A DNA stretch of 64,000 nt from Fibrobacter sp. UWR4. Lineage in GTDB: Bacteria; Fibrobacterota; Fibrobacteria; Fibrobacterales; Fibrobacteraceae. Shown here piece by piece: positions 1-64,000 of this stretch. The stretch is taken from assembly GCF_003149045.1 (NCBI RefSeq), contig NZ_QGDU01000001.1:128458-192457 (forward strand). Reading direction: 5' to 3'. How positions within the stretch are numbered: position 1 is the stretch's first letter; each line of letters starts with the position of its first letter. Below the pieces are notes generated by a model. The model had not been told where the DNA came from. It made no database searches and worked only from the letters and a program-made list of their open reading frames with translations. Both the position numbers and the translations under genes were made by a program.

Positions 1-2
1 TC

Positions 3-1181
3 GATTCTATTTTCGGTGACGATGAAGATTTGCCCGAAGAAAAACCGGTAGAAACCGCAGCACCTGTTGCAGAAGACTCTCTTGAACTTCCTGCCGTAGA
101 GGACAGCCTTGAGCTTCCTGCCGCAGAGGATAGCCTTGAACTTCCTGCAGATGAAGAAGTGAAGCTGGATGGCGAATGGAGCCCGACTCCTGTAGCCGCA
201 GAAGAACCTGCAGCTATGGTCGAAGAAGTGGAAACCCCCTCTGCTCCGGCAATCACTTCCGCAATGGATTTTGTACTGGATGATGAACCTGCTGCTCCTG
301 CTGAAGAATCCGCTCCTGCAGTAGCTCCTGCATCTGAAGCTAGCTTTACCGTAGATAGTGCCTTTAGCTCTATCTTTGGCGATGACGATGACCTGCCCGA
401 AGAAAAACCGGTAGAAGCTGTTTCTGAAACTCCGGCTGCCGATACGACTTCCTTGGCGGAACAGGTAGATCAGGCCGAGGCTGAATTGGAATTGCCTTCC
501 ATTCAGAAGGATGATACTTCCGATCTTGCTCAGGAAATGGGTGGAGCCTTTGCTTCTATGTTCGGTGACCAGGATGACTTGGATCTTCCGAGCTTGAGTG
601 AAGACAAAGTAACGTTTGCTGCTGAAAATGACCAGCAGGCTACCGGTGCTGCTTTCGAAGAAGCTTCCGAAACCAAGCTGGAATCTGATTTAGACAAGTC
701 GTTCAGCAATCTGTTTGGCAATGATGATGATTTGGCTTTGCCTACTGAAAATGCTGGCGAAGTTCCTGCTGCAGAAACTGCTCCGGAAGCACCTGTTATG
801 CAAAATTTGGATTCCCTGGAATCTGAAGTTTCCGGTGCCTTCAAGGGTTTGTTTGAAATGGACGATGATTCACTGGCTATGGATCAGGACAAGCCTTCCA
901 ATAGTGGCGTAGACTTCCTGATGTCTGGCGATTCCGACGATGAAGTTTCTGCTGGTCTTATCAATAATCCTGACGCTCCGCTGAATCGTGGTGGTCAGGA
1001 AATTGATGAAAGTTTGAATACTAAGACTCTGGCCGAAATTTATTTCGATCAGGGCCTGTACGGGAAGGCTTTGGACATCTATAAGGACCTGGCTCAGAAG
1101 GAACCTGAAAATCAGGAAATTGTCGACCGTATGGCCGAAGTTGAAAAACTCTACAGGGAAAAGTTTGGAGGTAATGGGTAA
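3..1181 (+). CDS. Acidic repeat protein with C-terminal TPR-like domain (5' end outside window)
   Basis: The frame is open from the left edge of the window, so the N-terminus is missing. The visible 392 codons are very acidic and rich in Ala, Pro and Glu. A short motif recurs five times in the pattern hydrophobic-Phe-Gly/Glu-Asp/Asn-acidic-acidic-Asp-Leu (IFGDDED, IFGDDDD, MFGDQDD, LFGNDDD, LFEMDDD), usually just after a short amphipathic stretch containing AF or SF. A second repeat near the start is EDSLELPA, three times. The last 55 residues form a TPR-like helical pair (TLAEIYFDQGLYGKALDIY). The stop overlaps the pilT ATG by one base, so the two are probably co-translated. A role as scaffold or polar hub for the pilus motor is inference from this context; no family is recognised. 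Confidence 0.8.
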   Translation, partial: DSIFGDDEDLPEEKPVETAAPVAEDSLELPAVEDSLELPAAEDSLELPADEEVKLDGEWSPTPVAAEEPAAMVEEVETPSAPAITSAMDFVLDDEPAAPAEESAPAVAPASEASFTVDSAFSSIFGDDDDLPEEKPVEAVSETPAADTTSLAEQVDQAEAELELPSIQKDDTSDLAQEMGGAFASMFGDQDDLDLPSLSEDKVTFAAENDQQATGAAFEEASETKLESDLDKSFSNLFGNDDDLALPTENAGEVPAAETAPEAPVMQNLDSLESEVSGAFKGLFEMDDDSLAMDQDKPSNSGVDFLMSGDSDDEVSAGLINNPDAPLNRGGQEIDESLNTKTLAEIYFDQGLYGKALDIYKDLAQKEPENQEIVDRMAEVEKLYREKFGGNG

Positions 1182-2305
1182 TGGCAGAACAGCCTCAACA
1201 GCAGCAGAGAACTCTTCGTATTGAACAGCTTCTCCGTGAAATGGTAAACCACAAGGCTTCTGACTTACATATTCGCGTAGGTGTTCCGCCGGTTTACCGT
1301 ATCAACGGTTCTTTGCAGAAGTTGTTTGATATTCGTGTGGATGGCATGATGATGGATTCCTTCCTGGATGATATCATGAACCGCGAACAGAAGCAGCGTT
1401 TTGAAGATAATAAGGAATGTGACTTCGCTGTGGGCGCCCGCGATATGGGACGATTCCGTGTGAACGTGTTCCGCCAGCGTGGTACTATCGCTATCGTTAT
1501 CCGTCATATTAAGGCAAAGATTCCTCCCTTCGAAGAATTGCACTTGCCCGAAGTGATTCGCGATTTGGCCCTGACCAAGCGTGGCTTGATTCTTGTGACG
1601 GGTACAACCGGTTCCGGTAAGTCCACTACACTTGCTTCCATGCTGGATTACATTAACCAGACGGAAACGGTGAATATCATTACCGTTGAAGATCCTATCG
1701 AATACCTTTACAAGGATAACAAGGCGATCATTTCCCAGCGTGAAATTGGGGTGGATACCTTGTCCTATGCAAATGCTCTTCGTGCAGCTCTCCGTCAGGA
1801 CCCTGACGTATTGCTGGTGGGCGAAATTCGTGACCTTGAAACCATGCAGATTGCCATGACTGCTGCTGATACGGGCCATATGGTGTTTGCAACCATCCAT
1901 ACCACCAATGCGACGGAAACCATTCACCGTGTGCTTTCCATGTATCCGCCTCACCAGCACGAAGAAATTCGCCTGCTTTTGGGTGAAGTTCTTGCTGGTA
2001 TTATTTCTTTGCGTTTGCTGCCCACTAAGGATGGCAATGGACGAGTTCCTGCTGCAGAAATCCTGGTGAACACGGGTGCAGTCCGCGAATACATTCAGGA
2101 CAAGGATAAGAATGACCTGATTGAACAGGCTATCGCTGATGGTCACATGCAGTATCGTAGCCAGACCTTTGACCAGGCCCTGCTGGAACTGTATGGCAAG
2201 GAACAGATCTCCCTGGAAACAGCTATGGCTGCCGCCACTAACCCGGATGACTTCGATCTTAAGATTCGCGGTATTTCTGGTACTTCCGAACGCGGCTGGA
2301 TGTAA
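1181..2305 (+). CDS. pilT: Type IV pilus retraction ATPase PilT
   Basis: Hexameric cytoplasmic ATPase that powers pilus retraction and twitching motility. The 374-residue length is normal for PilT. Visible elements, in order: N-terminal PAS-like region (ASDLHIRVGVPPVYRING), Walker A GTTGSGKST at residues 141-149, Asp box (TVEDPIEY), Walker B (DPDVLLVGEIRD, about residue 205), and His box (GHMVFATIHTTNA). It could be the paralog PilU, but the length and the N-terminal region fit PilT. The start overlaps the stop of the upstream acidic TPR-like gene by one base. A strong terminator follows. Confidence 0.95.
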   Translation: MAEQPQQQQRTLRIEQLLREMVNHKASDLHIRVGVPPVYRINGSLQKLFDIRVDGMMMDSFLDDIMNREQKQRFEDNKECDFAVGARDMGRFRVNVFRQRGTIAIVIRHIKAKIPPFEELHLPEVIRDLALTKRGLILVTGTTGSGKSTTLASMLDYINQTETVNIITVEDPIEYLYKDNKAIISQREIGVDTLSYANALRAALRQDPDVLLVGEIRDLETMQIAMTAADTGHMVFATIHTTNATETIHRVLSMYPPHQHEEIRLLLGEVLAGIISLRLLPTKDGNGRVPAAEILVNTGAVREYIQDKDKNDLIEQAIADGHMQYRSQTFDQALLELYGKEQISLETAMAAATNPDDFDLKIRGISGTSERGWM

Positions 2306-2329
2306 TTGTCCGAGGTATAGGAATAAGGA

Positions 2330-2355
2330 AAAGGCGCTCCGTTTGGAGCGCCTTT
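2330..2355. terminator. Bidirectional intrinsic terminator
   Basis: A perfect 11-bp stem (AAAGGCGCTCC / GGAGCGCCTTT) around the loop GTTT lies between the convergent ends of pilT and the coiled-coil gene. There are short T/A tracts on both sides. Confidence 0.8.
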
Positions 2356-2358
2356 CTG

Positions 2359-3198
2359 CTATCTAATTCGAGAATTCCATTTTTTCTTGAAGCGGGGCTC
2401 GTCCAGAACTTTTGCCCAGACAAAACCTCGACGGATCTCGGCCTTGTTGAAGGATCGGGTATGTCGACGATGGTCGGCATTGGAGAGGCAGGGGGCTCCG
2501 ATGGATTCGGATCCGTCATTGATTTGACCGGCCTGTTCACGCAGCTGACGGGCTCGTTCTTCCAGTTCTGCCAATTCCTGCTGGTGCTTCAGTTCGGCCT
2601 CACGGCGTGCGTGCAGTGCGGCTTCCTGGGCCTGGGCAGCCTGGAGTTCCTCAGCTTCCCGTTGTTCACGCTTGAAGAGGTTTTCCAGTTCTGTCTTGTC
2701 GTGAACCAGAAGGTCGCAGAAGCCTTCGCCCATGTCGCGACCCACGATGTGGTGGGCTTGCAACTCGGCAAGGACCTGCTGTGCCGTGCCTTCGGAGAAA
2801 CCGAAGGCCTCCTGCAAGTACTCCACAGAAACCTCTTCCCACTGGATGACCGATTCGGCGATTTCCCTGAAGGTGATTCGATTTGGATTTGCTGGAGTTA
2901 CCGTAGGTAAATCCACTTCATCCTCGTCATCTTCGTAGTCTTCGTCAAGATCTTCTATGGGTGGCGTTTCTGGCGTAAGGGTCCCTTGGGAAGCCTGACG
3001 CTGGGCTTCCTCGAATTGTCGAATCAGATCCTGCAGGCTGCCGGCTTTGCTTGGGGAACTCTGCTGGGGATTGCGCTGTTCCTGAACATCGCGCGGTTCC
3101 TTGGGTGGGACGTTCCGGTTTTCCTTTTTATTGGCAAGAACCTTCTTGATGACCACATCAAGAACGTAGATGGCAATAAGTATTACTAAACCTTCCAT
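2359..3198 (-). CDS. Membrane-anchored coiled-coil protein with FtsK-gamma-like winged helix
   Basis: A 279-residue protein. The N-terminus is one short membrane segment (MEGLVILIAIYVLDVVI), followed by a charged linker and an acidic patch (DLDEDYEDDEDEVD). Next comes a helical region (VSVEYLQEAFGFSEGTAQQVLAEL...HIVG) that resembles the winged-helix gamma domain of FtsK. A Glu/Gln/Ala-rich coiled coil (EAEELQAAQAQEAALHARR) and a basic tail (EPRFKKKWNSRIR) finish it. It is third in a minus-strand cluster after nfeD and floA, 20 bp from floA, so it may act in the same membrane domain. The FtsK-gamma resemblance is by eye only; function unknown. Confidence 0.75.
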   Translation of the reverse strand: MEGLVILIAIYVLDVVIKKVLANKKENRNVPPKEPRDVQEQRNPQQSSPSKAGSLQDLIRQFEEAQRQASQGTLTPETPPIEDLDEDYEDDEDEVDLPTVTPANPNRITFREIAESVIQWEEVSVEYLQEAFGFSEGTAQQVLAELQAHHIVGRDMGEGFCDLLVHDKTELENLFKREQREAEELQAAQAQEAALHARREAELKHQQELAELEERARQLREQAGQINDGSESIGAPCLSNADHRRHTRSFNKAEIRRGFVWAKVLDEPRFKKKWNSRIR

Positions 3199-3218
3199 AG
3201 GGATAAACCTTTGGGTGG

Positions 3219-4190
3219 TTACTTAGCTTCCGGAGCGGAACCGATTTCCTTACGCATCTGGGTATCGGCTTCGATGTTCTTCATGTTGTAGTAGTCCATG
3301 ACGCCAAGCTTACCGTCGCGAAGGGCGGTTGCCATAGCCATGGGAATCTGGGCTTCAGCTTCCACCAGCTTAGCCTTCATTTCCATGACCTTGGCCTTCA
3401 TTTCCTGTTCAGCAGCGAATGCCATGGCGCGGCGTTCTTCTGCCTTGGCCTGTGCAATCTTCTTATCAGCTTCCGCACGGTCGGTTTCCAGGATGGCGCC
3501 GATGTTCTGGCCAACGTCCACATCGGCAATATCGATGGAAAGAATTTCGAATGCAGTACCTGCGTCCAGGCCGGATGCCAGCACCTTCTTGGAAATCATG
3601 TTGGGATTTTCGAGAACTTCCTTATGGCTCTGTGCGGAACCGATGGAGGAAACGATGCCTTCGCCAACACGGGCGATAACGGTTTCTTCGCCTGCGCCAC
3701 CCACCAGCTTCTGGATGCTGGCGCGTACGGTAATACGGGTCACGGCGTGGAGCTGAATACCATCCAGAGCCACTGCGGAAACCTTCGGGGTTGTAATGAC
3801 CTTGGGGTTCACGGACATCTGCACGGCTTCCAGAACGTTACGACCGGCCAGGTCGATGGCTGCTGCTTCCTTGAAGTCCAGCTTGATGTTTGCCTTGTTG
3901 GCGGCAATCAAAGCCTGGATCACGCGGAGAACGTTACCGCGGGAAAGGTAATGGGCTTCCAGGAGGTTGGTGTCCACCGGGAGGCCTGCCTTGCAGCTGA
4001 GGATTCGTGCTTCCACGATGACCTGGGGCGGAACCTTACGGAGGCGCATACCGATGAGCTGGAAGATGCTCACGTTTGCCTTGGAGAACAATGCCTGGAG
4101 CCAGAGGCTGAAGAACTTGCCTACGAAGGCGAGAAGGACGATGACGACGATGGCGGCAATGATAATGCCTACTGTTACGAGTGTATCCAT
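3219..4190 (-). CDS. floA: Flotillin-like protein FloA
   Basis: SPFH/flotillin-like scaffold of bacterial membrane microdomains. The 323-residue length matches the FloA (YqfA) family. One N-terminal hydrophobic hairpin (residues 5-35) is followed by the family-typical segment [17 protein letters not shown], the band domain ([30 protein letters not shown]), and a C-terminal Ala/Glu coiled coil ([20 protein letters not shown]). The ATG has a GAGG ribosome-binding site on the minus strand. It lies 50 bp after the NfeD gene, the same pairing as yqeZ-yqfA in Bacillus subtilis. Confidence 0.93.
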
Positions 4191-4240
4191 TTGAACCTCT
4201 TGGTTGTTTTAAAAATTCTGAACTGTGTTAAACCGAGTCG

Positions 4241-5818
4241 CTAGACTGCGGAAACGAAAATGTGACCTTCCTGGACTGCGTCCACCTTGATGGATTGACC
4301 TGCTTCAATGATTTCGCCGCGGGTCTGTACATCCAGTAATTTGACGGTACCGTCTGCGGCAGTGAAAGAAGCCTGTCCAACAGGGCGGAGGAACGTCTTT
4401 GCAACGCCAATGGTACCTACGGAAATTTCCTGGATGGATTCCGTGGGGGAGGAGGCGGTTTCAAGGTCGGTTTTCAGCATGGGCGTCCATCCTTCGGGCA
4501 GAAGGGGGATCAAGTACTTGGTAGCCGCAATGGGGAATACCAGCGCGATGACCGCACAGCACATCATGTAGAATAGACCGAACAGCCAGGGAAGTGTGTC
4601 AAATGTTTCTTCGGCTGCCTCAGGAACATATTCAGGGATGTTGCCCGGATCGTAGCTGGTGGCAAGTGCAATAATCATACAGATGATGCCGCCGACGCCA
4701 AAAAGGAAGGTACCTGGCATCACGAATATTTCCACCAGGAAGAGGATGACGCCTGCAATCAGGAGGATTGCTGGAAGCATGCCGTCCAGCTGGGGGGCGA
4801 ACTGGGCCAGGAAAACAATGCCGATGAGGATAATGCCTGCAATGCCAAAGAAGCCAAAACCGGGAGTCTTGAATTCGATGTAGAGGGCTCCGAAACCAAG
4901 AATGAGAAGGAGTCCGCTAATGGCTGCGATGGCGCTGGCAAATTGTTCGCCGGCGGTTGTTTCAATTTCATTTTTGCGGTCAATGGAAAGTGCCGTTTCA
5001 AATTCGTCTCGGTTAGCGAAAGTTCCCTGGGAGAAACCCAGTTCCATAGCTTCCTTGTCCGTCATGGTCAGGAGTTCGCCTTCCTTTACCAGAATCTTGG
5101 GGGCGCCCCAGAATTTGGTTTCGGCTTCACTCATGACTGCATATTTGGCGGCTTCAATGACCATGGTGGTGTCGCGGGCGGTTTTCTTGCCTGCGTCCAG
5201 CTTGGCGGTCAGTTCAAGAATTTCCAGCTCGGGGGTGACGAATGCGGTGGTCAGCAATTCCGGGTAGCCGTTTTTCTGAGCCAGATTGCGGAATTTGGCG
5301 CGAAGGGGAGACTGAACTTTTTCGCCAATAATCTGAGGTGCTCCACCGGCGCTTTGCAGGATGGGAGCGCAGTCACCGATGGTGGTGGATTCCATCATAT
5401 AAAGCTTATTGCAGGCAAGGGCGATAAGGCTTCCTGCGCTAATGGCTTTCTTCTTCACGAAGGCGATGGTCTGGGGTCCGCGAACAGCCATGATGGTGTC
5501 CACGATGTCAAAGGCTGCATCCAGGCGACCGCCGAAGGTGTTAATCTCGAAAATGATGTAGTCCGGATTTTCCTTCATGGCGTCGCCGATGGCACGAGCG
5601 CAGAAATCGTACATGGAGGGTTCTACGTCACCTTCCAGCTTAATCCAGACAGCTTGTTTTTTTGCGGATTCCGTAATGGCGGAGTCTGTAACAGGACCGT
5701 TGGGTGTTTCTGATGCGATAATTGCTTTTTCTACAGTTGCTTGAACGTTGTTTGAATCTGCAAAAGAGAATGCGGCAAAGATTGCCAAAAATGCGAGAAT
5801 TTTAGATAAAAACTTCAT
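4241..5818 (-). CDS. nfeD: NfeD-type membrane-bound ClpP-class serine protease
   Basis: Long-form NfeD (525 residues). In order: a signal peptide (MKFLSKILAFLAIFAAFSFA), a ClpP/SppA-like protease domain with the nucleophile region KKKAISAGSLIALACN and the upstream INTFGGRLDAAFD, four or more membrane segments (around residues 290-440), and a C-terminal OB-fold (TIGVAKTFLRPVGQASF...HIFVSAV). Long NfeD proteins are commonly encoded beside flotillin-family scaffolds and are thought to work with them in membrane quality control. It is first in the nfeD-floA-coiled-coil cluster. Confidence 0.9.
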   Translation of the reverse strand: MKFLSKILAFLAIFAAFSFADSNNVQATVEKAIIASETPNGPVTDSAITESAKKQAVWIKLEGDVEPSMYDFCARAIGDAMKENPDYIIFEINTFGGRLDAAFDIVDTIMAVRGPQTIAFVKKKAISAGSLIALACNKLYMMESTTIGDCAPILQSAGGAPQIIGEKVQSPLRAKFRNLAQKNGYPELLTTAFVTPELEILELTAKLDAGKKTARDTTMVIEAAKYAVMSEAETKFWGAPKILVKEGELLTMTDKEAMELGFSQGTFANRDEFETALSIDRKNEIETTAGEQFASAIAAISGLLLILGFGALYIEFKTPGFGFFGIAGIILIGIVFLAQFAPQLDGMLPAILLIAGVILFLVEIFVMPGTFLFGVGGIICMIIALATSYDPGNIPEYVPEAAEETFDTLPWLFGLFYMMCCAVIALVFPIAATKYLIPLLPEGWTPMLKTDLETASSPTESIQEISVGTIGVAKTFLRPVGQASFTAADGTVKLLDVQTRGEIIEAGQSIKVDAVQEGHIFVSAV

Positions 5819-5929
5819 ACCATCAATGTATAAAGTTTTCGTGTCAAAAGAGTGTCAAAGTGCGGGATTTCTGATAGAAAGTCTCTATTTTATTTTGAAC
5901 GGTCGTTTTGGCCTTCTGCAGACCCGTTT

Positions 5930-6958
5930 TCACCCCATCTCCATGGCCTTGGCCCGGTCTCTCACCTGCGCCTTGAACAACGCCTTGCTAGGCTCGCTTA
6001 AGTAACTTTGGTCGATCATGGCGTCCATTTCCCCTAAAAGGCTGCAGGTTTCTGCAATAAAACGCTGGGCTCGGATTTCCTTGATGCCGATGCGGCGGGC
6101 CAGTTCCATAAAGTCCGGCTTGCCGTAGAACCCGTTTGCCTTGAAAAAATCCGTTTCAAAGTCTGCGCGGGAATCGTCGGCTGGTGCGTTTTCGCTGAAA
6201 AGTTCCAATGCGGTTCGGCCAAGTTCTTGAACGTGCAGGGATGTATTCAGCAAATCGTAGGCAGGGGCTAGCTTGTAAACCCCGTCTGCATTTGGGGAGT
6301 AGACAGAAAAGTTCTTGACGTGAGCGTCACCGTTACAAACAAGGTAGTTGAACAGAATCAACTTGAAGTATTTTTCAACGTCGGTGGGGTAAGTGCTTAC
6401 ATATTGCTTCATCAGGTCGGCGATCTGCTGGTAGCTGAAGTCGTACTTGTAGTTGGAACCTTTTTCGCCTGGGGTGAGGCCAGCCACCTGGGCAAAGTCT
6501 TCCTGGCAGATCCTGTTGCCGTCGGGCAGAACATCGAATCGCTTGGTAATGTAGGCCGGTGTTCCGTCTTTAAGATAAACTAGCGCATTGTCTGCCGCTT
6601 CGATTTTGAAAATCTGTCTGGCCATTTGCATGGTCAGGTGCTCGTTGGCGGGCATATCCTTTGTGTTGTCGAACAGCCCTTCTACCGCAGGCTTTAAGAT
6701 GAAGGTGCCGCCATTTTCAGTAGGTTCTAGTCGCCCGTCGTTTACTATTAGCGAAAACTTGGGCTGTGCGCCAGAAATGGAAATCCGACGGATGGAACCG
6801 TTGTTGGACTTGATTTCGGGTAAGGAAAAATCAAGTGTGGCGCCAAACTTTTTTAGACAGAACAAACGCTTGGCACAGGCGGGGCAAAAATCTCGAGGGG
6901 TCTCCTTGAGGCAACTATGGCAGCGGTTCTGCATGGTGGGGGAGGTGGCGCCTGTCAT
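5930..6958 (-). CDS. hipT: HipT-like toxin kinase of a tripartite HipBST system
   Basis: HipA-family Ser/Thr kinase (342 residues) lacking the N-terminal subdomain of ordinary HipA. That subdomain is encoded separately just upstream as HipS. The N-terminus carries a zinc-ribbon-like C13-C16...C25-C28 cluster. The Gly-rich loop contains RISISGAQPK (S60-I61-S62), matching the Ser-x-Ser autophosphorylation motif of E. coli HipT. The kinase core shows NGDAHVKNF (catalytic Asp) and APAYDLLNT (metal-binding Asp). The known E. coli HipT targets tryptophanyl-tRNA synthetase; the target here is unknown. ATG and the hipS stop overlap as ATGA. Confidence 0.88.
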   Translation of the reverse strand: MTGATSPTMQNRCHSCLKETPRDFCPACAKRLFCLKKFGATLDFSLPEIKSNNGSIRRISISGAQPKFSLIVNDGRLEPTENGGTFILKPAVEGLFDNTKDMPANEHLTMQMARQIFKIEAADNALVYLKDGTPAYITKRFDVLPDGNRICQEDFAQVAGLTPGEKGSNYKYDFSYQQIADLMKQYVSTYPTDVEKYFKLILFNYLVCNGDAHVKNFSVYSPNADGVYKLAPAYDLLNTSLHVQELGRTALELFSENAPADDSRADFETDFFKANGFYGKPDFMELARRIGIKEIRAQRFIAETCSLLGEMDAMIDQSYLSEPSKALFKAQVRDRAKAMEMG

Positions 6959-7275
6959 ACGTCCTCCATCACGGTGATGGCGCCGATGGTTTCACTTCCC
7001 GCAAGTTTCAGCAACAGCCTGTAGGAATCCTTGGGGTCGATTTTCAGACTCATGCAGTAAAGTCTGCGATTTTCGCCCTCGGGCAGCAAACCTTCAAAAA
7101 ACGGAAACAGCTCCTTGGACTTGTAGGGCTCCTGGCGCTTGGGCAATGTCAGTGCAATGGCGGGGCGCCTGGACGCAAGGTAGATTTCGTCGTAGGTGAA
7201 AATGAATTCGCCCTTAGCCTTGGTCAAGGTTCCTGCCAAAGCTCCGTTGTAGAAAACCGATGCTTGCCTAGCCAT
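6955..7275 (-). CDS. hipS: HipS-like antitoxin (stand-alone HipA N-subdomain 1)
   Basis: A 106-residue protein matching the HipA N-terminal subdomain alone: VFYNGALAGTL near the start and the conserved FFEGLLPEGENRRL in the middle. In E. coli HipBST this small protein, not HipB, neutralises the kinase. It overlaps hipB by 8 bp at its start and hipT by 4 bp at its end, so the three genes are probably translationally coupled. Confidence 0.88.
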   Translation of the reverse strand: MARQASVFYNGALAGTLTKAKGEFIFTYDEIYLASRRPAIALTLPKRQEPYKSKELFPFFEGLLPEGENRRLYCMSLKIDPKDSYRLLLKLAGSETIGAITVMEDV

Positions 7276-7474
7276 TGACGACTCTCTCGGTTAAAGACAG
7301 CTTTAGCCCTAGTTGATTAGAAAGTTTGCAAAGGACCTCGATGGATGGGTTGGCATTACCGTTTTCGATGGCGTTGATGGTTCGTAGTGAAACGCCGGAC
7401 ATTTCCGAAAGATCCTTTTGGCTTAACCCAAGGGCTTCCCGTCGCTTTTGCAAAATCTCAAAAAATTCATCCAT
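7268..7474 (-). CDS. hipB: HipB-like Xre-family repressor
   Basis: A 68-residue helix-turn-helix protein (LSQKDLSEMSGVSLRTINAIENG). I place the start at the ATG at 7474, giving MDEFFEILQKRREALG, because the open frame upstream would translate the promoter and operators. There is no clear Shine-Dalgarno sequence before this ATG; the 12-bp palindrome GCAATATATTGC lies there instead. First gene of the hipB-hipS-hipT operon. It probably autorepresses the operon and may boost HipS-mediated neutralisation, by analogy with E. coli HipBST. Confidence 0.85.
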   Translation of the reverse strand: MDEFFEILQKRREALGLSQKDLSEMSGVSLRTINAIENGNANPSIEVLCKLSNQLGLKLSLTERVVNG

Positions 7475-7479
7475 AATGT

Positions 7480-7553
7480 GCAATATATTGCTTAATTCGG
7501 ATTCAAAATACAAAAGTGCACGGGTTTTGTCAATAAATGCGCAGTATATTGCG
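7480..7553 (-). promoter_or_regulatory. hipBST promoter with two palindromic operators
   Basis: On the minus strand there is TTGACA (7533-7528), a 17-nt spacer and TATTTT (7510-7505). Operator 1 is the perfect palindrome GCAATATATTGC (7480-7491), between the promoter and the hipB ATG. Operator 2 is CGCAGTATATTGCG (7540-7553), the same core with one mismatched pair, just upstream of the -35 box. This arrangement suits an autorepressor that loops or blocks the promoter. Confidence 0.7.
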
Positions 7554-7705
7554 TAATCTGTTTGTGTTTTTCGCAATTTTCGTGACAATTTTCACTAAAT
7601 GAACCAAAAATTGGCGAAATTCTGCAAAATACTTGACTTTGTGTGTTTTTTTTTTGGTTACGTTTGTGGTGTGGGCGAATTTTATCGAAACGAAGGAGAA
7701 ATAAA

Positions 7706-8497
7706 GTGAAAATATTAAGGATGTTTGGAGGCATTGCTGTAGCATCTATGCTAGCCTTTGGACTTGCAGCCTGCGGTGATGGTAACCCCAGCGGGTCAAA
7801 TGGTGATGGTAGCGGCAGCTCTGTTGTCACGTCTCCTTCTATAAAAGTTGAAAAAGGAACTGTCAAAGATTCCCGTGACGGTAAGGTTTACAAGACCATA
7901 AAAATCGGCACCCAGACCTGGATGGCGGAAAACCTGAACTACGCATACACTGGCGTGAAGTACAATTACGGCAGTTACACTTCCGATTCCACCAGCTGGT
8001 GCTACGAAAACAAGGCTTCCAACTGCGACAAGTTCGGTCGCCTTTATACCTGGAGTGCAGTGATGGATAGTGTTGCCAAGTTCTATGTAAATGCAAGAAC
8101 CATGTGTGGCTATGGCAAGACCTGTACCCCCAATAGCCCCCACCGCGGCATTTGCCCAGAAGGCTGGCATGTGCCCACGAACGAGGAGTACAGCACTCTG
8201 TACACCTACATCGGTGGTTCCAGCACCGCTGGTCCGTTGTTGAAATCCACCAGCGGCTGGGCTGGTAGCGGCAACGGTTCCGACAAGTATGGCTTCTCGG
8301 TGCTCCCCGCCGGTCGCAGGCTCGACAGTGGCCTTTTCGGCGGTGAGCGCAGCTACGCCGGCTTGTGGTCTGCCACTGAGGACCTTAGCTACTACGCGTG
8401 GTGCCAGTACTTCCACTACCACCACGATCTCGACGGCGCAAACCAGTACGGCAGCAACAAGTACATCGGTCAAAGTTTGCGTTGTCTCAAGGATTAA
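7706..8497 (+). CDS. FISUMP-domain lipoprotein
   Basis: A 263-residue surface lipoprotein. The start is the GTG at 7706, preceded by GGAG, giving a lipoprotein signal (MFGGIAVASMLAFGLAAC) with Cys after LAA. After a Gly/Ser-rich linker comes a complete FISUMP domain (TIGR02145): DSRDGKVYKTIKIGTQTWMA, then YTWSAVMDS, CPEGWHVPTNEEY, YGFSVLPAGRR, LWSATED and a final SLRCLKD. The family is amplified in Fibrobacter; its molecular function is unknown. Divergent from hipB. Confidence 0.92.
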   Translation: MKILRMFGGIAVASMLAFGLAACGDGNPSGSNGDGSGSSVVTSPSIKVEKGTVKDSRDGKVYKTIKIGTQTWMAENLNYAYTGVKYNYGSYTSDSTSWCYENKASNCDKFGRLYTWSAVMDSVAKFYVNARTMCGYGKTCTPNSPHRGICPEGWHVPTNEEYSTLYTYIGGSSTAGPLLKSTSGWAGSGNGSDKYGFSVLPAGRRLDSGLFGGERSYAGLWSATEDLSYYAWCQYFHYHHDLDGANQYGSNKYIGQSLRCLKD

Positions 8498-8546
8498 AGC
8501 GATGGCGCCCTCGTTCTAACCAGGTCCATTCCTTTTTAATCTCATT

Positions 8547-8580
8547 CGCCCCAGGGATTTTTCAACCCCCGGGGCGTTTT
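8547..8580. terminator. Bidirectional intrinsic terminator
   Basis: CGCCCC...GGGGCG, with an inner AGGG/CCCC extension, followed by GTTTTTG. It sits between the convergent FISUMP lipoprotein and sufD genes. Confidence 0.75.
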
Positions 8581-8594
8581 TGTAGGCTTATGTC

Positions 8595-9602
8595 TTACAA
8601 GCTTGCCAGAACCTGCAGCAAACGCTTCTTGGCGGGGCCTTCGGGCAGGGGCAGGAACAGCTCCTTGGCGAAGGATTTCATCAGCATCTTCTTGGCGGTT
8701 TCAGCGGGAATACCGCGGCTCTCTAAGTAGAACATCTGATCGGCATCTAGTTCGCCGCAGGTGTTGCCGTGAGTACATTCCACGTCGTCGTGATAGATCT
8801 TTAGCACCGGCTTCACAGAGACGCTGGATTCGTCACCCAGGAGGATGGAATTTACCAGCTGGCTGGAGTTCACCTGGCTGCAGCCTTCGCCGACGATAAC
8901 GCTTCCGTCGTAGCTTACGTAGGAATTTTCGTCCAGCAGGTTGCGGGCGAACTGGGAGCTTACGGTGTTGGGTGCGTTATGACGGATGGTCAGGCGTTGG
9001 TGCTTGCTGGCGTTTCCCTTTAGCACAGACAAGGAGCGGTAATCGAAGTTGGCGCCTTCGCCGTTCAAGTCCACGTCAATGCTAATGCGGCCAATGCCTG
9101 CGTCCTGCAAAATGTTGGAAAAGTGAACAGTGGAATTGGCTGCCTGCTTGATTACGAAATGTCTGAAAACCAGAGGCAGTTCGTTGGCGGGATTGGCAAA
9201 GAAGATTTCCAGTTCGGCGCCTTCTTCAACATCAATGTCGAAGCGCTCGGCGGCAATTTCGTGAGCCACCTTGTTGTCTAGAATTTCGAGGGAAACCTTG
9301 GCGTTCTTGCCTACGTTAAAGACGCTGTGGCCGAAATCATCTCGGCTCTTGATGAGTCCCATCTCGGTTTCGCCATCGGCAAAATCCTTCTTCATGGTCG
9401 GGGCGGATTTTGCAATGGGAAGAAGGGCGGCAACGTCCATTTCGTTTTCAAAAGTACTGGCGGAACCTTCCTGGCTGTCTAAAAGATTCGGAATCTTATT
9501 GACCGGGAAAAAACTCCACAGCTCGTTATTGCGCTTGGGCATGCCAAGGGCATTGATGCGTGCCTGGGCGGCCTGTGCTAATTCAGAATTCATGTAGCTC
9601 AT
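8595..9602 (-). CDS. sufD: Fe-S cluster assembly protein SufD
   Basis: A 335-residue SufB/SufD-family beta-helix scaffold protein. Family features include SSQFARNLLDENSYVSYDGSV, VKPVLKIYHDDVECTHGNTCG and DADQMFYLESRGI near the C-terminus. It lies 11 bp downstream of sufC. SufD normally forms a SufBC2D complex, but no sufB is present in this cluster or window. The start at 9602 is supported by GAGG five bases upstream; a second in-frame ATG lies 9 bases later. Confidence 0.9.
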   Translation of the reverse strand: MSYMNSELAQAAQARINALGMPKRNNELWSFFPVNKIPNLLDSQEGSASTFENEMDVAALLPIAKSAPTMKKDFADGETEMGLIKSRDDFGHSVFNVGKNAKVSLEILDNKVAHEIAAERFDIDVEEGAELEIFFANPANELPLVFRHFVIKQAANSTVHFSNILQDAGIGRISIDVDLNGEGANFDYRSLSVLKGNASKHQRLTIRHNAPNTVSSQFARNLLDENSYVSYDGSVIVGEGCSQVNSSQLVNSILLGDESSVSVKPVLKIYHDDVECTHGNTCGELDADQMFYLESRGIPAETAKKMLMKSFAKELFLPLPEGPAKKRLLQVLASL

Positions 9603-9613
9603 GACTGCCTCAA

Positions 9614-10360
9614 TTACTTTTCTTCGATCCAGTCGTAACCCTGTTCTTCCAGCTTCAAGGCCAGTTCCGGACCACCGCTCAGGATGATCTTGCCGTGACG
9701 AAGCACATGAACGTAGGTGGGCTTGATGTAGTCCAGCAAACGCTGGTAGTGGGTCACCAGAATCACTGCCTTTTCGGGGCTCATGATGTGGTTGATGCCG
9801 TTTGCCACAATGCGGAGTGCGTCAATGTCCAAGCCGGAGTCGGTTTCATCCAGGAAGGAAACCTTGGGATCGAGAATAGCCATCTGGAGGATTTCGTTAC
9901 GCTTCTTTTCGCCGCCGGAGTAACCTTCGTTGACGCCGCGGTCGCGGTAACGGTTGTCCATTTCCAGAAGTTGCATCTTTTCTTCGCAAAGGTTCTTGAA
10001 GTCGGCGTCGCTCATTTCCGGGAGGCCCAGGAAGTTGCGCTTGGAGTTCAGTGCCATCTTCAAGAATTCCACGTTGTTCACGCCGGGAATTTCGGTGGGG
10101 TACTGAGTGCTGATGAACAGGCCGGAGTTGGCGCGTTCACAGATTTCCATGTCAAGCAGGTTCTTGCCGTCAAGTTCTACAACGCCGTCGTTTACGGTGT
10201 AAGCCGGGTGGCCTGCGATCACCTTGGAAAGGGTGCTCTTGCCGCTCCCGTTGGGACCCATGATGGCGTGGACTTCACCGGGCTTTACTTCCAGGTTGAT
10301 TCCCTTAAGGATTTGGGTGCCGTCTTCAATACTTGCTTTAAGATTCTTGATGCTTAACAT
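9614..10360 (-). CDS. sufC: Fe-S assembly ATPase SufC
   Basis: ABC-type ATPase of the SUF system (248 residues). Walker A is GPNGSGKS at residues 35-42, the signature region is YSGGEKKRNEILQMA, and Walker B is VSFLDETDSGLD with the SufC-typical DETDSGLDIDAL. A D-loop and switch His (VTHYQRLL) follow. It lies 27 bp after dnaG and 11 bp before sufD, suggesting one transcript. Confidence 0.95.
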   Translation of the reverse strand: MLSIKNLKASIEDGTQILKGINLEVKPGEVHAIMGPNGSGKSTLSKVIAGHPAYTVNDGVVELDGKNLLDMEICERANSGLFISTQYPTEIPGVNNVEFLKMALNSKRNFLGLPEMSDADFKNLCEEKMQLLEMDNRYRDRGVNEGYSGGEKKRNEILQMAILDPKVSFLDETDSGLDIDALRIVANGINHIMSPEKAVILVTHYQRLLDYIKPTYVHVLRHGKIILSGGPELALKLEEQGYDWIEEK

Positions 10361-10387
10361 GTTTTCCTCGTTTTTAAAACTTATTCC

Positions 10388-12511
10388 CTAGAATCCCATA
10401 TCATCGTCGTTGTTGAACTCATCGGCGTTGTAGGAGTATTCTTCTTCGTCGGGCGGTTCTTCGCCAAATTCTTCTGGCGGCTCTTCGCTTAATCCCTCGG
10501 GTGGTTCTTCAGGAGGCGGGGCGGAATCGAATTCCGGAGGAGGCCCGAATTCCTGAGGCTGACTGATTTCCTGTGGGGAATCAAAATTGCGTTGAGGTTC
10601 CGTTGCAAGCGGTGATTCCGCTTGGAATCCTTGAGAATCTGGCAAGGCTGCCTGGAATTGAATGAGCTGGGCCTTGCTTCGAACAACCTGGTCGGCAAAT
10701 GCGTCGATTTGAATTTTTTCGGCATTGAGCAGATTGTTGATGGTCTGCATTCCCTGGGTGAACTTTGTCATCTTCATGCGTGCGTTCACACGTTCCATGG
10801 TGTCCAGGGGGAGTTCTTTTTTCTGGCGGTCGCAAAGCTTTGTGGAAAGAACCGTCAGCGTCTGGTAGAACTCGTAAATTTCCTGAGGGGGCTTCCACTG
10901 TTCATCGGGAAGACCTTCAATAAAACTCTGCATTTCCTTGGAAACGCTTTCGTAAAGTACCTGAGGGTTGTGGGTCCCTGTTTCAGCGTAGAGAGCCACG
11001 ACGGTATTGACGAATTCGTCTACGATGGGGGATTCGAACATCTGGATGCCGCTGGCAGCCCAGTCCATGTCGAAGTATTCCAGCGCACGTTCCATCAGGG
11101 ACGGGTTTCGCAGCAGCAGGTTGGCAAAGCGAATCTCGATAGGCGGGATGGCGTGCCACTGGATGGCCGCTTCCTGCACTTGCGGGACTGCTGCCTGCTG
11201 AAGGCGCTTTTCCTGCTTGATGGGGCGAACTTGGGCTAGAGACCGGTCCGTGTTGAATCGTTCAGAAATCAACTTCAGATACTGATTCTGGAGTTCGCGA
11301 TCCGCAATGCTTTTAACCAGGGACTTTGCGTAACTGACGAAGCTGGCCCTTTCTTCGGGACTGCGCAGGTCCTTGCGGCTTGCCAGATAGTTCAGCCAGT
11401 CGTCCGCTGTGGTCAGGGCGTTCCTAAATGCTTCGGGTCCCTGTTCGTTTACGAAGTTATCAGGGTCGATTTTCGTTCCATCCGGACGGGAAAGCGCGAA
11501 AACTCGAGGGGCGATTCCCTTGGGTAAGACGATTTCCAGACTGCGCATGGTTGCCTTCTGTCCGGCGGCGTCACCGTCGAATACCAGGTAGGCGGTCTTT
11601 GCATAGCGGGCGAGAATGCTAGCGTGGGTTTCCGTCAGGGCGGTGCCGGATGCTGCCACCACGTTGGTGACGCCACCCTGAAAGAGGCTAATCATATCGA
11701 AGTAGCCTTCCACAATAATGACCGCATTCTCCTTTGCAATGCTTTGGCGGCTGTGATGAAGCCCGAACAGAATATCGCTCTTGTGATAGAGGGCGGATTC
11801 CGGACTGTTCATGTACTTTGCAGGCTTAAAATTGGGGTCCTTGTTTTCGCTCAGGTCGCGACCGCCGAAGGCCACAATCATGCCGGAAATGTTCTGGATA
11901 GCGATCATCAGACGGTCACGGAACTTGTCGGAAATGCCTCCGTGTTCCTTTTCTACCGCAAGGCCTGCCTTCACGCAGTCTGCTGGAGAAAAACCGTTCT
12001 TGACGGCAAAGCTAATAAAGCCTTCTCTACCATCAGGAGCATAGCCGATGTGAAATCTCTGACGAGTTTCCGCCGTGATATGGCGGCTGTTCAGATAGGC
12101 CATTGCCTTTTCGCTCATGGTGAGCTGCTGCTCGAACCACTGACAGGCCAATTCGTTGAGCTTACGGACCTGTTCACGTTCCTCGATGGCTTCCGCATTT
12201 TCTGGAGCGCCAAGTTGAGGTAACGTAAAGTGGGAAAAATTTGCCACCCATTCCACGGCTCCCTTGAAGTCCATCTTTTCGTGCTCCTGCACGAATTTGA
12301 AAACGTCACCGGCAGCTCCGCAGGCAAAACACTTGTAGATACCCAGTGAGGGGTTTACGTTCATGGAGGGGGAGCGGTCATCGTGGAAAGGGCATACTCC
12401 AAGATAACGCCCGTTTCCGGAGCGTTTCAACGGCAGGAAACTCTCAATGACGGCGGCGATGTCCGTCTGAGATTTTAGCTGCTGAATGATTTCATTGGAA
12501 TAAAAAGCCAC
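10388..12511 (-). CDS. dnaG: DNA primase DnaG with acidic, SSB-tip-like C-terminal extension
   Basis: Synthesises RNA primers at the replication fork. The CHC2 zinc motif uses C40, H43, C61 and C64. The TOPRIM core shows IIVEGYFDMISL and VFDGDAAGQKA. A helicase-binding-type helical domain spans roughly residues 450-620. At 707 residues it is longer than usual because of a Pro/Glu-rich tail with repeated PPEEF/PPPEF units. The protein ends in DEFNNDDDMGF, which resembles the acidic, Phe-terminated tip of single-strand binding protein (DDDIPF in E. coli). It leads the dnaG-sufC-sufD cluster. Confidence 0.95.
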   Translation of the reverse strand: MAFYSNEIIQQLKSQTDIAAVIESFLPLKRSGNGRYLGVCPFHDDRSPSMNVNPSLGIYKCFACGAAGDVFKFVQEHEKMDFKGAVEWVANFSHFTLPQLGAPENAEAIEEREQVRKLNELACQWFEQQLTMSEKAMAYLNSRHITAETRQRFHIGYAPDGREGFISFAVKNGFSPADCVKAGLAVEKEHGGISDKFRDRLMIAIQNISGMIVAFGGRDLSENKDPNFKPAKYMNSPESALYHKSDILFGLHHSRQSIAKENAVIIVEGYFDMISLFQGGVTNVVAASGTALTETHASILARYAKTAYLVFDGDAAGQKATMRSLEIVLPKGIAPRVFALSRPDGTKIDPDNFVNEQGPEAFRNALTTADDWLNYLASRKDLRSPEERASFVSYAKSLVKSIADRELQNQYLKLISERFNTDRSLAQVRPIKQEKRLQQAAVPQVQEAAIQWHAIPPIEIRFANLLLRNPSLMERALEYFDMDWAASGIQMFESPIVDEFVNTVVALYAETGTHNPQVLYESVSKEMQSFIEGLPDEQWKPPQEIYEFYQTLTVLSTKLCDRQKKELPLDTMERVNARMKMTKFTQGMQTINNLLNAEKIQIDAFADQVVRSKAQLIQFQAALPDSQGFQAESPLATEPQRNFDSPQEISQPQEFGPPPEFDSAPPPEEPPEGLSEEPPEEFGEEPPDEEEYSYNADEFNNDDDMGF

Positions 12512-12568
12512 GGGCCAAAGATAGCAAAAGTCGAGTGCCGCGACTTGCTCAGTGACATCTCGCGAGGC

Positions 12569-13903
12569 TTAAACGACGGCCTTGCTTTGCCACTTTCCGC
12601 TGCGCCACCTATAGTAATTTGCTATAGAACGGTAGAACTCATCGGCTGCCATGCCCAGCCAGAGACCGGGGAGACCAAGATCCAATACGAACGCCAGGAA
12701 AAGTGCGGTGCCCACGCCTAAAGTCCACATCATTCCGCTGCCCACGAAGGCGGGGAACTTGGAGTCTCCGGAAGCGCGTAGGGATGTGGTAATAACAAAA
12801 TTTACGGCCTTGAAGGGCTGCACGGCAACATCGCACCAAAGGCACATCTGGCCTAAAGCGATAACATCTGGATTGTCCGTAAAGACACCTATCAGATGGG
12901 TTCCGCAAAGAGCCATAATGATGGATAGGACAAGTCCGCTAATGCAACTGATGAGAATTGTTTGATGGACGCGCTGGTCGGCAGTCTTGTATTCCTTGGC
13001 GCCAACCAAGTGGGCGACGAGAATCTGGTTTCCGTTGCCTAAGCCGATGCCCAAAATTACAGACAAAGCAGCGAAGTTTCCTGCGAAGACGCGTGCAGTC
13101 ATGGCCAGGGTTCCCAGATGGGCCACCATGGCGGTAATGAACACGTTGAACAGCTGGAAACTGATGGGTTCCGCTGCCGCAGGAAGACCAATGCGAACCC
13201 AGTCGGGGAGGATGATCTTGGATCGCTTCAAGTCGCGACGGTGAGTCTTATGCTGGATCTTGTAGCGCAGAACGCACCAGAGGATCCCAGAAGAAATCAG
13301 CCAGGAAAGTGCGGTGGCAAGGCCCACGCCCTTGGCTCCCATCTTGGGCAAGCCGAACAGGCCTTCCAGGAAGATGTAGTTCATGGCGGCGTTACTTGCG
13401 ATGGTGATGATGTTTCCGATAAGGTTCCAGACCGTCAAACCATGGGTCGCCACAAAGGCGGTAAGGGAAGACTGCAAAGCCCTGAAGGCAAAGCCGAATG
13501 CCACCACGGACATGAACTGTTCCGCGTAAATGACGGGATTGCCGGTAAGCCCCATCCAGTGGGGAATGAGGCCTGACAGGGGGACTACGGCGGCGGTCAT
13601 CAGGAAACCCACCAGCAGGCTTCCGCAGAGGACCATAGTCTTGGTGGAACGGGCGTGGCTATTCTGTTCTGCCCCCATATACTGGGAGGCGATGCTTGCT
13701 CCAGCCTGGGAGAATGCGTTGATGGCAGTGAATAAGGCTGCAAGGACAGGCATCAGTGCGCCGACGCCTGCGGCAGCTTCTTCGGATGTACGGGAAAGGA
13801 ACCAGCTATCCATCATGGGCTGGATCATGTTCACTGCGAAAGTGAATATGAGGGGCCATGAAAGGCTGAGAAGAGAACGGTCTTTGACCTGCTTAGTAGC
13901 CAT
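12569..13903 (-). CDS. MATE-family multidrug/sodium antiporter
   Basis: A 444-residue inner-membrane transporter with about 12 hydrophobic segments in two similar halves. Typical MATE features include SLSWPLIFTFAVNMIQPMMDSWFLSR at the N-terminus, the small-residue-rich AINAFSQAGASIASQYMGA, and GIGLGNGNQILVAHLVGA in the second half. It probably exports cationic drugs or toxic metabolites using an ion gradient; the substrate cannot be read from sequence. The neighbours are dnaG downstream and an aminotransferase upstream, with no clear functional link. Confidence 0.88.
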   Translation of the reverse strand: MATKQVKDRSLLSLSWPLIFTFAVNMIQPMMDSWFLSRTSEEAAAGVGALMPVLAALFTAINAFSQAGASIASQYMGAEQNSHARSTKTMVLCGSLLVGFLMTAAVVPLSGLIPHWMGLTGNPVIYAEQFMSVVAFGFAFRALQSSLTAFVATHGLTVWNLIGNIITIASNAAMNYIFLEGLFGLPKMGAKGVGLATALSWLISSGILWCVLRYKIQHKTHRRDLKRSKIILPDWVRIGLPAAAEPISFQLFNVFITAMVAHLGTLAMTARVFAGNFAALSVILGIGLGNGNQILVAHLVGAKEYKTADQRVHQTILISCISGLVLSIIMALCGTHLIGVFTDNPDVIALGQMCLWCDVAVQPFKAVNFVITTSLRASGDSKFPAFVGSGMMWTLGVGTALFLAFVLDLGLPGLWLGMAADEFYRSIANYYRWRSGKWQSKAVV

Positions 13904-13944
13904 GGCCCAATGGTAGCAATTGCTAGGGGTGCCTGGCTTCTTTT

Positions 13945-15069
13945 TTATTTCTGTTTTGTTTGCGCCTGTATACGGGAGATAATCTGGTCTACATCGGTAA
14001 AGGCGCAGGCCGGAAGGCTAATGGCCATCTGGGTTGCCTTCTTGGCGTTAGGGGTAGCGCTCGGTTCCAGGCCAGCGAAGCAGGGCTGGTTCTGCAACGT
14101 TTCCGGATAGTGTATACAGAAGGGAATTTCTGCCTGCTTTAGAATCTGGATAAAGGCGTTCCGATTTGAGGCGAGCAAGGTGTACTGGGCGTAAGTGCTG
14201 AAATTTCCCGAGTCCAGAGTCTGGGGAAAGACCTGCAGGTCAGATCCGCTCGTATTGTTCCATACATCCAGGAAAAAACGGTCATACTTTAGGGCGTTTG
14301 CCTCACGAACTTTCAGTTCGTCGTCCAGATGTTTCAGCTTTACCCGCAGGATGGCCGCCTGGACCGCATCCAGTCGGCTGTTTACGCCAAGAATCTGATG
14401 GTCGTAATGTCCGGGACTGCCGTGATTGGCGATCATCCGGATTTTTTCTTCCAGCCTGGGGTCTTCCGTAAAGAGGGCGCCTCCATCCCCGTAGCAGCCC
14501 AGGGGCTTGGTAGGGTAGAAGCTGGTAATGGAAATGTCCCCGAAGGTACAGGCTTTACGGACTTGTCCGTCGATGACTCGGGTGGCGCCAAATGCCTGCG
14601 CTGCGTCCTCGATAATCCATAAACCGTTTTTTTCCGCAATTTCACGAAGTTTTTCGAAGGGAGCGCACTGTCCGAAAAGGTCTACTGCAATGATCCCGCG
14701 GGTCTTTTCGTTTACTAGCGCCTGGACGCTTGCAGTGTCGATTTGAAGCGTTTTTAGGTCAATATCCGCAAATTTTGGGATTCCGCCTAGAAAAGAGACG
14801 CTTTCCGCCGGGGCAATAAAGGTAAAGTCCGGTACGATCACCTGGTCTCCGGGCTTTAAATCCATTGCCATGAGGGTGATTGTCAGTGCGTCAGTGCCAC
14901 TTCCGCAGGAAATGGCGGACCGTCCTACGAAGTCCGACAGCTCTTTTTCTAGATTTTTAACCTGAGGACCGCCGATGAAGCATCCGCTATCCAGCACTTC
15001 TTTCTCGGCTTTTTCGAGCTCTTGCCTATAGGCATCTCGTTGTCCTACAAGATTTACGAAGGGAATCAT
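13945..15069 (-). CDS. DegT/DnrJ/EryC1/StrS-family PLP aminotransferase
   Basis: A 374-residue sugar aminotransferase family member. The start is placed at the ATG at 15069 (MIPFVNLVGQRD), typical for the family. Visible motifs: SAISCGSGTDALTITL (cofactor phosphate binding), IIEDAAQAFGA (Asp contacting the pyridine ring) and SFYPTKPLGCYGDGGA, whose Lys forms the PLP Schiff base. FANHGSPGHYDH-type and NSRLDAVQAAIL segments follow. Such enzymes aminate keto-sugar nucleotides for LPS or glycan decoration. No other sugar-nucleotide gene is adjacent, so the exact substrate is open. Confidence 0.9.
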   Translation of the reverse strand: MIPFVNLVGQRDAYRQELEKAEKEVLDSGCFIGGPQVKNLEKELSDFVGRSAISCGSGTDALTITLMAMDLKPGDQVIVPDFTFIAPAESVSFLGGIPKFADIDLKTLQIDTASVQALVNEKTRGIIAVDLFGQCAPFEKLREIAEKNGLWIIEDAAQAFGATRVIDGQVRKACTFGDISITSFYPTKPLGCYGDGGALFTEDPRLEEKIRMIANHGSPGHYDHQILGVNSRLDAVQAAILRVKLKHLDDELKVREANALKYDRFFLDVWNNTSGSDLQVFPQTLDSGNFSTYAQYTLLASNRNAFIQILKQAEIPFCIHYPETLQNQPCFAGLEPSATPNAKKATQMAISLPACAFTDVDQIISRIQAQTKQK

Positions 15070-15171
15070 GACCCAAAAAGTAGAAATTTTTTGGTACCCC
15101 TTGAAATCTTTCAAATATTTACTAACTTTGAGCCAACATTTTTAAGTAGGTTTTCACCCGGAGATATTAAG

Positions 15172-15432
15172 GTGCCTCAACACAAGTCTTGCAAAAAGCG
15201 TTTGATTCAGGCCGAAAAGGCCAATGCTCAGAACCGTTCCGCACGTTCTGCAATCCGTACTAGCCTCAAGGCTATCCGTTCCGCTACTACTAAGGAAGAA
15301 GCTCTGAAGGAACTTCCCAACCTCTTTAGCCAGCTGGACAAGGCTGCTGCAAAGCATCGTGCAGGTTTCTGCGCTAACCGTGCAGCAAACTACAAGGCTA
15401 AGGCCGCTAAGGTCGTTAATAGCCTCGCTTAA
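15172..15432 (+). CDS. rpsT: 30S ribosomal protein S20
   Basis: An 86-residue small-subunit protein that binds 16S rRNA. The start is the GTG at 15172 (MPQHKSCKKRLIQAEKANAQNRS), preceded by GGAG. The open frame upstream of it is not S20-like. Family features: the basic first helix, a Lys/Ala-rich middle and GFCANRAANYKAKAAKVVN at the end. Single-gene unit with a strong terminator. Confidence 0.93.
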   Translation: MPQHKSCKKRLIQAEKANAQNRSARSAIRTSLKAIRSATTKEEALKELPNLFSQLDKAAAKHRAGFCANRAANYKAKAAKVVNSLA

Positions 15433-15473
15433 TTATCTAAGCAAAGCCTAAAAAGCTAAACTGCGCTTTTTCT

Positions 15474-15508
15474 CGAAAACCAGTGCGATGTCCTCGCACT
15501 GGTTTTCG
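15474..15508 (+). terminator. rpsT intrinsic terminator
   Basis: A 14-bp perfect stem (CGAAAACCAGTGCG / CGCACTGGTTTTCG) around a 7-nt loop, 41 bp after the rpsT stop. Confidence 0.8.
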
Positions 15509-15660
15509 GTCGTCTGTGTTTTGTATGGAAAAATGGAATTTGTCTGGAAAAAACGGAAAATTTTCATTTTTATTACGATTTAGACCAAAAAGCCGTATAT
15601 ATTGGAGAATGGACTGGAATTTTTTTTATAGATTTGCGCTAGTATTGTTAGGGATTAGTA

Positions 15661-16608
15661 ATGTCTTCAATTAATTTTGCTACACGAGAAATTAGCTGTA
15701 AAGTAGTTTACTATGGACCGGGCTTGAGTGGTAAGACCACGAACCTGCAGGTGATCCATCAGAAGATGCCTCAGGACAAGCGCACGGACATGGTGTCTCT
15801 GGCTACAGAAGGCGACCGTACTTTGTTCTTTGACTTCTTGCCGCTGAATCTGGGCGACATCAAGGGTTTCAAGACCCGCTTCCAGCTCTACACAGTTCCT
15901 GGTCAGGTCTATTATAATAGTACTCGTAAGCTTGTGCTTCGCGGTGTGGACGGCATTGTGTTTGTGGCCGACTCCCAGCGCTCCCGTCAGGCAGAAAACC
16001 TGGAAAGCTTGCAGAACCTCCGCCAGAACCTGCAGGACTACGGCATGGATCTGGACGATATGCCTTTCGTGCTTCAGTACAACAAGCGCGACATGGACAA
16101 CGTTTTTACCCTGGACGAACTGAACGCCGAACTTAATCCCCGCGGCATTCCTTTCTTCCCGGCAACCGCCCATAACGGTAAGGGCGTGGTGACCACCCTG
16201 AAGACAATCGCAATGCTGGTCATCGAAAAGTTCAACGTGAAACAGGGCTTCCTCCATCAGGCAGCCGCTAATGTCAACAATACTGGCGTCCACGACGTAT
16301 CCCTGACTAAGGACGGCGTTTCCGTGAAGGATCCGGCTCCTGCAGCTGCTCCTCAGAGTGCTGCTCCGTCTCCGTTCCGCATGCCGTCTTTCGCTGCAAA
16401 GCCGGGTGCCGCAGCTCCTGCTCAGCCCCAGTCCGCCGGTGCAGGTCTTTTCCAGAAGGGAGCGACATCTTCCCCCTTCGGTCGTCCCAAGGCTGCTACC
16501 GCAATTCCGCCTCGCATGCCTACTTTTGGACGAGACGTGGCCAAGCCCACTAACGAAGTTGCAGACGACGAAATCGAATTGCGTCCGTATGTACCTAAGA
16601 AGAAATAA
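15661..16608 (+). CDS. mglA: MglA-like polarity GTPase with Pro/Ala-rich C-terminal tail
   Basis: Ras-like GTPase controlling cell polarity and gliding or twitching direction. The P-loop GPGLSGKTT is at residues 19-27. Other elements are the MglA-type switch TVPGQVYYNSTR, FVADSQ and the base-specificity motif YNKRD. The GTPase core ends near residue 200. A tail of about 115 residues, rich in Ala, Pro and Phe and ending in IELRPYVPKKK, follows and is longer than in Myxococcus MglA (about 195 residues). It is first in an operon with mglB; AGGGA precedes the ATG. Confidence 0.92.
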   Translation: MSSINFATREISCKVVYYGPGLSGKTTNLQVIHQKMPQDKRTDMVSLATEGDRTLFFDFLPLNLGDIKGFKTRFQLYTVPGQVYYNSTRKLVLRGVDGIVFVADSQRSRQAENLESLQNLRQNLQDYGMDLDDMPFVLQYNKRDMDNVFTLDELNAELNPRGIPFFPATAHNGKGVVTTLKTIAMLVIEKFNVKQGFLHQAAANVNNTGVHDVSLTKDGVSVKDPAPAAAPQSAAPSPFRMPSFAAKPGAAAPAQPQSAGAGLFQKGATSSPFGRPKAATAIPPRMPTFGRDVAKPTNEVADDEIELRPYVPKKK

Positions 16609-16627
16609 CCGCTAAGGAGGCTGCATC

Positions 16628-17047
16628 GTGAGTGATTTTACCATTTATACAGATGATGCGGACAAGGTCCGCCGCCTGATGTCTGCTTACCAGGCAAGTG
16701 TTAAAGCCGAATATATCGTGCTTTGCCATCGTGACGGTTCTATCATTGCAGAAGTTGGCTCCCTCGGCCTGGATGCTACTCCGCTTGCAGTGTTGAGCAC
16801 TGCATCCTTTGACTCCGCCCGTCAGGTGGGTCTCATGCTGGGTGGCGAAAACTTCAACTCCGTTTCTTATGCGGGCGACAATCGTTCCATCTACATCGCT
16901 CCGGTAGACCAGGCCCTGCTGTTGGTCCAGATTTTCCCGGGCAATAGATTGCCGAACCGCATCGACGACTTCAACCGCCTGTTGGTTGAAAAGCTCGTGG
17001 ATGCCGTACCTGCATTTACCCAGAATACCAGTCGCTTAGTCCGATAG
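16628..17047 (+). CDS. mglB: Roadblock/LC7 protein MglB
   Basis: A 139-residue roadblock-fold protein, the usual GTPase-activating partner of MglA. It shows the roadblock pattern: a long first helix, then VLCHRDGSIIAEVG, LSTASFDSARQVG, NSVSYAGDNRSIYIAPVD and ALLLVQIF. The GTG start at 16628 follows AAGGAGG by 7 bases. It lies 19 bp downstream of mglA. Confidence 0.9.
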   Translation: MSDFTIYTDDADKVRRLMSAYQASVKAEYIVLCHRDGSIIAEVGSLGLDATPLAVLSTASFDSARQVGLMLGGENFNSVSYAGDNRSIYIAPVDQALLLVQIFPGNRLPNRIDDFNRLLVEKLVDAVPAFTQNTSRLVR

Positions 17048-17054
17048 GCGCTTC

Positions 17055-17516
17055 GTGACAAAGGTTCAACCGCTTCGAAATTTGCGGAAGACGACAATCC
17101 TTGTGATTGCCGTCTTTTTAGGTTTCTTTATCCATCGCATTGTGGTGCTCTGCATGGATGATTCTACCATTCAGGATTCCGCAGATTCGGAGTTGATCGT
17201 TGCACAGGGGGTGGTCTGCAGCCACATTGTGAATGGCAGCCCCTTTGGCGTGGACAGCGTCTTTGACGTGGATTCCCGCGTGTTTTTCTATACAACCGTG
17301 GCCGTTGCAACCCTTGCGGACGAGGATACCTTGATCCATATATGGTTTAACGGTGCCGATACTGTCCAGAAAATTCCCTGCCACCTTTCCGGCGAAACTT
17401 GCTTCACCTCTATTGACCCGAAACTGATGAAGGAAGGTGAATGGAGTGTAGACTTTGTGGCTGATCGCAAGCTCCTTGCAACTAGGCAGTTTAAAGTAAC
17501 GCCTTCCTTGAGGTAG
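17055..17516 (+). CDS. DUF2914-like membrane-anchored protein
   Basis: A 153-residue protein with one N-terminal membrane segment (ILVIAVFLGFFIHRIVVL) and a periplasmic domain. The domain pattern (SVFDVDSRVFFYTTV, HIWFNGADTVQKIPCHL, GEWSVDFVADRKLLATRQFKV) matches DUF2914, a beta-sandwich of unknown role. It sits 7 bp after mglB and 4 bp before the barrel-like gene, so it may link the polarity module to the envelope. The GTG start has only a weak ribosome-binding site. Confidence 0.75.
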   Translation: MTKVQPLRNLRKTTILVIAVFLGFFIHRIVVLCMDDSTIQDSADSELIVAQGVVCSHIVNGSPFGVDSVFDVDSRVFFYTTVAVATLADEDTLIHIWFNGADTVQKIPCHLSGETCFTSIDPKLMKEGEWSVDFVADRKLLATRQFKVTPSLR

Positions 17517-17520
17517 GCTC

Positions 17521-20388
17521 ATGAAACTTGCAGCGGTCCTCGGGGGGCTTCTTGCGCTTACGGCCTCTGCAAGAAATATTCAGTCCATACCGGTATGGGA
17601 TCCTTCTGTTTTAGACAGCAAGGAGTCTACGCCCGTAATAGAGGATACGTCCAGAAGGACGGACTCCCTTGAAACTCATGGCTACAAGACCATGGAAATT
17701 ACGGTGGGCGATGGCGGTACCCAGGTGGATCAGGAACTGCGATTGTCCATTACGGGACGCTTGACCGATAGCGTCTATATAGACGCTCTTTTATCCGACG
17801 TGGGACGTAAGGCGGGGGACCAGACAACCTCGACCTTACGTGAAGTAGACCAGATCTATTTCCGTGTGGAAGCTCCCTTTGGATTTTTACATCTAGGGGA
17901 TTTGACCTGGAAGGATGAATCCCTTAGTTTGTACTCACTGGAACGCAGTTCCCTAGGTGCCATGGCGGGAGTGCGAGGAAACCTCCTGGGTGGAAAAGGT
18001 GAAGCCAGCGGTGTTTTCGGTACTGACGAGGTGGAACATTTTACCAAGGTGTTTAACGGCGTCAGCGGCCAACGTGAAGGCTATTCCATGGATGGCTCTG
18101 GCAGTTATATCCAGGTGGTACCGCAGTCCGAAACCGTGTGGCTCAATGGACGCAAACTGTCCCGGGAAAAAGACTACCGGGTGAATTATGCGGGCGGCCT
18201 GCTGGACTTTACCGGCGGCTTCATGCTGACTGCAGAAGATGAAATCCGGATAGAGTTTGATGCCTACGAAGATGAAAACATCTACACGCTCTATGGCGCC
18301 CAGGGCCATTACCGTCATGAAAACTTGTGGCTGGATGTGTCCGGCTTCAGATTGGAAAATGATGTGGACCGCCTTCGTCGGGGGGTCTGGACGGATGAAG
18401 ACTACAAGATGCTGAAATCCGACCGCGGGGATGAATTTGTCCGTGAAGATAGTCTGGGTGTACTTTCCCGCCCAAGAAGAACGGATCGCGGCGGCGCAAG
18501 AATCCGTACCCAGCTGGACCATCGTTTTTTTGCGGATGTGGAATTCGCCTTCAGCCGTGAAGATACCAATACGGTTTCCCATGAGGTGGATGGCCCCCAG
18601 GGACTAGCCTTGCGCTGGTTTGTAACTTCGGACTCCTCCAGCAATCTGAAAACGTTCCCCCTGGCTTTAGACGTAGGGGGGAGTCGAATTCAAAAAGGCT
18701 TCGACATCTCCAAATTCCAGGGTTCTTATTCGGGATGGAATTCCTATTACTTGCGGGACCAATGGGACTTGGATCTTAAGGATAGTTTCTCTCTGGCGGA
18801 TGACCTGCTTTATGATGAACTTGGTTTCCGCTTCCGTCTTGGAACAAATCTGATGGGTTCTGCGGAATGGGGCTACCGTCGGGATGAAGATGAAAGCTGG
18901 AACTCTTCCAGGGCGGCTCTCGGATTGATTCATCGCAATTCACTTGCCGCAAGTAAGTTGTCCTTGATTCATGTGGCTAGCCAGCAGGAAAGTTCCAAGG
19001 AACGTTTCCAGGCATTGCTCAATGGAGAATTCCTTCAGGGCGTGTTTAGGCCGTTTGGTTCTATGGATGGCCGCTACACCATTATTGACGGTGAGGATAA
19101 AGTCGCCTATGGTAAAAGCTCTGGCGGTTTCGGGCTGTATTTCGAAAACGGCCTGGTGAAGGAATCCGTAGGCGGCCGCATGGCAAGGCGGAAGGGAGAA
19201 TCCTATGGAAATCATTGGGAGGATTCCCTGCGGGCTGCCACCTGGCTTCAGGAAGCTTCCTATCATCATCGTTACGTCAACGTAACTCATTTGCTGCAGT
19301 TTGAACAGGTGGAGGAAAATCGTTCCGGCAAGGAAAATAACTGGGCGGGAAATCTGGATGCCCAGTTGGGAGATGAGGATGTAGGCCTTACGGGAAATGT
19401 TTCCTATAAGGTAGGCCTGACAGAAGAACAAGTCTATACGGCGGTGTATAAGGCGGTGGCGCCTGGTACCGGCGACGTTCGCTATGACAGCCTGACGGGT
19501 GCTTACATCGAAGGCGTGGATAACGGGGATTTTGTCTACGAAGGCATGGGACGTAACGATTCCATTGGGGCGGTGCTTTCTTCCGATGTATCTTTCGGCG
19601 TGGATTTGCGCTGGAATCCTGGACGTTTCCTTGGAATCGGGAACGGTATCTTGCGGGATATTACTCTTGGGGGAAGCTGGGAAGGGGAGGCTAACGATAC
19701 GACGGGGAAGAAACTTTATTTCCCGCCTTTGACCAAGAGTCGTCTGGACCGCCTGACTTCGGGAAAGATTTTTGTGGAAGGCTTGGTGGAATGGGAACAT
19801 CCTGCGGGAGCAAATCTTTCCTACAAGCCTAGCCTGGAACTGGACAAGAAGCTGTCTTCTATTTCCTATTACGAAACCATTCGCAGTCACTTGCTGGAAG
19901 GCGGTGTCACAATTGCGCTGGACCATTACGTAAGCGGATCTTTCCTGATACAGGATGAGGAACTGTCTGCCATGACGGCGTGGGACTGGCGTGTCTACGA
20001 CGGTACTTTAAAATACAGAATGGATTTTTTCCAAAGTTTCTATGTTCAGCCGGCAGGCCGTTACCGTACGGGTTCCGGTGAGGATGAAATGAATCTGGAA
20101 TTCAATGGAGAACTGTGGGAAGGTTCCTTGCGCTTGGGCTACAACCGTCAGAAAAAGGCGGATGCCTACGCACTTTTCTCTGTTATCCAGGCGGATAGTC
20201 ACGGCGACATGGTTCCGTACCAGGTGATGGATGGATATAGTGATGGACGGACCTATCGACTGGAACTTTCCGCATCTGTGGACATTAATGATTTTATTTC
20301 CATGGGTGGTCGATACATCCTAAGATTTGGAAATTCCGAGGAGAACATTTTCCAGAAGTTGAGTATGGAGGCAAGAGCTAGTTTTTAA
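17521..20388 (+). CDS. Large predicted outer-membrane beta-barrel protein
   Basis: A 955-residue protein with a signal peptide (MKLAAVLGGLLALTASA). The body is dominated by alternating polar/hydrophobic strands with aromatic girdles, and it ends in Phe (MEARASF), as outer-membrane proteins often do. One segment (TVWLNGRKLSREKDYRVNYA, then a short strand and DEIRIEFDAYE) resembles modules seen in very large surface proteins such as SprA of the type IX system. I infer a barrel with a periplasmic N-terminal domain; no family is certain. Its stop overlaps the next ATG by one base. Confidence 0.75.
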   Translation: MKLAAVLGGLLALTASARNIQSIPVWDPSVLDSKESTPVIEDTSRRTDSLETHGYKTMEITVGDGGTQVDQELRLSITGRLTDSVYIDALLSDVGRKAGDQTTSTLREVDQIYFRVEAPFGFLHLGDLTWKDESLSLYSLERSSLGAMAGVRGNLLGGKGEASGVFGTDEVEHFTKVFNGVSGQREGYSMDGSGSYIQVVPQSETVWLNGRKLSREKDYRVNYAGGLLDFTGGFMLTAEDEIRIEFDAYEDENIYTLYGAQGHYRHENLWLDVSGFRLENDVDRLRRGVWTDEDYKMLKSDRGDEFVREDSLGVLSRPRRTDRGGARIRTQLDHRFFADVEFAFSREDTNTVSHEVDGPQGLALRWFVTSDSSSNLKTFPLALDVGGSRIQKGFDISKFQGSYSGWNSYYLRDQWDLDLKDSFSLADDLLYDELGFRFRLGTNLMGSAEWGYRRDEDESWNSSRAALGLIHRNSLAASKLSLIHVASQQESSKERFQALLNGEFLQGVFRPFGSMDGRYTIIDGEDKVAYGKSSGGFGLYFENGLVKESVGGRMARRKGESYGNHWEDSLRAATWLQEASYHHRYVNVTHLLQFEQVEENRSGKENNWAGNLDAQLGDEDVGLTGNVSYKVGLTEEQVYTAVYKAVAPGTGDVRYDSLTGAYIEGVDNGDFVYEGMGRNDSIGAVLSSDVSFGVDLRWNPGRFLGIGNGILRDITLGGSWEGEANDTTGKKLYFPPLTKSRLDRLTSGKIFVEGLVEWEHPAGANLSYKPSLELDKKLSSISYYETIRSHLLEGGVTIALDHYVSGSFLIQDEELSAMTAWDWRVYDGTLKYRMDFFQSFYVQPAGRYRTGSGEDEMNLEFNGELWEGSLRLGYNRQKKADAYALFSVIQADSHGDMVPYQVMDGYSDGRTYRLELSASVDINDFISMGGRYILRFGNSEENIFQKLSMEARASF

Positions 20389-21761
20389 TGAAAAATGTCT
20401 GGATGTATACGTTGTTGCTTGCGACTCTGGTCGTGACAGCCTTCGCTTCCGAAGGTTGCCGCATTGAACGCATTGTCTGGACGGGAGATCATTCGGATGC
20501 TGATGACGCCGCCATGAATATTGTGGTAGGTATGCCTTGCGATTCCTGGAAGTCTACGGCGGAAAAGCTTGTGTCCGAATATGAAAATCAGGGTTTTATT
20601 TCTGCGGTAGTTGATGGGATTGTGGATTCTGCGGGTGTATTGTCTGTGGAATTCCGTCGCGGTCCGGCGTTCGTCTGGGCGGGCAGTGAAAATCTGGACT
20701 CCTCGGGAACGATGCCCGAAGTGTTCCGCAAGCTGGCGGGATTAACGGCAGGCGACCTCGTGCGGCCTCTGGATTTGGAACGTGCGGAAAATCGCCTTGC
20801 CCGCTTGGGATATTTCGAGCAGACCGCCCCAGCAGTCATGTTCCGCGATCCCACCCGAAATAGAATTGTCCCTGCGTTCAGTATGCGTGGGGCGGCTGTA
20901 TCCGAGGCGCAGGCCCTGCTGACTTATTCCAGCCAGGACAACGTGTGGGAAGGCTCCATCAACGTTTCGCTGTATAACATTCTGGGAACCGCCCGAGATC
21001 TGGAAATCGATGGCTTTACCTCCGAGGATTCCCGCCGTCTGGAAGGCTCCTACAAGGAACCTTGGATTTTGGGGACGGAATGGAACCTGGTTGCCCGCGG
21101 TTATTTTGACGAGGATTCTTCCACTCGGGAAGCCTATGGCGAAATCGGCATTACACGGGATATTGGCTTTGACTTTTCCATTGGAGTCTTTGTGGGTGTG
21201 GGGGATAACGAGAAAACGTCCTCCCTGGAAATTGCTTACGTCTCCCTGGACCGTTTCGCCTTGCCTCGCTCCGGAACTCGAATCAAGGCATCCGCGATCT
21301 GGAACATGGCACGTCCCGATTCCCTGGATCATTTCCTGCGTGTAAAAGCAGGTCTGACGAAATATGTTCCCGTATACAAGAACTGGATTGTCCGTGCTGG
21401 CGGTCAGGCAGGCGGCATCTTTGCTACCGACGCTTTATTGGACCGCTCGGATTATTTTGCGCTTGGGGGCATGAACGATTTCAAGGGGATGGACTATCGT
21501 TTCCTGCGGACTCGTGCCTACGGCTATTCTGAATTTGCACTCCTTTGGCAGGATGGTTACAACTTAAGTATCGAAGCTTTCTATCAGCCGGGCCTGTACC
21601 GCGAATTGCAGGATGATCATGGCTGGAAGGAAGAGCATGAATATGGCCTTGCCTTTACCCAGTACCGCAAGAACTGGAGTGTGAACCTTTATTACGCTTT
21701 GCGAAATGGCGAAAACTATATGGACGGAATTATCGGAATTGGCGTGAAGACGCTGTTCTAG
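20388..21761 (+). CDS. Omp85/TamA-like outer-membrane protein
   Basis: A 457-residue protein with a signal peptide (MKNVWMYTLLLATLVVTAFA). About two POTRA-like repeats occupy residues 25-160 (IVWTGDHSD...GFISAVVDG; AGDLVRPLDLERAENRLARLGYF). A C-terminal barrel of roughly 280 residues contains YFALGGMNDFKGMDYRFLR, the Omp85-type GG..x..RG-like loop, and ends in IGIGVKTLF with terminal Phe. It is shorter than BamA. It probably inserts, or pairs with, the barrel encoded just upstream. Last gene of the mglA operon. Confidence 0.82.
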   Translation: MKNVWMYTLLLATLVVTAFASEGCRIERIVWTGDHSDADDAAMNIVVGMPCDSWKSTAEKLVSEYENQGFISAVVDGIVDSAGVLSVEFRRGPAFVWAGSENLDSSGTMPEVFRKLAGLTAGDLVRPLDLERAENRLARLGYFEQTAPAVMFRDPTRNRIVPAFSMRGAAVSEAQALLTYSSQDNVWEGSINVSLYNILGTARDLEIDGFTSEDSRRLEGSYKEPWILGTEWNLVARGYFDEDSSTREAYGEIGITRDIGFDFSIGVFVGVGDNEKTSSLEIAYVSLDRFALPRSGTRIKASAIWNMARPDSLDHFLRVKAGLTKYVPVYKNWIVRAGGQAGGIFATDALLDRSDYFALGGMNDFKGMDYRFLRTRAYGYSEFALLWQDGYNLSIEAFYQPGLYRELQDDHGWKEEHEYGLAFTQYRKNWSVNLYYALRNGENYMDGIIGIGVKTLF

Positions 21762-21777
21762 TTTTTTACCTATTTTT

Positions 21778-21860
21778 TCACGAAAAATAAAAATCTTTAG
21801 CAAAAATCACGAAAAACACAAATCTTTTTGGCTTGTTTTCACGAATTTTAAAAATCATTT
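21778..21860. repeat. Three direct repeats TCACGAA...AAATCTTT
   Basis: TCACGAA recurs at 21778, 21807 and 21839. The first two copies are followed by AAATCTTT and the third by the variant AAATCATT. Spacing is about 30 bp (29 and 32). They lie in an AT-rich gap before the Ser-rich lipoprotein. Possible protein-binding iterons; no CRISPR features. Confidence 0.55.
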
Positions 21861-21911
21861 GTGAAATGAGGTTGATTCTTGGTCGTGGTGGTGAAAGTCA
21901 GTCATCTTCCA

Positions 21912-21932
21912 TATGATTCAAGATGAATCATA
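21912..21932. promoter_or_regulatory. Palindrome TATGATTC-N5-GAATCATA (putative operator)
   Basis: Arms of 8 bp around AAGAT, 118 bp upstream of the Ser-rich lipoprotein ATG. The same core occurs, with longer arms, beside the TIGR02147 regulator gene at 24118-24148. Confidence 0.65.
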
Positions 21933-22050
21933 AGAGGGGGCTAAGATTGCCTTAAAAATTGATTTTCTGTAAATAGCCTTAAATTTCTTGATTTTTAATC
22001 ATATTCAAATACCTAAATTGTAAAATGGTCTGTTATTTGATGGAGTTGTC

Positions 22051-23202
22051 ATGATTAAAAAGTTTTCTATTGCTTGCGCTGTTGCTTCAATAATTGTCGC
22101 CTGCGGAGATACAGAAAGTGGCACTGAAGCAACGGATGTTATCCCTGAAAATAATTCTTCGTCCTCAGTTGAAAATTTTGAATCCAGTTCCTCTGAAGAC
22201 TCTTTCGAAAAACCGGTTTCTTCTAGCCAGAGTATTTTATCTAGTTCTGATTTCCCGTCAAGTTCCTCTAGTGAATTTTGGTCTTCTTCAGAATTCTTAT
22301 CGTCTTCAGTACAGTATTCTTCTTCTGAACAAATTTCGTCATCATCAGATGATCAATCCGAATCATCCTCATCTGCGGACGAACAATCGATATCTTCGTC
22401 ATCTGTAGAGCAACAGATTTCGTCATCAACGGAACAACCGACGTCGTCTTCCGTCGATGAACAGAACTTTTCGTCGTCCTCTGTTGAATCTTCTTCCTCT
22501 TCAGAGGAACAATCATCATCTAGTATTGCTCCCAAAATTTGCGGACCCGAACCCGCATCCTTGAATTTGGAAGAAGTCTTTGAAAATCAGAAAAAGGCTC
22601 TTTTCCCGGATACCTGCGAATACGTCATGAATATTCATGTTAATTCCGGAGGCTTGATCAGTATGGATTTAAGAACTAGCGTTCTTACTGCAGGTCCTAC
22701 AAAGTCAGTAATGACGACTCGATCTAGTCTTACCAACACGCAAACAGTAAGGAACGATGGTCGTGTGAAAGTTACTGACATGAGAACAGGAAATCGCTTG
22801 CCTAGTTCCGATGCAGAAACAAATCTTGCTGACTTTACGCCGTTGATAGGAACTGCTGCGGACTATTCCGGTGCGGTTCTGGAGGATTCTTTGTGGAAAC
22901 TGATTCCTATTGATGAAAAGACTCCTACGCTGTATTACTCCACCTGCGAAGAACGCGTCATGAAAATCTTTTATGTTTCGGGGGACTCTTCAACGACTAA
23001 TACTTATACCTATACCGACGAGTTTGCCGGTATGTCTGGAGTCTTGAAAACGATGCACTTAGATCGGTCTGTTTATTTGAGAGACGCATCGTCTCGCGAA
23101 CTTTTTAAATCCGATTCCATTAAGGTTCTTATCGATTTAGAGGTCCTGGTTGCAAAAAAACGTAGTGTTCTTCCGTCGGCACTATTTGATGTGACTAGGT
23201 GA
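22051..23202 (+). CDS. Ser-rich surface lipoprotein
   Basis: A 383-residue protein with a lipoprotein signal (MIKKFSIACAVASIIVAC, Cys 18). Residues 30-160 are an extreme low-complexity linker of Ser runs mixed with Glu, Gln and Val, as in many Fibrobacter surface lipoproteins. The globular C-terminal half (from about ICGPEPASLNLEEVF) contains few Cys and no family I recognise. GGAG lies six bases before the ATG. A palindrome shared with the neighbouring regulator region lies upstream. It converges with the TIGR02147 gene. Confidence 0.85.
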   Translation: MIKKFSIACAVASIIVACGDTESGTEATDVIPENNSSSSVENFESSSSEDSFEKPVSSSQSILSSSDFPSSSSSEFWSSSEFLSSSVQYSSSEQISSSSDDQSESSSSADEQSISSSSVEQQISSSTEQPTSSSVDEQNFSSSSVESSSSSEEQSSSSIAPKICGPEPASLNLEEVFENQKKALFPDTCEYVMNIHVNSGGLISMDLRTSVLTAGPTKSVMTTRSSLTNTQTVRNDGRVKVTDMRTGNRLPSSDAETNLADFTPLIGTAADYSGAVLEDSLWKLIPIDEKTPTLYYSTCEERVMKIFYVSGDSSTTNTYTYTDEFAGMSGVLKTMHLDRSVYLRDASSRELFKSDSIKVLIDLEVLVAKKRSVLPSALFDVTR

Positions 23203-23212
23203 ATTCTAAAGC

Positions 23213-24028
23213 CTACACTTTTTTCGTCAGGGGGAACATCTGCAGGTTGATTCGGAAAACCTGGTTGATGTTCTTGGCGGCGGAAGTGATGGCTGTGATT
23301 CGGTCGCGGCAATCCTCTAGTTCGGCGGTTACTTTCTTGTAGGTTTCCTCGTCGCAGCCGCAGGTGATTCCTAGAAAGTGGCGTTCGTCCTTTGAAAACT
23401 TGCCGATGGCCTTTTCGGCGAGAGCTGCCATTTGACGCTGCATTTCGCGTATGGCGCGGGGGAGACTTTCCTTGGAACCGGTCACATTTGCATCGGTTTG
23501 CGTATAGCGTCCCTTATTATCCTTTTCCAGGAAGCCGGCTTTCACCAAAAATTGCAGAGTATTTTCAACATCCTCAGCGCAAATTTTTTCGTGGCAGGCA
23601 TCTGCGATTTTCTTAGAACTTGCTCCAGGCATCAAGGGAACCAATTCGCGAAGGACTGGGTACTTCCAGGATTCGTAAAAAACGTAGGCATCGGCATCGA
23701 TAATGCGGGCTTTTGACTTGCGTGCCTTTTTGCGCAATTCTAAAGTCAATGTTTTCCGATGAGCTTCATTAGTGGTGTTGTCGATGGCGACCATCAGCTC
23801 AAAGAATTCCTGTTCGCTGGCGGACAAATTCATTACGGCTGCAACGAATCCCGCCCTTTTCTTGCTTAGCTTGCTTTTTCCGTCGCAAACAAGCTTCAGG
23901 TAGTTGGGGGAGGCAAATCCTGCTAATCTGTTGAATTCACGCCAGGAGAAAGCGGAATGTTTCTTGCGTTCCTCAAAATAATCCCTGATGAAATCTCGAT
24001 AGTCACTGTATCCAAAGATGGGTTTCAT
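23213..24028 (-). CDS. TIGR02147/DUF4423-family putative transcriptional regulator
   Basis: A 271-residue cytoplasmic protein. I start it at the ATG at 24028 (MKPIFGYSDYRDFIRDYFEERKK), the characteristic N-terminus of this family. Further family features are FSWREFNRLAGFASPNYLKLV, which looks like a helix-turn-helix, SKKRAGFVAAVMNLS, YYESWKYPVLRELV-type and LQFLVKAGFLEKDNKGRY (second winged-helix-like unit). The family was first noted as paralogs in F. succinogenes, typically next to surface-protein genes. Its divergent promoter region holds a perfect 13-bp-arm palindrome, a good candidate for its own binding site. Confidence 0.85.
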   Translation of the reverse strand: MKPIFGYSDYRDFIRDYFEERKKHSAFSWREFNRLAGFASPNYLKLVCDGKSKLSKKRAGFVAAVMNLSASEQEFFELMVAIDNTTNEAHRKTLTLELRKKARKSKARIIDADAYVFYESWKYPVLRELVPLMPGASSKKIADACHEKICAEDVENTLQFLVKAGFLEKDNKGRYTQTDANVTGSKESLPRAIREMQRQMAALAEKAIGKFSKDERHFLGITCGCDEETYKKVTAELEDCRDRITAITSAAKNINQVFRINLQMFPLTKKV

Positions 24029-24117
24029 GTATTTGAATATAGTTTTTTGATTTGTCAATTCGGATTTTGAAAATGTGTAGTGAAATTGACTTTGGAATAA
24101 ATTCTTGAAAAACGTTT

Positions 24118-24148
24118 TTCTATATGATTCACAATGAATCATATAGAA
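24118..24148. promoter_or_regulatory. Perfect 31-bp palindrome between regulator and lipoprotein genes (putative operator)
   Basis: TTCTATATGATTC - ACAAT - GAATCATATAGAA; all 13 arm positions pair. It lies 89 bp before the regulator start and 87 bp before the plus-strand lipoprotein start, so it could control both. The core is shared with 21912-21932, and the right arm is repeated exactly at 25628-25640. Confidence 0.72.
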
Positions 24149-24235
24149 GGTGGAAAATGCCAGTGGGGTAAAGAAGGCGAAGAATGAGCGAGCTACAGCC
24201 GTGTTTAATGTACTCAAAAAGCCTAAATTTAGGGT

Positions 24236-25477
24236 ATGAAGATTTTTTATTCACTGGTTTTAACGATAGCCTTGTTTTTTGTAGCGTTTGGCTGCTCCGA
24301 AAAGGAAACGGCGGGCAATGCCACGGAACCCAATACGATTGGCGAGATTGAATCGTCTAGTTCTGTGGCGGTGGTGCCGCAAAGTTCTTCAGAAGTTCAT
24401 GAGATCATCTTCACCACAAAACCGTCTAGCGAAAATCTTCTCGGTAGAACAGTTGTGCGTGTTTATCAAGAAGAACAGGGTGCGCAAGGTACATGTACCG
24501 TGGGTGAAATCGTCTTTACTGCTGCGTTTAAAATTGTAGGCAGGGGCGTGCTTACTTATTCAAGTGCCCAGTCGGTTGCGTCTTACGACATGTGCAATTC
24601 CCTATGGAAGGATGTTTCTGAGGAATGCTTTGCTGACGATGCAATCTTGCTGGATGAAAATGAAAACTGCAGTGAAAAATCCTTTGATGTTTTGTGTCGC
24701 GTAGAACGGACTGGCGAACGTAATTTCGATCATGAACTTTCTGAATTTGAAAGACGCTTTGTTTCTGCTTGCGACAAGTTGGCTGGCGCGAATTCTGGGA
24801 AACCGACGTCTGGACATTTTGAATCCGCCGTACTTCCCAATACAGGATCTTCCGGCGCTTCCAGCGGATATGAACCGATGGAAAGTTCCTCCAGTGAGGA
24901 ATTATTTTATGAAGAAAAGGAACCCTACAGTTCTTCTTCAAGATCATATTCTATGGAAGAAATTTACGCAGAGGAAAACTCCATGGCTCCGCAACAAATT
25001 CTTGAGTCGTATAAGCCTGATGTAAAGGTCGATTCCTTTGCTCGTCGAGATAATCGCGGAGTGCTTTGGTATGAAATTGACTTTACAGAAGAACGAACCA
25101 TTGTTCATGAATACTATAGCGCGGATGGTTGGCGCTCGTGTGTTGTTTATGTGAACGAACCACAAATTGCTCTTGTTTATGATGTTACGGATGGATTTGA
25201 TATAGTTACTTTCCAACAATATTTGTTCATGAAAGGACCGTCCGTAAATTCTGTGGAACGCCTTGTAATTTTCTCCCATCACCACGAATCAATTGATGAA
25301 GAATATGTCCCGAAATTTAGTAGTCAATGTGCAGAAAACGAGGGAGTATTGACAGAACATCTGCAGAGTGATGACATCAGATATTGGACCTGCGATAGAA
25401 ACTTTGTGCCTTCTGTTTCTGCAAGGCGTTACTTGTACGAACGCGCGCTGGAACTGAAAAACTATTGTGTGGAATAA
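24236..25477 (+). CDS. Ser-rich surface lipoprotein
   Basis: A 413-residue lipoprotein (MKIFYSLVLTIALFFVAFGC, Cys 20). It has two Ser-rich linkers (ESSSSVAVVPQSSSEV; GSSGASSGYEPMESSSSEE) around a first domain with paired Cys, and a second domain after about residue 255. Neither domain is recognised. It is divergent from the TIGR02147 regulator and shares its palindromic control region. Confidence 0.85.
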   Translation: MKIFYSLVLTIALFFVAFGCSEKETAGNATEPNTIGEIESSSSVAVVPQSSSEVHEIIFTTKPSSENLLGRTVVRVYQEEQGAQGTCTVGEIVFTAAFKIVGRGVLTYSSAQSVASYDMCNSLWKDVSEECFADDAILLDENENCSEKSFDVLCRVERTGERNFDHELSEFERRFVSACDKLAGANSGKPTSGHFESAVLPNTGSSGASSGYEPMESSSSEELFYEEKEPYSSSSRSYSMEEIYAEENSMAPQQILESYKPDVKVDSFARRDNRGVLWYEIDFTEERTIVHEYYSADGWRSCVVYVNEPQIALVYDVTDGFDIVTFQQYLFMKGPSVNSVERLVIFSHHHESIDEEYVPKFSSQCAENEGVLTEHLQSDDIRYWTCDRNFVPSVSARRYLYERALELKNYCVE

Positions 25478-25627
25478 GAAGTTTTTTCGTGTCTAAACTC
25501 TAGATGGTCTTTAATTTATTGATTTGTTGTTAAAATACACCTACTAGGTTGTCGAAAGAATTTGAAAAATATATGTTTGTCATATATGGAATCTAATTTG
25601 ATGCGTAAAATCCATATAATACGCTAT

Positions 25628-25640
25628 GAATCATATAGAA
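25628..25640. promoter_or_regulatory. Half-site GAATCATATAGAA upstream of outer-membrane protein copy 1
   Basis: Identical over 13 bases to the right arm of the palindrome at 24118-24148, and 39 bp upstream of the ATG at 25680. No matching left arm is present. It is absent upstream of the duplicate gene at 29000. Confidence 0.45.
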
Positions 25641-25652
25641 AGAATTTTTTTT

Positions 25653-26267
25653 CCCGTTTTAACAAGGAATAGTTCAAGTATGAAAAAGATCGTTCTCCTA
25701 ATTTGCCTTTGCTGCGCACTTGCCGCTGCAGAAGAAAATAAACATAAGTGGATTGTGGATGTGGGTGGTGGTTTTGCCTTTTGGTCCACGTTTACGGACT
25801 TTAGTCTAGGAATGAGAAACTTCGACAGCGAAGAAGTGCAGGATGAAATTGATGGTGGCACCAATTGCATTGTGGTGAACCTCGGTGCTCGTTACCAGCT
25901 CGTAAAAATGTTGGAACTTGGCTTTGCCACCGGCTACGAATATTACGCCTCCAAGGTGCACCCTTACCATAACGAGAAAGGCTATTTGAAATACGCCGAC
26001 ATCAAGGATAACCATATTGTTCACCTGGCTGTGGAATCGAAGGTGGACTGGGTTAGTTTTCTTGACCATGTGCAGATATACTCTCGTCTAGGTTTAGGCG
26101 GAGTCCTGGAAATTTCAAAGGTGGACGATTATGAGGTTGGCTTTGGACTGCCGAATTTCCAGTTCAGCCCCATTGGCATTGAATATGTAGGCACGGTGGG
26201 TTTTTACGCAGAAGCGGGTGTTGGTTACCGAGGTCTTTATTCGGGCGGCGTGAGCTTTAGATTCTGA
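25653..26267 (+). repeat. Duplication copy 1 (outer-membrane protein and its leader)
   Basis: Nearly identical to 28922-29587. The shared block begins at CCCGTTTTA(A/T)CAAGGAATAG upstream of the gene. Copy 2 has about 50 extra bases between that leader and the ATG. Similarity ends at the stop codon. Confidence 0.85.
25680..26267 (+). CDS. Small outer-membrane beta-barrel protein, copy 1
   Basis: 195 residues with a signal peptide (MKKIVLLICLCCALAAA) and alternating strands; it ends in GGVSFRF with terminal Phe, as 8-stranded outer-membrane barrels do. I start at the ATG at 25680. An in-frame ATG 54 bases upstream would put the palindrome arm and leader inside the protein. Only 7 residues differ from the copy at 29000. 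Function unknown. Confidence 0.85.
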   Translation: MKKIVLLICLCCALAAAEENKHKWIVDVGGGFAFWSTFTDFSLGMRNFDSEEVQDEIDGGTNCIVVNLGARYQLVKMLELGFATGYEYYASKVHPYHNEKGYLKYADIKDNHIVHLAVESKVDWVSFLDHVQIYSRLGLGGVLEISKVDDYEVGFGLPNFQFSPIGIEYVGTVGFYAEAGVGYRGLYSGGVSFRF

Positions 26268-26301
26268 TAAATTTGAATTTCACAAAAGGATGGTTTCTTT
26301 G

Positions 26302-27246
26302 ATGAATTATTCAAAATGGATGTTTGGATGCTTTGCTGCTTTAAGCTTTTCCATGCTTATAGCTTGTGGCGGCGATAAAATTTCATATATAACTGAACTA
26401 AATCAGACTGTTGGAAAGCTGGACGCTGGTGAAAAACTTGGCGTATGTTCTCCGGATATTTTTGGCGAAACCGTTTTTGTGACGGACTCGGCGGCGATCT
26501 TCTTTTGCAATGATCATAACTGGGTTCGCATGACTTTTGCCGATGAGAAGGATACGGTAGTCATCATGGATTCTGTCTATGTGTTTGAGGCTGATTCCGG
26601 TTGCTCTTTCAAAATTCTGGATGGCAAGGTCTATACCTTGGTTTGCGAGAGCGATACCTTGTGGTTCGATAAGAAAGATCCCGTAAGTTCTACAGATAAA
26701 GTGGAGTACGGAGTCTTCACGGATTCTCGTGACGGAGCCAAGTATAAGACGGTAGAAATTGGGACGAAAACCTGGATGAGCGAGAACTTGAATTTTGGGG
26801 ATAGCGCCGCTGTTCCTGAACTGGTCGGTAAATCCTGGTGCTATAACGGTGATCTTGATAAATGCGCAGAATATGGCCGCCTATATACTTTTGATGCCGC
26901 AAAGAGTGCCTGCCCTGCAGGGTGGAGGCTTCCCTCGGAAGATGACTGGAATGAGCTTTTAGACAAAGTCCTTGGTGATGGTGGTTCGAAAGAATGGAAG
27001 GATGGTGTGCCTTACCTGATTTCTTCTACAGGATGGTCTGGTGTTGATGCTGCAGGTGACTTTGATTTCTCCGCTTATCCCGCAGGAACCAAAAAGTACA
27101 ACAGTGATTCTTTCTATGGGCTGGGGGACGAAACGAACTTCTGGAATGAAGACGGTTCCTGCCTGATGATAAAAAGCAATTCCCTTATAATCGAATCCCA
27201 TGTTAAGAATTATGGCTTCTCCGTAAGGTGCGTAAAAAACACATGA
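26302..27246 (+). CDS. FISUMP-domain lipoprotein
   Basis: A lipoprotein (signal ending FSMLIAC). I prefer the ATG at 26302, with GGATGG nine bases upstream, over the ATG at 26290, which has no spacing to the AAAGGA. After a beta-rich N-terminal part with Cys pairs comes a FISUMP domain: FTDSRDGAKYKTVEIGTKTWMSEN, YTFDAAKSACPAGWRLPSEDDW, FSAYPAGTK, FWNEDGS, SVRCVKN. Its last codons overlap the start of the next FISUMP gene (ATGA). Confidence 0.88.
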   Translation: MNYSKWMFGCFAALSFSMLIACGGDKISYITELNQTVGKLDAGEKLGVCSPDIFGETVFVTDSAAIFFCNDHNWVRMTFADEKDTVVIMDSVYVFEADSGCSFKILDGKVYTLVCESDTLWFDKKDPVSSTDKVEYGVFTDSRDGAKYKTVEIGTKTWMSENLNFGDSAAVPELVGKSWCYNGDLDKCAEYGRLYTFDAAKSACPAGWRLPSEDDWNELLDKVLGDGGSKEWKDGVPYLISSTGWSGVDAAGDFDFSAYPAGTKKYNSDSFYGLGDETNFWNEDGSCLMIKSNSLIIESHVKNYGFSVRCVKNT

Positions 27247-28169
27247 TTAGAAATATCATCCGAAAACTAATGGCCTTTGTTACGGCGTTTTTTTGGACGG
27301 ACAAGTCTAAGGTGTTTTCGGGTGTGTTGGCTTGCTTCTGGTCGGTGCAGCATATTGCCTGTGCCTATGGTACAGACGATGGCTTAGAATGTGACGATGA
27401 TTGCCTTTACGATCCCGTAGTCGATACTGTTGCCACGTTGGGCGATTTACCACCTTGTGACTATATCGGAAAGGATGACGTTCCAACCTTTGTTGCAAGT
27501 GAAAATGCAGACTATTACTGCAGCGAGCATCAGTGGCTTTCATCAACAGAAATTCTTTGTGAAGAAAAACCGCCCATAAAGCCGTTTGAATACGAATTCT
27601 TCACTGATCCTCGGGATGGTTATGTTTATCGGTTGACAAGGATTGGTTCGCAGACATGGTTTGCCGAGAATCTCCGTTTCAAGACGGAAAAATCCATTGC
27701 TCCCGATGGTGAGCTGTTTAACGTAGTGGGTCGCTATTATACCTGGAAGGATGCTCAGACAGCCTGCCCCGAAGGATTTCACATTCCTACTTCTGAAGAA
27801 TGGAAGGAAATGTGGTTATTTGTTACCGAGGATAATGGTTGTGAAAATGTAGGGGCCAGCTTGAAAACGGATAGCCTCTGGAGCGAATATCTTAAGCCCA
27901 GTACAAACATTGTTCAGGGGAACGAAGATGCGCTTGTTGGAACGAACCGCTACGGATTCAAAGCCGTTCCTGCTGGTAGTTATTTAGAAAAATCCGACGA
28001 ACTTTATCTTCTAGGACAGTTAACCCGTTTTTGGTCAAATGATAACTACCGTGGTAAAATTGTGGCAGAATCCTGGGTTATGGATTTTTGGGGTGACAAT
28101 TTCTTCGATGACGAGTCTGCAAATCCTAATTGGCGAATATCCGTCCGTTGTATAAAGGATTTTGAATGA
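27243..28169 (+). CDS. FISUMP-domain surface protein
   Basis: About 308 residues. The ATG at 27243 overlaps the preceding stop as ATGA, implying translational coupling. The N-terminus is hydrophobic with HIAC as a possible lipobox, but the signal is atypical and long. The FISUMP domain shows FTDPRDGYVYRLTRIGSQTWFAEN, YTWKDAQTACPEGFHIPTSEEW, YGFKAVPAGSY, RFWSNDNY, SVRCIKDFE. It ends 23 bp before the truncated epmB copy. Confidence 0.85.
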   Translation: MIRNIIRKLMAFVTAFFWTDKSKVFSGVLACFWSVQHIACAYGTDDGLECDDDCLYDPVVDTVATLGDLPPCDYIGKDDVPTFVASENADYYCSEHQWLSSTEILCEEKPPIKPFEYEFFTDPRDGYVYRLTRIGSQTWFAENLRFKTEKSIAPDGELFNVVGRYYTWKDAQTACPEGFHIPTSEEWKEMWLFVTEDNGCENVGASLKTDSLWSEYLKPSTNIVQGNEDALVGTNRYGFKAVPAGSYLEKSDELYLLGQLTRFWSNDNYRGKIVAESWVMDFWGDNFFDDESANPNWRISVRCIKDFE

Positions 28170-28192
28170 GAAGAATATTATTAAACGATACT

Positions 28193-28906
28193 TTATGTAT
28201 AAACTAATTCTTCTTTAGCTTGAATCAGGAAATTTTCTTCATCCAGTTCGTCGGGATGGTCCACATGGCTTACCAGTACGCAGTCAAAACGGGCGGGCAA
28301 TTCCTTGAGGAAATCCATGTGCTGCTGGACTAGGTCCGGACGCATGACGGGCAGTCGGGTGTGTATGCGAAGTGTGGTAACGGAACTGTGGTCCCCGATG
28401 GCCTCGATAAGGCTCTCCAATTTGGCGGGAGCGAGTGTCAGGGGGTCGCCGCCGGAAAGGATTACTTCCCAAATGTCGGAGTGTGTGTCCAGCCAGCTTC
28501 CGACCTGAGTGTCTATGTCGGGGGTGTTCTGGAAGGGGTAGTTTCTACGGAAGCAGAACCTGCAGCGCACACCGCAGGCGGCAGTGGTGACAATCAGGGC
28601 GCGCTGGTCATATTTCTGGATGACGCATTCACATTTGCCTGCGGGCAGGTCGACGACAGGGTCGTCCACGAAGCCAGGAACGTCCTGGTATTCGTCCTTG
28701 GTGGGGAGAACTTCTCGCAGTAGTGCTGCCGGTTCCTTTGCATTCTTGATTAGGTCGGCATAATGCCTGGAACAGAGAAAGGGGAACGAGGGGGCGAGGT
28801 CCAAGTTTACAAGATAATGCGTTTTGGCGATCAAATCTGCAAAATCGGGGCCTAAATAATCCAAAAAGTCGGATATTTGCGTGAATACGGGAAATGCTTG
28901 TTCCAT
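28193..28906 (-). pseudogene. Truncated epmB paralog
   Basis: 237 codons aligning to residues 1-223 of the intact epmB at 29670-30644, including the radical SAM triad CGVRCRFC. After DELDEE the reading frame runs into 13 unrelated codons and a stop. The last 100 residues of the intact copy, which include the family's C-terminal segment, are missing. The 5' half is about 80% identical in protein. A stretch of about 100 bases near 28340-28446 is identical in DNA. Activity is unlikely but cannot be excluded. Confidence 0.8.
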
Positions 28907-28921
28907 TATATTACTAAACTT

Positions 28922-29587
28922 CCCGTTTTATCAAGGAATAGTTCAAAAAACGCAATAAAAGTTCCTTCTCGTGGAGAATGCATTTTATAAATTCTTAGTA
29001 TGAAAAAGATTATTCTCTTAATTTGCCTTTGCTGCACACTTGCCGCCGCAGAAGAAAATAAACACAAGTGGATTGTGGATGTGGGTGGCGGTTTTGCCTT
29101 TTGGTCTACGTTTACGGACCTTGGTCTGGGAATGAGAGACTTCGACAGCGAAGAAGTGCAGGATGAAATTGATGGTGGCACCAATTGCATTGTGGTGAAC
29201 CTCGGCGCCCGTTACCAGCTCGCAAAAATGTTGGAACTTGGCTTTGCCACCGGCTACGAATATTACGCCTCCAAGGTTCACCCCTACCATAACGAGAAAG
29301 GCTATTTGAAATACGCCGACATCAAGGATAACCATATTGTTCACCTGGCTGTGGAATCAAAGGTGGACTGGGTTAGTTTTCTTGACCATGTGCAGATATA
29401 CTCTCGTCTAGGTTTAGGCGGAGTCCTGGAGATTACAAAGGTGGACGATTATGAGGTTGGCTTTGGACTGCCGAATTTCCAGTTCAGCCCCATTGGCATT
29501 GAATATGTAGGCACGGTGGGTTTTTACGCAGAAGCGGGTGTTGGTTACCGAGGTCTTTATTCGGGCGGCGTGAGCTTTAGATTCTAG
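28922..29587 (+). repeat. Duplication copy 2 (outer-membrane protein and its leader)
   Basis: Second copy of 25653-26267, with about 50 extra bases in the leader. The left junction with epmB-derived promoter sequence (ATTATATTACTAAA) is near 28921. Confidence 0.85.
29000..29587 (+). CDS. Small outer-membrane beta-barrel protein, copy 2
   Basis: 195 residues, signal peptide MKKIILLICLCCTLAAA, C-terminal Phe. It differs from copy 1 at seven positions (Val5Ile, Ala13Thr, Phe41Leu, Ser42Gly, Asn47Asp, Val75Ala, Ser146Thr). It converges with the intact epmB gene and is divergent from the truncated one. No family recognised. Confidence 0.85.
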   Translation: MKKIILLICLCCTLAAAEENKHKWIVDVGGGFAFWSTFTDLGLGMRDFDSEEVQDEIDGGTNCIVVNLGARYQLAKMLELGFATGYEYYASKVHPYHNEKGYLKYADIKDNHIVHLAVESKVDWVSFLDHVQIYSRLGLGGVLEITKVDDYEVGFGLPNFQFSPIGIEYVGTVGFYAEAGVGYRGLYSGGVSFRF

Positions 29588-29669
29588 AATTTTTGGGTTG
29601 TGAATTTTTGAAACAATAATAGATAAACTAATGATTTTTTAGTTCGAGTTAGAAAATCAGACGTCGGTT

Positions 29670-30644
29670 TTACACCGGCGTCTTGCTTTTTTCGCCGGCG
29701 ATTTCGCGAACTAGGCGGGGAACCAGATAGCCGGGAAGTTTTGTGCGGATTTCTGCAACCAGGGCTTTTGCCTGGTCATCGCTGATTTCGTAGTGGGCAA
29801 CGCCCTTGGCGTGATCCAGCTGGTGGATGTAGTAGGGGAGGACTCCCTGCTGGAAAAGTTTGCGACAAAGCTTTGTCATGGTGTCTGCGTCTTCGTTCAC
29901 GCCCTTCAGGAGGACACTCTGGTTGAGAAGCGTCCAGCCAGCAAATTTCAGCTGGCCAAAAATAATCTGGCTTTCTTCGTCCAGCTCGTCGGGATGGTCT
30001 ACGTGAGAGACCAGTACGCAGTCGAAGCGGGCAGGCAGTTCTTTTAGGAGTTCCATGTGCTGCTGGACCAGGTCCGGGCGCATGACGGGCAGTCGGGTGT
30101 GTATGCGAAGTGTGGTAACGGAACTGTGGTCCCCGATGGCCTCGATAAGGCTCTCCAATTTGGCGGGAGCGAGTGTCAGGGGGTCACCTCCGGACAAGAT
30201 CACTTCCCACACGTCGGAATGGGTGTCCAGCCAGCTGCCCACCATGACGTCGATGCCCGGTGTATTCTGGAAGGGGTAGTTCCTACGGAAGCAGAACCTG
30301 CAGCGGACACCACAGGTGGCGGTTGTCATGATGAGGGCGCGTTTCTCGTATTTCTGGATGACGCATTCGTTCTTGCCTGCGGGAATATCGCCAACTGGGT
30401 CGTCGGTAAAACCGGGAACATCCAGGTATTCTTCCTTTGTGGGGAGAACTTCACGCAAAAGGGCTGCCGGGTTCTTTGCCTGCTTGATCAGGTCTGCATA
30501 GTGCCTGGAACAGCAGAAAGGGAACGTGGGGGCCAGGTCCGTGTTGGCTAAATAGGGGGTATTTGCAATCAAAGCCCTAAAATCGGGGCCTAAATACTCC
30601 AAAAAGTCGGAAATTTGCGTGAATACGAGCGTGGGGTTTTCCAT
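29670..30644 (-). CDS. epmB: EF-P beta-lysylation protein EpmB (KamA-type radical SAM)
   Basis: A 324-residue short-form lysine 2,3-aminomutase-like enzyme that makes beta-lysine for EF-P modification. The 4Fe-4S site is CGVRCRFC. Other features are VILSGGDPLTLAPAKL (SAM region), VLVSHVDHPDELDEE, GVNEDADTMTKLCRKLF and the C-terminal LPYYIHQLDHAKGVAHYE. It is divergent from efp with 44 bp between the starts, a classic functional link. The ligase gene epmA is not in the window. Confidence 0.92.
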   Translation of the reverse strand: MENPTLVFTQISDFLEYLGPDFRALIANTPYLANTDLAPTFPFCCSRHYADLIKQAKNPAALLREVLPTKEEYLDVPGFTDDPVGDIPAGKNECVIQKYEKRALIMTTATCGVRCRFCFRRNYPFQNTPGIDVMVGSWLDTHSDVWEVILSGGDPLTLAPAKLESLIEAIGDHSSVTTLRIHTRLPVMRPDLVQQHMELLKELPARFDCVLVSHVDHPDELDEESQIIFGQLKFAGWTLLNQSVLLKGVNEDADTMTKLCRKLFQQGVLPYYIHQLDHAKGVAHYEISDDQAKALVAEIRTKLPGYLVPRLVREIAGEKSKTPV

Positions 30645-30688
30645 TATATTACTAAATTTAGCAACATAAATATCAAAAAGAGGATAAT

Positions 30689-31255
30689 ATGGGTACTGTA
30701 AGCACCAACGAATTCCGTAAGAAGCTTAAGATTATGGTTGACGGTCAGCCGTATGAAATCATTGAAAACCAGTTCGTGAAGCCGGGTAAGGGCCAGGCTT
30801 TCAACCGCGTTCGTATCAAGAACCTGGTTACCGGCCGTACTCTCGAACGTACTTGGAAGAGCGGTGATACCGTCGAAGAAGCCGATGTTACTTACGGCGA
30901 AATGACCTACAGCTACAATGATGGCACCAACTGGTTCTTCATGGATTCCGAAACCATGGAAATGGTGGAAATCCCCAAGGAAAACCTGAACGGCGCTGAA
31001 ATGTGGCTCCTCGACGGTGCTACTGTTGAAGTGACCTGGTGGGATGGAAAGGCTATCGAAGTCATTCCGCCGACCTTCGTCGACCTCATGATCATTGACG
31101 CTCCTCCGGCTGTCCAGGGTAACACCAGCGGTAACGTTCTCCGTGAATGCACCGTTGAAACTGGCGCTAAGGTGATGATTCCGCTGTTCATCGAAAACAA
31201 CACCAAGATCCGCGTCGATACTCGCGACGGTTCTTATCTCGAAAGAGCTAAGTAA
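30689..31255 (+). CDS. efp: Elongation factor P
   Basis: A 188-residue factor that rescues ribosomes stalled at polyproline. The N-terminal KOW-like domain carries the tip motif KPGKGQAFNR, whose middle Lys is the site of beta-lysylation in E. coli-type EF-P. This fits the adjacent epmB. The C-terminal OB domains end in TKIRVDTRDGSYLERAK. AAAGAGG precedes the ATG. The many Pro-rich proteins here (dnaG tail, mglA tail) would be likely clients. Confidence 0.96.
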   Translation: MGTVSTNEFRKKLKIMVDGQPYEIIENQFVKPGKGQAFNRVRIKNLVTGRTLERTWKSGDTVEEADVTYGEMTYSYNDGTNWFFMDSETMEMVEIPKENLNGAEMWLLDGATVEVTWWDGKAIEVIPPTFVDLMIIDAPPAVQGNTSGNVLRECTVETGAKVMIPLFIENNTKIRVDTRDGSYLERAK

Positions 31256-31336
31256 TTCGTCCAGACAAGAACGTGTGACTACTTAGCTCTTACGCTGGAT
31301 AGAAGCGCGTACTTGAAGGATAATTCTTTGTTGAAT

Positions 31337-31373
31337 AAAAGACTTCTAGTGAAAAACTAGGGGTCTTTTATTT
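31337..31373 (+). terminator. efp terminator
   Basis: A 13-bp stem AAAAGACTTCTAG / CTAGGGGTCTTTT (two G-T pairs) with a T-rich tail. Confidence 0.7.
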
Positions 31374-31423
31374 TGTCTGCATTTTTTCTACCTTTGGGTT
31401 GGGTTTTAAAAAAGGTGGAGACA

Positions 31424-31810
31424 ATGAAAGATAAGAAGCTGGTTGCTTTTGCAATCGACTTTATTATTACGGCTGCGATTTATACGGTGCCGTTTTATTT
31501 TATGGCTATGAAACCGGTTCTTTCGGGACGGGCCATGGACTCAAAACTTGTCATGTTCAATGCGTTTGCTGCTGCGATGGTAGCCATGATTTACATGGTG
31601 GTTCGCGATATTCCTAAAAAGGGGAGTATTGGCAAGCGCATCATGAAACTGAAGGTGATTGATGCCAAGACTAAGGGGGATGCTACCGTGGTGCAACGAG
31701 TAAGCCGTAATGTCTTCTGGCTGCTCGGTTGGATTGAAGCGCTGGTTTATATTGTAAAAGGCAAGCGTCTCGGAGACATGTTCTCTGGAACTGAACTTGT
31801 GGAGAGATAA
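31424..31810 (+). CDS. RDD-family membrane protein
   Basis: 128 residues from the ATG at 31424, preceded by GGTGGAG. An RDD-like start (VAFAIDFIITAAIY) is followed by three membrane segments and the family's second motif, GSIGKRIMKLKVIDAKT. The end RLGDMFSGTELVE is also typical. RDD proteins are small integral membrane proteins of uncertain, possibly transport, function. Confidence 0.82.
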   Translation: MKDKKLVAFAIDFIITAAIYTVPFYFMAMKPVLSGRAMDSKLVMFNAFAAAMVAMIYMVVRDIPKKGSIGKRIMKLKVIDAKTKGDATVVQRVSRNVFWLLGWIEALVYIVKGKRLGDMFSGTELVER

Positions 31811-31814
31811 TGGT

Positions 31815-31846
31815 AAAAGTCTGGCGTGTGCCAGGCTTTTTCTTTT
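31815..31846 (+). terminator. Intrinsic terminator
   Basis: AAAAGTCTGGC / GCCAGGCTTTT stem (one G-T pair), loop GTGT, tail TCTTTT; directly after the RDD gene. Confidence 0.75.
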
Positions 31847-31861
31847 AGTTGGATATTTTGT

Positions 31862-32413
31862 ATGTTTAAGTCTATGAGAAGATTATTTTGGGGTTTGATT
31901 CTGCTGTTGGCTTTCGGGGCTGCCCAGGCTCAGCTTGTTCCTGAGGGAATGGTTATTTCTGGCGAGGCGTCTAATGAGACGGTTTCTGTCGCCGCACCTG
32001 CGGATAGTGTGGAGCCTCCTTTTGTGGGGGAGACGCAGGATCCTGTTATAAATTGGAATGAGGCGCAAACGTCTCCTGTGGATAGTCTCAATATATACAT
32101 GAAGGGCTATCAGTATAATGCGCAAAAAGCTAGCGATTTTAAGCGATATTCCAGTATTGCCATGTGGACGTCCTTTGGCTTGTATGCGTTGGGTGCAGGC
32201 ATGTTAGCTGCTGGTTTGGGTGGTGTTGGAAGCCATGATTTATTGACTAAGGGTGGCTATGGGGCCTTGGGGGCCGGCTTTGCTGCTAGTATTTTCCAAT
32301 TCTCGTTTGGAACTGTTGGCAGGTCGTACGGGGTTTGGGCAAATTCCTACAAGCAACAGATGTATGACTACCAGAAAAGACATTCTGTTTTAGAATCGTC
32401 TGGCGGGAATTAG
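31862..32413 (+). CDS. Secreted or membrane protein of unknown function
   Basis: 183 residues from the ATG at 31862; an ATG at 31874 is also possible. A signal peptide (MRRLFWGLILLLAFGAAQA) precedes a mature N-terminal acidic region and two glycine-rich hydrophobic segments (MWTSFGLYALGAGMLAAGLGG; GGYGALGAGFAASIFQFSFG). These could be membrane helices. No family recognised. Confidence 0.7.
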   Translation: MFKSMRRLFWGLILLLAFGAAQAQLVPEGMVISGEASNETVSVAAPADSVEPPFVGETQDPVINWNEAQTSPVDSLNIYMKGYQYNAQKASDFKRYSSIAMWTSFGLYALGAGMLAAGLGGVGSHDLLTKGGYGALGAGFAASIFQFSFGTVGRSYGVWANSYKQQMYDYQKRHSVLESSGGN

Positions 32414-32430
32414 GTTGTTCGGGGGAGCTT

Positions 32431-32669
32431 CGCGAGATGAGGCCACTATGTGGCCTCTGCGGCTACGCCTCGGCAATGCCGATGAGCGAGCTCCTCGGCG
32501 CTGCGCTCGGCTTGCTCGCAGCCGAACTCACTGCGTCCGCGGTGGAACTTTGCGAGATGGACGCCCTACGGGCGTCACCGGCTGCGGCTCGGTCATGGAA
32601 AAATGCGAGCATTTTTCCGCGACACTCACCTTGCACGGTACTCAAACTCACGACCTCCGGTCGCGAGTT
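32431..32669. repeat. GC-rich hairpin array beside tRNA-Pro
   Basis: No credible gene lies here. Hairpins: GAGGCCAC/GTGGCCTC (32439-32457), CGGC/GCCG (32471-32481), TCGGCT/AGCCGA (32507-32525), GACGCCC/GGGCGTC (32560-32576), GGAAAAATGC/GCATTTTTCC (32597-32618) and AACTCACGACC/GGTCGCGAGTT (32645-32669). Hairpins 1 and 4 share the flank GCGAGATG but have unrelated arm sequences. The composition differs from the neighbouring genes. Confidence 0.65.
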
Positions 32670-32696
32670 TTCGCATCTCAACTTACACAAACAAAA

Positions 32697-32724
32697 AGAA
32701 AACCACCCTGTTGGGTGGTTTTCT
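32697..32724 (-). terminator. tRNA-Pro terminator
   Basis: On the minus strand the stem is AGAAAACCACCC / GGGTGGTTTTCT with a 4-nt loop, then TTTTTG. It lies just past the tRNA 3' end. Confidence 0.8.
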
Positions 32725-32730
32725 TTTGTA

Positions 32731-32804
32731 TCGGAATAGCGAGATTCGAACTCACGACCTCTTGCTCCCGAAGCAAGCGCTCTACCAGACTGAGCTATAT
32801 TCCG
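32731..32804 (-). tRNA. tRNA-Pro (CGG)
   Basis: The minus strand folds as a complete cloverleaf of 74 nt. Acceptor CGGAATA/TATTCCG with A73; the C1-G72 pair is typical of bacterial tRNA-Pro. D arm GCTC...GAGC; anticodon arm CTTGC-TTCGGGA-GCAAG with anticodon CGG and G37; T arm GTGAG-TTCGAAT-CTCGC. The CCA end is not encoded. Confidence 0.95.
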
Positions 32805-32886
32805 TTTTTGTGAGACCAATTATAGATAAAAATCGGTCGTTTTTAAAGGGGATAGTGACAAAAAAATGAAAAATTTTGCTTTTTGT

Positions 32887-33366
32887 CTATTTCTTTGCCC
32901 TGGGTTTGCCCTTGGAATTGAGTTTGGGGCCTGGTTTTCCCAATTTCATGATGCTGGAACCGGCGTTATCGGGCTCAACTTTGTAGAGGGTAATGCGGTT
33001 GCTCCATTCGGTACGGGCCTTACGGTCGATAATGTGTTTCACGTTGCCGTATTCCGGGTTTCCGCCACCGTGAATGACGCGGAGAACGCTTAAACCTGCG
33101 ATCAGAAGGTCATCGATGCGGCGTTCCACTGCGGCTGCGGCCTCTTCTGAGGTGTAGCCGTGAAGGTCAATTTCGTCTTCGGGAACGGGCAGGTCCCAGC
33201 TGGAGGGACTGCGACGCATTTTCTTGCCACGGGGGCCACGGGTCTGGGGGCGGGCTGCTGCCTCGGCTTCTTCTGCTTGCTGGCGAGCCTTGTCCTTGTC
33301 TTCCATACGATGGTTCATTATCCATTCCAATTGGAAGCTTTCTTCTTCGTTCAATTCTGCTGCCAT
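32887..33366 (-). CDS. Smr-domain protein
   Basis: 159 residues from the ATG at 33366, preceded by AGAGGTG. An N-terminal charged helical region is followed by a C-terminal Smr domain with its two hallmarks DLHGYTSEEA and VIHGGGNPE. Smr domains of the MutS2 C-terminus and of stand-alone SmrA/B are nucleases that act on nucleic acid, including mRNA on collided ribosomes. The basic tail may bind nucleic acid. Confidence 0.88.
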   Translation of the reverse strand: MAAELNEEESFQLEWIMNHRMEDKDKARQQAEEAEAAARPQTRGPRGKKMRRSPSSWDLPVPEDEIDLHGYTSEEAAAAVERRIDDLLIAGLSVLRVIHGGGNPEYGNVKHIIDRKARTEWSNRITLYKVEPDNAGSSIMKLGKPGPKLNSKGKPRAKK

Positions 33367-33469
33367 AAACACCTCTTCCGAATTAACGGCGCTAATTTAG
33401 AAAAAAACGTTCTAGGTAAAATAGTTTTCCTATTTTTTCTATAAAGATTGCGTTTCTAGGGAGCGATTC

Positions 33470-33850
33470 ATGTTAAAAAGGATTTGCTTGGGATTGGCTA
33501 TGTGCGGCATGGCTCATGCAGATGAGTCTGACCTTATTATTGAATTTTTGAGGGATATGCTGGAAAAAAACAAATTTGAAAGTTATCCTTTTTTGACGGC
33601 CCATTGCTCTGGTAATTTGTTGAAAAAACTGGAAGCGGACTATGATTACGAATGTGATAATGGCCCTTGTTATGCAGTATGGAATTTTCGGGAAGGGGCC
33701 AATGATGTCTGGACTTGGAAGATTCTGGATATTAAGTTGGATGATGACGGATGGTATACGTATTCTTTTCAGGAAAATGAATTTATCGGTAAACATCGTG
33801 TTAAGGCTCGTATGGAAAACGGATCTGTAATTCTTGATGATTTGAAATGA
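33470..33850 (+). CDS. Small secreted protein of unknown function
   Basis: 126 residues with a short signal peptide (MLKRICLGLAMCGMAHA). The mature part has three Cys (HCSGN, YECDNGPCYA), which could form disulfides in the periplasm, and ends in short beta strands (WYTYSFQENEF, RVKARMENGSVILDD). It may be related to DUF3828-type periplasmic proteins, but this is weak. Confidence 0.7.
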   Translation: MLKRICLGLAMCGMAHADESDLIIEFLRDMLEKNKFESYPFLTAHCSGNLLKKLEADYDYECDNGPCYAVWNFREGANDVWTWKILDIKLDDDGWYTYSFQENEFIGKHRVKARMENGSVILDDLK

Positions 33851-33938
33851 TAATCATTTGATGTTCTTGGCTTCCCTAAAAAAAATGGATGGTGATATAC
33901 CTATATTTTACTCCATATTTTTCAACAGGAATCTCAGC

Positions 33939-36161
33939 ATGGTTCGTAACATTTTTAAGATGGTTGTGGCTGTTGCCTTGGCTCTTTCCGCTACGGTCTT
34001 TGTGGGCTGTAATGAAGGTGATCCTCTGGCAAACAAGGTTCACAAGGTTAGTGACCTTGGCAAGAAGAAGGTTGGGGTCCAGATTGGTAACACCGCCGAC
34101 ATTTACGCCAGCGAGTATGTTGGCGATACCAACAAGATTGATGTGGAACGCTACACCAAGTTGGCCGACGCTGTCCAGGCTCTGAAGCAGGGCAAGATTG
34201 ATGCTGTTCTTCTGGATGACCAGCCGGCAATTTACTTTGTGAAGCAGAATCCGACTCTTCGTGTTTTGGACGAAGCCTTCGTGGAAGAAACTTACGCAGG
34301 TGTCATTGCCAAGGGTAACGAAGGCCTGCTGGATACTTTCAACCTGGTGTTGAAGGAAATGCACGAGAACGGAATCTTTGATTCCCTGATGAACACTTAC
34401 ATCAACGGTACAGGTTCCTACCATTATGCTCAGAAGGTGAAGGAAGGCCCGAAGCTTGTTCTGGCTACCAACGCTCAGTTCCCGCCCTACGAATATCACG
34501 AAGGCGAATTTATCGTTGGTCTGGAAATTGAACTGGCTTACTACCTGGCCGACAAGATGGGCCGCGTGCTGGAAATCCAGGACATTGAATTTGACGCTGT
34601 GATTAACGCCGTAAGTTCCGGCAAGGCTGATTTGGGCCTGTCTGGCTTTACTGTTACGGAAGAACGGAAGAAGTCCATTAACTTCACCGACAAGCTGGTG
34701 GACAACAAGGTGGTGGTCATGGTTCGTAGCGACATCAAGGCTGACGAACTGGACAACAAGGTTTTTGCTGTTAGTGACCTTGGCAAGAAGAAGGTGGGGG
34801 TCCAGATTGGTAACACCGCCGACATTTACGCCAGCGAGTATGGTGGCGATACCAACAAGATTGATGTGGAACGTTACACCAAGTTGGCTGACGCTGTCCA
34901 GGCTCTGAAGCAGGGCAAGATTGACGCTGTTCTTTTGGATGACCAGCCGGCAATTTACTTTGTGAAGCAGAATCCGACTCTTCGTGTTTTGGACGAAGCC
35001 TTCGTGGAAGAAACTTACGCAGGTGTCATTGCCAAGGGTAACGAAGGCCTGCTGGATACTTTCAACCTGGTGTTGAAGGAAATGCACGAGAACGGAATCT
35101 TTGATTCCCTGATGAACACTTACATCAACGGTACAGGTTCCTACCATTACGCCCAGAAGGTGAAGGAAGGTCCCCATCTGGTGCTGGCCACCAACGCTCA
35201 GTTCCCGCCCTACGAATATCACGAAGGCGAATTTATCGTTGGTCTGGAAATTGAACTGGCTTACTACCTGGCCGACAAGATGGGTCGTGTGCTGGAAATC
35301 CAGGACATTGAATTTGACGCTGTGATTAACGCTGTCAGTTCCGGCAAGGCCGACCTTGGCCTTTCTGGCTTTACCGTTACGGAAGAACGGAAGAAGTCCA
35401 TTAACTTCACCGACAAGCTGGTGGACAATCGCGTGGTGGTTCTGGTCCGTACGGGCATGAAGGAAGCTTCTGAAGAATCCTTTGGAGAAAAGTTCCATAA
35501 GAACTTCATCAAGGATAACCGCTGGAAGTACATTGCCGAAGGTCTCCGCAACACCTTGATTATTGCCTTGTGCGCCGCCGCTCTGGGCATCCTGATTGGC
35601 TTCCTGGTGGCTATGGTCCGCGTAAACCATGAATTCAATGGCAAGTACAAAATCGCCAACTGGATTTGCAAGGCTTACCTTGCCGTCATTCGCGGAACCC
35701 CGATGATGGTACAGTTGTTGATCATCTACTACATCGTGTTCTCTTCTGTGAATATCAATAAGCTGCTTGTGGCCATTATTGCCTTCGGTATTAATTCCGG
35801 CGCCTACGTTTCTGAAATTATCCGCGGCGGTATCAAGGCGGTGGATCCGGGTCAGATTGAAGCTGGCCGTAGCCTTGGCCTGAAGTTCAAGACGGTGATG
35901 CTTCATGTGGTTTACCCCCAGGCTTTCAAGAACTCCTTGCCGGCGCTCACCAACGAATTTATCTCTCTCATCAAGGAAACTTCTATTTGCGGCTACATCG
36001 GCCTTACCGATTTGACCCGCGGTGGCGATATTATCCGAAGCCTTACCTACGAAGCCATGTTCCCGTTGATTTCTGTGGCTATTGTTTACTTCATCATTGT
36101 GGCAGGCCTTTCTACCTGCGTGGCTCGTCTTGAAAAGAAACTGAAGAAGAACGAGCGTTAA
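33939..36161 (+). CDS. GlnP-like fused amino-acid ABC transporter with permuted, duplicated substrate-binding halves
   Basis: A 740-residue lipoprotein/permease fusion, starting at the ATG at 33939 (signal ending TVFVGC, Cys 24). The SBP_bac_3 fold is present as halves in the order C-N-C-N. The C-terminal half ([20 protein letters not shown]...MNTYING) begins at residue 37, and the N-terminal half ([19 protein letters not shown]...VVVMVR) at 173. Both are repeated 241 residues later with about 4 substitutions. The last N-half runs straight into the membrane domain ([16 protein letters not shown]; permease EAA motif EAGRSLGL). Lactococcal GlnP has two complete binding domains before the permease. 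The next gene is its ATPase. Confidence 0.88.
34047..35454 (+). repeat. In-frame 723-bp tandem duplication inside the transporter gene
   Basis: Copy 1 starts at 34047 and copy 2 at 34770 (GTTAGTGACCTTGGCAAGAA in both). Similarity runs to about 34731 and 35454. The offset is 723 bp, exactly 241 codons. DNA and protein are nearly identical, so the duplication is recent or homogenised. Confidence 0.92.
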
Positions 36162-36171
36162 GGAGGATGTC

Positions 36172-36915
36172 ATGAGTGAAAAGCTAGTAATGATTGAAGT
36201 GAAGAACCTCTGCAAGTCCTACGGTGACAAGCAGATCTTGAAGAACATCAATGTGGAATTCCACAAGGGTGACGTGGTGGCCATTATCGGACCTTCTGGT
36301 TGCGGTAAGTCCACCTTCCTTCGTCAGTTGAATCTTTTGGAAAAGCCCACCAGCGGTGACATTCTGCTGGACGGCAAGAGCATTCTGGATAAAAAGGTTT
36401 CCAAGCCCGCGATTCGTGCCCGCGTGGGAATGGTGTTCCAGCAGTTTAATTTGTTCAAGAACATGACTGCGCTGGAAAACATCATGTTCGCTCCGGTGAA
36501 GCTTGGCTTGTTGAGCAAGGCGGAAGGTCATAAGCGTGCCCTGGAACTTTTGAAGCGTGTAGGTCTGGAAGACCGTGCCGACCATTACCCGGCTCAACTT
36601 TCCGGTGGTCAGCAGCAGCGTGTGGCTATTGCCCGCGCCACGGCTATGAATCCCGAGGCAATCCTGTTTGATGAACCCACCAGCGCTCTGGACCCTGAAA
36701 TGGTGGGCGAAGTACTGAAGATTATGAAGGACCTTGCACAGTCCGGCATGACCATGCTGGTGGTGACTCACGAAATGGGCTTTGCCCGTGAAGTGGCGAA
36801 CCGCGTGCTGTTCTTTGCCGATGGCGTCATCAAGGAACAGGGAACTCCCGCAGAAATCTTTGACAATCCCAAGGATGAACGCTTGAAGGACTTCCTGGCT
36901 GCCATCAAGAAATAA
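36172..36915 (+). CDS. glnQ: Polar amino-acid ABC transporter ATPase
   Basis: 247 residues, GlnQ/ArtP type. Walker A is GPSGCGKST at about residue 40, the Q-loop is [12 protein letters not shown], the signature is [14 protein letters not shown], Walker B is [15 protein letters not shown] and the switch is VTHEMGFA. It follows the fused binding-protein/permease gene by 10 bp with an AAGGAGG ribosome-binding site, so the pair forms a complete importer. Confidence 0.95.
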
Positions 36916-36978
36916 AAAGGGCCGCGCGTTAAAATGCGCGACCTTTCGTGCATCATTCTTGTAAATGCGAGAATCTTG

Positions 36979-38904
36979 CTATTTGATTCGAATAACGGAT
37001 TGGCTGATGGCCTTTCCGTTTTTCTTTATGCGCATTAGGTAGTTGCCTGCCTGTGTGGGTTTGGATGTCAATAAATTGCCGTTCATATCGAAATACTGGA
37101 CGGAAATTCTGGCTAAATCCAAGGTGCTTTGATGCAATTGAACTATTGCTGTAGTGGAAGAATCCGCGCTGCTATCCGGTGCGGTGGAATCGTCCTTGAT
37201 TGTAATGTTAAATGCCAGAGTGGCCTGTTTGTTTCCGTAAACTAGAGCCTGCCTGAAAGTGAACTTGTCGCCTGCTTTTACCTTGCCTGGCATGTGTCCC
37301 ACCTTGGTGGTCATGGTGGAAAGATCGACGTTGGAGAAAACTATGCTAGTGCCGTTGGTATTCCAGGTTACGACAGAACCCTTGGCATCGAACCAATGAC
37401 CGGTTCCTTCGCCAGTGGTGTTGCTGTTCAACGAACTATCCGGTTCTACCGCGTAAAAACTAGCCTTGGAGGCAATTTCGCTTTCCTTGATGCCGAGAAT
37501 TTCTGCGACCTTTGAACCCTGCAAGTCGATGGAAACGGGAGCGTAGTCGTCGCTGATTGACAGGTCCGCTGTAAAGCTGATTTCCGTGATGGTCATTGGC
37601 TCGTCGGAGGAGCCCGAGTTACCGTCGTCAAAGGAAACGGTGCAGTTTCCGCCGAGACAGAAGCTTAATGTGCTTCCGTTTACGTTCACGTCGGTAAAGT
37701 TCAATCCTGTTTCTGCACCGCTATACCAGCGGATGGCGGGATAGAGTGCGTCGGAAAAAGCATTGTATGTTCCGCTAAAGAAGGCGGTGGCGCGGCTGCC
37801 GGGGGAGGGCCATTGGTCGTTTTCCGGATCGCTTGTCTTTCCCTTGGAATCCGCATGGACGATTCTCAACCCGAGCTTATTGGCAGAAGAATTCCCATCG
37901 ATAGAGAAATCGTAATGCTGCATTAAAATGCCGTTTCCCTTGAGAGTTGCATTTCGTCCGGTGTTTTTCACATAGGACCAGGCCAAGCCTTCCTTGTCGG
38001 GACGATTGGGATTCTTGAAGCGATAGCATTTTTCCCCAGCCTCCGAGGAAGCTTTTCCGATATCTTCCGCAGAAACATCAACGAAGGGAATCCAGCCCTG
38101 GTCGGCGCGGTAGAAATCGTTAATGGCGATGGGGTTCCAATCGTTGGCGCGGTTGCCCATGGTGCAGTAATCCCCATACCAGTAAAGGTCCGGCCAGCCG
38201 AAAATCATATGGCCGCATTCATGGACGAAAACGTAGATGGAAAACTTTCCCGGCATATCCGTCATCTGATGGTTTTGCAGACGAACGCCATCACGAGTTT
38301 CGTTGGACCATCCTGCGTGGGGCCAAAGTCCCTGTCCCCATGTTTGACCTTCACCTGCGTAGACGATATTGATGGCTTCCGTCACTCCGTTCTTGTCGTT
38401 GTCATAGCGGGAATAATCCACCTTTGAATCGAAGTATTCAAAGACTTCCTTTACTAGCACATCAGATCCGGAATAGCCATCCAGTCCCTCGTAATAGGAC
38501 TTTGGATATTTGGCGCGGTACCAACCAAAGACTTCATTGGTAAAGTCCAGTTGACCGTTGGAAACGTCCAGATAGTAATCTCGGACGGAACCTTTGCAAC
38601 CGTCTCGATTAAAGCCTTCCTTATTCAGCCAGTCGGAAACTTCGTCAACTGTGACGGGAGCGGGCTGGTCAGAAAAATCTACCAGCAAAGTTAGGCCGTA
38701 AATTTTTCCCTTGGGGGCGGAATAGTGGCTGACTTCCTTGGGTGGGGCGAATCTCATGTTGGATCCGCGAGAATTATCGAATTTGGTAATCGCATCTGCA
38801 GGCCAGGATTGCATGCGTTTCCCCTGGTACACGATATCTGCGAAGGCGTTTCCACACAGGGCGAGAATAAAACCGCCCGCCATCAGCTTTTTTAAACTAA
38901 CCAT
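36979..38904 (-). CDS. Secreted M6-family metalloprotease with C-terminal sorting tail
   Basis: 641 residues with a signal peptide (MVSLKKLMAGGFILALCGNAFA). The zinc site HECGH is at residues 228-232, followed by the M6-type GWPDLYWYGDYCTMG. The N-terminal LTLLVDFSDQPAPVT is also characteristic of the M6 domain. After residue 440 there is a beta-rich domain and a linker, then a C-terminal tail (VQYFDMNGNLLTSKPTQAGNYLMRIKKNG...) of the type IX secretion kind. It is probably a cell-surface or secreted peptidase. Confidence 0.9.
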   Translation of the reverse strand: MVSLKKLMAGGFILALCGNAFADIVYQGKRMQSWPADAITKFDNSRGSNMRFAPPKEVSHYSAPKGKIYGLTLLVDFSDQPAPVTVDEVSDWLNKEGFNRDGCKGSVRDYYLDVSNGQLDFTNEVFGWYRAKYPKSYYEGLDGYSGSDVLVKEVFEYFDSKVDYSRYDNDKNGVTEAINIVYAGEGQTWGQGLWPHAGWSNETRDGVRLQNHQMTDMPGKFSIYVFVHECGHMIFGWPDLYWYGDYCTMGNRANDWNPIAINDFYRADQGWIPFVDVSAEDIGKASSEAGEKCYRFKNPNRPDKEGLAWSYVKNTGRNATLKGNGILMQHYDFSIDGNSSANKLGLRIVHADSKGKTSDPENDQWPSPGSRATAFFSGTYNAFSDALYPAIRWYSGAETGLNFTDVNVNGSTLSFCLGGNCTVSFDDGNSGSSDEPMTITEISFTADLSISDDYAPVSIDLQGSKVAEILGIKESEIASKASFYAVEPDSSLNSNTTGEGTGHWFDAKGSVVTWNTNGTSIVFSNVDLSTMTTKVGHMPGKVKAGDKFTFRQALVYGNKQATLAFNITIKDDSTAPDSSADSSTTAIVQLHQSTLDLARISVQYFDMNGNLLTSKPTQAGNYLMRIKKNGKAISQSVIRIK

Positions 38905-39030
38905 ACATTCATCCCTTTGTACATAATATACCCAAAGTTTGCGTCGGCTGATACAGTTGTTTTCATTTGTACACTTGAAATTCCAGATTTATTGGCTTCT
39001 TAGGCTGTTTTTGCTTAAATTTAAGGTTGT

Positions 39031-41085
39031 ATGAAAAAGATTAAGAAACACAAACTTATTTCCGCCGCTGTTGCCACTATGCTTGCAATGGCTATCCCTA
39101 GTTTTTCTGCCGTAAATGGTTCCGTCGTGGATTCCCAAGGCGCTCCGATTAAGGATGCCGTGGTCAGCTTTAAGACCATGCCCAATCTTTTGCCGGATGC
39201 ACGAACCCTTTCCAATGGGAAGGGTGATTTCCGCATGAAGGACAAGTTTGCCGATCCTCAGGTTCTTATTGTTCGCAAGACTGGATATCTTCCGGAAACA
39301 TTGTCCGTGGCTGCCGTGAACGAAATGGGGAAGGCTGCCAAGGTAACCTTGAAGCGGGATCCTATTGAAGAACGAATTGATTCTTTAATGGTGAACATGA
39401 CCATAGATGATCTTGTTGCCCAGATGACCCAGGCCATGGTTCCCAATGTGAATTGTGGCGGAAGCATTTGCGGTTCTGCTCTGCAGGGTGGTGGGGCCTA
39501 TGCGGCTGAATTCTACAAGCAGGCATGGGACCAGAAAATTCCCGTGAGCTATGGTAAGGATAACGTGCATGGCGTTGCTGACGTCATTAACGCAACTGTC
39601 TATCCTCATAATATCGGTCTGGGCGCAACTCGTGACTCTGCTCTTGTCCGTAAGATCGGTCAGGCCGTTGCAGAAGAAATGTGGGCTGCCCATATTGACT
39701 ATAACTTTGCTCCTGCACTGAGTGTTCCTCAGGATGAACGCTGGGGCCGTACCTACGAAGGCTTTGGTGAAAAGCCGGAACTTGCAATTGATTTGGGTTC
39801 TGCATTCCTTCGCGGTATGCAGGGGGACCATTTTGATGCAGAATGGCGAGTCACGGGTACTATCAAACATTTTATTGGTGATGGTGGTACCGACAAGGGC
39901 TGGGACCGTGGTGATGTAAAAATCAACGACAAGAAAATTCGCGACCTTCATCTGCCTCCGTACATTGCCGCTGTGGAACAAGGTGCCCAGAGCGTCATGG
40001 CAAGCTTCAATACGGTTCATGGGGTTCACCAGCATGTGGACTCTCTCCGTCTAACGGGCTGGCTCAAGACTGAACTTGGCTTTGACGGTTTTGTCATTGC
40101 GGACTGGGAAGGTATTGAACATTCCACTACGCCGGGTAATGCTGGTGACTATTCCGGCAAGAAGACAAACGTTTCCAGCGAAGAAGCTATTCGCCGTGCA
40201 ATTAACGCAGGTATTGACCTGGCCATGGTACCGTCCTCCGCAGAAGCGTTCATGAGAACTCTGAAGGAACTGGTGGCAGCAGGGAAGGTTTCCGAAGATC
40301 GCGTAAAAGATGCAGTTCGTCGTATCCTTCGCGTGAAGATTCGCGCAGGTCGTCTGGACAATCCCATGGGTCCTGAAAAGTACGTGGGGAAAACTGAAAA
40401 TATCGGTAGCCCGGAACATCGTGCCCTGGCCCGTGAAGCAGTTCAGAAGAGTCTTGTGGTGCTGAAGAACGAAGGGGTGCTTCCTCTTGCAAAGACTGCA
40501 CCTGTTTTCGTTACTGGTTCTCATGCGGATCAGACGGGATTGCAGTGTGGCGCCTGGACTTTAGGTTGGCAGGGAACCCGCGGTGAAGTTCCGGGAGCAA
40601 CATCCATTCAAGGTGGCATCGACCAGGTTGCCGCAGGTGCTCGTACCGAAAATCTGGATAGCGCAAATACGGTCATCTACGTCATTGGTGAAACGCCCTA
40701 CGCAGAATGGTTCGGCGATTTCCGAGAAAAGAATTTCGACAACAAGCTGTTTACTACAGAACGTTCCCATACGACCCATTTCGAAAGCACCGATGCAAAC
40801 CTCAAGCAAATTAAGGATTGGAAGGCCGCTGGTAAGAAGGTCATCGTGGTTCTTGTTTCTGGACGTCCTTTGCCCATTACGAGCATTATTAATGCTGCAG
40901 ATGGTTTCGTCGCCGCCTGGCTTCCGGGTAGCGAAGGCGCCGGTGTAGCGGATGTGCTCTTCGGGGATGTGAAGCCATCGGGCAAGTTGCCTCATACCTG
41001 GCCTAAGAATTCCAAGCAGATTCCCATTAACGACGGGGATGGCAAGAAAGGCCTGTTCCCCTACGGATTTGGTTTGACTTACTAG
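39031..41085 (+). CDS. Secreted GH3 beta-glycosidase with N-terminal carboxypeptidase-regulatory-like domain
   Basis: 684 residues with a signal peptide ending near FSAVNG. Residues 28-110 form a small beta-sandwich (GSVVDSQGAPIKDAVVSFKT) as in carboxypeptidase regulatory domains. The GH3 catalytic barrel follows, with SYGKDNVHG, KHFIGDGGTDKGWDRGD (substrate Asp/His region) and GFVIADW, whose Asp358 is the expected nucleophile. The second GH3 domain ends in FPYGFGLTY, with no fibronectin-like C-terminal domain. It resembles exo-1,3/1,4-beta-glucanases such as ExoP. Likely role: beta-glucan or cello-oligosaccharide release. Confidence 0.9.
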   Translation: MKKIKKHKLISAAVATMLAMAIPSFSAVNGSVVDSQGAPIKDAVVSFKTMPNLLPDARTLSNGKGDFRMKDKFADPQVLIVRKTGYLPETLSVAAVNEMGKAAKVTLKRDPIEERIDSLMVNMTIDDLVAQMTQAMVPNVNCGGSICGSALQGGGAYAAEFYKQAWDQKIPVSYGKDNVHGVADVINATVYPHNIGLGATRDSALVRKIGQAVAEEMWAAHIDYNFAPALSVPQDERWGRTYEGFGEKPELAIDLGSAFLRGMQGDHFDAEWRVTGTIKHFIGDGGTDKGWDRGDVKINDKKIRDLHLPPYIAAVEQGAQSVMASFNTVHGVHQHVDSLRLTGWLKTELGFDGFVIADWEGIEHSTTPGNAGDYSGKKTNVSSEEAIRRAINAGIDLAMVPSSAEAFMRTLKELVAAGKVSEDRVKDAVRRILRVKIRAGRLDNPMGPEKYVGKTENIGSPEHRALAREAVQKSLVVLKNEGVLPLAKTAPVFVTGSHADQTGLQCGAWTLGWQGTRGEVPGATSIQGGIDQVAAGARTENLDSANTVIYVIGETPYAEWFGDFREKNFDNKLFTTERSHTTHFESTDANLKQIKDWKAAGKKVIVVLVSGRPLPITSIINAADGFVAAWLPGSEGAGVADVLFGDVKPSGKLPHTWPKNSKQIPINDGDGKKGLFPYGFGLTY

Positions 41086-41096
41086 CTTCAATTTTC

Positions 41097-41128
41097 TATA
41101 TATGCATAAAAATGTATATATGCATAAA
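41097..41128. promoter_or_regulatory. Two copies of TATATATGCATAAA in the metH leader
   Basis: A 14-bp exact direct repeat (41097 and 41115), each holding the palindrome TATGCATA, 18 bp apart. It lies in the 76-bp gap before metH. Spacing of nearly two helical turns suggests a dimeric regulator, or it may belong to the promoter. Confidence 0.45.
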
Positions 41129-41161
41129 CTGCCGATGGCGGTCTAGGCTCATGGGAATAAA

Positions 41162-44100
41162 TTGAAAATGACTCTTCGCGAAGCTTTTGAAAGTAGGATG
41201 ATGTTGCTGGATGGCGGTATGGGTTCTGTCATTCAGACTTATGGCATTAAAGGTGCCAACAACGACATGCTTTCCATTGAACGTCCGGACGTGATTCTGG
41301 ATATTCAGCGCCGCTATGTGGATGCGGGCGTGGATGTATTGACTACGAATACGTTCTCCAGTCAGCGAGTGAGTCAGCACGAATACCATCAGGAACATCG
41401 CATTGCCGAGATGAATCGTGCTTCCGTAAAGATTGCCAAGCAGGCAGCTGCAGAAGCCATGGAAAAATACGGACGTAAGGTTTATATTGCAGGTGACGTG
41501 GGTCCCACCAGCAAGATGCTTTCCATGAGCGATGATGTTAATGATCCTGCAAATCGCGCCATTACGTTTGACGAACTGGAAGACGCTTACCTGGAACAGA
41601 TCCAGGTTCTCGTTGAAGAAGATGTGGATGCAATCCTTATTGAAACCATTTTCGATACCTTGAATGCAAAGGCTGCAGCAAGTGCCTGCATGAAGGTTTT
41701 TGATAAGCGAAAGGCTGACGCTGCTGCAAGAGGCGAAGATCCTGCTGCCCTTAAGCCAATCGAAATCATGTTCTCCATGACGGTAAGCGATGCCTCTGGC
41801 CGTACCCTTTCTGGTCAGACGGTAGAAGCCTTTGCCATTAGCGTGATGCATGCGAAACCTTTGTCCATTGGCTTGAATTGCGGTCTCGGTGCCGACGGAA
41901 TGATTCCGTATCTTCGCCGTATGGGAAAACTTGCCCCCTGCTACATCAGCTGCCATCCTAACGCTGGCCTGCCCAACCAGTTTGGCGGTTATGACGATAC
42001 CCCGGAAGATATGGTTCGCCTGATGCAGCCTTATATGGATGAACATCTGGTGAATATGGTGGGCGGTTGCTGCGGTACCACTCCGGAACATATCGCTGCC
42101 ATGCGTAAAATGCTGGATGCCCTGCCTTCCGATTATGAACGTCGTAAGCCTGCTCCCGCATTTGTCACCTCTCCGCTGCTTCGCCTGGCGGGGCTGGAAC
42201 CTCTGATGGTAAATCAGGTTCGCCCCAGTAATGGTGCGGACAACTGCAATGCGGAAGATTTCGTGATGGTGGGCGAACGCTGTAACGTGGCCGGCTCCAA
42301 GAAGTTCCTCCGTCTCATTAACGAGAAGAACTACGAAGAAGCTTTGGATATTGCCCGTAAGCAGGTGGAAGATGGTGCCCAGGTGGTGGACGTCAATATG
42401 GACGACGGCCTCCTGGATGCAAAGCAGGAAATGCGAACCTTCCTGAACTTGCTTGCTTCCGACCCGGCAATCAGTCGCGTGCCTATCATGGTGGACAGTT
42501 CCCGCTTCGAAGTCATCGAAGAAGGCCTGAAGTGCGCTCAGGGTAAGTGTATCGTGAACTCCATCTCCCTAAAGATGGGTGAGGAAGCCTTCATTGAACA
42601 TGCCATGACCGTGAAACGTTTGGGCGCTGCAGTCATTGTGATGCTCTTTGACGAAGAAGGGCAGGCTACCAATTACGACCGACGCGTGTCTATTGCGTCT
42701 CGTGCTTATAAGCTCATTACGGAAAAGTGTGGCTTTGATCCTTCGGATATTATTTTTGACCCCAACGTCTTGACGGTCGCTACCGGCATGGCGGAACACA
42801 ATGCCTATGCTCACGACTTTATCCGCGCTTGCCGCTGGATTATTGACAACCTGCCGGGCGTCCGCATTTCTGGCGGTCTTTCCAACTTGAGTTTTGCCTT
42901 CCGCGGAAACAATTACCTCCGCGAAGCCATGCACTCTACCATGTTGCATTTGGCAACTCCCAATGGCATGGGCATGGCCATCATGAACCCTGCTGCGGCC
43001 GTGGAATACAAGTCCATTCCTATGGAACTTCGCATGGCTATTACGGAAGTGCTGTTGAATACACATCCGGAATCTAGTGAAGAACTGATTGAAATTGCAA
43101 GCCGCATGAACGAGGCTGCCGCAAAGGCGAAGGAAACTGGGGCGAAGTACGATCCTAAGGCCATTTTTGCGTTAAGTGCTGGTGCAGGTGCAGTAAGTGC
43201 TGGGGACTCCGGCAACACAGCCGTTGCCGTCCAGACCACTCCGGAACAACGCTTGCAGGAAGCTCTCCTGAAGGGAACTTCAACCACTCTTCAGCCGGAT
43301 CTGATGGAACTGATTAACCGCGGTGACAGTCCTGTGAGTATTATTTCCGGACCTTTGATGGATGGCATGAATGAAGTGGGCCGTCTTTTCGGTGAAGGTA
43401 AGATGTTCCTCCCGCAGGTGGTGAAAACTGCGCGAACCATGAAGAAGGCTGTGGAAATTTTACAGCCCTACATCGAAGCCGGCAAGGAAGAAGGTGCAGC
43501 CTCCCGCGGAAAGATCGTTATCGCCACCGTTAAAGGTGACGTTCATGATATTGGCAAGAATATTGTCTCCGTCATCATGGCCTGTAATGGTTTCGAGATG
43601 GTGGATTTAGGCGTGATGGTTCCTGAAGATGTAATCGTAAATGCAGCCATTGAACATAAGGCTGACATAGTAAGTCTTTCCGGCCTGATTACGCCTTCTC
43701 TGGAAGAAATGTGCACGGTTGCAATCAAGATGCAGGAAGCGGGACTTCGCATTCCCATTATTGTAGGTGGCGCTACCACATCTCCCACACATACTGCTGT
43801 AAAGATAGCTCCTTGCTACGACGGTCCCGTGTTCCATGTTCGTGACGCCGCAAGCAATCCTGGCCTGGCCCAGAAACTTCTGGATCCTGCAACCCGCGAA
43901 GCCACTATCGAAGAAAACCGCAAGGAACAGCAGCGAATCCGCGACGAACAATCTGGCAAGGTTGCTGCAAAGGCGGAAGCCATGGCCGCTGCAGAAAAGA
44001 CTCCCGTGGAACGTCGCTTCGCTTGCGACTGGTCCAAGTATAGTCCGGTACAGCCTCCCTTCTTTGGGGAAAGTAAACTGCCGCCCATTTCCCTGGATAG

Positions 44101-44824
44101 GGTCATCCCTCTCATTAGCTGGGAATACTTCTTCTATACCTGGAAGGTAAAGGCTGATTGCGAAGAAGCTCAGAAGCTCCGCGCCGACGCCGAGACGCTT
44201 CTCGATACCCTCAATAAGCCGGAATACAGCCTCCGCGCAGTACAGGCGTTTTATCCTGCCGCCGGTACCGAAACTGCAGTCCTTTTCAACACGGGCCGCA
44301 CAGGCACCGCCGAAGACATTGTGGAAATCAATACCGCCCGTCAGCAGAATCCGGAAGGAACATGCCTTGCCCTCTGTGATTATGTGGCTCCCGCCGATGC
44401 CAAGACCGATAGCGTTTACGCTTCGATGGTGGGGGACAGGGCTTTCCGCGATATTGTGGGTGCCTTTGCTGTTACCGTCAGCGATGCCTTCGTGAAACGT
44501 CTTGAAAAGCTGAAGGCTGAACAAGGTGGCAGTGACTACGATGTTCTCTTGATGCAGACGGTAGCGGATCGCCTTGCGGAAGCGGGCGCAGAGTACTTGA
44601 GTCGTGAACTGGATAAGAACTGTAACTGGAAGGGTATCCGTCCGGCTGTGGGTTATCCGGTGCTTCCCAACATCAAGGAAATCTTCAACGTGGCAAAGCT
44701 TATCGATTTCGACAGTGTAGGCATTAGCCTTACTGAAAACGGCGCTATGTACCCGCAGGCTTCTGTTAGCGGCCTCTACATCAGCCATCCGGAAATCGAA
44801 TATTTCAACGTGAAGGTGAACTAG
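41162..44824 (+). CDS. metH: Cobalamin-dependent methionine synthase
   Basis: 1220 residues, all four MetH modules. Homocysteine domain (MLLDGGMGSVIQ; zinc Cys in LNCGLGADG and GGCCGTTPEH). Pterin-binding domain (VGERCNVAGSKKF; VDVNMDDGLLD). Cobalamin domain (GDVHDIGKN near residue 793, with the axial His; SLSGLITPSLEEM; VGGATTS). C-terminal reactivation domain (GIRPAVGYPVLPN). The start is TTG at 41162 (GGGA five bases before) or the ATG at 41168. No cobalamin riboswitch fits in the short leader, so regulation, if any, is through the repeated palindrome. Confidence 0.95.
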   Translation: MKMTLREAFESRMMLLDGGMGSVIQTYGIKGANNDMLSIERPDVILDIQRRYVDAGVDVLTTNTFSSQRVSQHEYHQEHRIAEMNRASVKIAKQAAAEAMEKYGRKVYIAGDVGPTSKMLSMSDDVNDPANRAITFDELEDAYLEQIQVLVEEDVDAILIETIFDTLNAKAAASACMKVFDKRKADAAARGEDPAALKPIEIMFSMTVSDASGRTLSGQTVEAFAISVMHAKPLSIGLNCGLGADGMIPYLRRMGKLAPCYISCHPNAGLPNQFGGYDDTPEDMVRLMQPYMDEHLVNMVGGCCGTTPEHIAAMRKMLDALPSDYERRKPAPAFVTSPLLRLAGLEPLMVNQVRPSNGADNCNAEDFVMVGERCNVAGSKKFLRLINEKNYEEALDIARKQVEDGAQVVDVNMDDGLLDAKQEMRTFLNLLASDPAISRVPIMVDSSRFEVIEEGLKCAQGKCIVNSISLKMGEEAFIEHAMTVKRLGAAVIVMLFDEEGQATNYDRRVSIASRAYKLITEKCGFDPSDIIFDPNVLTVATGMAEHNAYAHDFIRACRWIIDNLPGVRISGGLSNLSFAFRGNNYLREAMHSTMLHLATPNGMGMAIMNPAAAVEYKSIPMELRMAITEVLLNTHPESSEELIEIASRMNEAAAKAKETGAKYDPKAIFALSAGAGAVSAGDSGNTAVAVQTTPEQRLQEALLKGTSTTLQPDLMELINRGDSPVSIISGPLMDGMNEVGRLFGEGKMFLPQVVKTARTMKKAVEILQPYIEAGKEEGAASRGKIVIATVKGDVHDIGKNIVSVIMACNGFEMVDLGVMVPEDVIVNAAIEHKADIVSLSGLITPSLEEMCTVAIKMQEAGLRIPIIVGGATTSPTHTAVKIAPCYDGPVFHVRDAASNPGLAQKLLDPATREATIEENRKEQQRIRDEQSGKVAAKAEAMAAAEKTPVERRFACDWSKYSPVQPPFFGESKLPPISLDRVIPLISWEYFFYTWKVKADCEEAQKLRADAETLLDTLNKPEYSLRAVQAFYPAAGTETAVLFNTGRTGTAEDIVEINTARQQNPEGTCLALCDYVAPADAKTDSVYASMVGDRAFRDIVGAFAVTVSDAFVKRLEKLKAEQGGSDYDVLLMQTVADRLAEAGAEYLSRELDKNCNWKGIRPAVGYPVLPNIKEIFNVAKLIDFDSVGISLTENGAMYPQASVSGLYISHPEIEYFNVKVN

Positions 44825-44848
44825 GTTATTTTAACGCAACCTTTTTTT
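44823..44848 (+). terminator. Probable metH terminator
   Basis: AGGTT...AACCT with a run of seven T; short stem, so moderate support. Confidence 0.5.
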
Positions 44849-44891
44849 ACTCAAAAATTCTATAATTGAGTTGGGTAAAAAAGGAGGATTT

Positions 44892-46961
44892 GTGTTTCGT
44901 TTTCCCCACATTGTTGTTTCGTCTTTCCTAGTTTCCGCTGCCAGTGTATTTGCTGCTTGGGATGGTACTTCCGTTTTGCCGAAAACGGTGGCGGAAGGCT
45001 ATAAGGATGTTTATGAAATTACCACCCCGGAAGAACTGGTGGGATTTAGACAACTGGCGGATACAAGTTTCGCGCTCCTTTATGCAAGGCTGAAAAACGA
45101 TATTATTTTTGGTAAGGATACGTCCAGTCTTTCTGAAATTCCGTGGATACAGAACGACTTATCCTTGCGTCAGAATTTTATCGTGGAATTTGATGGTGCC
45201 GGTCATACCATTTACGGCTTCAATTCTGACATGCCGCTTTTTACATCCGTGAATACTTATGAGGATGGTGCTCGTATTGCCAATGTAACACTTGCCAATT
45301 GCAAGGTGGGTAGCGATACTTTGACTGCAGCGGGTGGCTTCATGATTTCCCATGGCGGAAATACTCTTGAAAATATCGAAGTCCGTAATTGTGATATTCA
45401 GTCCAAGGGTATTACTGGAGGTGTTGCAGGATATCATTCCTACAACAATAGCCATGAATCGATCATGCGCAATGTGCGTAGCGTGAATAACCGCATTTCT
45501 GGAAGTATTAAGGTGGGTGGCGTTGTGGGCTATGCCTATGCTCCTTTGACTAACGCTTTTAACTCCAGCGAAATCGTTGTAAATGATTCTACCGCAAGCG
45601 AACTCTCCAATTCCATTACTTACGTGGGCGGCATTGTGGGAGATTACACCCCTTACGAATCCGATGGCGACTTTACTCTGGATTCCATGGTAAATGAAGG
45701 TGATATCACCGTAAAGAGTTCCGGTAATGTGGATGTGGGCGGTATTGCTGGCGAATCCTATCGTTCCATTGTGTATGGAAAGAATGCAGGGAAAATTACC
45801 GTTGAAGGGAATCTCCATTTTGCTACTGTGGGCGGCATTGTGGGCTATATGAATAAGTCCTGGAAAAGTGGCCAGACTTCTCTTGGAAACGGCTCCAAAA
45901 AACTTTACAATTTCGGCGCAGTCAAGGTGACGTCCGTAGACTCTGTTCGTGTAGGTGGTATTGTGGGGGATAGCCGCAATGGAGCGTTCCTAAGCGCGAT
46001 GAACTTTGGTGATGTGGATGCAACCTCTACGGCTGAATTTGGAGTGAACTATGTAGGTGGCGTTTTGGGTTATGCCTTTAACAATGACGAAAATGCTCTT
46101 GCCTATCAAGTGGGTAACCGTGGTGAAATCAAGAGTAATTCTCTGAGTGACCACTACGTAGGTGGCGTTGCAGGTGCTCTTGAGGCAAATGGGAGCTATG
46201 TCATGGACGCTACCTTTATGCAACAGGCTTTTAACTACGGTAACGTTACTGCGAAAAGCGAAAGCGCTGGAGATAAGTATTCCCGTTTTGAAATTGGCGG
46301 CATTGTGGGCTATGCCAATTTCATCAAGATGGAAAACGTGTATAACCGCGGCGAAGTAGTGGCCGATTCTCCCGAACGTCAGTACCAGTATGTGGGTGGC
46401 TTGGCAGGAAAGATTTATTACATCTATTCGGAACTGAACTATGGTTACAGCGCAACATCTAAACTTGAGGGAAAGTCTGTTGGCGGCTTGATTGGAAGTA
46501 TGCGCACAATCCTCGGTACAAAGCATCTGTATCTGGATTCTCTTCTGCTTGATGGGGAGCTTGCTTCTGAAGTGGTTCTGCAGGAATATGATGAAGTGGA
46601 TGAATTGGCTGGACTACACAAAAGCTATACTGGTGCAATGCAGAACGACGAATTCCTTGCGGTGCTGAATGGAAGTTCCGAGGCTGACAAAAAGATTTGG
46701 ATCCGCAGGGACGGCTATCCCGTATTTGATTTTGACACCTTGATGGTTTACGCTCCCACTCAGAAGGAACCTGTTACCAATCCGGATGATGATTTCCCCA
46801 TGGATTCGCCTCTCCGTATTGCAGAAAAGAATCTGCAGGAACCGTCTAGTTCCAAGTATTCCGTAGTTTCTTCGGGAGCAAAGGCTTTGGTGATGAAAAA
46901 GAATAATGCATCTGGACGAATTTATACTGTTCTGGGTCGCCAGATTGAAAATTTCAAATAA
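44892..46961 (+). CDS. Secreted GLUG-repeat surface protein
   Basis: 689 residues from the GTG at 44892 (GGAGG four bases upstream; the open frame extends to a TTG at 44871). Signal peptide ends ASVFAAW. The body has about ten repeats with the pattern (V/G)GG(I/V)(V/A)G(Y/D), the GLUG motif, separated by 30-60 residues of beta strands. This predicts a right-handed beta-helix adhesin-like fold. The C-terminus (ASGRIYTVLGRQIENFK) resembles type IX sorting tails. Likely cell-surface attachment or polysaccharide contact. Confidence 0.85.
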   Translation: MFRFPHIVVSSFLVSAASVFAAWDGTSVLPKTVAEGYKDVYEITTPEELVGFRQLADTSFALLYARLKNDIIFGKDTSSLSEIPWIQNDLSLRQNFIVEFDGAGHTIYGFNSDMPLFTSVNTYEDGARIANVTLANCKVGSDTLTAAGGFMISHGGNTLENIEVRNCDIQSKGITGGVAGYHSYNNSHESIMRNVRSVNNRISGSIKVGGVVGYAYAPLTNAFNSSEIVVNDSTASELSNSITYVGGIVGDYTPYESDGDFTLDSMVNEGDITVKSSGNVDVGGIAGESYRSIVYGKNAGKITVEGNLHFATVGGIVGYMNKSWKSGQTSLGNGSKKLYNFGAVKVTSVDSVRVGGIVGDSRNGAFLSAMNFGDVDATSTAEFGVNYVGGVLGYAFNNDENALAYQVGNRGEIKSNSLSDHYVGGVAGALEANGSYVMDATFMQQAFNYGNVTAKSESAGDKYSRFEIGGIVGYANFIKMENVYNRGEVVADSPERQYQYVGGLAGKIYYIYSELNYGYSATSKLEGKSVGGLIGSMRTILGTKHLYLDSLLLDGELASEVVLQEYDEVDELAGLHKSYTGAMQNDEFLAVLNGSSEADKKIWIRRDGYPVFDFDTLMVYAPTQKEPVTNPDDDFPMDSPLRIAEKNLQEPSSSKYSVVSSGAKALVMKKNNASGRIYTVLGRQIENFK

Positions 46962-46964
46962 GTT

Positions 46965-47843
46965 TTATGCCTTAAAATTGCCGTGGTAGTTCCAGCTCCA
47001 TTGGGATGGATGTTCGGCAATCCAGGTTTCAACTTCTTTAGCGATACTTTCCACCAGGGGAGTATCGCTTGCTTTTTTCATGGAGTCGTATCTTGGTGGA
47101 TAGTACGTCTCGAAACGGATGACGATCTTTCCCCGCAGGCCTCCCTTCGTAAAGGTCCTGAAGGTAACGATTCCTGCCCCCATCTGGTTTACCAGTTGGG
47201 GCAATCTCAGGAATAGGGTAGAGTCTTGTCCAAAAAGCTGGACCTTGTTTCCCTTGGTATTTTTCCCCTGGTCGAATACCATGGCGAGAATGCCATCCGA
47301 CTTGAATAAATTGCGAATCAATTCACGGGAATGGTCGGGACTGTATTCTGTCAGGCAAGGATCGCTACGAAGTTCCTGTATGACCTTCCTTAGCTCGCCG
47401 TTCCTTAGGGTGTCCGTTACCAGATGGACATTATTGCTGAAATGACACAGGCTACGGTGCAGCAACTCGAAGGATCCTTGATGGATACTTATGGCTGCAA
47501 TAGGACCATGTCGCAATGCTTCTCGAATGATTTCGGGATTTTCAAAAACGACTCGGTCCGTTACTTCGGGCATGCGGGCGAGGCCTCGGTAGGAATCGAT
47601 GGCGTTCCAGTAGATTCCTCGGAAAACGCTGCGGGGTGTGGTTTTCTTCAGTACGGAACTAGGGTTTGCTGCAACCGCATTTTTCAGGTGCTGTACAACG
47701 CGACCGTGGGCTCGGTCCTTATGGAGGGCCTTGTAGACGGGGTAGGCCTTGTTGAATAAATCCTCGTAGATTCGGTCCGGCAAATAAAAAAGGGCATGAA
47801 GTAGCGCCTTATAGAAGACGTATTTCATACCGCTCTTATTCAT
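46965..47843 (-). CDS. LpxL-type lysophospholipid/lipid A acyltransferase
   Basis: 292 residues. Features: an N-terminal hydrophobic anchor (YKALLHALFYLPDR), the acyltransferase motif SIHQGSFELLH (HX4E), a second Arg/Glu-containing region (RNGELRKVIQELR), FDQGKNTKG and WIAEHPSQWSWNYHGNF, which is close to the C-terminal motif of HtrB/LpxL. It probably adds the secondary acyl chain to lipid A. It is 23 bp after the pyrophosphorylase on the minus strand. Confidence 0.88.
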   Translation of the reverse strand: MNKSGMKYVFYKALLHALFYLPDRIYEDLFNKAYPVYKALHKDRAHGRVVQHLKNAVAANPSSVLKKTTPRSVFRGIYWNAIDSYRGLARMPEVTDRVVFENPEIIREALRHGPIAAISIHQGSFELLHRSLCHFSNNVHLVTDTLRNGELRKVIQELRSDPCLTEYSPDHSRELIRNLFKSDGILAMVFDQGKNTKGNKVQLFGQDSTLFLRLPQLVNQMGAGIVTFRTFTKGGLRGKIVIRFETYYPPRYDSMKKASDTPLVESIAKEVETWIAEHPSQWSWNYHGNFKA

Positions 47844-47866
47844 TGAAAACCTGAAGTTGATTCCGA

Positions 47867-49198
47867 TTACTCTTCGTCGAATTCCAGAATGCTCTTGCCC
47901 AGTTCTCGCTCGAATACGCGACGGGAAAGGTTTTCGCCAGCGTAGCTCAAAGTGGGGGAGATTTCGTAAAGCTTGTTTTCGTTCACTTCTACATGAGCCT
48001 TACGGAGCCATTCACGATGAAGCTTGCCAATCATGGTACGTGCCGTTTTCGGGCTGTCGTTACCTTCGGCATTTTTCACCGGGCTGAATTCCTCTTCACG
48101 GATCACGCCGAAGGGCATCATGGAACCCAGCTGCGGGAATGCGTCAAAGAGGAACTGTTCAAACTTCCAGCACTTTTCAATACCGCAAACGGTCTTGCGG
48201 GCGGTGTGCCACGGGAGCTTGCTGGTCTGCAACTTGCGCAAACCCTCGATCTTGAACAGGTGAATAGCGATGTTTCCGCCGTCAAAAGTAAGGCTTCCGT
48301 CGGGATTGGTCATATCGCGATATTCTTCTGGAAGGTCGCTGTATTCCACCACGCCGGGCTTCTTGTTCTGGAAAGCGAAAATACCCACCTTTTCGCTTGC
48401 GTTAGCCTTATGGACCACCTTGGATGCACTCATGCTGCGTCCTTCGCTGGCAAGGGCTCCAATAAATGCCGGGTCGCAAACGCGGCAGAGGGCGTTGTCC
48501 ACGCTGTACAGGAACACGTAGCGGACGCCACGTTCAATCAGCCAAGCCAAAGTTCCGCTCTGGGCCAAAGCTCTAAAGCAACCGCCGTTTCCGTCCGGTA
48601 CCAGGGCCAGATGGTCTTCTCCATCAAGGACTGCCTTTCCGTCGGGAGTCAAGGCGCAGATGGTGCCCTGTTCAAAAAAGCGAATGTTGGTGCGGTCCAT
48701 ACCGAAGAAGTTATTTTCGGTAAAGAAATTGACGGTGGCCTCGTGATTCAGGGGGCTTGTCATAATGCACCAGGGAATGGCGTGTCCCACCTGGGCGGCC
48801 AGGTTCTGGAGACGTTCTGCCTGGAGCTGGAAAAGGCTCTTGTGGCTGGGGAGACCGATGTCGAACATGCCCTTGGGACCTTCAAATCCCAGACGGGAAC
48901 CTTGACCACCGGCAACCAGGAATGCAGCTACCTGGCCCTTACCCAAAAGAATTTCCCCCGTCTCCTTCCAGAATTCATAGCGCAGGTCATCTGCACCGAT
49001 CTTGAAAGGCATAGGCTTCAAGTCAGAAGAAACATTGTCGGACAGGCTTGCGGTGGACTTTTCTGCATGAAGGGCCTTCAGCTCCTCCCAGTCCTGACTG
49101 GCGATATCACGTTCCAAACTCTTACGAGCGTCACCGCTTAAGCTTTCCAAATAGTAAGCCAAGTCTCCTTGACCCGCTGCAACCAACTTTTCAATCAT
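47867..49198 (-). CDS. UDP-sugar (UDP-GlcNAc-type) pyrophosphorylase
   Basis: 443 residues from the ATG at 49198 (MIEKLVAAGQGD). The nucleotidyltransferase signature AAFLVAGGQGSRLGFEGPKG is that of the eukaryotic-type UDPGP/UAP family, not GlmU. Other conserved parts are GIFAFQNKKPGVVEYSDLPEE and GGNIAIHLF. It makes UDP-GlcNAc or a related UDP-sugar from UTP and the sugar-1-phosphate. Next to mraY and an LpxL-like gene, so precursor supply to the envelope is the likely role. Confidence 0.88.
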   Translation of the reverse strand: MIEKLVAAGQGDLAYYLESLSGDARKSLERDIASQDWEELKALHAEKSTASLSDNVSSDLKPMPFKIGADDLRYEFWKETGEILLGKGQVAAFLVAGGQGSRLGFEGPKGMFDIGLPSHKSLFQLQAERLQNLAAQVGHAIPWCIMTSPLNHEATVNFFTENNFFGMDRTNIRFFEQGTICALTPDGKAVLDGEDHLALVPDGNGGCFRALAQSGTLAWLIERGVRYVFLYSVDNALCRVCDPAFIGALASEGRSMSASKVVHKANASEKVGIFAFQNKKPGVVEYSDLPEEYRDMTNPDGSLTFDGGNIAIHLFKIEGLRKLQTSKLPWHTARKTVCGIEKCWKFEQFLFDAFPQLGSMMPFGVIREEEFSPVKNAEGNDSPKTARTMIGKLHREWLRKAHVEVNENKLYEISPTLSYAGENLSRRVFERELGKSILEFDEE

Positions 49199-49202
49199 AC
49201 CA

Positions 49203-50351
49203 CTACCTAATGCCAAAGAAAATCACCATGGAAACAATCAGCGCGAAGATGCTGACTAGATGCATTCTCCATACAATCTTGGAGTTCATCAGGGGCTTGC
49301 TGGGGAATCGACCATCCCACTTTTTCTGGTAGTGGTGGTGGAGGGGGGCGCAGAGGAAAATGCGCTTTCCGGTTCCTGTAGCCTTCTTGGTCACCTTGAA
49401 CCACAAAATCTGGAGCAGTACAGAGCATGCTTCTGCAATGATGATGACGCAGACGATGGGGTAGAAAAGACCTGCCTGAACCAGGATGAACATAATGCCG
49501 ATGGCGGCACCGAAGCCGACAGAACCAGCGTCACCCATGTAGATTTCTGCAGGAGGGCTGTTGAACCACAGGTAGGCAAGCAGGGAACCTGCAATGGACA
49601 TGGCCAAGGGGAACAGTTCATCGCAGCCTGGCAAGTAGGGTACGCTGAGGTACTGGCTGAAAATGAAGTTGCCGCTGACGTAAGCCACTAGGCCTACAAA
49701 CACCATACTTGTCAAAATAGGTACGGAAACAAGACTGTCCAGACCGTCCGTAAAGTTCGTTCCATTGGCAGAAGCCGCAATCACGAAAGTCATGAATCCT
49801 ACGAAAATCCAGTTAGGCAGATGAATCTGGAAAACGTCGTGGGGGAAGAAAGGTACAGTCAACTTGCCCTGAAGTTCAGGAATGAACTTGTAGCAGAAAA
49901 TAGCCACCACTAAGCTAAAGAGGAAGTAGAGGAACAGACGGAGGGAACTGGAAATGCCGTCGGCCTTGTCCATATAGTCTGCGGCCTTCAGCTTGCCCTG
50001 CATGACCATGCGCTTGGCGCGAACCTTGGCGATGTCGTCAATGGCGCCTACGGCGGAGAAAGCTCCCAGCACCACTAGGGTAGAAATTGTATAGCCGTTC
50101 ATTTTGCATACCAGGAGGGAGACAATTTCTACGACGATGACCAAAAGTAGGCCGCCCATAATGGGAGGTGATTTCTTGGATCCATCCTTGTCGAAGTCGC
50201 TGGTTGCGTCTAATCCCTGGAGCAGCCTAATATATTTAGGCATGAAGAACAGGACCATGATGATAGAAAGCATGGCGGCAACGCCTGCGCGGAACAGACG
50301 GCCGTCAAAAAGTTCAATGTTTGTAAAATGGAAAAGCCACTGACAAAGCAT
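49203..50351 (-). CDS. mraY: Phospho-N-acetylmuramoyl-pentapeptide transferase MraY
   Basis: 382 residues, about 10 membrane segments. MraY motifs: SDFDKDGSKKSPPIMGG, NGTNFTDGLDSL (catalytic Asp region), SPPAEIYMGDAGS and APLHHHYQKKWDGR. It makes lipid I in peptidoglycan synthesis. It is usually in the mur cluster but here stands alone, followed 4 bp later by the UDP-sugar pyrophosphorylase. The start at 50351 gives a normal N-terminus. Confidence 0.96.
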   Translation of the reverse strand: MLCQWLFHFTNIELFDGRLFRAGVAAMLSIIMVLFFMPKYIRLLQGLDATSDFDKDGSKKSPPIMGGLLLVIVVEIVSLLVCKMNGYTISTLVVLGAFSAVGAIDDIAKVRAKRMVMQGKLKAADYMDKADGISSSLRLFLYFLFSLVVAIFCYKFIPELQGKLTVPFFPHDVFQIHLPNWIFVGFMTFVIAASANGTNFTDGLDSLVSVPILTSMVFVGLVAYVSGNFIFSQYLSVPYLPGCDELFPLAMSIAGSLLAYLWFNSPPAEIYMGDAGSVGFGAAIGIMFILVQAGLFYPIVCVIIIAEACSVLLQILWFKVTKKATGTGKRIFLCAPLHHHYQKKWDGRFPSKPLMNSKIVWRMHLVSIFALIVSMVIFFGIR

Positions 50352-50489
50352 AGTTCTATAAACGGTTTTTGTTAAAAATGATGGTTTTACAAAAAATTGA
50401 CGTGTCTAATTTAAAAATAAGCGGGAGGATTGGCTTTCGTATTTGAAAAAAAGGCCTGAATACACAAGGTTTTTCTACATTTGGGATGT

Positions 50490-50894
50490 ATGAGTAATTT
50501 GCATATTGAATGCCCCCATTGTGGAGCCTCTTTTGATCTGGAACTTCAGGGCGAAAAGGCCAACATGATGGTCTTTAGTTGCGCCCGCTGTGGAACTCCC
50601 CTGATGTATTGTCATGGTGAAGTAGGGGAGTTGGATAAGGATGAATTCGCAAACCTTCGCAAGAAGCTGACCCGCGCAATCGATGCGGCCGTCAGCCGCG
50701 ACGGTAACCTGGCCCCTGTGGCCGATGCCTTAAGGACCATGCTGGACAAGTCCAACGAAATCGCCGAGGAACGTGCCTCTGAAATTGTGGAGGAACATGC
50801 CGAAAAGCCTGCTCCTCTTACGGACGAATCCCTGGCCAGTCTCCAGAAGGAATTGGACGAACTGGATGCCGAAAGTTTCCTGGATCGTCTATAA
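50490..50894 (+). CDS. Zinc-ribbon protein of unknown function
   Basis: 134 residues. The N-terminal zinc ribbon C-P-H-C...C-A-R-C (ECPHCGASFD; FSCARCGTPL) is followed by helical, acidic sequence. A role in nucleic acid or protein binding is possible. I start at the ATG at 50490. It lies 22 bp before a HAD hydrolase. Confidence 0.75.
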   Translation: MSNLHIECPHCGASFDLELQGEKANMMVFSCARCGTPLMYCHGEVGELDKDEFANLRKKLTRAIDAAVSRDGNLAPVADALRTMLDKSNEIAEERASEIVEEHAEKPAPLTDESLASLQKELDELDAESFLDRL

Positions 50895-50916
50895 GGTGAG
50901 TGCGTAAGGTCGAATC

Positions 50917-51744
50917 ATGAAGATTCTTTTCTCGGATTTGGACGGCACTCTTCTGGCGGATGACAAGACCATCCCTCAAGAGAATATACAGGCTATTGAC
51001 GAAATGCTTGCCAAGGGCCACAAGTTCGTCATTACCACAGGTCGCCCTCTGGCCAGCGCCAAGATTCTGGCCAAGAAGTATGGCTTCTACAAGCCGGGCT
51101 TTTTCCTGGTCAGTTTTAACGGCGGCTTAATCTTTGACTGCGCTGCAGAACAGCCTATTCTTACCCGTCCCATCTCGGTGGAAGAGGTCAAGTCCATTAT
51201 GGATGCTGCCTTTTCCCGCGGTTTCCATGCCCACACTTACGCTGGGGATCTGGTGGTCTCCGAACACGAAACGGAACAGCTAAAAACCTACTGCAAGCAA
51301 ATGCAAATGGATTACGTTGTTGTAAAGGATATTCGGGAATATTTCGGCGAGTTCATCAACGTGGTCATCAAGCCACCCATTAAGGTGAATATCATTACCC
51401 CGGGGGATCATTCCACCCTTCTGGATTTCCGCTCCGAAATGCGTAAAAACACCGAAGGAAAACTGTTTGACGTGTTCAGTAAGCCTGAAATGCTGGAATT
51501 TTCACACTTGTTGTCCAACAAGGGGGATGCCGTTCGCTTCATGAGCGAGTATTTTAACGTTCCCCTGGAGCAAACGATCGCCTGTGGCGACGAGGAAAAC
51601 GATTGCCCCATGATTTTGGCTGCAGGTCTAGGCGTTTCCATGTCCAATGGTTCCGAGATTGCGAAAAAATCCGCAAAATACGTGACGGAACGGGATAACA
51701 ACCATGGCGGGGTCGCGGAAGTTATCCGGAAATTTGTTCTGTAA
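50917..51744 (+). CDS. Cof-type HAD-superfamily phosphatase
   Basis: 275 residues. Motif I is DLDGTLL (Asp7, Asp9), motif II is ITTGRP, and motifs III-IV are SNKGDAVRF and ACGDEENDCPML-like (here CGDEENDCPMI). A C2-type cap (residues 85-190) places it with Cof/YbiV phosphatases acting on small sugar phosphates or nucleotides. The substrate is not predictable from sequence. Confidence 0.88.
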   Translation: MKILFSDLDGTLLADDKTIPQENIQAIDEMLAKGHKFVITTGRPLASAKILAKKYGFYKPGFFLVSFNGGLIFDCAAEQPILTRPISVEEVKSIMDAAFSRGFHAHTYAGDLVVSEHETEQLKTYCKQMQMDYVVVKDIREYFGEFINVVIKPPIKVNIITPGDHSTLLDFRSEMRKNTEGKLFDVFSKPEMLEFSHLLSNKGDAVRFMSEYFNVPLEQTIACGDEENDCPMILAAGLGVSMSNGSEIAKKSAKYVTERDNNHGGVAEVIRKFVL

Positions 51745-51829
51745 TCTCGTTTTTTTTTGAAAGGTTTGACCTTTTCCACTGAAAATATTTATATCTTTTT
51801 TCGATAATTGACCGTTAAGGAGTCTATTT

Positions 51830-52426
51830 ATGAATTTTTCCAAAATTATTGCTCTGTGCGGAATTTGCGCTGCAATGAGCTATGCAGGCATTTCCATCCA
51901 TATCGATGGAAAGAAAAAGCACAAGGATGGTTGGGGTTTGGACCTGCGCGAATGTGATGGCTCCACCTGCTGCGATTTTCACCTGAATGAAAAATCCGAA
52001 TATAAACTGAAATGTAACGAACACCCCAAGGAAGTCTCCGTCCATGTAAGGAATGGTTCCGAACGTGTTGACGAAGGTAATGGTCGTCTTCGCTATACCG
52101 TAGAAAAGGGTGAACGTGTTGATTTGCGCGTCCGTGCAGTTCCTCGTATTTATAAGGAACGTATGTGCGATAACGGCATTTGCTGCGAATTTGAGCAGGA
52201 TTTACGCTCTCGCGATTATAAGTTCCATTGCGATCGTCCCTATGACCGTGCAGAATTGAAGGTTAAGGCTGGTGGCCATAGAGATCATTTTGACCTGAGT
52301 AGCCATGGCCGTCTTCCCGTTGAAATCCGTCCGGGTGATCGCTGCGAACTGCGAATGACTCCTCCTCCTCCTCCTCCCGAAAAGAAGAAGAAAAAGAAGG
52401 GCGTGGACATCCACATCCATATCTAA
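51830..52426 (+). CDS. Secreted protein with duplicated Cys-rich module
   Basis: 198 residues with a signal peptide (MNFSKIIALCGICAAMSYA). Two homologous units of about 75 residues: CDGSTCCDFHLNEKSEYKLKC...VSVHVRNG and CDNGICCEFEQDLRSRDYKFHC...AELKVKAG. Each has the pattern C-D-x3-C-C-x-F and a later Cys, so probably disulfide-linked beta modules. The mature start GISIHIDGKKKHK is mirrored at the end by KKKKKKGVDIHIHI after a hexaproline. No family recognised. A terminator follows. Confidence 0.75.
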   Translation: MNFSKIIALCGICAAMSYAGISIHIDGKKKHKDGWGLDLRECDGSTCCDFHLNEKSEYKLKCNEHPKEVSVHVRNGSERVDEGNGRLRYTVEKGERVDLRVRAVPRIYKERMCDNGICCEFEQDLRSRDYKFHCDRPYDRAELKVKAGGHRDHFDLSSHGRLPVEIRPGDRCELRMTPPPPPPEKKKKKKGVDIHIHI

Positions 52427-52451
52427 TCTTCCTGGATGCGTAAAGCGTTTG

Positions 52452-52484
52452 AAAAAGGGTTGCCCTTCGGGTTTCCCTTTTTTT
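52452..52484 (+). terminator. Intrinsic terminator
   Basis: AAAAAGGG...CCC-TTC-GGG...CCCTTTTTT: nested stems with a T run of seven, directly after the Cys-repeat gene. Confidence 0.75.
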
Positions 52485-52515
52485 GATGTAGGTGCTTTTT
52501 GCTAAATTTGGCTCC

Positions 52516-55083
52516 ATGAATAAATTGAAGGATTTTCTCGCGAATAATTTTGACAAAAAGACGGTTTTGACCTCTTTTGGTCTTACTTTGGTGGTTCTTG
52601 TTGTCGCTTTTTTAATTTTTGAGTTCTCCTCGGTACCTTTTGCCCGTCGAATCGATATTCAACTGGGGTATTATTCCATCCTTCTTACGTTTATTCTTCT
52701 GCTGGTGGGTGTAGGACTTAACATCCCCTTCATTTCCAAAAATCTCAAGGGGTTCCTGCCCAGCGGCAAATCCATTTGTGTCCTTGCCGTTGTGACCCTG
52801 ATTTTCTCCGTATTCATGTTCAACAATATCGGCAATACCCACCGAGTCCTCAGCGATGAAACCAGCTGGGAGTCCATGGGCTTGCAGATGTATTTCCAGC
52901 ATTCTGGCGGTATCTGTAACGAAGGTGAATGGCTGGATGGCAAGCTGAACTGCGTGACGGAAGTGAACAACTTCAAGGGCAAGGCTCTTGGCTTTGTCTA
53001 TTCCTTGCTGTTCAACGTGGCGAAGCCTAATCGCGATACGGCCTTGCTGGTGAACTACCCGTTCTACGTGTTCAGCCTGTTCTTCTTCTTCCTGGCGCTT
53101 GCCCAGTGGTTTAAGCGGAAGAAGTGGGTCGACGTTCCGACTAGTCCTGTAGGCGGGAAGCTTACCACCGAAAAGAAACTACAGATGGTGCCTAACGAGG
53201 GGGCTGCACTTGCCGCAGCCGTTTTCCTGGGGGGCATGCCTATCTATCTGCTCCAGGCTCGATCTGCTTCCACGGAAGTACTGTATATTTTCCTTCTTTC
53301 CGCTCTTATGGCTTGGTATGCCTTTGTGCCTGCCAACAAGGTGACCTGGAAACACTTCCTCCTGACCGTGCCTCTGCTTGGATTCTTTGCCCAGACACGT
53401 CAGGAAACGGTTTTCGCCTTTATTCCTTTTGCCTTGTATTACCATAAGTACTTCCTGGAGAAGTTCTACAGACTGCCCGCCTTTGTGGCTGCGGTTGTCT
53501 TTGTGAGCTGGCCTTCCGTCAATACTATGGCCGCTTACCGAGGCTATGATTTCCAGGGGGGCGAACATGCGGCTCATTCCCTGGATAACTTCATATTCAA
53601 TATGAAGACCAATCTGGAAGTGATGATGAATCTGGACAAGGATCCCGCTTTTGGCGGCATCATGCAGAATCCCTTCTACACCAGTTTCACTGTCATTCTG
53701 CTGATAGCCACGGTTTGGCTGCTGATTCGTACCATTGTCTGGCGTAAATACTGGCGAGGCCTTGTTCTGGGACTTGCGTTCTGTATCCAGATTTTCGTCA
53801 TTCTTTTGAATGTTTCTGGTACTTTCACCATCGATATCAATCAGCGCTACGTGCTTGTGGCCTTGCCTTTGTTTGCCTTGATTATGGCGTTGGGCCTTTA
53901 TGATGCACTGCAGTTTGCTACCAAGATGAGGGTGGATGCCGCTGGTAATATTGTTGCCGTAGTAGCTTGCTTGCTTTCCTTGGGACTGATGGTTTATCAT
54001 GGGGATAGCTTCCGCAACAACATGCTTTATTACAGGAATAAGCTCCTTGCCGAAGAAGACTATCTGGACCGAGCTCTGGAAAACTACCCGGAAAATTCCA
54101 TTTTCATTTATGCTCGTCCCTGGCAGATGCTTGCTTCCGGTCATAGCTCCTACAGTGAACGTACTTTCATTGGCTGGGATCTGGAAACTTTCGCCCAGAA
54201 AATGCGTACCTCCGGCGGAAACATTTATGTAGTCCGCGGTCAGGACGGTTATGGCGAACTGAACCGCAAGAGCCGTGTGGTTGGTTTCAAGACCACCGAC
54301 CAGATGGATGAAATTCTCAAGGATTATAAGCACGAACGTGTCCTTTGGGAACCGCGTCTGTTTGGCTATCCGCTGGCGATGTACAAGATTAATGCCAAAC
54401 GCGGTGTGTCGGATTATCAACAGAAGTTCTATGTTAGCGATATGGAAAACAACGCCTTTGTTGTGAACAAGAACTTCCCGGAAGGACTGTCCTGTACTTA
54501 TTCTCTCAATGGGGAATTGCAGGAAGACTTGCACCTGACTCTGGACGTGGATACCTTGAACCTGGATTCCACCAAGATTGTTAAGGGCATGAACAGGACA
54601 AATATTGATTGCCTGATGCCGGATAGTGATACCTTGCATGTGATCAAGGACTTCTTCGTGAATGGGGAAGGTGTACTTCTCCTGTCCGAACTTAGGATGT
54701 CCGGCTTTACTCAGGATTGGGGTGAACCTCAAGTCAATACCACGGTGGAACATCGTCGCTTGACTTTGAATGGAACGGCCTATCGTTATGGCATCGGTTC
54801 TCATGCGAACTCCAGCCTGGTTTACCGCCTGCCTTCTCCGTTCAAGACGTTCCACGGAACCATTGGCCTGGATGACGAAAGCGTCTGCGGTGATGGCGCT
54901 AGCTTTATTGTGGCGGGTGATGGTCGTGAACTGTTCCGCAGTAAGCGCATGTATTCCATGGATGTCCAGAATATTGATGTGGACATTAGTGGTGTGAACG
55001 TATTGGAATTGCGAATCGACATGGGCGGTGATAAGGACTGCGACCATGGTGATTGGGCTAATATATGGTTGGAAGCCCGCTAA
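52516..55083 (+). CDS. Large membrane protein with C-terminal NPCBM-like domain
   Basis: 855 residues from the ATG at 52516. About 12 hydrophobic segments (residues 15-480) resemble dolichol-linked-sugar glycosyltransferases of GT-C type. The extracytoplasmic loop DETSWESMGLQ carries acidic residues where GT-C enzymes have catalytic Asp or Glu. The C-terminal part (GEGVLLLSELRMSGFTQDWG...GIGSHANSSLVYRLPSPFKT...DHGDWANIWLEAR) matches an NPCBM carbohydrate-binding domain. The stop lies inside the next gene's start (19-bp overlap). Confidence 0.78.
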   Translation: MNKLKDFLANNFDKKTVLTSFGLTLVVLVVAFLIFEFSSVPFARRIDIQLGYYSILLTFILLLVGVGLNIPFISKNLKGFLPSGKSICVLAVVTLIFSVFMFNNIGNTHRVLSDETSWESMGLQMYFQHSGGICNEGEWLDGKLNCVTEVNNFKGKALGFVYSLLFNVAKPNRDTALLVNYPFYVFSLFFFFLALAQWFKRKKWVDVPTSPVGGKLTTEKKLQMVPNEGAALAAAVFLGGMPIYLLQARSASTEVLYIFLLSALMAWYAFVPANKVTWKHFLLTVPLLGFFAQTRQETVFAFIPFALYYHKYFLEKFYRLPAFVAAVVFVSWPSVNTMAAYRGYDFQGGEHAAHSLDNFIFNMKTNLEVMMNLDKDPAFGGIMQNPFYTSFTVILLIATVWLLIRTIVWRKYWRGLVLGLAFCIQIFVILLNVSGTFTIDINQRYVLVALPLFALIMALGLYDALQFATKMRVDAAGNIVAVVACLLSLGLMVYHGDSFRNNMLYYRNKLLAEEDYLDRALENYPENSIFIYARPWQMLASGHSSYSERTFIGWDLETFAQKMRTSGGNIYVVRGQDGYGELNRKSRVVGFKTTDQMDEILKDYKHERVLWEPRLFGYPLAMYKINAKRGVSDYQQKFYVSDMENNAFVVNKNFPEGLSCTYSLNGELQEDLHLTLDVDTLNLDSTKIVKGMNRTNIDCLMPDSDTLHVIKDFFVNGEGVLLLSELRMSGFTQDWGEPQVNTTVEHRRLTLNGTAYRYGIGSHANSSLVYRLPSPFKTFHGTIGLDDESVCGDGASFIVAGDGRELFRSKRMYSMDVQNIDVDISGVNVLELRIDMGGDKDCDHGDWANIWLEAR

Positions 55084-56195
55084 AAGCTCTGATCGCACCT
55101 TTGGACTGGGGATTAGGGCACGCCACTCGCTGTGTGCCTATTATCCGCGAGTATTTGCGTCAAGGAGCCCATGTTGAAATTGCGGTGGTGAAATCCAATG
55201 CCGCATTTTTCCGCGGTGCATTTCCAAACTTGCGTCAACGTCTAGTTCCTTCCTACAATATTGTGTATCCCAAGCATGGATACAATATGGGATTGTGGCT
55301 TGTCAAAAATGGCGCCCACCTGAATAAGGTCATTCGATTTGAGCATCGCTTTGCGGAAGAGATGGTGGAACGTCACCATTATGACGTGCTGGTGTCGGAC
55401 AATCGCTTTGGCTTTTACAGCCATAAGGCAAAGTCCATCTACATGACTCACCAGCGACGCATTGCGTTCCCGCCTATGCTTTCCGCTTTCGAGTCGATGG
55501 GCATTATGTGGCACTGTTCCATTATGCGTCATTTTGATGAGGTCTGGGTTCCTGATATTCCTGGCGCACCCGGTTATGCAGGGAACATGTCCCATGTGAA
55601 ATTCTGCCCCAGGCCTGTAAAGTACGTGGGGCTTTTGTCCCGATTCCAGGATGCACGTCAAACGGCCAACCCTCTGGAAACGGTTTCTGTGAACGAGCCT
55701 AAGGGGCCTTACCAGTTCGTGGCAGTGGTCTCCGGAGTGGAACCTGCGAGAGGCCGTTTCGAAAAACGTCTTGCGGATATTTTTGGAAGTATTCCTGGAA
55801 GGCACGCCATTATCCAGGGGCGTCCCTCTGCGGGTATCAAGACGTGGACGGAAGGCAATACGGATTATTTCACCCATTTGCCTGATGATCAGTTTGCGAA
55901 TGTGATCAAGTCCGCGAAATGGATAGTTTCCCGTGGCGGTTACAGTACCATTATGGATATGGCTGTACTAGGCGCGAAATGCGTGCTTGTACCTACGCCG
56001 GGACAGTATGAACAAGTGGTTCTTGCGAGAGATCTTAGCAAGTCCCATCAGGCGGTTACCCTTGGGGAAGAGGAACTGAATAAGGATTCCTTGCTGGATT
56101 CTGTTGACGAATGTGATGTCCAGATTCCTGCCGCACAAAATAATGACTTGCTTAAAACAGCCGTCGTCCAATCTTTTAGAAAAAAGAAAGTTTAA
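55065..56195 (+). CDS. MurG-like (GT28-type) glycosyltransferase
   Basis: 376 residues. N-terminal APLDWGLGHATRC is the glycosyltransferase-B GxxGH-type motif. The C-terminal domain shows QGRPSAG, WIVSRGGYSTIMDMAVLG (UDP-sugar site as in MurG) and VLVPTPGQYEQ. It starts within the preceding membrane gene (ATG at 55065, 19-bp overlap), suggesting coupled translation and a shared lipid- or glycan-linked pathway. Acceptor unknown. Confidence 0.8.
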   Translation: MVGSPLKALIAPLDWGLGHATRCVPIIREYLRQGAHVEIAVVKSNAAFFRGAFPNLRQRLVPSYNIVYPKHGYNMGLWLVKNGAHLNKVIRFEHRFAEEMVERHHYDVLVSDNRFGFYSHKAKSIYMTHQRRIAFPPMLSAFESMGIMWHCSIMRHFDEVWVPDIPGAPGYAGNMSHVKFCPRPVKYVGLLSRFQDARQTANPLETVSVNEPKGPYQFVAVVSGVEPARGRFEKRLADIFGSIPGRHAIIQGRPSAGIKTWTEGNTDYFTHLPDDQFANVIKSAKWIVSRGGYSTIMDMAVLGAKCVLVPTPGQYEQVVLARDLSKSHQAVTLGEEELNKDSLLDSVDECDVQIPAAQNNDLLKTAVVQSFRKKKV

Positions 56196-56214
56196 TTAGA
56201 GAAAAGGAAAAATC

Positions 56215-56904
56215 ATGCCTCAGTTTATTCTCGCATTTCCTATGAATGTTGGCGTTGCCGACAATATTGTGATTAACGAAAACGTTTCCATTGCGGCCGA
56301 CGCAAAATCCGTCATGATTCCCGGTTGCGGCGTGATGTTTAATGTGGTCCGTAAGGATGCGGTCCCTCAGTTGCTGGATATTTTCAAGGAACACCAGGAT
56401 ATTTCTGCCGAAGCCGCCGCTGCTATTGAACAGCACAAATCCTTATTGTTCCTGCTGGGCGAAGCCAAGTCCATCGAAGATGTGACTCAGGTAAATATGG
56501 CCATCCTCAAGCTGTTCTCTGCTGGCGCACAGGGCGTGTATATGCAGCAGTCCGGCGCCGCCTGGAGCGTGGATGGATTCCGCGATGAACTGGGCGATGG
56601 GGAATATCCCATGGATCCGTGGATTAACTTTGTGGAACACGGTGACCTGATTTATACCTTGGGCCTTGCCTGCTTTGCCCTGCCTGATTTGAGCATTTCC
56701 TCTTCCATTGAAGAAGCCCAGGAAGCCTTGCTTCTGGCTGCTGATAGCCTGTTTGGCGATGGTATTCCTGCCAAGTCCGGTTCCGAAGTGGATCTGGGTG
56801 ATGACGAAGTTTATGTGCTTCGTTCCGAAACCAAGATCCCGTTCCCCAAGGATTCTCCGGAATTCAACAAGGGCGGCATTCTCCGCCTGAACAAGAAGAA
56901 GTAA
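56215..56904 (+). CDS. Cytoplasmic protein of unknown function
   Basis: 229 residues, no signal peptide or membrane segment. The N-terminus (MPQFILAFPMNVGVADNIVI) and the middle (FSAGAQGVYMQQSGAAWS) resemble DUF4261-type proteins, but this is weak. Acidic C-terminal part, basic last residues. It follows the glycosyltransferase by 19 bp. Confidence 0.65.
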   Translation: MPQFILAFPMNVGVADNIVINENVSIAADAKSVMIPGCGVMFNVVRKDAVPQLLDIFKEHQDISAEAAAAIEQHKSLLFLLGEAKSIEDVTQVNMAILKLFSAGAQGVYMQQSGAAWSVDGFRDELGDGEYPMDPWINFVEHGDLIYTLGLACFALPDLSISSSIEEAQEALLLAADSLFGDGIPAKSGSEVDLGDDEVYVLRSETKIPFPKDSPEFNKGGILRLNKKK

Positions 56905-56927
56905 AGCTATCCTGAGTAAAAACCCAA

Positions 56928-56960
56928 CGTCATCCTGAGCGGCGAAGCCGCGAAGGATCC
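56928..56960. repeat. Dispersed palindromic repeat CGTCATCCTGAGCGG...AAGGATCC
   Basis: ATCCT-x-GCGGC-GAA-GCCGC-x-AGGAT hairpin between two convergent genes. This type of repeat is common in many bacterial genomes and may act as a transcription terminator here. A related element at 62493-62519 also begins with CGTCAT. Confidence 0.6.
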
Positions 56961-56964
56961 AGAC

Positions 56965-57735
56965 CTAAAGTTCTATTAAACGAATATGGCCGGGTTTTAA
57001 ATCGCCTAGTATGAATTGGTCAATTTGAATGCGGACAAGACGCTGGACTTCAAAACCTAAGTGAGCCAGCATTCTGCGGATTTGACGATTCTTGCCTTCG
57101 TCCAGCACGATTTCCAGCCAGCAATTCTTTTCGCCTTCCTGGTGCATCTTTGCTGATACCGCATGCATGAATTCCGCTTGTTCTCCAAAGACTCTCGGGG
57201 GGACGGTAAAACCGTCCTCCATTTTTCTTAAGTCGTCGGGAGAGGGTTTTCCCGATGTCTGCACCCGATAAACTTTTAAATGTTCTGCAGGTCGGTCCTG
57301 CCTAGGCTCCATAATGCTGTTGGCCCATTCCGTATCGTTGGTAAAAAGCAGCAAGCCTTCGCTGGCGGCGTCAAGACGACCTACAGGGGAAGTGTGGGGA
57401 ACACTTTTTCCAGGATACATCTTGATGTACTGTTCTGCAAAAACTTCCATGACGGTCTTGCGACCTTTTTCATCGTTTGCGGTAGTCACCACGCCGCGGG
57501 GCTTGTTCATCATGAAATAGATTTTCTGATTAGCCTCGACTTTCTGGCCGTTGACGGTAATTTCGTCCTGTTCTCGGGCGGGGGCGTCGGGATCAAGTAC
57601 CTGGCGCCCATTCAGTTTTACGCATCCTTCACGAACAAGAGCCTCTGCCTTGCTACGGCTGCAAAAGCCCCGTTTGGAGATGACGCGGGCGACGCCGTGG
57701 GCGCCTTTGGATGGTTTATTGCTCTTGAAATGCAT
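56965..57735 (-). CDS. RluB/RsuA-family pseudouridine synthase
   Basis: 256 residues. N-terminal S4-type RNA-binding domain (SKRGFCSRSKAEALVREGCVKLNG), then FMMNKPRGVVTT, the catalytic Asp motif VGRLDAASEGLLLFTND, and C-terminal EGKNRQIRRMLAHLG. Likely modifies 23S rRNA like RluB, or 16S rRNA like RsuA. It overlaps the arginase-fold gene by about 20 bp. Confidence 0.9.
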   Translation of the reverse strand: MHFKSNKPSKGAHGVARVISKRGFCSRSKAEALVREGCVKLNGRQVLDPDAPAREQDEITVNGQKVEANQKIYFMMNKPRGVVTTANDEKGRKTVMEVFAEQYIKMYPGKSVPHTSPVGRLDAASEGLLLFTNDTEWANSIMEPRQDRPAEHLKVYRVQTSGKPSPDDLRKMEDGFTVPPRVFGEQAEFMHAVSAKMHQEGEKNCWLEIVLDEGKNRQIRRMLAHLGFEVQRLVRIQIDQFILGDLKPGHIRLIEL

Positions 57736-58522
57736 TGCTGATTAAAGTATATAGCTTTTTGTTCAGTTCGTTGTTCAACTGGTCTGCATTTCCCGCATCC
57801 GAAAAGTCGCAGTCCTTTCCCCGTTCCCCGCAGATGTCTACGCCTAGAATCCTGTGGTTCTTAAAAAGTACGAGCAGGGTTTCTTCCAGCTGCGTATAGG
57901 TAAGGCTTCCCTGATCCCAGTTGGTGGCTGCGTCTTCCTTGCAAAGGGCGTCCTTGTCGATGCTGATGTAAACGTTCGATGTGGATGGAATTTGCGCCAG
58001 GACCTGTTCTGCCACGGGAGCTCCGTCCAGGACGTCGCTTTCCTTGATGAAGGTCACTCGGTCGACGTATTTGTCGAATTCTGCGGTAGGGTCTTTTTTC
58101 AAGTCTTCGATCAGTTGGTCGGATACCCCAATCAGGATTACGTTTTGAACATTCTTGTTGTGGTCGAGGACTTCCTTGACCCATCCGCCACAACTCAGTA
58201 TCCCTTCAAAGCGGGGAGGCTGCATGTCGGGATGATGATCAAAAATGACCAGGCTAAACTGCTTTTCAAGCGGGTCTGTCCACAGCTTGCTCATGTAATG
58301 ATAATTGCCGTTATCGAAGAAGTGGACGCCTGGATGTTCACCGGAATTCTTGTGTACAAAAGGTCGAATTTCCGCCTGTGCATCATCGTCGCAATAGCAG
58401 TCTGTACCATTAATTTGGGTGCAATCAAGCCAATTTACATCAGAATTTTGTTTAAGTTCCAGCATGAAAGGCTGTTCTTTGTAAACAAAAGTAAAATCCT
58501 GAACGCTTGTTAGAAATTTCAT
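57716..58522 (-). CDS. Arginase/deacetylase-fold protein
   Basis: 268 residues. The pattern FFDNGNYHY, VIFDHHPDMQPP, YISIDKDAL and GVDICGERG fits the metal-binding motifs of the arginase/agmatinase fold, with Asp and His positions resembling binuclear Mn sites. It is probably a UPF0489-like or ureohydrolase-type enzyme. The substrate is not known. Confidence 0.7.
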   Translation of the reverse strand: MKFLTSVQDFTFVYKEQPFMLELKQNSDVNWLDCTQINGTDCYCDDDAQAEIRPFVHKNSGEHPGVHFFDNGNYHYMSKLWTDPLEKQFSLVIFDHHPDMQPPRFEGILSCGGWVKEVLDHNKNVQNVILIGVSDQLIEDLKKDPTAEFDKYVDRVTFIKESDVLDGAPVAEQVLAQIPSTSNVYISIDKDALCKEDAATNWDQGSLTYTQLEETLLVLFKNHRILGVDICGERGKDCDFSDAGNADQLNNELNKKLYTLISNAFQEQ

Positions 58523-58557
58523 ACCGCAAAATTACAAAAAAATTTATTTTTGGCGCC

Positions 58558-59328
58558 ATGATGACCAAGAAACATGTTGCTGTAATTCTTTCGATTATTT
58601 CCGTTCTTGCGATCGCCTTTTTTGTCCGCGGCTGGTATGTTTTCTACCAGTGTGGCGCTGTGGAACAGTGCCTGGCGGATTCTAGCTATTTCCAGCATAT
58701 TGCCAAGTTCTCTGTAACCACCCTCATCACCATTATGGCCTTGTTCTGTGGTAGTAAATACTGTATTTGCAAGCGTGACCGCAGACTTCTCCAGGTAGGC
58801 ATGCTTTGCGCTTTCTGTGCCGATATTTGCTTCAAGATCCTGCACAATGTGACTCATTTGTTTGAGCATAGTGCTGATTATACTTTGATGGGCATTAACT
58901 TCTTTATGGTTTTCCAGTCCATCTTTATTTATCGCCACACTCGTACCAGTGATACGGATGATCATGTTCCTTGGATTATTGTAATTCCCTTTGCAGTGAT
59001 GTTCGTTTTCAATGCGCTTCACCTTTTCGGTGTGTTTGAAGCAGCCCTGATTCCTACTGTTGCAACTTATGCCGCATTCCTGATCTGCTCTCTGATTGTG
59101 GCTTGTAATGTCCCGAAGATTGGCTATTTCTCTCCGAAGAATTCGACCATCATCAAGTATGGCATGATTTTGTTCTTCCTTGGTGATGTTTGCGTGGGCT
59201 TGTCCCTTGCAACTGGCCCGGATCACAGTATCCAGGAAATTGTGGCTACTGTTGCCAATAATTTCGTCTGGTATTTCTATGTACCCGCTCTCCTTTGCCT
59301 GGTATTGAGCGGCTACAAGAGAGATTAA
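58558..59328 (+). CDS. Polytopic membrane protein (YhhN-like)
   Basis: 256 residues from the ATG at 58558 (58561 is also possible), seven to eight hydrophobic segments. The C-terminal stretch GMILFFLGDVCVGLSLATG with NNFVWYFYVPALL recalls YhhN/lysoplasmalogenase proteins. The assignment is weak. The stop overlaps the yhhQ stop on the other strand. Confidence 0.6.
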   Translation: MMTKKHVAVILSIISVLAIAFFVRGWYVFYQCGAVEQCLADSSYFQHIAKFSVTTLITIMALFCGSKYCICKRDRRLLQVGMLCAFCADICFKILHNVTHLFEHSADYTLMGINFFMVFQSIFIYRHTRTSDTDDHVPWIIVIPFAVMFVFNALHLFGVFEAALIPTVATYAAFLICSLIVACNVPKIGYFSPKNSTIIKYGMILFFLGDVCVGLSLATGPDHSIQEIVATVANNFVWYFYVPALLCLVLSGYKRD

Positions 59329-60032
59329 TTCTGGATTCGGAATTCTTCAAGAACGACATCCTTCTCGTTGGGGCGAGAATTCTTCGTTAATAGGTAGAAG
59401 ATGGGGGTGTCGCAGGCGGCAAGCAGCATCTTGAATACGTACTGGCCTACCATCATGGAAAGGAGAACGGGACGCATTTCTGCTTGGAACAGCCAACCAA
59501 AACCAAGGCCGAAAGCGATGCCGATAAATACCACGGTATCCAGGATCTGGCTGGTCATGGTAGAAGCATTGTTCCAGATCCAGCGATGTTTCGTATCCCC
59601 ATGTTTTGCGATGTAGCGGTCACGGATATTGTGGAATACCCAGATGTCCCATTTTTGGGCGATGAGGTAGCCTGCAAGACTTGCCACCACGAATACCCAG
59701 TTTTGTCCCAGGAGCTTCACGTAGGTTTCTTGCATGTTGGCATCCGCTGCGGGGAGGTGCTGGGTCAGCAATATCAAGAGGGTGGCGAATACTTGACCCA
59801 CTAAGCCGAAAATGACCGCCTTGTTGGCTTCTTTCTTTCCCCAGATTTCTCCGATGACATCAGTAGCGAGAAAAGTGAATGCGTAGCAAACTCCTGCGCC
59901 AGGCAAGGTAATTTTGCTTCCAAAAAGGCTAAAGCCCGTGTACATCAGTTTGGCAGTGACTACGTTTGATATGACGAGGCCGACGGTAAAGATGATATTC
60001 AGAAGAATTAAGTTTTCGTTAGTCTTTTTCAT
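59325..60032 (-). CDS. yhhQ: Queuosine-precursor transporter YhhQ (VUT family)
   Basis: 235 residues with about six membrane segments. Family motifs: ISNVVTAKL, FLATDVIGEIWGKKEANKAV, RWIWNNASTMTSQILDTVVFIGIAFG. It imports preQ0/preQ1-type bases in E. coli. It follows queC by 12 bp in an operon of queuosine genes, so salvage and synthesis are combined. Confidence 0.9.
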   Translation of the reverse strand: MKKTNENLILLNIIFTVGLVISNVVTAKLMYTGFSLFGSKITLPGAGVCYAFTFLATDVIGEIWGKKEANKAVIFGLVGQVFATLLILLTQHLPAADANMQETYVKLLGQNWVFVVASLAGYLIAQKWDIWVFHNIRDRYIAKHGDTKHRWIWNNASTMTSQILDTVVFIGIAFGLGFGWLFQAEMRPVLLSMMVGQYVFKMLLAACDTPIFYLLTKNSRPNEKDVVLEEFRIQN

Positions 60033-60044
60033 TGTTTTAAATCC

Positions 60045-60791
60045 TTATGGGATTGCAGGGTCCTTTGCGTTGTTGGCTTCGAATGCTCGGGCGCGATCGA
60101 TGCAGGTGCCGCATTCGCCGCAGGGCTTTTCGCCACCTTCGTAGCAACTCCAGGTCAGTTCAAAGGGTACCTTCAGCTCGAGGCCTTTTTTGACGACTTC
60201 TGCTTTTGAAAGTCCTGCGAAAGGCGCTGTGACGCGAACCTGCTCGTAGGTGCCGATGGAGATGGCTTTGCTCATGGTATTCACGAATTCTTCGCTGCAG
60301 TCGGCGTAGGCGTTGCCGGCGGCATCATCGCCATGGGCGCCCAGGTAAATTTCAACGTCATCATTTTCAAAAATGCTTTGGGCGAGGCTTGCACAGACGC
60401 TGAGCATTAAACCGTTGCGGAAGGGAACGTAAGTGGAAACTTTCCCTTTGGCGGCGGCAGGCTGCGTGATGCTTGCGGGCTGCATGACGGCTTCTGCTGC
60501 GGCCTTGTTGTCGGCAATTTGCTGCTCGTAGCTTTTGTGCTCGATCGCTTGATTAGATTGGCTTAGCAGGGAACAGTTGGAAAATTGCAGCACGCTGGAC
60601 AAGTCAAATTCGTAATGGGCAAGCTTGTAATAATCAGCAACCTTGCGGGCGCATTCCAGTTCCTTGTTGTGTTTTTGACCGTAAAAAATTGAAGTGGTGG
60701 CGACGTTTTCTGCACCGTACTTTGCCACAGCCATGGCAACGCACACGGTAGAATCAACACCGCCCGAAGAAAGGACGATTGCTTTTTTCAT
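60045..60791 (-). CDS. queC: 7-cyano-7-deazaguanine synthase QueC
   Basis: 248 residues. ATP-pyrophosphatase loop SSGGVDST at residues 8-15, FYGQKHNKEL, YVPFRNGLML, GAHGDDAAGNAYADC and the zinc site SCYEGGEKPCGECGTC. It makes preQ0 from 7-carboxy-7-deazaguanine. It lies between queF and yhhQ on the minus strand, 104 bp from queF. Confidence 0.95.
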   Translation of the reverse strand: MKKAIVLSSGGVDSTVCVAMAVAKYGAENVATTSIFYGQKHNKELECARKVADYYKLAHYEFDLSSVLQFSNCSLLSQSNQAIEHKSYEQQIADNKAAAEAVMQPASITQPAAAKGKVSTYVPFRNGLMLSVCASLAQSIFENDDVEIYLGAHGDDAAGNAYADCSEEFVNTMSKAISIGTYEQVRVTAPFAGLSKAEVVKKGLELKVPFELTWSCYEGGEKPCGECGTCIDRARAFEANNAKDPAIP

Positions 60792-60895
60792 ATTGAAATC
60801 AGGTATGAGGTCGCAGCCCTATTGGACTGCTTTGATGTGCGAGATGAGAAAAAATGAAAGTTTATAACTACCAACAGCCAACAATCAACTGTCTA

Positions 60896-61393
60896 CTACT
60901 TATACTCTCTGCGGTCGACGCTTGCGAACAAGCGGTCGATTGCCTTCTGTTCGTACACGGTACCCGGTTTGCCGTAGTTGGCGAAGGGGTAGATGGAAAT
61001 TCCACCGCGGGGAGTGAAAATACCTTCCACTTCGATGTACTTCGGGTCCAGAAGTTTTACCAAGTCCTTCATGATGATATTGGCGCAGTCTTCGTGGAAG
61101 TCACCGTGATTGCGGAAACTGAAAAGGTACAGCTTCAAGGACTTGGATTCCACAATGTACTGGTCCGGCACGTAGTTGATGCGGATTTCCGCAAAGTCCG
61201 GCTGACCTGTTTTCGGGCAGAGGGATGTAAATTCCGGGCAGTTCAGCATGACCATGTAGTCATTGTCCGGATGCTTGTTGGGGAATCGTTCCAATACTTC
61301 GGGATCGTAATCGTATTTGTACTTGGTGTTCTGATTGCCAAGTAAGGTGACGCCTTCAAGTTCTGCGTCGGTGCGGCCGCATTTCTCGGTCAT
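60896..61393 (-). CDS. queF: NADPH-dependent 7-cyano-7-deazaguanine reductase QueF
   Basis: 165 residues, short-type QueF, which reduces preQ0 to preQ1. The catalytic region is [17 protein letters not shown] (active Cys). [23 protein letters not shown] follows and the end is [15 protein letters not shown]. The ribosome-binding site AGGAG lies inside a preQ1-I riboswitch, so its product can shut off its own translation. Confidence 0.95.
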
Positions 61394-61398
61394 TTTAG

Positions 61399-61439
61399 CT
61401 CCTAGTTTTGTTTTGAGACAGGAGGTTTTCGAACTGTCT
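61399..61439 (-). promoter_or_regulatory. preQ1 class I riboswitch controlling queF translation
   Basis: Minus-strand P1 is AGACAG / CTGTCT (61439-61434 and 61421-61416), with a 12-nt loop TTCGAAAACCTC. An A-rich stretch CAAAACAAAACT then leads into TAGGAG. CCT in the loop can pair with AGG in the tail to form the P2 pseudoknot. That AGG is the queF ribosome-binding site, 5 bases from the ATG. The loop TTC and the AACTAGG tail match the class I consensus. Confidence 0.85.
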
Positions 61440-61519
61440 ACTTTGTTAAGCGGGGAGCAATGTAGAAAAAATTGGGAAGGCTTTCAAGGTTTGCAAGGTG
61501 AAGTGCGCCCCTTGATGCC

Positions 61520-62488
61520 CTATTTAAACCGTTTGCAGAATTTGCAACTTTGGCAGAAGGGATGGCGAAGTTCGTGATTTGCGAATCCTTCACGGATATT
61601 TGTAGCCATGGGGGAGGATAGAATTTCTGTCAAGGAATTTTCCTGAATATGGCCTAAGGTGATTTGACCGCTATGATCTAGACAGCAGGCCACAACGCGG
61701 CCATCGTGGAGAATGGCGCAGTGAGTGTCCAGGGCGCGACAAGTTCCTTTTGAGGAAAGAGTCTCGCCACCTGCGGGCCATTCAAAGCGGGAGTCCTGAT
61801 GAATATAAATGCGGCCTTCCACAAGGAAGCTTTTGTGACGGCTGCAAAAATGTTCCAAAGTAATGGGAGCGCGGTTTTGCTCAGCAGCGCTGTTCTGGCC
61901 TGCGACGCAGTTCTCGCTTGAGGAGTCCGTGCGACCAAATGCTTCATTCACCTGCTTCAGCATGTAGTTGTTCCAAGCGTTGGAACTTTCGTCACCTACG
62001 TTCCAAAGACGTAAATTGATGTACAAGTCCGGCCGTTCCACGGCAGCCATGCGGCAGAAATCCAGAACGTTTTGCAAATAACTGCGGGCTTCATCCAAAG
62101 GCAATTCTGCGTAAGCGTGGGTGGAAAAATTCACTTGACGCACGGCGGAAGAGGCAAGAATGGCTTTCCCTACACGCTCAATGGTGGTGCCGTTGGTGGT
62201 GAGTGTTAGTTGTAACTTCTTGTCATTAATTCTGACGCTTGAAACCTGCTCCAATTTTTTAAGGAAATTTCCAAAGCTCGGATGGAGCGTAGGTTCTCCA
62301 AGTACATGGAAGTATACTTGTTCTGTAACGGTTGCTGCTTCCCTTAAACAACGTTCAAAAAGTTCCGACGACATGAAGGTTCGCGGCGTAGAATCGGCAC
62401 GGGATCCGCAGGGGCAGAAACTGCAGTGCAGATTGCAGACATCCGTGATTTCAATATAAACGCCGTTCATTCTTGAGTGTCTTGCCAC
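61520..62488 (-). CDS. Radical SAM/SPASM-domain protein
   Basis: 322 residues. The 4Fe-4S site is CNLHCSFC with the N-terminal EITDVCN. VLGEPTLHPSF and TLTTNGTTIERV follow as in radical SAM cores. The C-terminal SPASM part has GTCRAL, VVACCLDHSGQITLG and CQSCKFCKRF, which could bind auxiliary clusters. The substrate is unknown; no peptide-precursor gene is evident nearby. It is not QueE. Confidence 0.85.
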   Translation of the reverse strand: MARHSRMNGVYIEITDVCNLHCSFCPCGSRADSTPRTFMSSELFERCLREAATVTEQVYFHVLGEPTLHPSFGNFLKKLEQVSSVRINDKKLQLTLTTNGTTIERVGKAILASSAVRQVNFSTHAYAELPLDEARSYLQNVLDFCRMAAVERPDLYINLRLWNVGDESSNAWNNYMLKQVNEAFGRTDSSSENCVAGQNSAAEQNRAPITLEHFCSRHKSFLVEGRIYIHQDSRFEWPAGGETLSSKGTCRALDTHCAILHDGRVVACCLDHSGQITLGHIQENSLTEILSSPMATNIREGFANHELRHPFCQSCKFCKRFK

Positions 62489-62492
62489 AGTG

Positions 62493-62519
62493 CGTCATGC
62501 CGAACTTGTTTCGGCATCA
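62493..62519. repeat. Dispersed palindromic repeat CGTCATGCCGAA...TTCGGCATC
   Basis: 8-bp arms ATGCCGAA / TTCGGCAT with loop CTTGT, between the CLC gene end and the radical SAM start. It resembles widely dispersed palindromes and could terminate the CLC transcript. Confidence 0.6.
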
Positions 62520-62521
62520 GC

Positions 62522-63898
62522 TTAAAACTTCAGTTTCAATTTCTTCTGGTTGTAAATGCTTTGGCCACCATTGCAAACGTAGGCTGCAACGCAAGTCACA
62601 AAGAATACCGGCAAAGTGTCAAAACCAAAAACTTCGCAACCAATCAAAATGGGGGCCCACAAGGTGTTGGTGGCACTTCCGAATACGGCTGCATAACCAA
62701 GTGCTGCAGCCAACGGGAAGGGGAGGCCAAAGGTTGCTGCAGCCACTGCACCGAGGGTTGCGCCAATGCTGAACAACGGGGTTACTTCACCGCCCTGGAA
62801 GCCTGCTGCCAAAGTGAGAATCGTCAGCACTACTTTCAAAATCCAGTCATAATTGTGGATGCCGGCGGCGACTCCGTCTGTTCCAATGAAGCTAAGGTCG
62901 ATCAAGTTGGTGCCCAGGCCGGAATAACGGCCCTGCCAAAGAAGCAAGAAAATCGCGGAAAGCGAAACGCCCATGATGGCGATGCGCTTGATGGGGTTGG
63001 GAAATTTCTTGGCGAAGAAATTCTTGGCCAGGCTCAACAGCTTTGCGAAACCTCCGCCCACAATGCCAAAGAGAATACCAATCAGCGCAAGTTTTACAAT
63101 AAAGTTCATGTCCAAGGCTCCGTCATTCATAAAGAGCCCTGCTACATCCAGGTTGCCGTTTGCACCAAGTAAATCGTTCAGGTCTACGCTAAATTTTTCA
63201 AGACCCAGCATATTGGAGACCTTGCAAGCTGCAAATGCCGCTACAACAGCCGGAAGCAAGGCTATCAAATCCATGTGACCAACAATCAGGACTTCCAGAG
63301 CGAATGCGGTTGCCGCCAGAGGAATCTGGAAAAGTCCGCTAAAGCCTGCGGCCATGCCTGCCACCAGCAAAATATGACTGGCATTTTCGAAGGGGAACTT
63401 TTTGCTGATGTTGTGACCGAGGGTGGCTCCAATTTGTACTGCGACACCTTCACGGCCGGCACTACCGCCGAACAAATGAGTCACCCATGTGGTTACGGCA
63501 ACCAAGGGAATCAAGCGGAGGGGAATGTTGTTTTCCTTGCCCTGGCCTACTGCAAAAACAAGACCCATGCCACGTTCTGCTCCCTTGCCAAACTTCTTAT
63601 ACAGCAGTACTATGCCTGCACCAGCCAAAGCAAGTGCCGGAATAAAATACAGCGGATTTGCATCACGGAGCCCGCCAACAGCTAGCAGTACCTGGCCAAA
63701 GAAAGCCATCAACGCACCGATGGCTGCACCCATGGCGGCTGCCACGATGGTTAGTACGGGAATGGCGAACCACTTCTTGAAAAATCCGCCTACGCGGGCC
63801 TTCATCTGTTCTTTCGCCATCTTCATCATCTGCTCCTTCATCTCGGGAGACATGCCGGCGAACTGTTCCTTAAACTGATTGTATTTATTAAAATCCAT
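62522..63898 (-). CDS. CLC-family anion channel/antiporter, probably fluoride-type
   Basis: 458 residues from the ATG at 63898 (MDFNKYNQF), with an amphipathic N-terminus and about 16 short membrane helices. The gating-Glu motif is GGSAGREGVAVQIG; GREG followed by Val or Thr, rather than Pro, is a mark of the CLC-F fluoride/proton antiporters. Further motifs: AGFSGLFQIPLAATAFALEVL and AAGFQGGEVTPLFSIGATLG. No fluoride riboswitch is seen in its leader. Confidence 0.82.
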   Translation of the reverse strand: MDFNKYNQFKEQFAGMSPEMKEQMMKMAKEQMKARVGGFFKKWFAIPVLTIVAAAMGAAIGALMAFFGQVLLAVGGLRDANPLYFIPALALAGAGIVLLYKKFGKGAERGMGLVFAVGQGKENNIPLRLIPLVAVTTWVTHLFGGSAGREGVAVQIGATLGHNISKKFPFENASHILLVAGMAAGFSGLFQIPLAATAFALEVLIVGHMDLIALLPAVVAAFAACKVSNMLGLEKFSVDLNDLLGANGNLDVAGLFMNDGALDMNFIVKLALIGILFGIVGGGFAKLLSLAKNFFAKKFPNPIKRIAIMGVSLSAIFLLLWQGRYSGLGTNLIDLSFIGTDGVAAGIHNYDWILKVVLTILTLAAGFQGGEVTPLFSIGATLGAVAAATFGLPFPLAAALGYAAVFGSATNTLWAPILIGCEVFGFDTLPVFFVTCVAAYVCNGGQSIYNQKKLKLKF

Positions 63899-63942
63899 GC
63901 TAAACTCTTTTTTGTTTTTTCGGAGGAAAATGTAGAAAATGA

Positions 63943-63973
63943 AAAAGTCCAACGGGGTTTCCGCTGAACTTTT
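63943..63973. terminator. Terminator-like hairpin
   Basis: AAAAGTCCAACGG / CCGCTGAACTTTT (two mismatches) with T and A tracts on both sides; probably ends a gene outside the right edge. Confidence 0.5.
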
Positions 63974-64000
63974 AAATTTGCTTAGATTGCCTCGTTACGA

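Follow-up and report, generated by a model that had tools for sequence, protein, structure and literature searches.

A tandem OMP-epmB locus in Fibrobacter sp. UWR4, probably a patchwork of two structural alleles

The window analysed is a stretch of 64,000 nucleotides from Fibrobacter sp. UWR4 (draft assembly GCF_003149045.1, contig NZ_QGDU01000001.1), in which the tandem region occupies positions 25653-30644. An outer-membrane protein (OMP) gene and a converging epmB are each found there twice. Related genomes are designated by G numbers, the present one being G000. The features of the region and its flanks are:

20388..21761, + strand: B457, the left anchor, a 457-aa Omp85/BamA-like protein (PF01103, E 4e-14; TIGR03303, E 2e-19)
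21907..21920, - strand: operator-like site with one mismatch in a palindromic context, upstream of the 383-aa lipoprotein-like gene
22051..23202, + strand: 383-aa Ser-rich lipoprotein-like protein, residues 127-383 98% to G011
23213..24055, - strand: TIGR02147 (Fsuc_second/DUF4423) family protein (TIGR02147, E 1.3e-78)
24118..24148, no strand: perfect 14-bp inverted repeat TTCTATATGATTCA-nnn-TGAATCATATAGAA, in the interval from the TIGR02147 gene to lip413
24236..25477, + strand: lip413, a 413-aa lipoprotein-like protein
25627..25640, + strand: operator-like half-site, upstream of the left OMP
25680..26267, + strand: left OMP, 195 aa (reading frame opens at 25626)
26290..27246, + strand: FISUMP1, lipoprotein-like, with a C-terminal FISUMP domain (TIGR02145, E 1.2e-42, 146.6 bits)
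27243..28169, + strand: FISUMP2, a FISUMP-domain protein (TIGR02145, E 2.7e-40, 138.9 bits)
28193..28906, - strand: left epmB, truncated, 237 aa
28233..28234, no strand: deletion joint with 2-3 bp of microhomology
28917..28921, no strand: tandem joint, OMP leader abutting epmB upstream sequence, with at most 3 bp of microhomology and one base changed
29000..29587, + strand: right OMP, 195 aa
29659..29683, + strand: terminator-like hairpin in the interval between right OMP and right epmB
29670..30644, - strand: right epmB, intact, 324 aa, mosaic
30689..31255, + strand: efp, elongation factor P, the right anchor (NF001810, E 1.2e-68)

The left and right units resemble each other far above chance, with 300-nt blocks of 94% and 87% identity. 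Calling the 195-aa protein "outer-membrane" is a reasonable guess, but at E 0.01 it has no hit among the NCBIfam and Pfam models. Carriage on known mobile elements is not supported: tblastn with OMP against plasmid and phage collections gave no match. The search of lip413 against viral contigs returned one match only, of 21 residues (57% over residues 381-401).

The two coupled FISUMP genes described in the initial annotation are indeed present between the left OMP and the left epmB, overlapping in ATGA. Both exceed the cut-offs of TIGR02145 (41.65 bits) and PF09603. There are 96 FISUMP matches in the 3.6 Mb genome, so that finding one near a recombination point is unremarkable. The FISUMP domain may have a C-type-lectin-like fold. 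A structure model of FISUMP2 (pLDDT 67.9) gave a best Z of 7.7, under 8, and a best Foldseek E of 0.025. Among the matches listed, all at Z below 8, nearly all are lectin-like or variable-protein domains, including Lcl (5.4 Å, 109 aligned), Bd2740 (3.0 Å, 97) and TaqVP (3.9 Å, 160). By sequence, FISUMP2 has no credible relative among solved structures at E up to 1. The FISUMP proteins may bind a ligand.

CxxxCxxC is the radical-SAM motif. It is present in the right epmB, whose C-terminal SKTP lysine aligns with the KTP lysine of 2a5h and presumably has the PLP-binding role of the corresponding lysine in EpmB/KamA. This copy adjoins efp and matches TIGR03821 with an E of 3e-91 and 305.7 bits, under the curated cut-off of 369.3. 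The left epmB follows the right one for about 225 codons and closes with a short tail that has no homology to it, its match to TIGR03821 stopping at profile position 221 of 321; it retains the radical-SAM part and lacks the C-terminal third, including the PLP lysine. Among 80 genomes of the genus, 77 of which have epmB, the present one alone has two epmBs on one contig. Two further candidates were set aside: in G097 the two copies are on different contigs (8% contamination), and in G075 one gene is split between contigs.

The left epmB had been described as missing its last 100 codons exactly on the FISUMP side. About 100 codons are gone on that side, but the break is not at the FISUMP genes. 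It results from a separate deletion further on, of 312 bp relative to G011, which starts in shared intergenic sequence beyond the intact FISUMP2 downstream sequence, leaving 50-odd bp of normal intergenic region between the two. The FISUMP genes are thus not the cause of the truncation. The deletion also took the terminator-like hairpin, which is common to G011, G025, G076 and the right unit.

The joint of the two units was placed by the initial annotation near 28921, where epmB upstream sequence meets the OMP leader, and is confirmed at 28917-28921. Some 50 bp found in relatives are missing from the left OMP leader. It is rather improbable that the arrangement is a chimera made in assembly from two strains that lived together and bore different alleles. 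Horse feces yielded the metagenome-assembled genomes of several close relatives, and the present genome may be of that kind; the assembly has 93 contigs, and the two units have exact matches in common, of 150 bp in OMP and, in epmB, of 107 bp, none longer. However, homology at the tandem and deletion joints does not exceed 3 bp, too little for k-mer collapse to have produced them, so the joint at 28917-28921 must exist in some cell, and contamination is estimated at 0.12%. The assembly may still be in error as to copy number or arrangement. The order of the units, which share the 150-bp exact repeat, rests on one draft assembly.

Both kinds of unit occur singly in relatives. In G076 a lone, intact epmB is the immediate convergent neighbor of OMP; this is the unit that the initial annotation had proposed as the original one. 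It is colinear with 28920-31257 at 90% identity with 5 gaps, and its OMP/epmB intergenic sequence has 3 differences from the right one in the first 100 aligned columns. In G011, too, epmB is single and intact, and OMP-FISUMP1-FISUMP2 converges on it. FISUMP2 is 95-96% identical to its counterparts in G011, G009 and G025. FISUMP1 is mosaic, its last ~105 nt being 95-100% identical to G011 and the remainder 52-85% per 60-nt window. A duplication of OMP-epmB, followed by an insertion of the FISUMP pair at the break of the left copy that cut epmB short, is consistent with the genes present and with the FISUMP-less unit of G076. This sequence of events is nevertheless most improbable: the pair stands at the same place in G011 with no duplication, which the initial annotation had itself named as a refutation, FISUMP2 alone or a FISUMP1-like gene alone lies beside a single intact epmB in G025 and G036, respectively, and the FISUMP2 flank is undisturbed up to the deletion. 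The terminal repeats expected of an insertion were not found either, the longest direct match around the pair being 7 nt (shuffled mean 6.7, maximum 9) and the longest inverted repeat at its ends 6 nt (shuffled mean 6.4).

The right epmB is composed of segments with different affinities: positions ~30644-30189 are G025/G076-like, 30189-30039 are like the left epmB, and 29985-29670 (the last 104 codons) are G011-like. Its dS is 0.25 to G025 over codons 1-152 and 0.15 to G011 over codons 221-324, compared with 0.8-2.0 in the swapped parts. A permutation test for mosaicism gives p <= 5e-5. Values below 0.01 were found for 24 of 30 parent pairs, but also for 18 of 30 with metH, and the test alone is therefore not decisive. 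In the tree of the 5' part the right copy groups with G025 and G076 (support 99.8/100); in that of the 3' part its grouping with G011 has a support of only 57.1/80. The epmB genes of other relatives reach p <= 0.0005 in just 1-3 of 20 parent pairs (metH, 0-3), showing that epmB is no general patchwork.

The two units are joined head to tail, as in a recent tandem duplication, but the copies are no more alike than orthologues of sister species. OMP and epmB each occur twice, as had been noted; the copies are not recent duplicates of each other. The two OMPs are 96.3% identical with a dS of 0.11, while OMPs of different species have 95.6-97.4% identity and a dS of 0.05-0.14. The two epmBs, at 82.5% identity and a dS of 0.67, likewise differ as between species. 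Identity of the OMP copies is 98-99% in the 3' half and 93-95% in the 5' half, a profile that disfavors the idea that the tandem began with a simple one-ended insertion at OMP. An unlikely alternative is that OMP-FISUMP1-FISUMP2-epmB was duplicated in tandem within this lineage, after which a G076-type fragment overwrote the right copy, deleting its FISUMP pair, and another allele replaced the left epmB. This would account for the simple head-to-tail joint with microhomology, and the right epmB does show overwriting through homologous recombination. It requires several later replacements, however, because the two units have no run of identity longer than 150 bp in OMP or, in epmB, 107 bp.

The loci of 54 relatives were examined. 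Of the 24 sites that could be scored, 5 are filled and 19 are empty, the B457-type Omp85-like gene and epmB converging directly across 3-223 bp in the latter. Such a pattern, in which the flanks are conserved and the sites between them are empty or differ in content, is the mark of a recombination hotspot. Between species, dS is 0.05-0.31 for OMP, FISUMP2, lip413 and the TIGR02147 gene (0.18-0.31 for the last) and 0.90-1.33 for metH in six relatives, suggesting that these genes have been exchanged horizontally; efp is likewise low (0.18-0.45), the low dS not being confined to the block.

An operator-like palindrome precedes three transcription units of the block. The half-site before OMP is kept in G011, G009 and G076 and is absent before the right OMP. 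The TIGR02147 protein is likely to regulate the block and, judging from the position and enrichment of the sites, may bind the palindrome, which is a testable candidate site. The inverted repeat at 24118-24148 was also scored as terminator-like, and a promoter scan was uninformative (13 found, 13.5 expected). The block might, more tentatively, be a self-contained, horizontally moving surface-protein cassette, in which the TIGR02147 regulator would travel together with operators of its own and epmB would serve as a homologous landing arm. The operators would front three transcription units made up of lipoprotein, OMP and FISUMP genes, and a RelB/VapC module would sometimes be included. If true, this would provide the uncharacterised TIGR02147 family with its first target site; the family name occurs in no text among the open-licence PMC papers searched.

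The locus probably consists of two structural alleles in tandem, made into a patchwork by between-species recombination at a hotspot. The interval from the Omp85-like gene to epmB-efp would be the hotspot, where Fibrobacter species have acquired a surface block (TIGR02147 regulator, lip413, OMP, FISUMP1 and FISUMP2), lost it and exchanged it with one another. We infer the order of events and the donor species as follows. A G011-type OMP-FISUMP1-FISUMP2-epmB would have been put head to tail with a G076-type OMP-epmB by an illegitimate joint linking the sequence just upstream of epmB to the OMP leader. After or during joining, homologous recombination would have patched the right epmB with a G025/G076-like front, a middle like the left epmB and a G011-like end. 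Separately, the 312-bp deletion would have taken the terminator and left only a PLP-less remnant of the left epmB, by then redundant. The puzzling "duplication" would thus resolve into two known alleles, each single in related species, and Fibrobacter would exchange DNA across species whose metH is just 81-85% identical, an exchange that extends into a gene for the modification of a translation factor.

The process is of a known kind. Hotspots at which genes are gained and lost between conserved neighbors are a general feature of bacterial chromosomes. The present locus is like them in its conserved anchors (Omp85-like, epmB-efp), variable contents and recombination reaching into a flanking core gene. 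It differs in that the contents are surface genes of Fibrobacter type accompanied by a TIGR02147 gene of their own, and neither an integrase nor repeats were seen. Compared with EpmB, of the KamA-type radical-SAM lysine 2,3-aminomutase family, the right copy is alike in motif, lysine and efp neighbor, whereas the left lacks the C-terminal third. The word "FISUMP" was found in none of the papers searched, and Fib_succ_major in four; one paper gives 17-119 copies of this family per Fibrobacteres genome, C. alkaliphilus excepted (PMC4704652). Both genes here are alike in this high copy number, and their domains are in no way unusual for the family. Literature on Fibrobacter recombination, horse Fibrobacter metagenome-assembled genomes and illegitimate recombination yielded nothing on the locus. 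In Porphyromonas gingivalis, the diversity of surface-protein genes is ascribed to rearrangement and allelic exchange (PMC5266723). As far as that account goes, the Fibrobacter locus resembles it in surface-gene diversity arising through exchange, and differs in that the exchange spans species and has left two alleles in tandem.

Every gene named in the initial annotation was found in the window. The left and right units of the tandem are denoted by the suffixes L and R, and OMP is a putative outer-membrane protein of 195 residues:

25680-26267, OMP_L
26290-27246, FISUMP1, matching TIGR02145 and PF09603 above cut-off
27243-28169, FISUMP2, matching TIGR02145 and PF09603 above cut-off
28193-28906, minus strand, truncated epmB_L
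29000-29587, OMP_R
29670-30644, minus strand, intact epmB_R
30689-31255, efp

A family profile search gave no match for OMP at E 0.01. The TIGR03821 match of epmB_R extends to the profile end with 305.7 bits, below the curated cut-off of 369.3; that of epmB_L stops at profile position 221 of 321. epmB is present in 77 of 80 genomes of the genus, and two copies on one contig were found only here.

The window has the arrangement of one relative, G011, followed by that of another, G076. In G011, OMP, FISUMP1 and FISUMP2 converge on a single intact epmB. In G076, OMP converges on a single intact epmB with no gene between, and the locus is colinear with window 28920-31257 (90% identity, 5 gaps). 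epmB is adjoined by FISUMP2 alone in G025 and by a FISUMP1-like gene alone in G036, and in G009 some 9 kb containing other FISUMP genes separates OMP-FISUMP2 from epmB. FISUMP genes thus occur at this site without any duplication, the very outcome named in advance as refuting the earlier proposal that an OMP-epmB unit was duplicated and the FISUMP pair inserted at the break. Arrays of large FISUMP lipoprotein-like genes adjoin epmB in G009 (locus L054, 7211-16452) and G074 (L120, 189-8077). In G011 (L053, 3633-4477), RelB-type antitoxin and VapC-type toxin genes lie between OMP and lip413, the gene of a 413-residue lipoprotein-like protein; the window lacks them, and a RelB remnant persists in the relative G077.

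An Omp85-like gene could be located on the epmB 3' side in 24 of the 54 relatives' loci examined; in the other 30, unscorable, it is outside the available stretch, which in four stops 500 bp or less from epmB. It converges directly on epmB in 19 of the 24 (gap 3-223 bp), and a gap of 1.9-3.9 kb contains other genes in five (G076, G036, G012, G026 and G025). The window gap to epmB_L is 6.4 kb.

The copies are not recent duplicates: their divergence is comparable to that between species. OMP_L and OMP_R are 96.3% identical (dS 0.11), and are 95.6-97.4% identical to the OMPs of G011, G009 and G076 (between-species dS 0.05-0.14). epmB_L and epmB_R are 82.5% identical (dS 0.67), like epmBs from different species. 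By eye, the OMP_R leader (28921-28999) looks nearer that of G009 than those of G011 or G076, a further sign of mosaicism. The comparison gene metH, outside the block of surface-protein genes, is 81-85% identical to its counterparts in six relatives (dS 0.90-1.33). Compared with about three of these six, those having each gene intact, the block gave dS of 0.05-0.14 for OMP, 0.11-0.15 for FISUMP2, 0.13-0.29 for lip413 and 0.18-0.31 for TIGR02147. These low values relative to metH indicate that the block genes have apparently been exchanged horizontally. FISUMP1 is an exception: its last ~105 nt are 95-100% identical to G011, the remainder 52-85% per 60-nt window. As efp has dS of 0.18-0.45 to relatives, low dS is not entirely peculiar to the block.

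epmB_R itself is a mosaic, the dS contrast weighing more than the p values (permutation p <= 5e-5). Against G025, dS is 0.25 for codons 1-152 and 1.95 for codons 153-220; against G011, it is 0.15 for codons 221-324 and 0.94 for codons 1-152. Codons 156-203 are near epmB_L (dS 0.15, 107-bp exact match). The 5' tree groups epmB_R with G025 (88/87), then G076 (99.8/100); the 3' tree groups it less firmly with G011 (57.1/80). Permutation p was < 0.01 in 24 of 30 ordered parent pairs for epmB_R and in 18 of 30 for the metH control. With G025 and G011 as parents, epmB_R gave a maximum descent of 74 across 222 informative sites (p 0.0005; 83 with the order reversed), and metH one of 23 across 436 (p 0.006; 83 with the order reversed, p 0.005). 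The epmBs of other relatives show little mosaic structure: p 0.0005 is seen in 1-3 of their 20 pairs, and in 0-3 for metH.

At the tandem joint (28917-28921), the OMP leader adjoins sequence located 12 bp 5' of the epmB start, with microhomology of at most 3 bp, one base changed. At the deletion joint (28233/28234; microhomology 2-3 bp), 312 bp present in G011 are gone, including the epmB_L end and a hairpin found in G076, G011 and G025 between epmB and the neighbouring OMP or FISUMP2. Because the downstream sequence of FISUMP2 is retained, epmB_L was not cut by the FISUMP pair. Its dN/dS against six relatives (0.10-0.15) is that expected of a gene until recently constrained. In alignment with lysine 2,3-aminomutase (2a5h), the C-terminal lysine matching the PLP-binding KTP lysine is missing from epmB_L, which is therefore predicted not to bind PLP.

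The tandem arrangement is known from one draft genome of 93 contigs. Exact matches of 150 bp and 107 bp between the units leave room for misassembly of their order or copy number. Microhomology joints are beyond the reach of k-mer collapse, so both should exist in some cell. The locus is a real, well-resolved recombination mosaic of an ordinary kind. Nearby, window 33858-36161 encodes an amino-acid ABC-transporter-like protein with a tandemly repeated solute-binding region fused to a permease-like part, a layout also found in G011 and G036.

The part most deserving follow-up is a putative regulator and an operator-like palindrome built from the motif TGAATCATATAGAA. With up to two mismatches the motif occurs four times in the 64 kb, against an expected 0.38 and a count never attained in 100 shuffles, and always inside the block:

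21907-21920, one occurrence, before the gene of a 383-residue Ser-rich lipoprotein-like protein (22051-23202, plus strand)
24118-24148, two occurrences that together make a perfect palindrome in the TIGR02147-lip413 intergenic stretch
25627-25640, one occurrence, before OMP_L

It thus precedes three transcription units of the block, near the TIGR02147 gene. Genome-wide there are four exact matches: three belong to the block, and the other immediately precedes a lipoprotein-like ORF on contig C12. Four further matches have one mismatch, a single one of these falling inside the block, and a control with the pattern reversed gave none in the whole genome. The motif is conserved before OMP in G011, G009 and G076, and in G074 it separates a pair of divergent FISUMP genes; it is absent before OMP_R. 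The TIGR02147 protein may bind the palindrome, although the family has 26 matches in the genome and the palindrome also scored as terminator-like in a terminator scan.

The FISUMP proteins likely have a ligand-binding role at the surface. One published report describes TIGR02145 as a family of putative cellulose-binding proteins (PMC4704652), and another lists Fib_succ_major, similar to DUF1566, among diversity-generating-retroelement targets (PMC4159848). The best alignments of the FISUMP2 model (pLDDT 67.9) are to C-type-lectin-like and related domains, all with Z below 8: Legionella Lcl (Z 7.7, 5.4 Å, 109 aligned), Bdellovibrio Bd2740 (Z 7.7, 3.0 Å, 97 aligned), the diversity-generating-retroelement protein TaqVP (Z 7.7, 3.9 Å, 160 aligned) and Mtd (Z 7.2, 3.7 Å, 130 aligned).

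Follow-up and report, generated by a model that had tools for sequence, protein, structure and literature searches.

Few folds have been studied as thoroughly as that of the periplasmic binding proteins. In the E. coli glutamine-binding protein GlnBP, a large lobe (residues 5-84 and 186-224) and a small lobe (residues 90-180) meet at a hinge near residues 85-89 and 181-189 (PMC13229503). GlnPQ-type importers (GlnP; 6h30, PMC8025302) carry tandem family-3 binding domains, whose linkers are 14-19 residues long (PMC8025302), N-terminal to a GlnP-class permease, and work with a separate GlnQ-type ATPase. A gene in a 64,000-nucleotide stretch of the Fibrobacter sp. UWR4 genome (the window) shares this N-terminal fusion of binding domains to a HisMQ/GlnP permease and the adjacent GlnQ-class ATPase, but it lacks the complete N-C domains in tandem that are seen in 6h30. 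Its order is C-N-C-N-permease rather than N-C-N-C-permease, as if each domain had been opened and rejoined. The protein is homologous to the family-3 group (PF00497, type II Venus flytrap) over both domain halves, yet every unit places the C-half before the N-half instead of following the native order.

The open reading frame of this receptor-permease (33939-36161, forward strand, as are all parts of it) encodes 740 aa, with a likely ATG start at 33939 and a stop codon that ends at 36161. The predicted signal peptide (33939-34010) has a lipobox-like ATVFVGC, with the lipidated Cys expected at residue 24, and single-copy orthologs have the same pattern (e.g., LALTSC in L021). Aligned by blastp to a GlnBP reference sequence that was checked against 1ggg, the first unit covers GlnBP 99-221 and then 4-97, its C-half spanning 34032-34403 (residues 32-155; E 1e-11, also found by the C profile) and its N-half 34452-34733 (residues 172-265; E 3e-22), with a C-to-N linker of near-constant family length between them (34404-34451, residues 156-171). 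The second unit covers GlnBP 98-221 and then 5-95, with the C-half at 34752-35126 (residues 272-396; E 2e-11) and the N-half at 35178-35450 (residues 414-504; E 1e-20). From the sequence and the profile boundaries, a tether (35451-35516) leads from the lobe-2 strand of this last N-half to a type I ABC importer permease domain of the HisMQ/GlnP class (35517-36158), which matches BPD_transp_1 over residues 550-736 (Pfam E 6.8e-21), PDB 4yms_D (E 1.8e-44) and TIGR01726 above its cut-off. The binding halves match SBP_bac_3 (Pfam E 1.4e-55), and the PDB search agrees in pointing to a family-3 binding protein. Half profiles, Pfam and PDB matches thus all bear out the order C-half, N-half, C-half, N-half, permease given in the preliminary description of this DNA.

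The partner gene lies 10 nt downstream of the open reading frame (36172-36915, forward strand) and encodes a GlnQ-like ABC ATPase (PF00005), for which the best NCBIfam model is NF007027 GlnQ (E 1e-100) at 336 bits, below the equivalog cut-off of 379. Directly upstream, 33470-33850 on the forward strand encodes a 126-aa protein with a short signal-like N-terminus and no Pfam or NCBIfam match, and downstream on the opposite strand (36979-38904) is a gene for a 641-aa secreted protein with an HECGH metalloprotease-like motif.

The two binding units lie within an in-frame repeat of 241 codons, with copies at 34026-34748 and 34749-35471 that are 723 nt apart from start to start. Their likeness is far beyond chance, since 51 of 723 nucleotides and 13 of 241 residues differ, and 24 of the 37 differing codons are synonymous. 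The repeat had been described with this length and with about four residue differences; the length stands, and the figure of four is right for the body of the repeat (V61/G302, K172/H413, K257/R498 and M261/L502) but not for the whole, in which nine further differences lie at the repeat ends. The motifs TVTEERK (TEERK) and LLDDQP are present in both units.

When the unit mapping is set against the lobe limits of GlnBP, the break falls in the small lobe (lobe 2), just past its first strand, and judged from the alignments each C-N unit appears to have lost nothing essential of the family-3 domain. In GlnBP, Arg75 and Asp157 hold the carboxylate and the amino group of the amino acid, respectively. 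Of 160 permuted units, 126 retain Arg75 and 130 retain Asp157. The 34 units without the carboxylate-binding Arg include examples of one module, module b (in L057, L058, L065 and L067). AlphaFold models of one unit and of the whole mature protein had pLDDT values of 35.6 and 34.3, from shallow alignments of near-identical rows.

The relatives in Fibrobacter indicate which pair of halves forms the unit. Half order was determined with separate profiles for the C-half, the N-half and the permease. The CNCN-permease form occurs in 10 of 80 Fibrobacter genomes including the window strain, and the other nine proteins, found in the search for this order that the preliminary description had proposed, are 91-97% identical to that of the window; the architecture is therefore not an assembly accident of one genome. 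In 26 of the 80 genomes there is a version of about 499 aa, 69-74% identical to the window protein, that the profiles resolve as signal-C-N-permease with one permuted binding domain. Other forms are stand-alone C-N lipoproteins of about 280 aa, a diverged CNCN-permease, a CNCNCN-permease and CNCN without permease. Among non-redundant open frames we counted 45 CN-permease, 33 CN, 28 CNCN-permease, 7 CNCN and 3 CNCNCN-permease proteins; the same set holds 26 NC and 8 NC-permease proteins in native order, most of which belong to other families and phyla. The usual form has one C-N copy, a point that the window sequence alone does not reveal. Since the single-copy relatives also run C then N, the order is not an effect of the frame of reference, and the 26 genomes with a single C-N pair, together with the stand-alone lipoproteins, identify the unit as a permuted family-3 domain. 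Orthologs with the normal N-C-N-C order, which would have spoken against the initial reading, were sought: profile order revealed none among the Fibrobacter relatives, and all close orthologs begin with C and end with N before the permease. Only one frame, L115, has N first, and it starts at a contig edge.

Two further features point the same way. The C-to-N linker that joins the old termini is near-constant (median 9, IQR 8-11 between model ends), whereas the N-to-C spacer between units varies, and it exceeds that of native proteins both in length and in variability. In diverged multi-unit proteins both halves of one unit share relatives, and recognizable modules recur in the combinations a-b-c-permease (G058), b-c-permease (G058 and G071), a-b-permease (G007), b-permease (G014) and stand-alone a (G142). 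In these proteins the correlation of C_i pairwise identities with those of N_i is 0.93, versus 0.69 with N_(i-1), and this co-inheritance of modules, the strongest argument to be had from sequence, indicates that C-N rather than N-C is the functional and evolutionary unit.

The favored reading, to which we assign a probability of close to 0.9, is that the gene product serves as the receptor-permease subunit in a type I ABC importer of a polar amino acid, with two tandem, near-identical, permuted family-3 (PF00497) Venus-flytrap domains per chain. It draws on the order of the halves, the coverage of a full domain by each C-N unit, the single- and multi-copy relatives, the modular inheritance and the homogenization of copies, all of which can be read from the sequences, and it would have each C-N unit fold into one cleft. 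Engineered permutants of binding proteins that retain ligand binding lend support to this predicted fold (PMC6335823). The break in each domain would lie in the loop that follows the first lobe-2 strand, and a short linker would bridge the former C and N termini. With its new termini placed in lobe 2, the receptor would be anchored to the lipid and tethered to the permease through that same lobe. The importer would consist of two receptor-permease chains and two copies of the ATPase encoded at 36172. Having two identical sites on each chain would increase the occupancy of receptors close to the gate but add no new specificity.

The permuted domain was one of the three alternatives raised in the preliminary description, and the single-copy orthologs, the stand-alone proteins, the shuffling of modules and the presence of a full domain's sequence in each C-N unit favor it. 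The description also raised orphan halves or an intertwined two-site receptor, in which N1-C2 folds as a domain in native order and C1 pairs with N2 around it. Taken alone, the sequence of the duplicated protein permits this, as it does for N_i-C_(i+1) in any multi-unit protein, and N1-C2 (residues 173-397) aligns continuously to native AncQR and GlnPQ. Such pairing is nevertheless unneeded and at odds with the single CN-permease orthologs, which are without any native-order pair, and with the existence of stand-alone CN proteins. The co-inheritance of C_i and N_i and the long, variable N-to-C spacer also count against it, and C1 and N12 would remain unpaired at opposite ends of a 12-unit array (see below); we consider an intertwined receptor very improbable. 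The HisMQ/GlnP permease class is dimeric and binding proteins are known to swap domains, so one may ask instead whether C- and N-halves pair across the two chains of the permease dimer, with no monomeric permuted domain at all. CN lipoproteins that stand alone, with no permease attached, are common, though, and the C-to-N linker has the near-constant length expected within one domain, which makes a reciprocal swap, if anything, a shade less probable again. As for an assembly error or a broken gene, short-read assemblies can collapse 723-nt repeats, and the metagenome-assembled genome UBA1765 (L009) has a single-copy form that is 93% identical to the window protein. Against this stand the intact frame, the occurrence of the CNCN form in 10 genomes on contigs of up to 441 kb, a CN-permease in the complete one-contig genome G144, and arrays of diverged units that cannot be collapse artefacts, and we give an artefact hardly any weight.

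Permuted units are not restricted to Fibrobacter, and they number in the hundreds. Within the Fibrobacterota they are common, being found in four genera of the Fibrobacteraceae and in a single genus from another family, and further families of the phylum have native N-C-permease fusions. In a broad sample of other phyla the native order dominates, with C-N order in three genomes (G288, G246 and G281). An rRNA search of these three genomes gave no 16S. Most strong profile matches outside the Fibrobacterota proved to be native N-C genes matched as two swapped pieces, and a match in G353 was discarded because it joins two neighboring native genes across two stops. Among the matches listed from plasmid records there were only native-order or tandem N-C-N-C proteins. 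The phylum of G288 has strong C-N matches in 52 of 188 genomes, with open frames of up to 3252 aa, and among 20 further loci that were read there are proteins from (CN)4- to (CN)12-permease, all starting with C and ending with N-permease. The units within one array are 19-64% identical and are therefore not assembly stutters. Of the 9 arrays with at least six units, 8 show a closer correlation of C_i with N_i than with N_(i-1); the exception, L226, shows the opposite correlation (0.23 versus 0.64).

Several of these loci have unusual architectures. The 3252-aa frame of L217 (G446:C39, 3848-13603, forward strand) consists of a signal region, 12 diverged C-N units and a permease, and similar arrays of 6-8 units are found at L218-L223, L226 and L227. 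In the giant arrays L217-L230, Arg75 and an acidic residue at 157 are both kept in only 18 of 71 units, and many array units may thus bind something else or nothing. Chains that join C-N, permease and ATPase in a single-chain ABC importer were seen at L071 (G023:C21, 1925-4561, forward strand), which has an extra C-terminal part, and at L190 (G288:C6); they are 879 and 901 aa long. A permuted unit is fused to a UshA-like 5'-nucleotidase (Metallophos and 5_nucleotid_C) at L120 (G129, 1381-3687, forward strand), and in G281 (L162/L192) a stand-alone 290-aa C-N binding protein adjoins an ordinary separate permease.

How often did the permutation arise? In a tree of the re-ordered domains most permuted units fall in one clade (SH-aLRT 97). 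The window family stands beside a native protein in the free tree, but a tree constrained to place it among the permuted units is worse by only 0.55 log units (p-AU 0.495); the permease tree joins it weakly to the large permuted group (SH-aLRT 80). One origin for the window family and the large permuted clade is possible on these trees. A single origin of all permuted units including those of G281 was rejected (p-AU 0.005), which makes the G281 form an independent event and gives at least two permutations. The permuted form likely originated by permutation by duplication, in which an N-C-N-C-permease ancestor would have lost its first N-half and its last C-half.

The CNCN form of the window would be a later tandem duplication of the C-N unit. 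The window units are 95.7% identical to each other, whereas neither shares more than 89.3% identity with its counterpart in any other duplicated species, a pattern that agrees with the recent amplification or homogenization suggested at the outset. Since several species show the same within-species likeness, the copies were homogenized after speciation or re-duplicated; they were probably kept alike by gene conversion. The single-copy CN-permease of UBA1765 was considered as the ancestral state and rejected, because it nests inside the duplicated Fibrobacter clade; it may reflect unit loss or assembly collapse. The UBA1765 genome is placed in another genus (g11), where the single copy would reflect transfer, mis-binning or assembly collapse.

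Among the results considered from a search of the open-access full-text literature, there was no report of a natural circular permutant of a periplasmic binding protein, only engineered ones or unrelated uses of the terms. None of the best 60 PDB matches to the family profile is a natural permutant consisting of a single unit; the long contiguous matches among them were all tandem domains in native order, for example GlnPQ SBD1-2 and BvgS. Provisionally, then, a natural reversed-half receptor with a large family of relatives appears to be new, although engineered equivalents are already known. If the fold is confirmed, the family would amount to a natural experiment in lobe tethering, asking which lobe an ABC importer needs to have attached, and would offer an existing scaffold for biosensors in which new termini are wanted close to the hinge. 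The (CN)n arrays, with up to 12 receptors per permease chain, raise the testable question of multi-substrate import.

Comparison with described proteins places the window protein between several known designs. Its halves are homologous to E. coli GlnBP (1ggg/1wdn) and the ancestral AncQR (4zv1) over the whole domain (GlnBP 4-97 and 99-221) and keep the ligand Arg and Asp, but they are swapped, with an extra C-to-N linker and a lipoprotein and permease fusion. In the window protein the tether would start from lobe 2 rather than from lobe 1 as in GlnP-type fusions, and the domain copies are near-identical. Among engineered permutants, GltI in R-ncp-iGluSnFR1 keeps high-affinity glutamate binding (PMC6335823), and permuted halves of ribose-binding protein have been made (PMC9815098); they show that the fold can tolerate permutation and still bind, and the passages considered mention no natural counterpart. 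Those proteins are man-made and have break points other than that of the window unit.

Ionotropic glutamate receptors (GluA2 S1S2, 1ftj; sequence checked against the PDB) have the binding fold that is predicted for the window protein, and their S1/S2 junction, the site of the pore insertion, aligns with the permutation break of the window protein. The match to the glutamate-receptor S1 profile PF10613 ends at profile position 112 of 115, at residue 263. In both proteins the chain is opened after the first strand of lobe 2, and just as S1 runs into M1, the last N-half of the window protein continues into a membrane helix. The receptor order is N-half, pore, C-half, whereas the window protein has C-half, N-half and an ABC permease at the C-terminus, with no channel domain and no pore between the halves. 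A bolder possibility, which we regard as rather unlikely, is that the family-3 domain has been naturally permuted at least twice at the loop into which glutamate receptors insert their pore, that the lobe-2 tether couples lobe closure to the permease mechanically in a glutamate-receptor-like manner, and that this permits single-chain importers with 1-12 receptor domains of differing specificity. Should the fold be confirmed, the window family would in any case provide a parallel to the way in which glutamate receptors opened the same domain.
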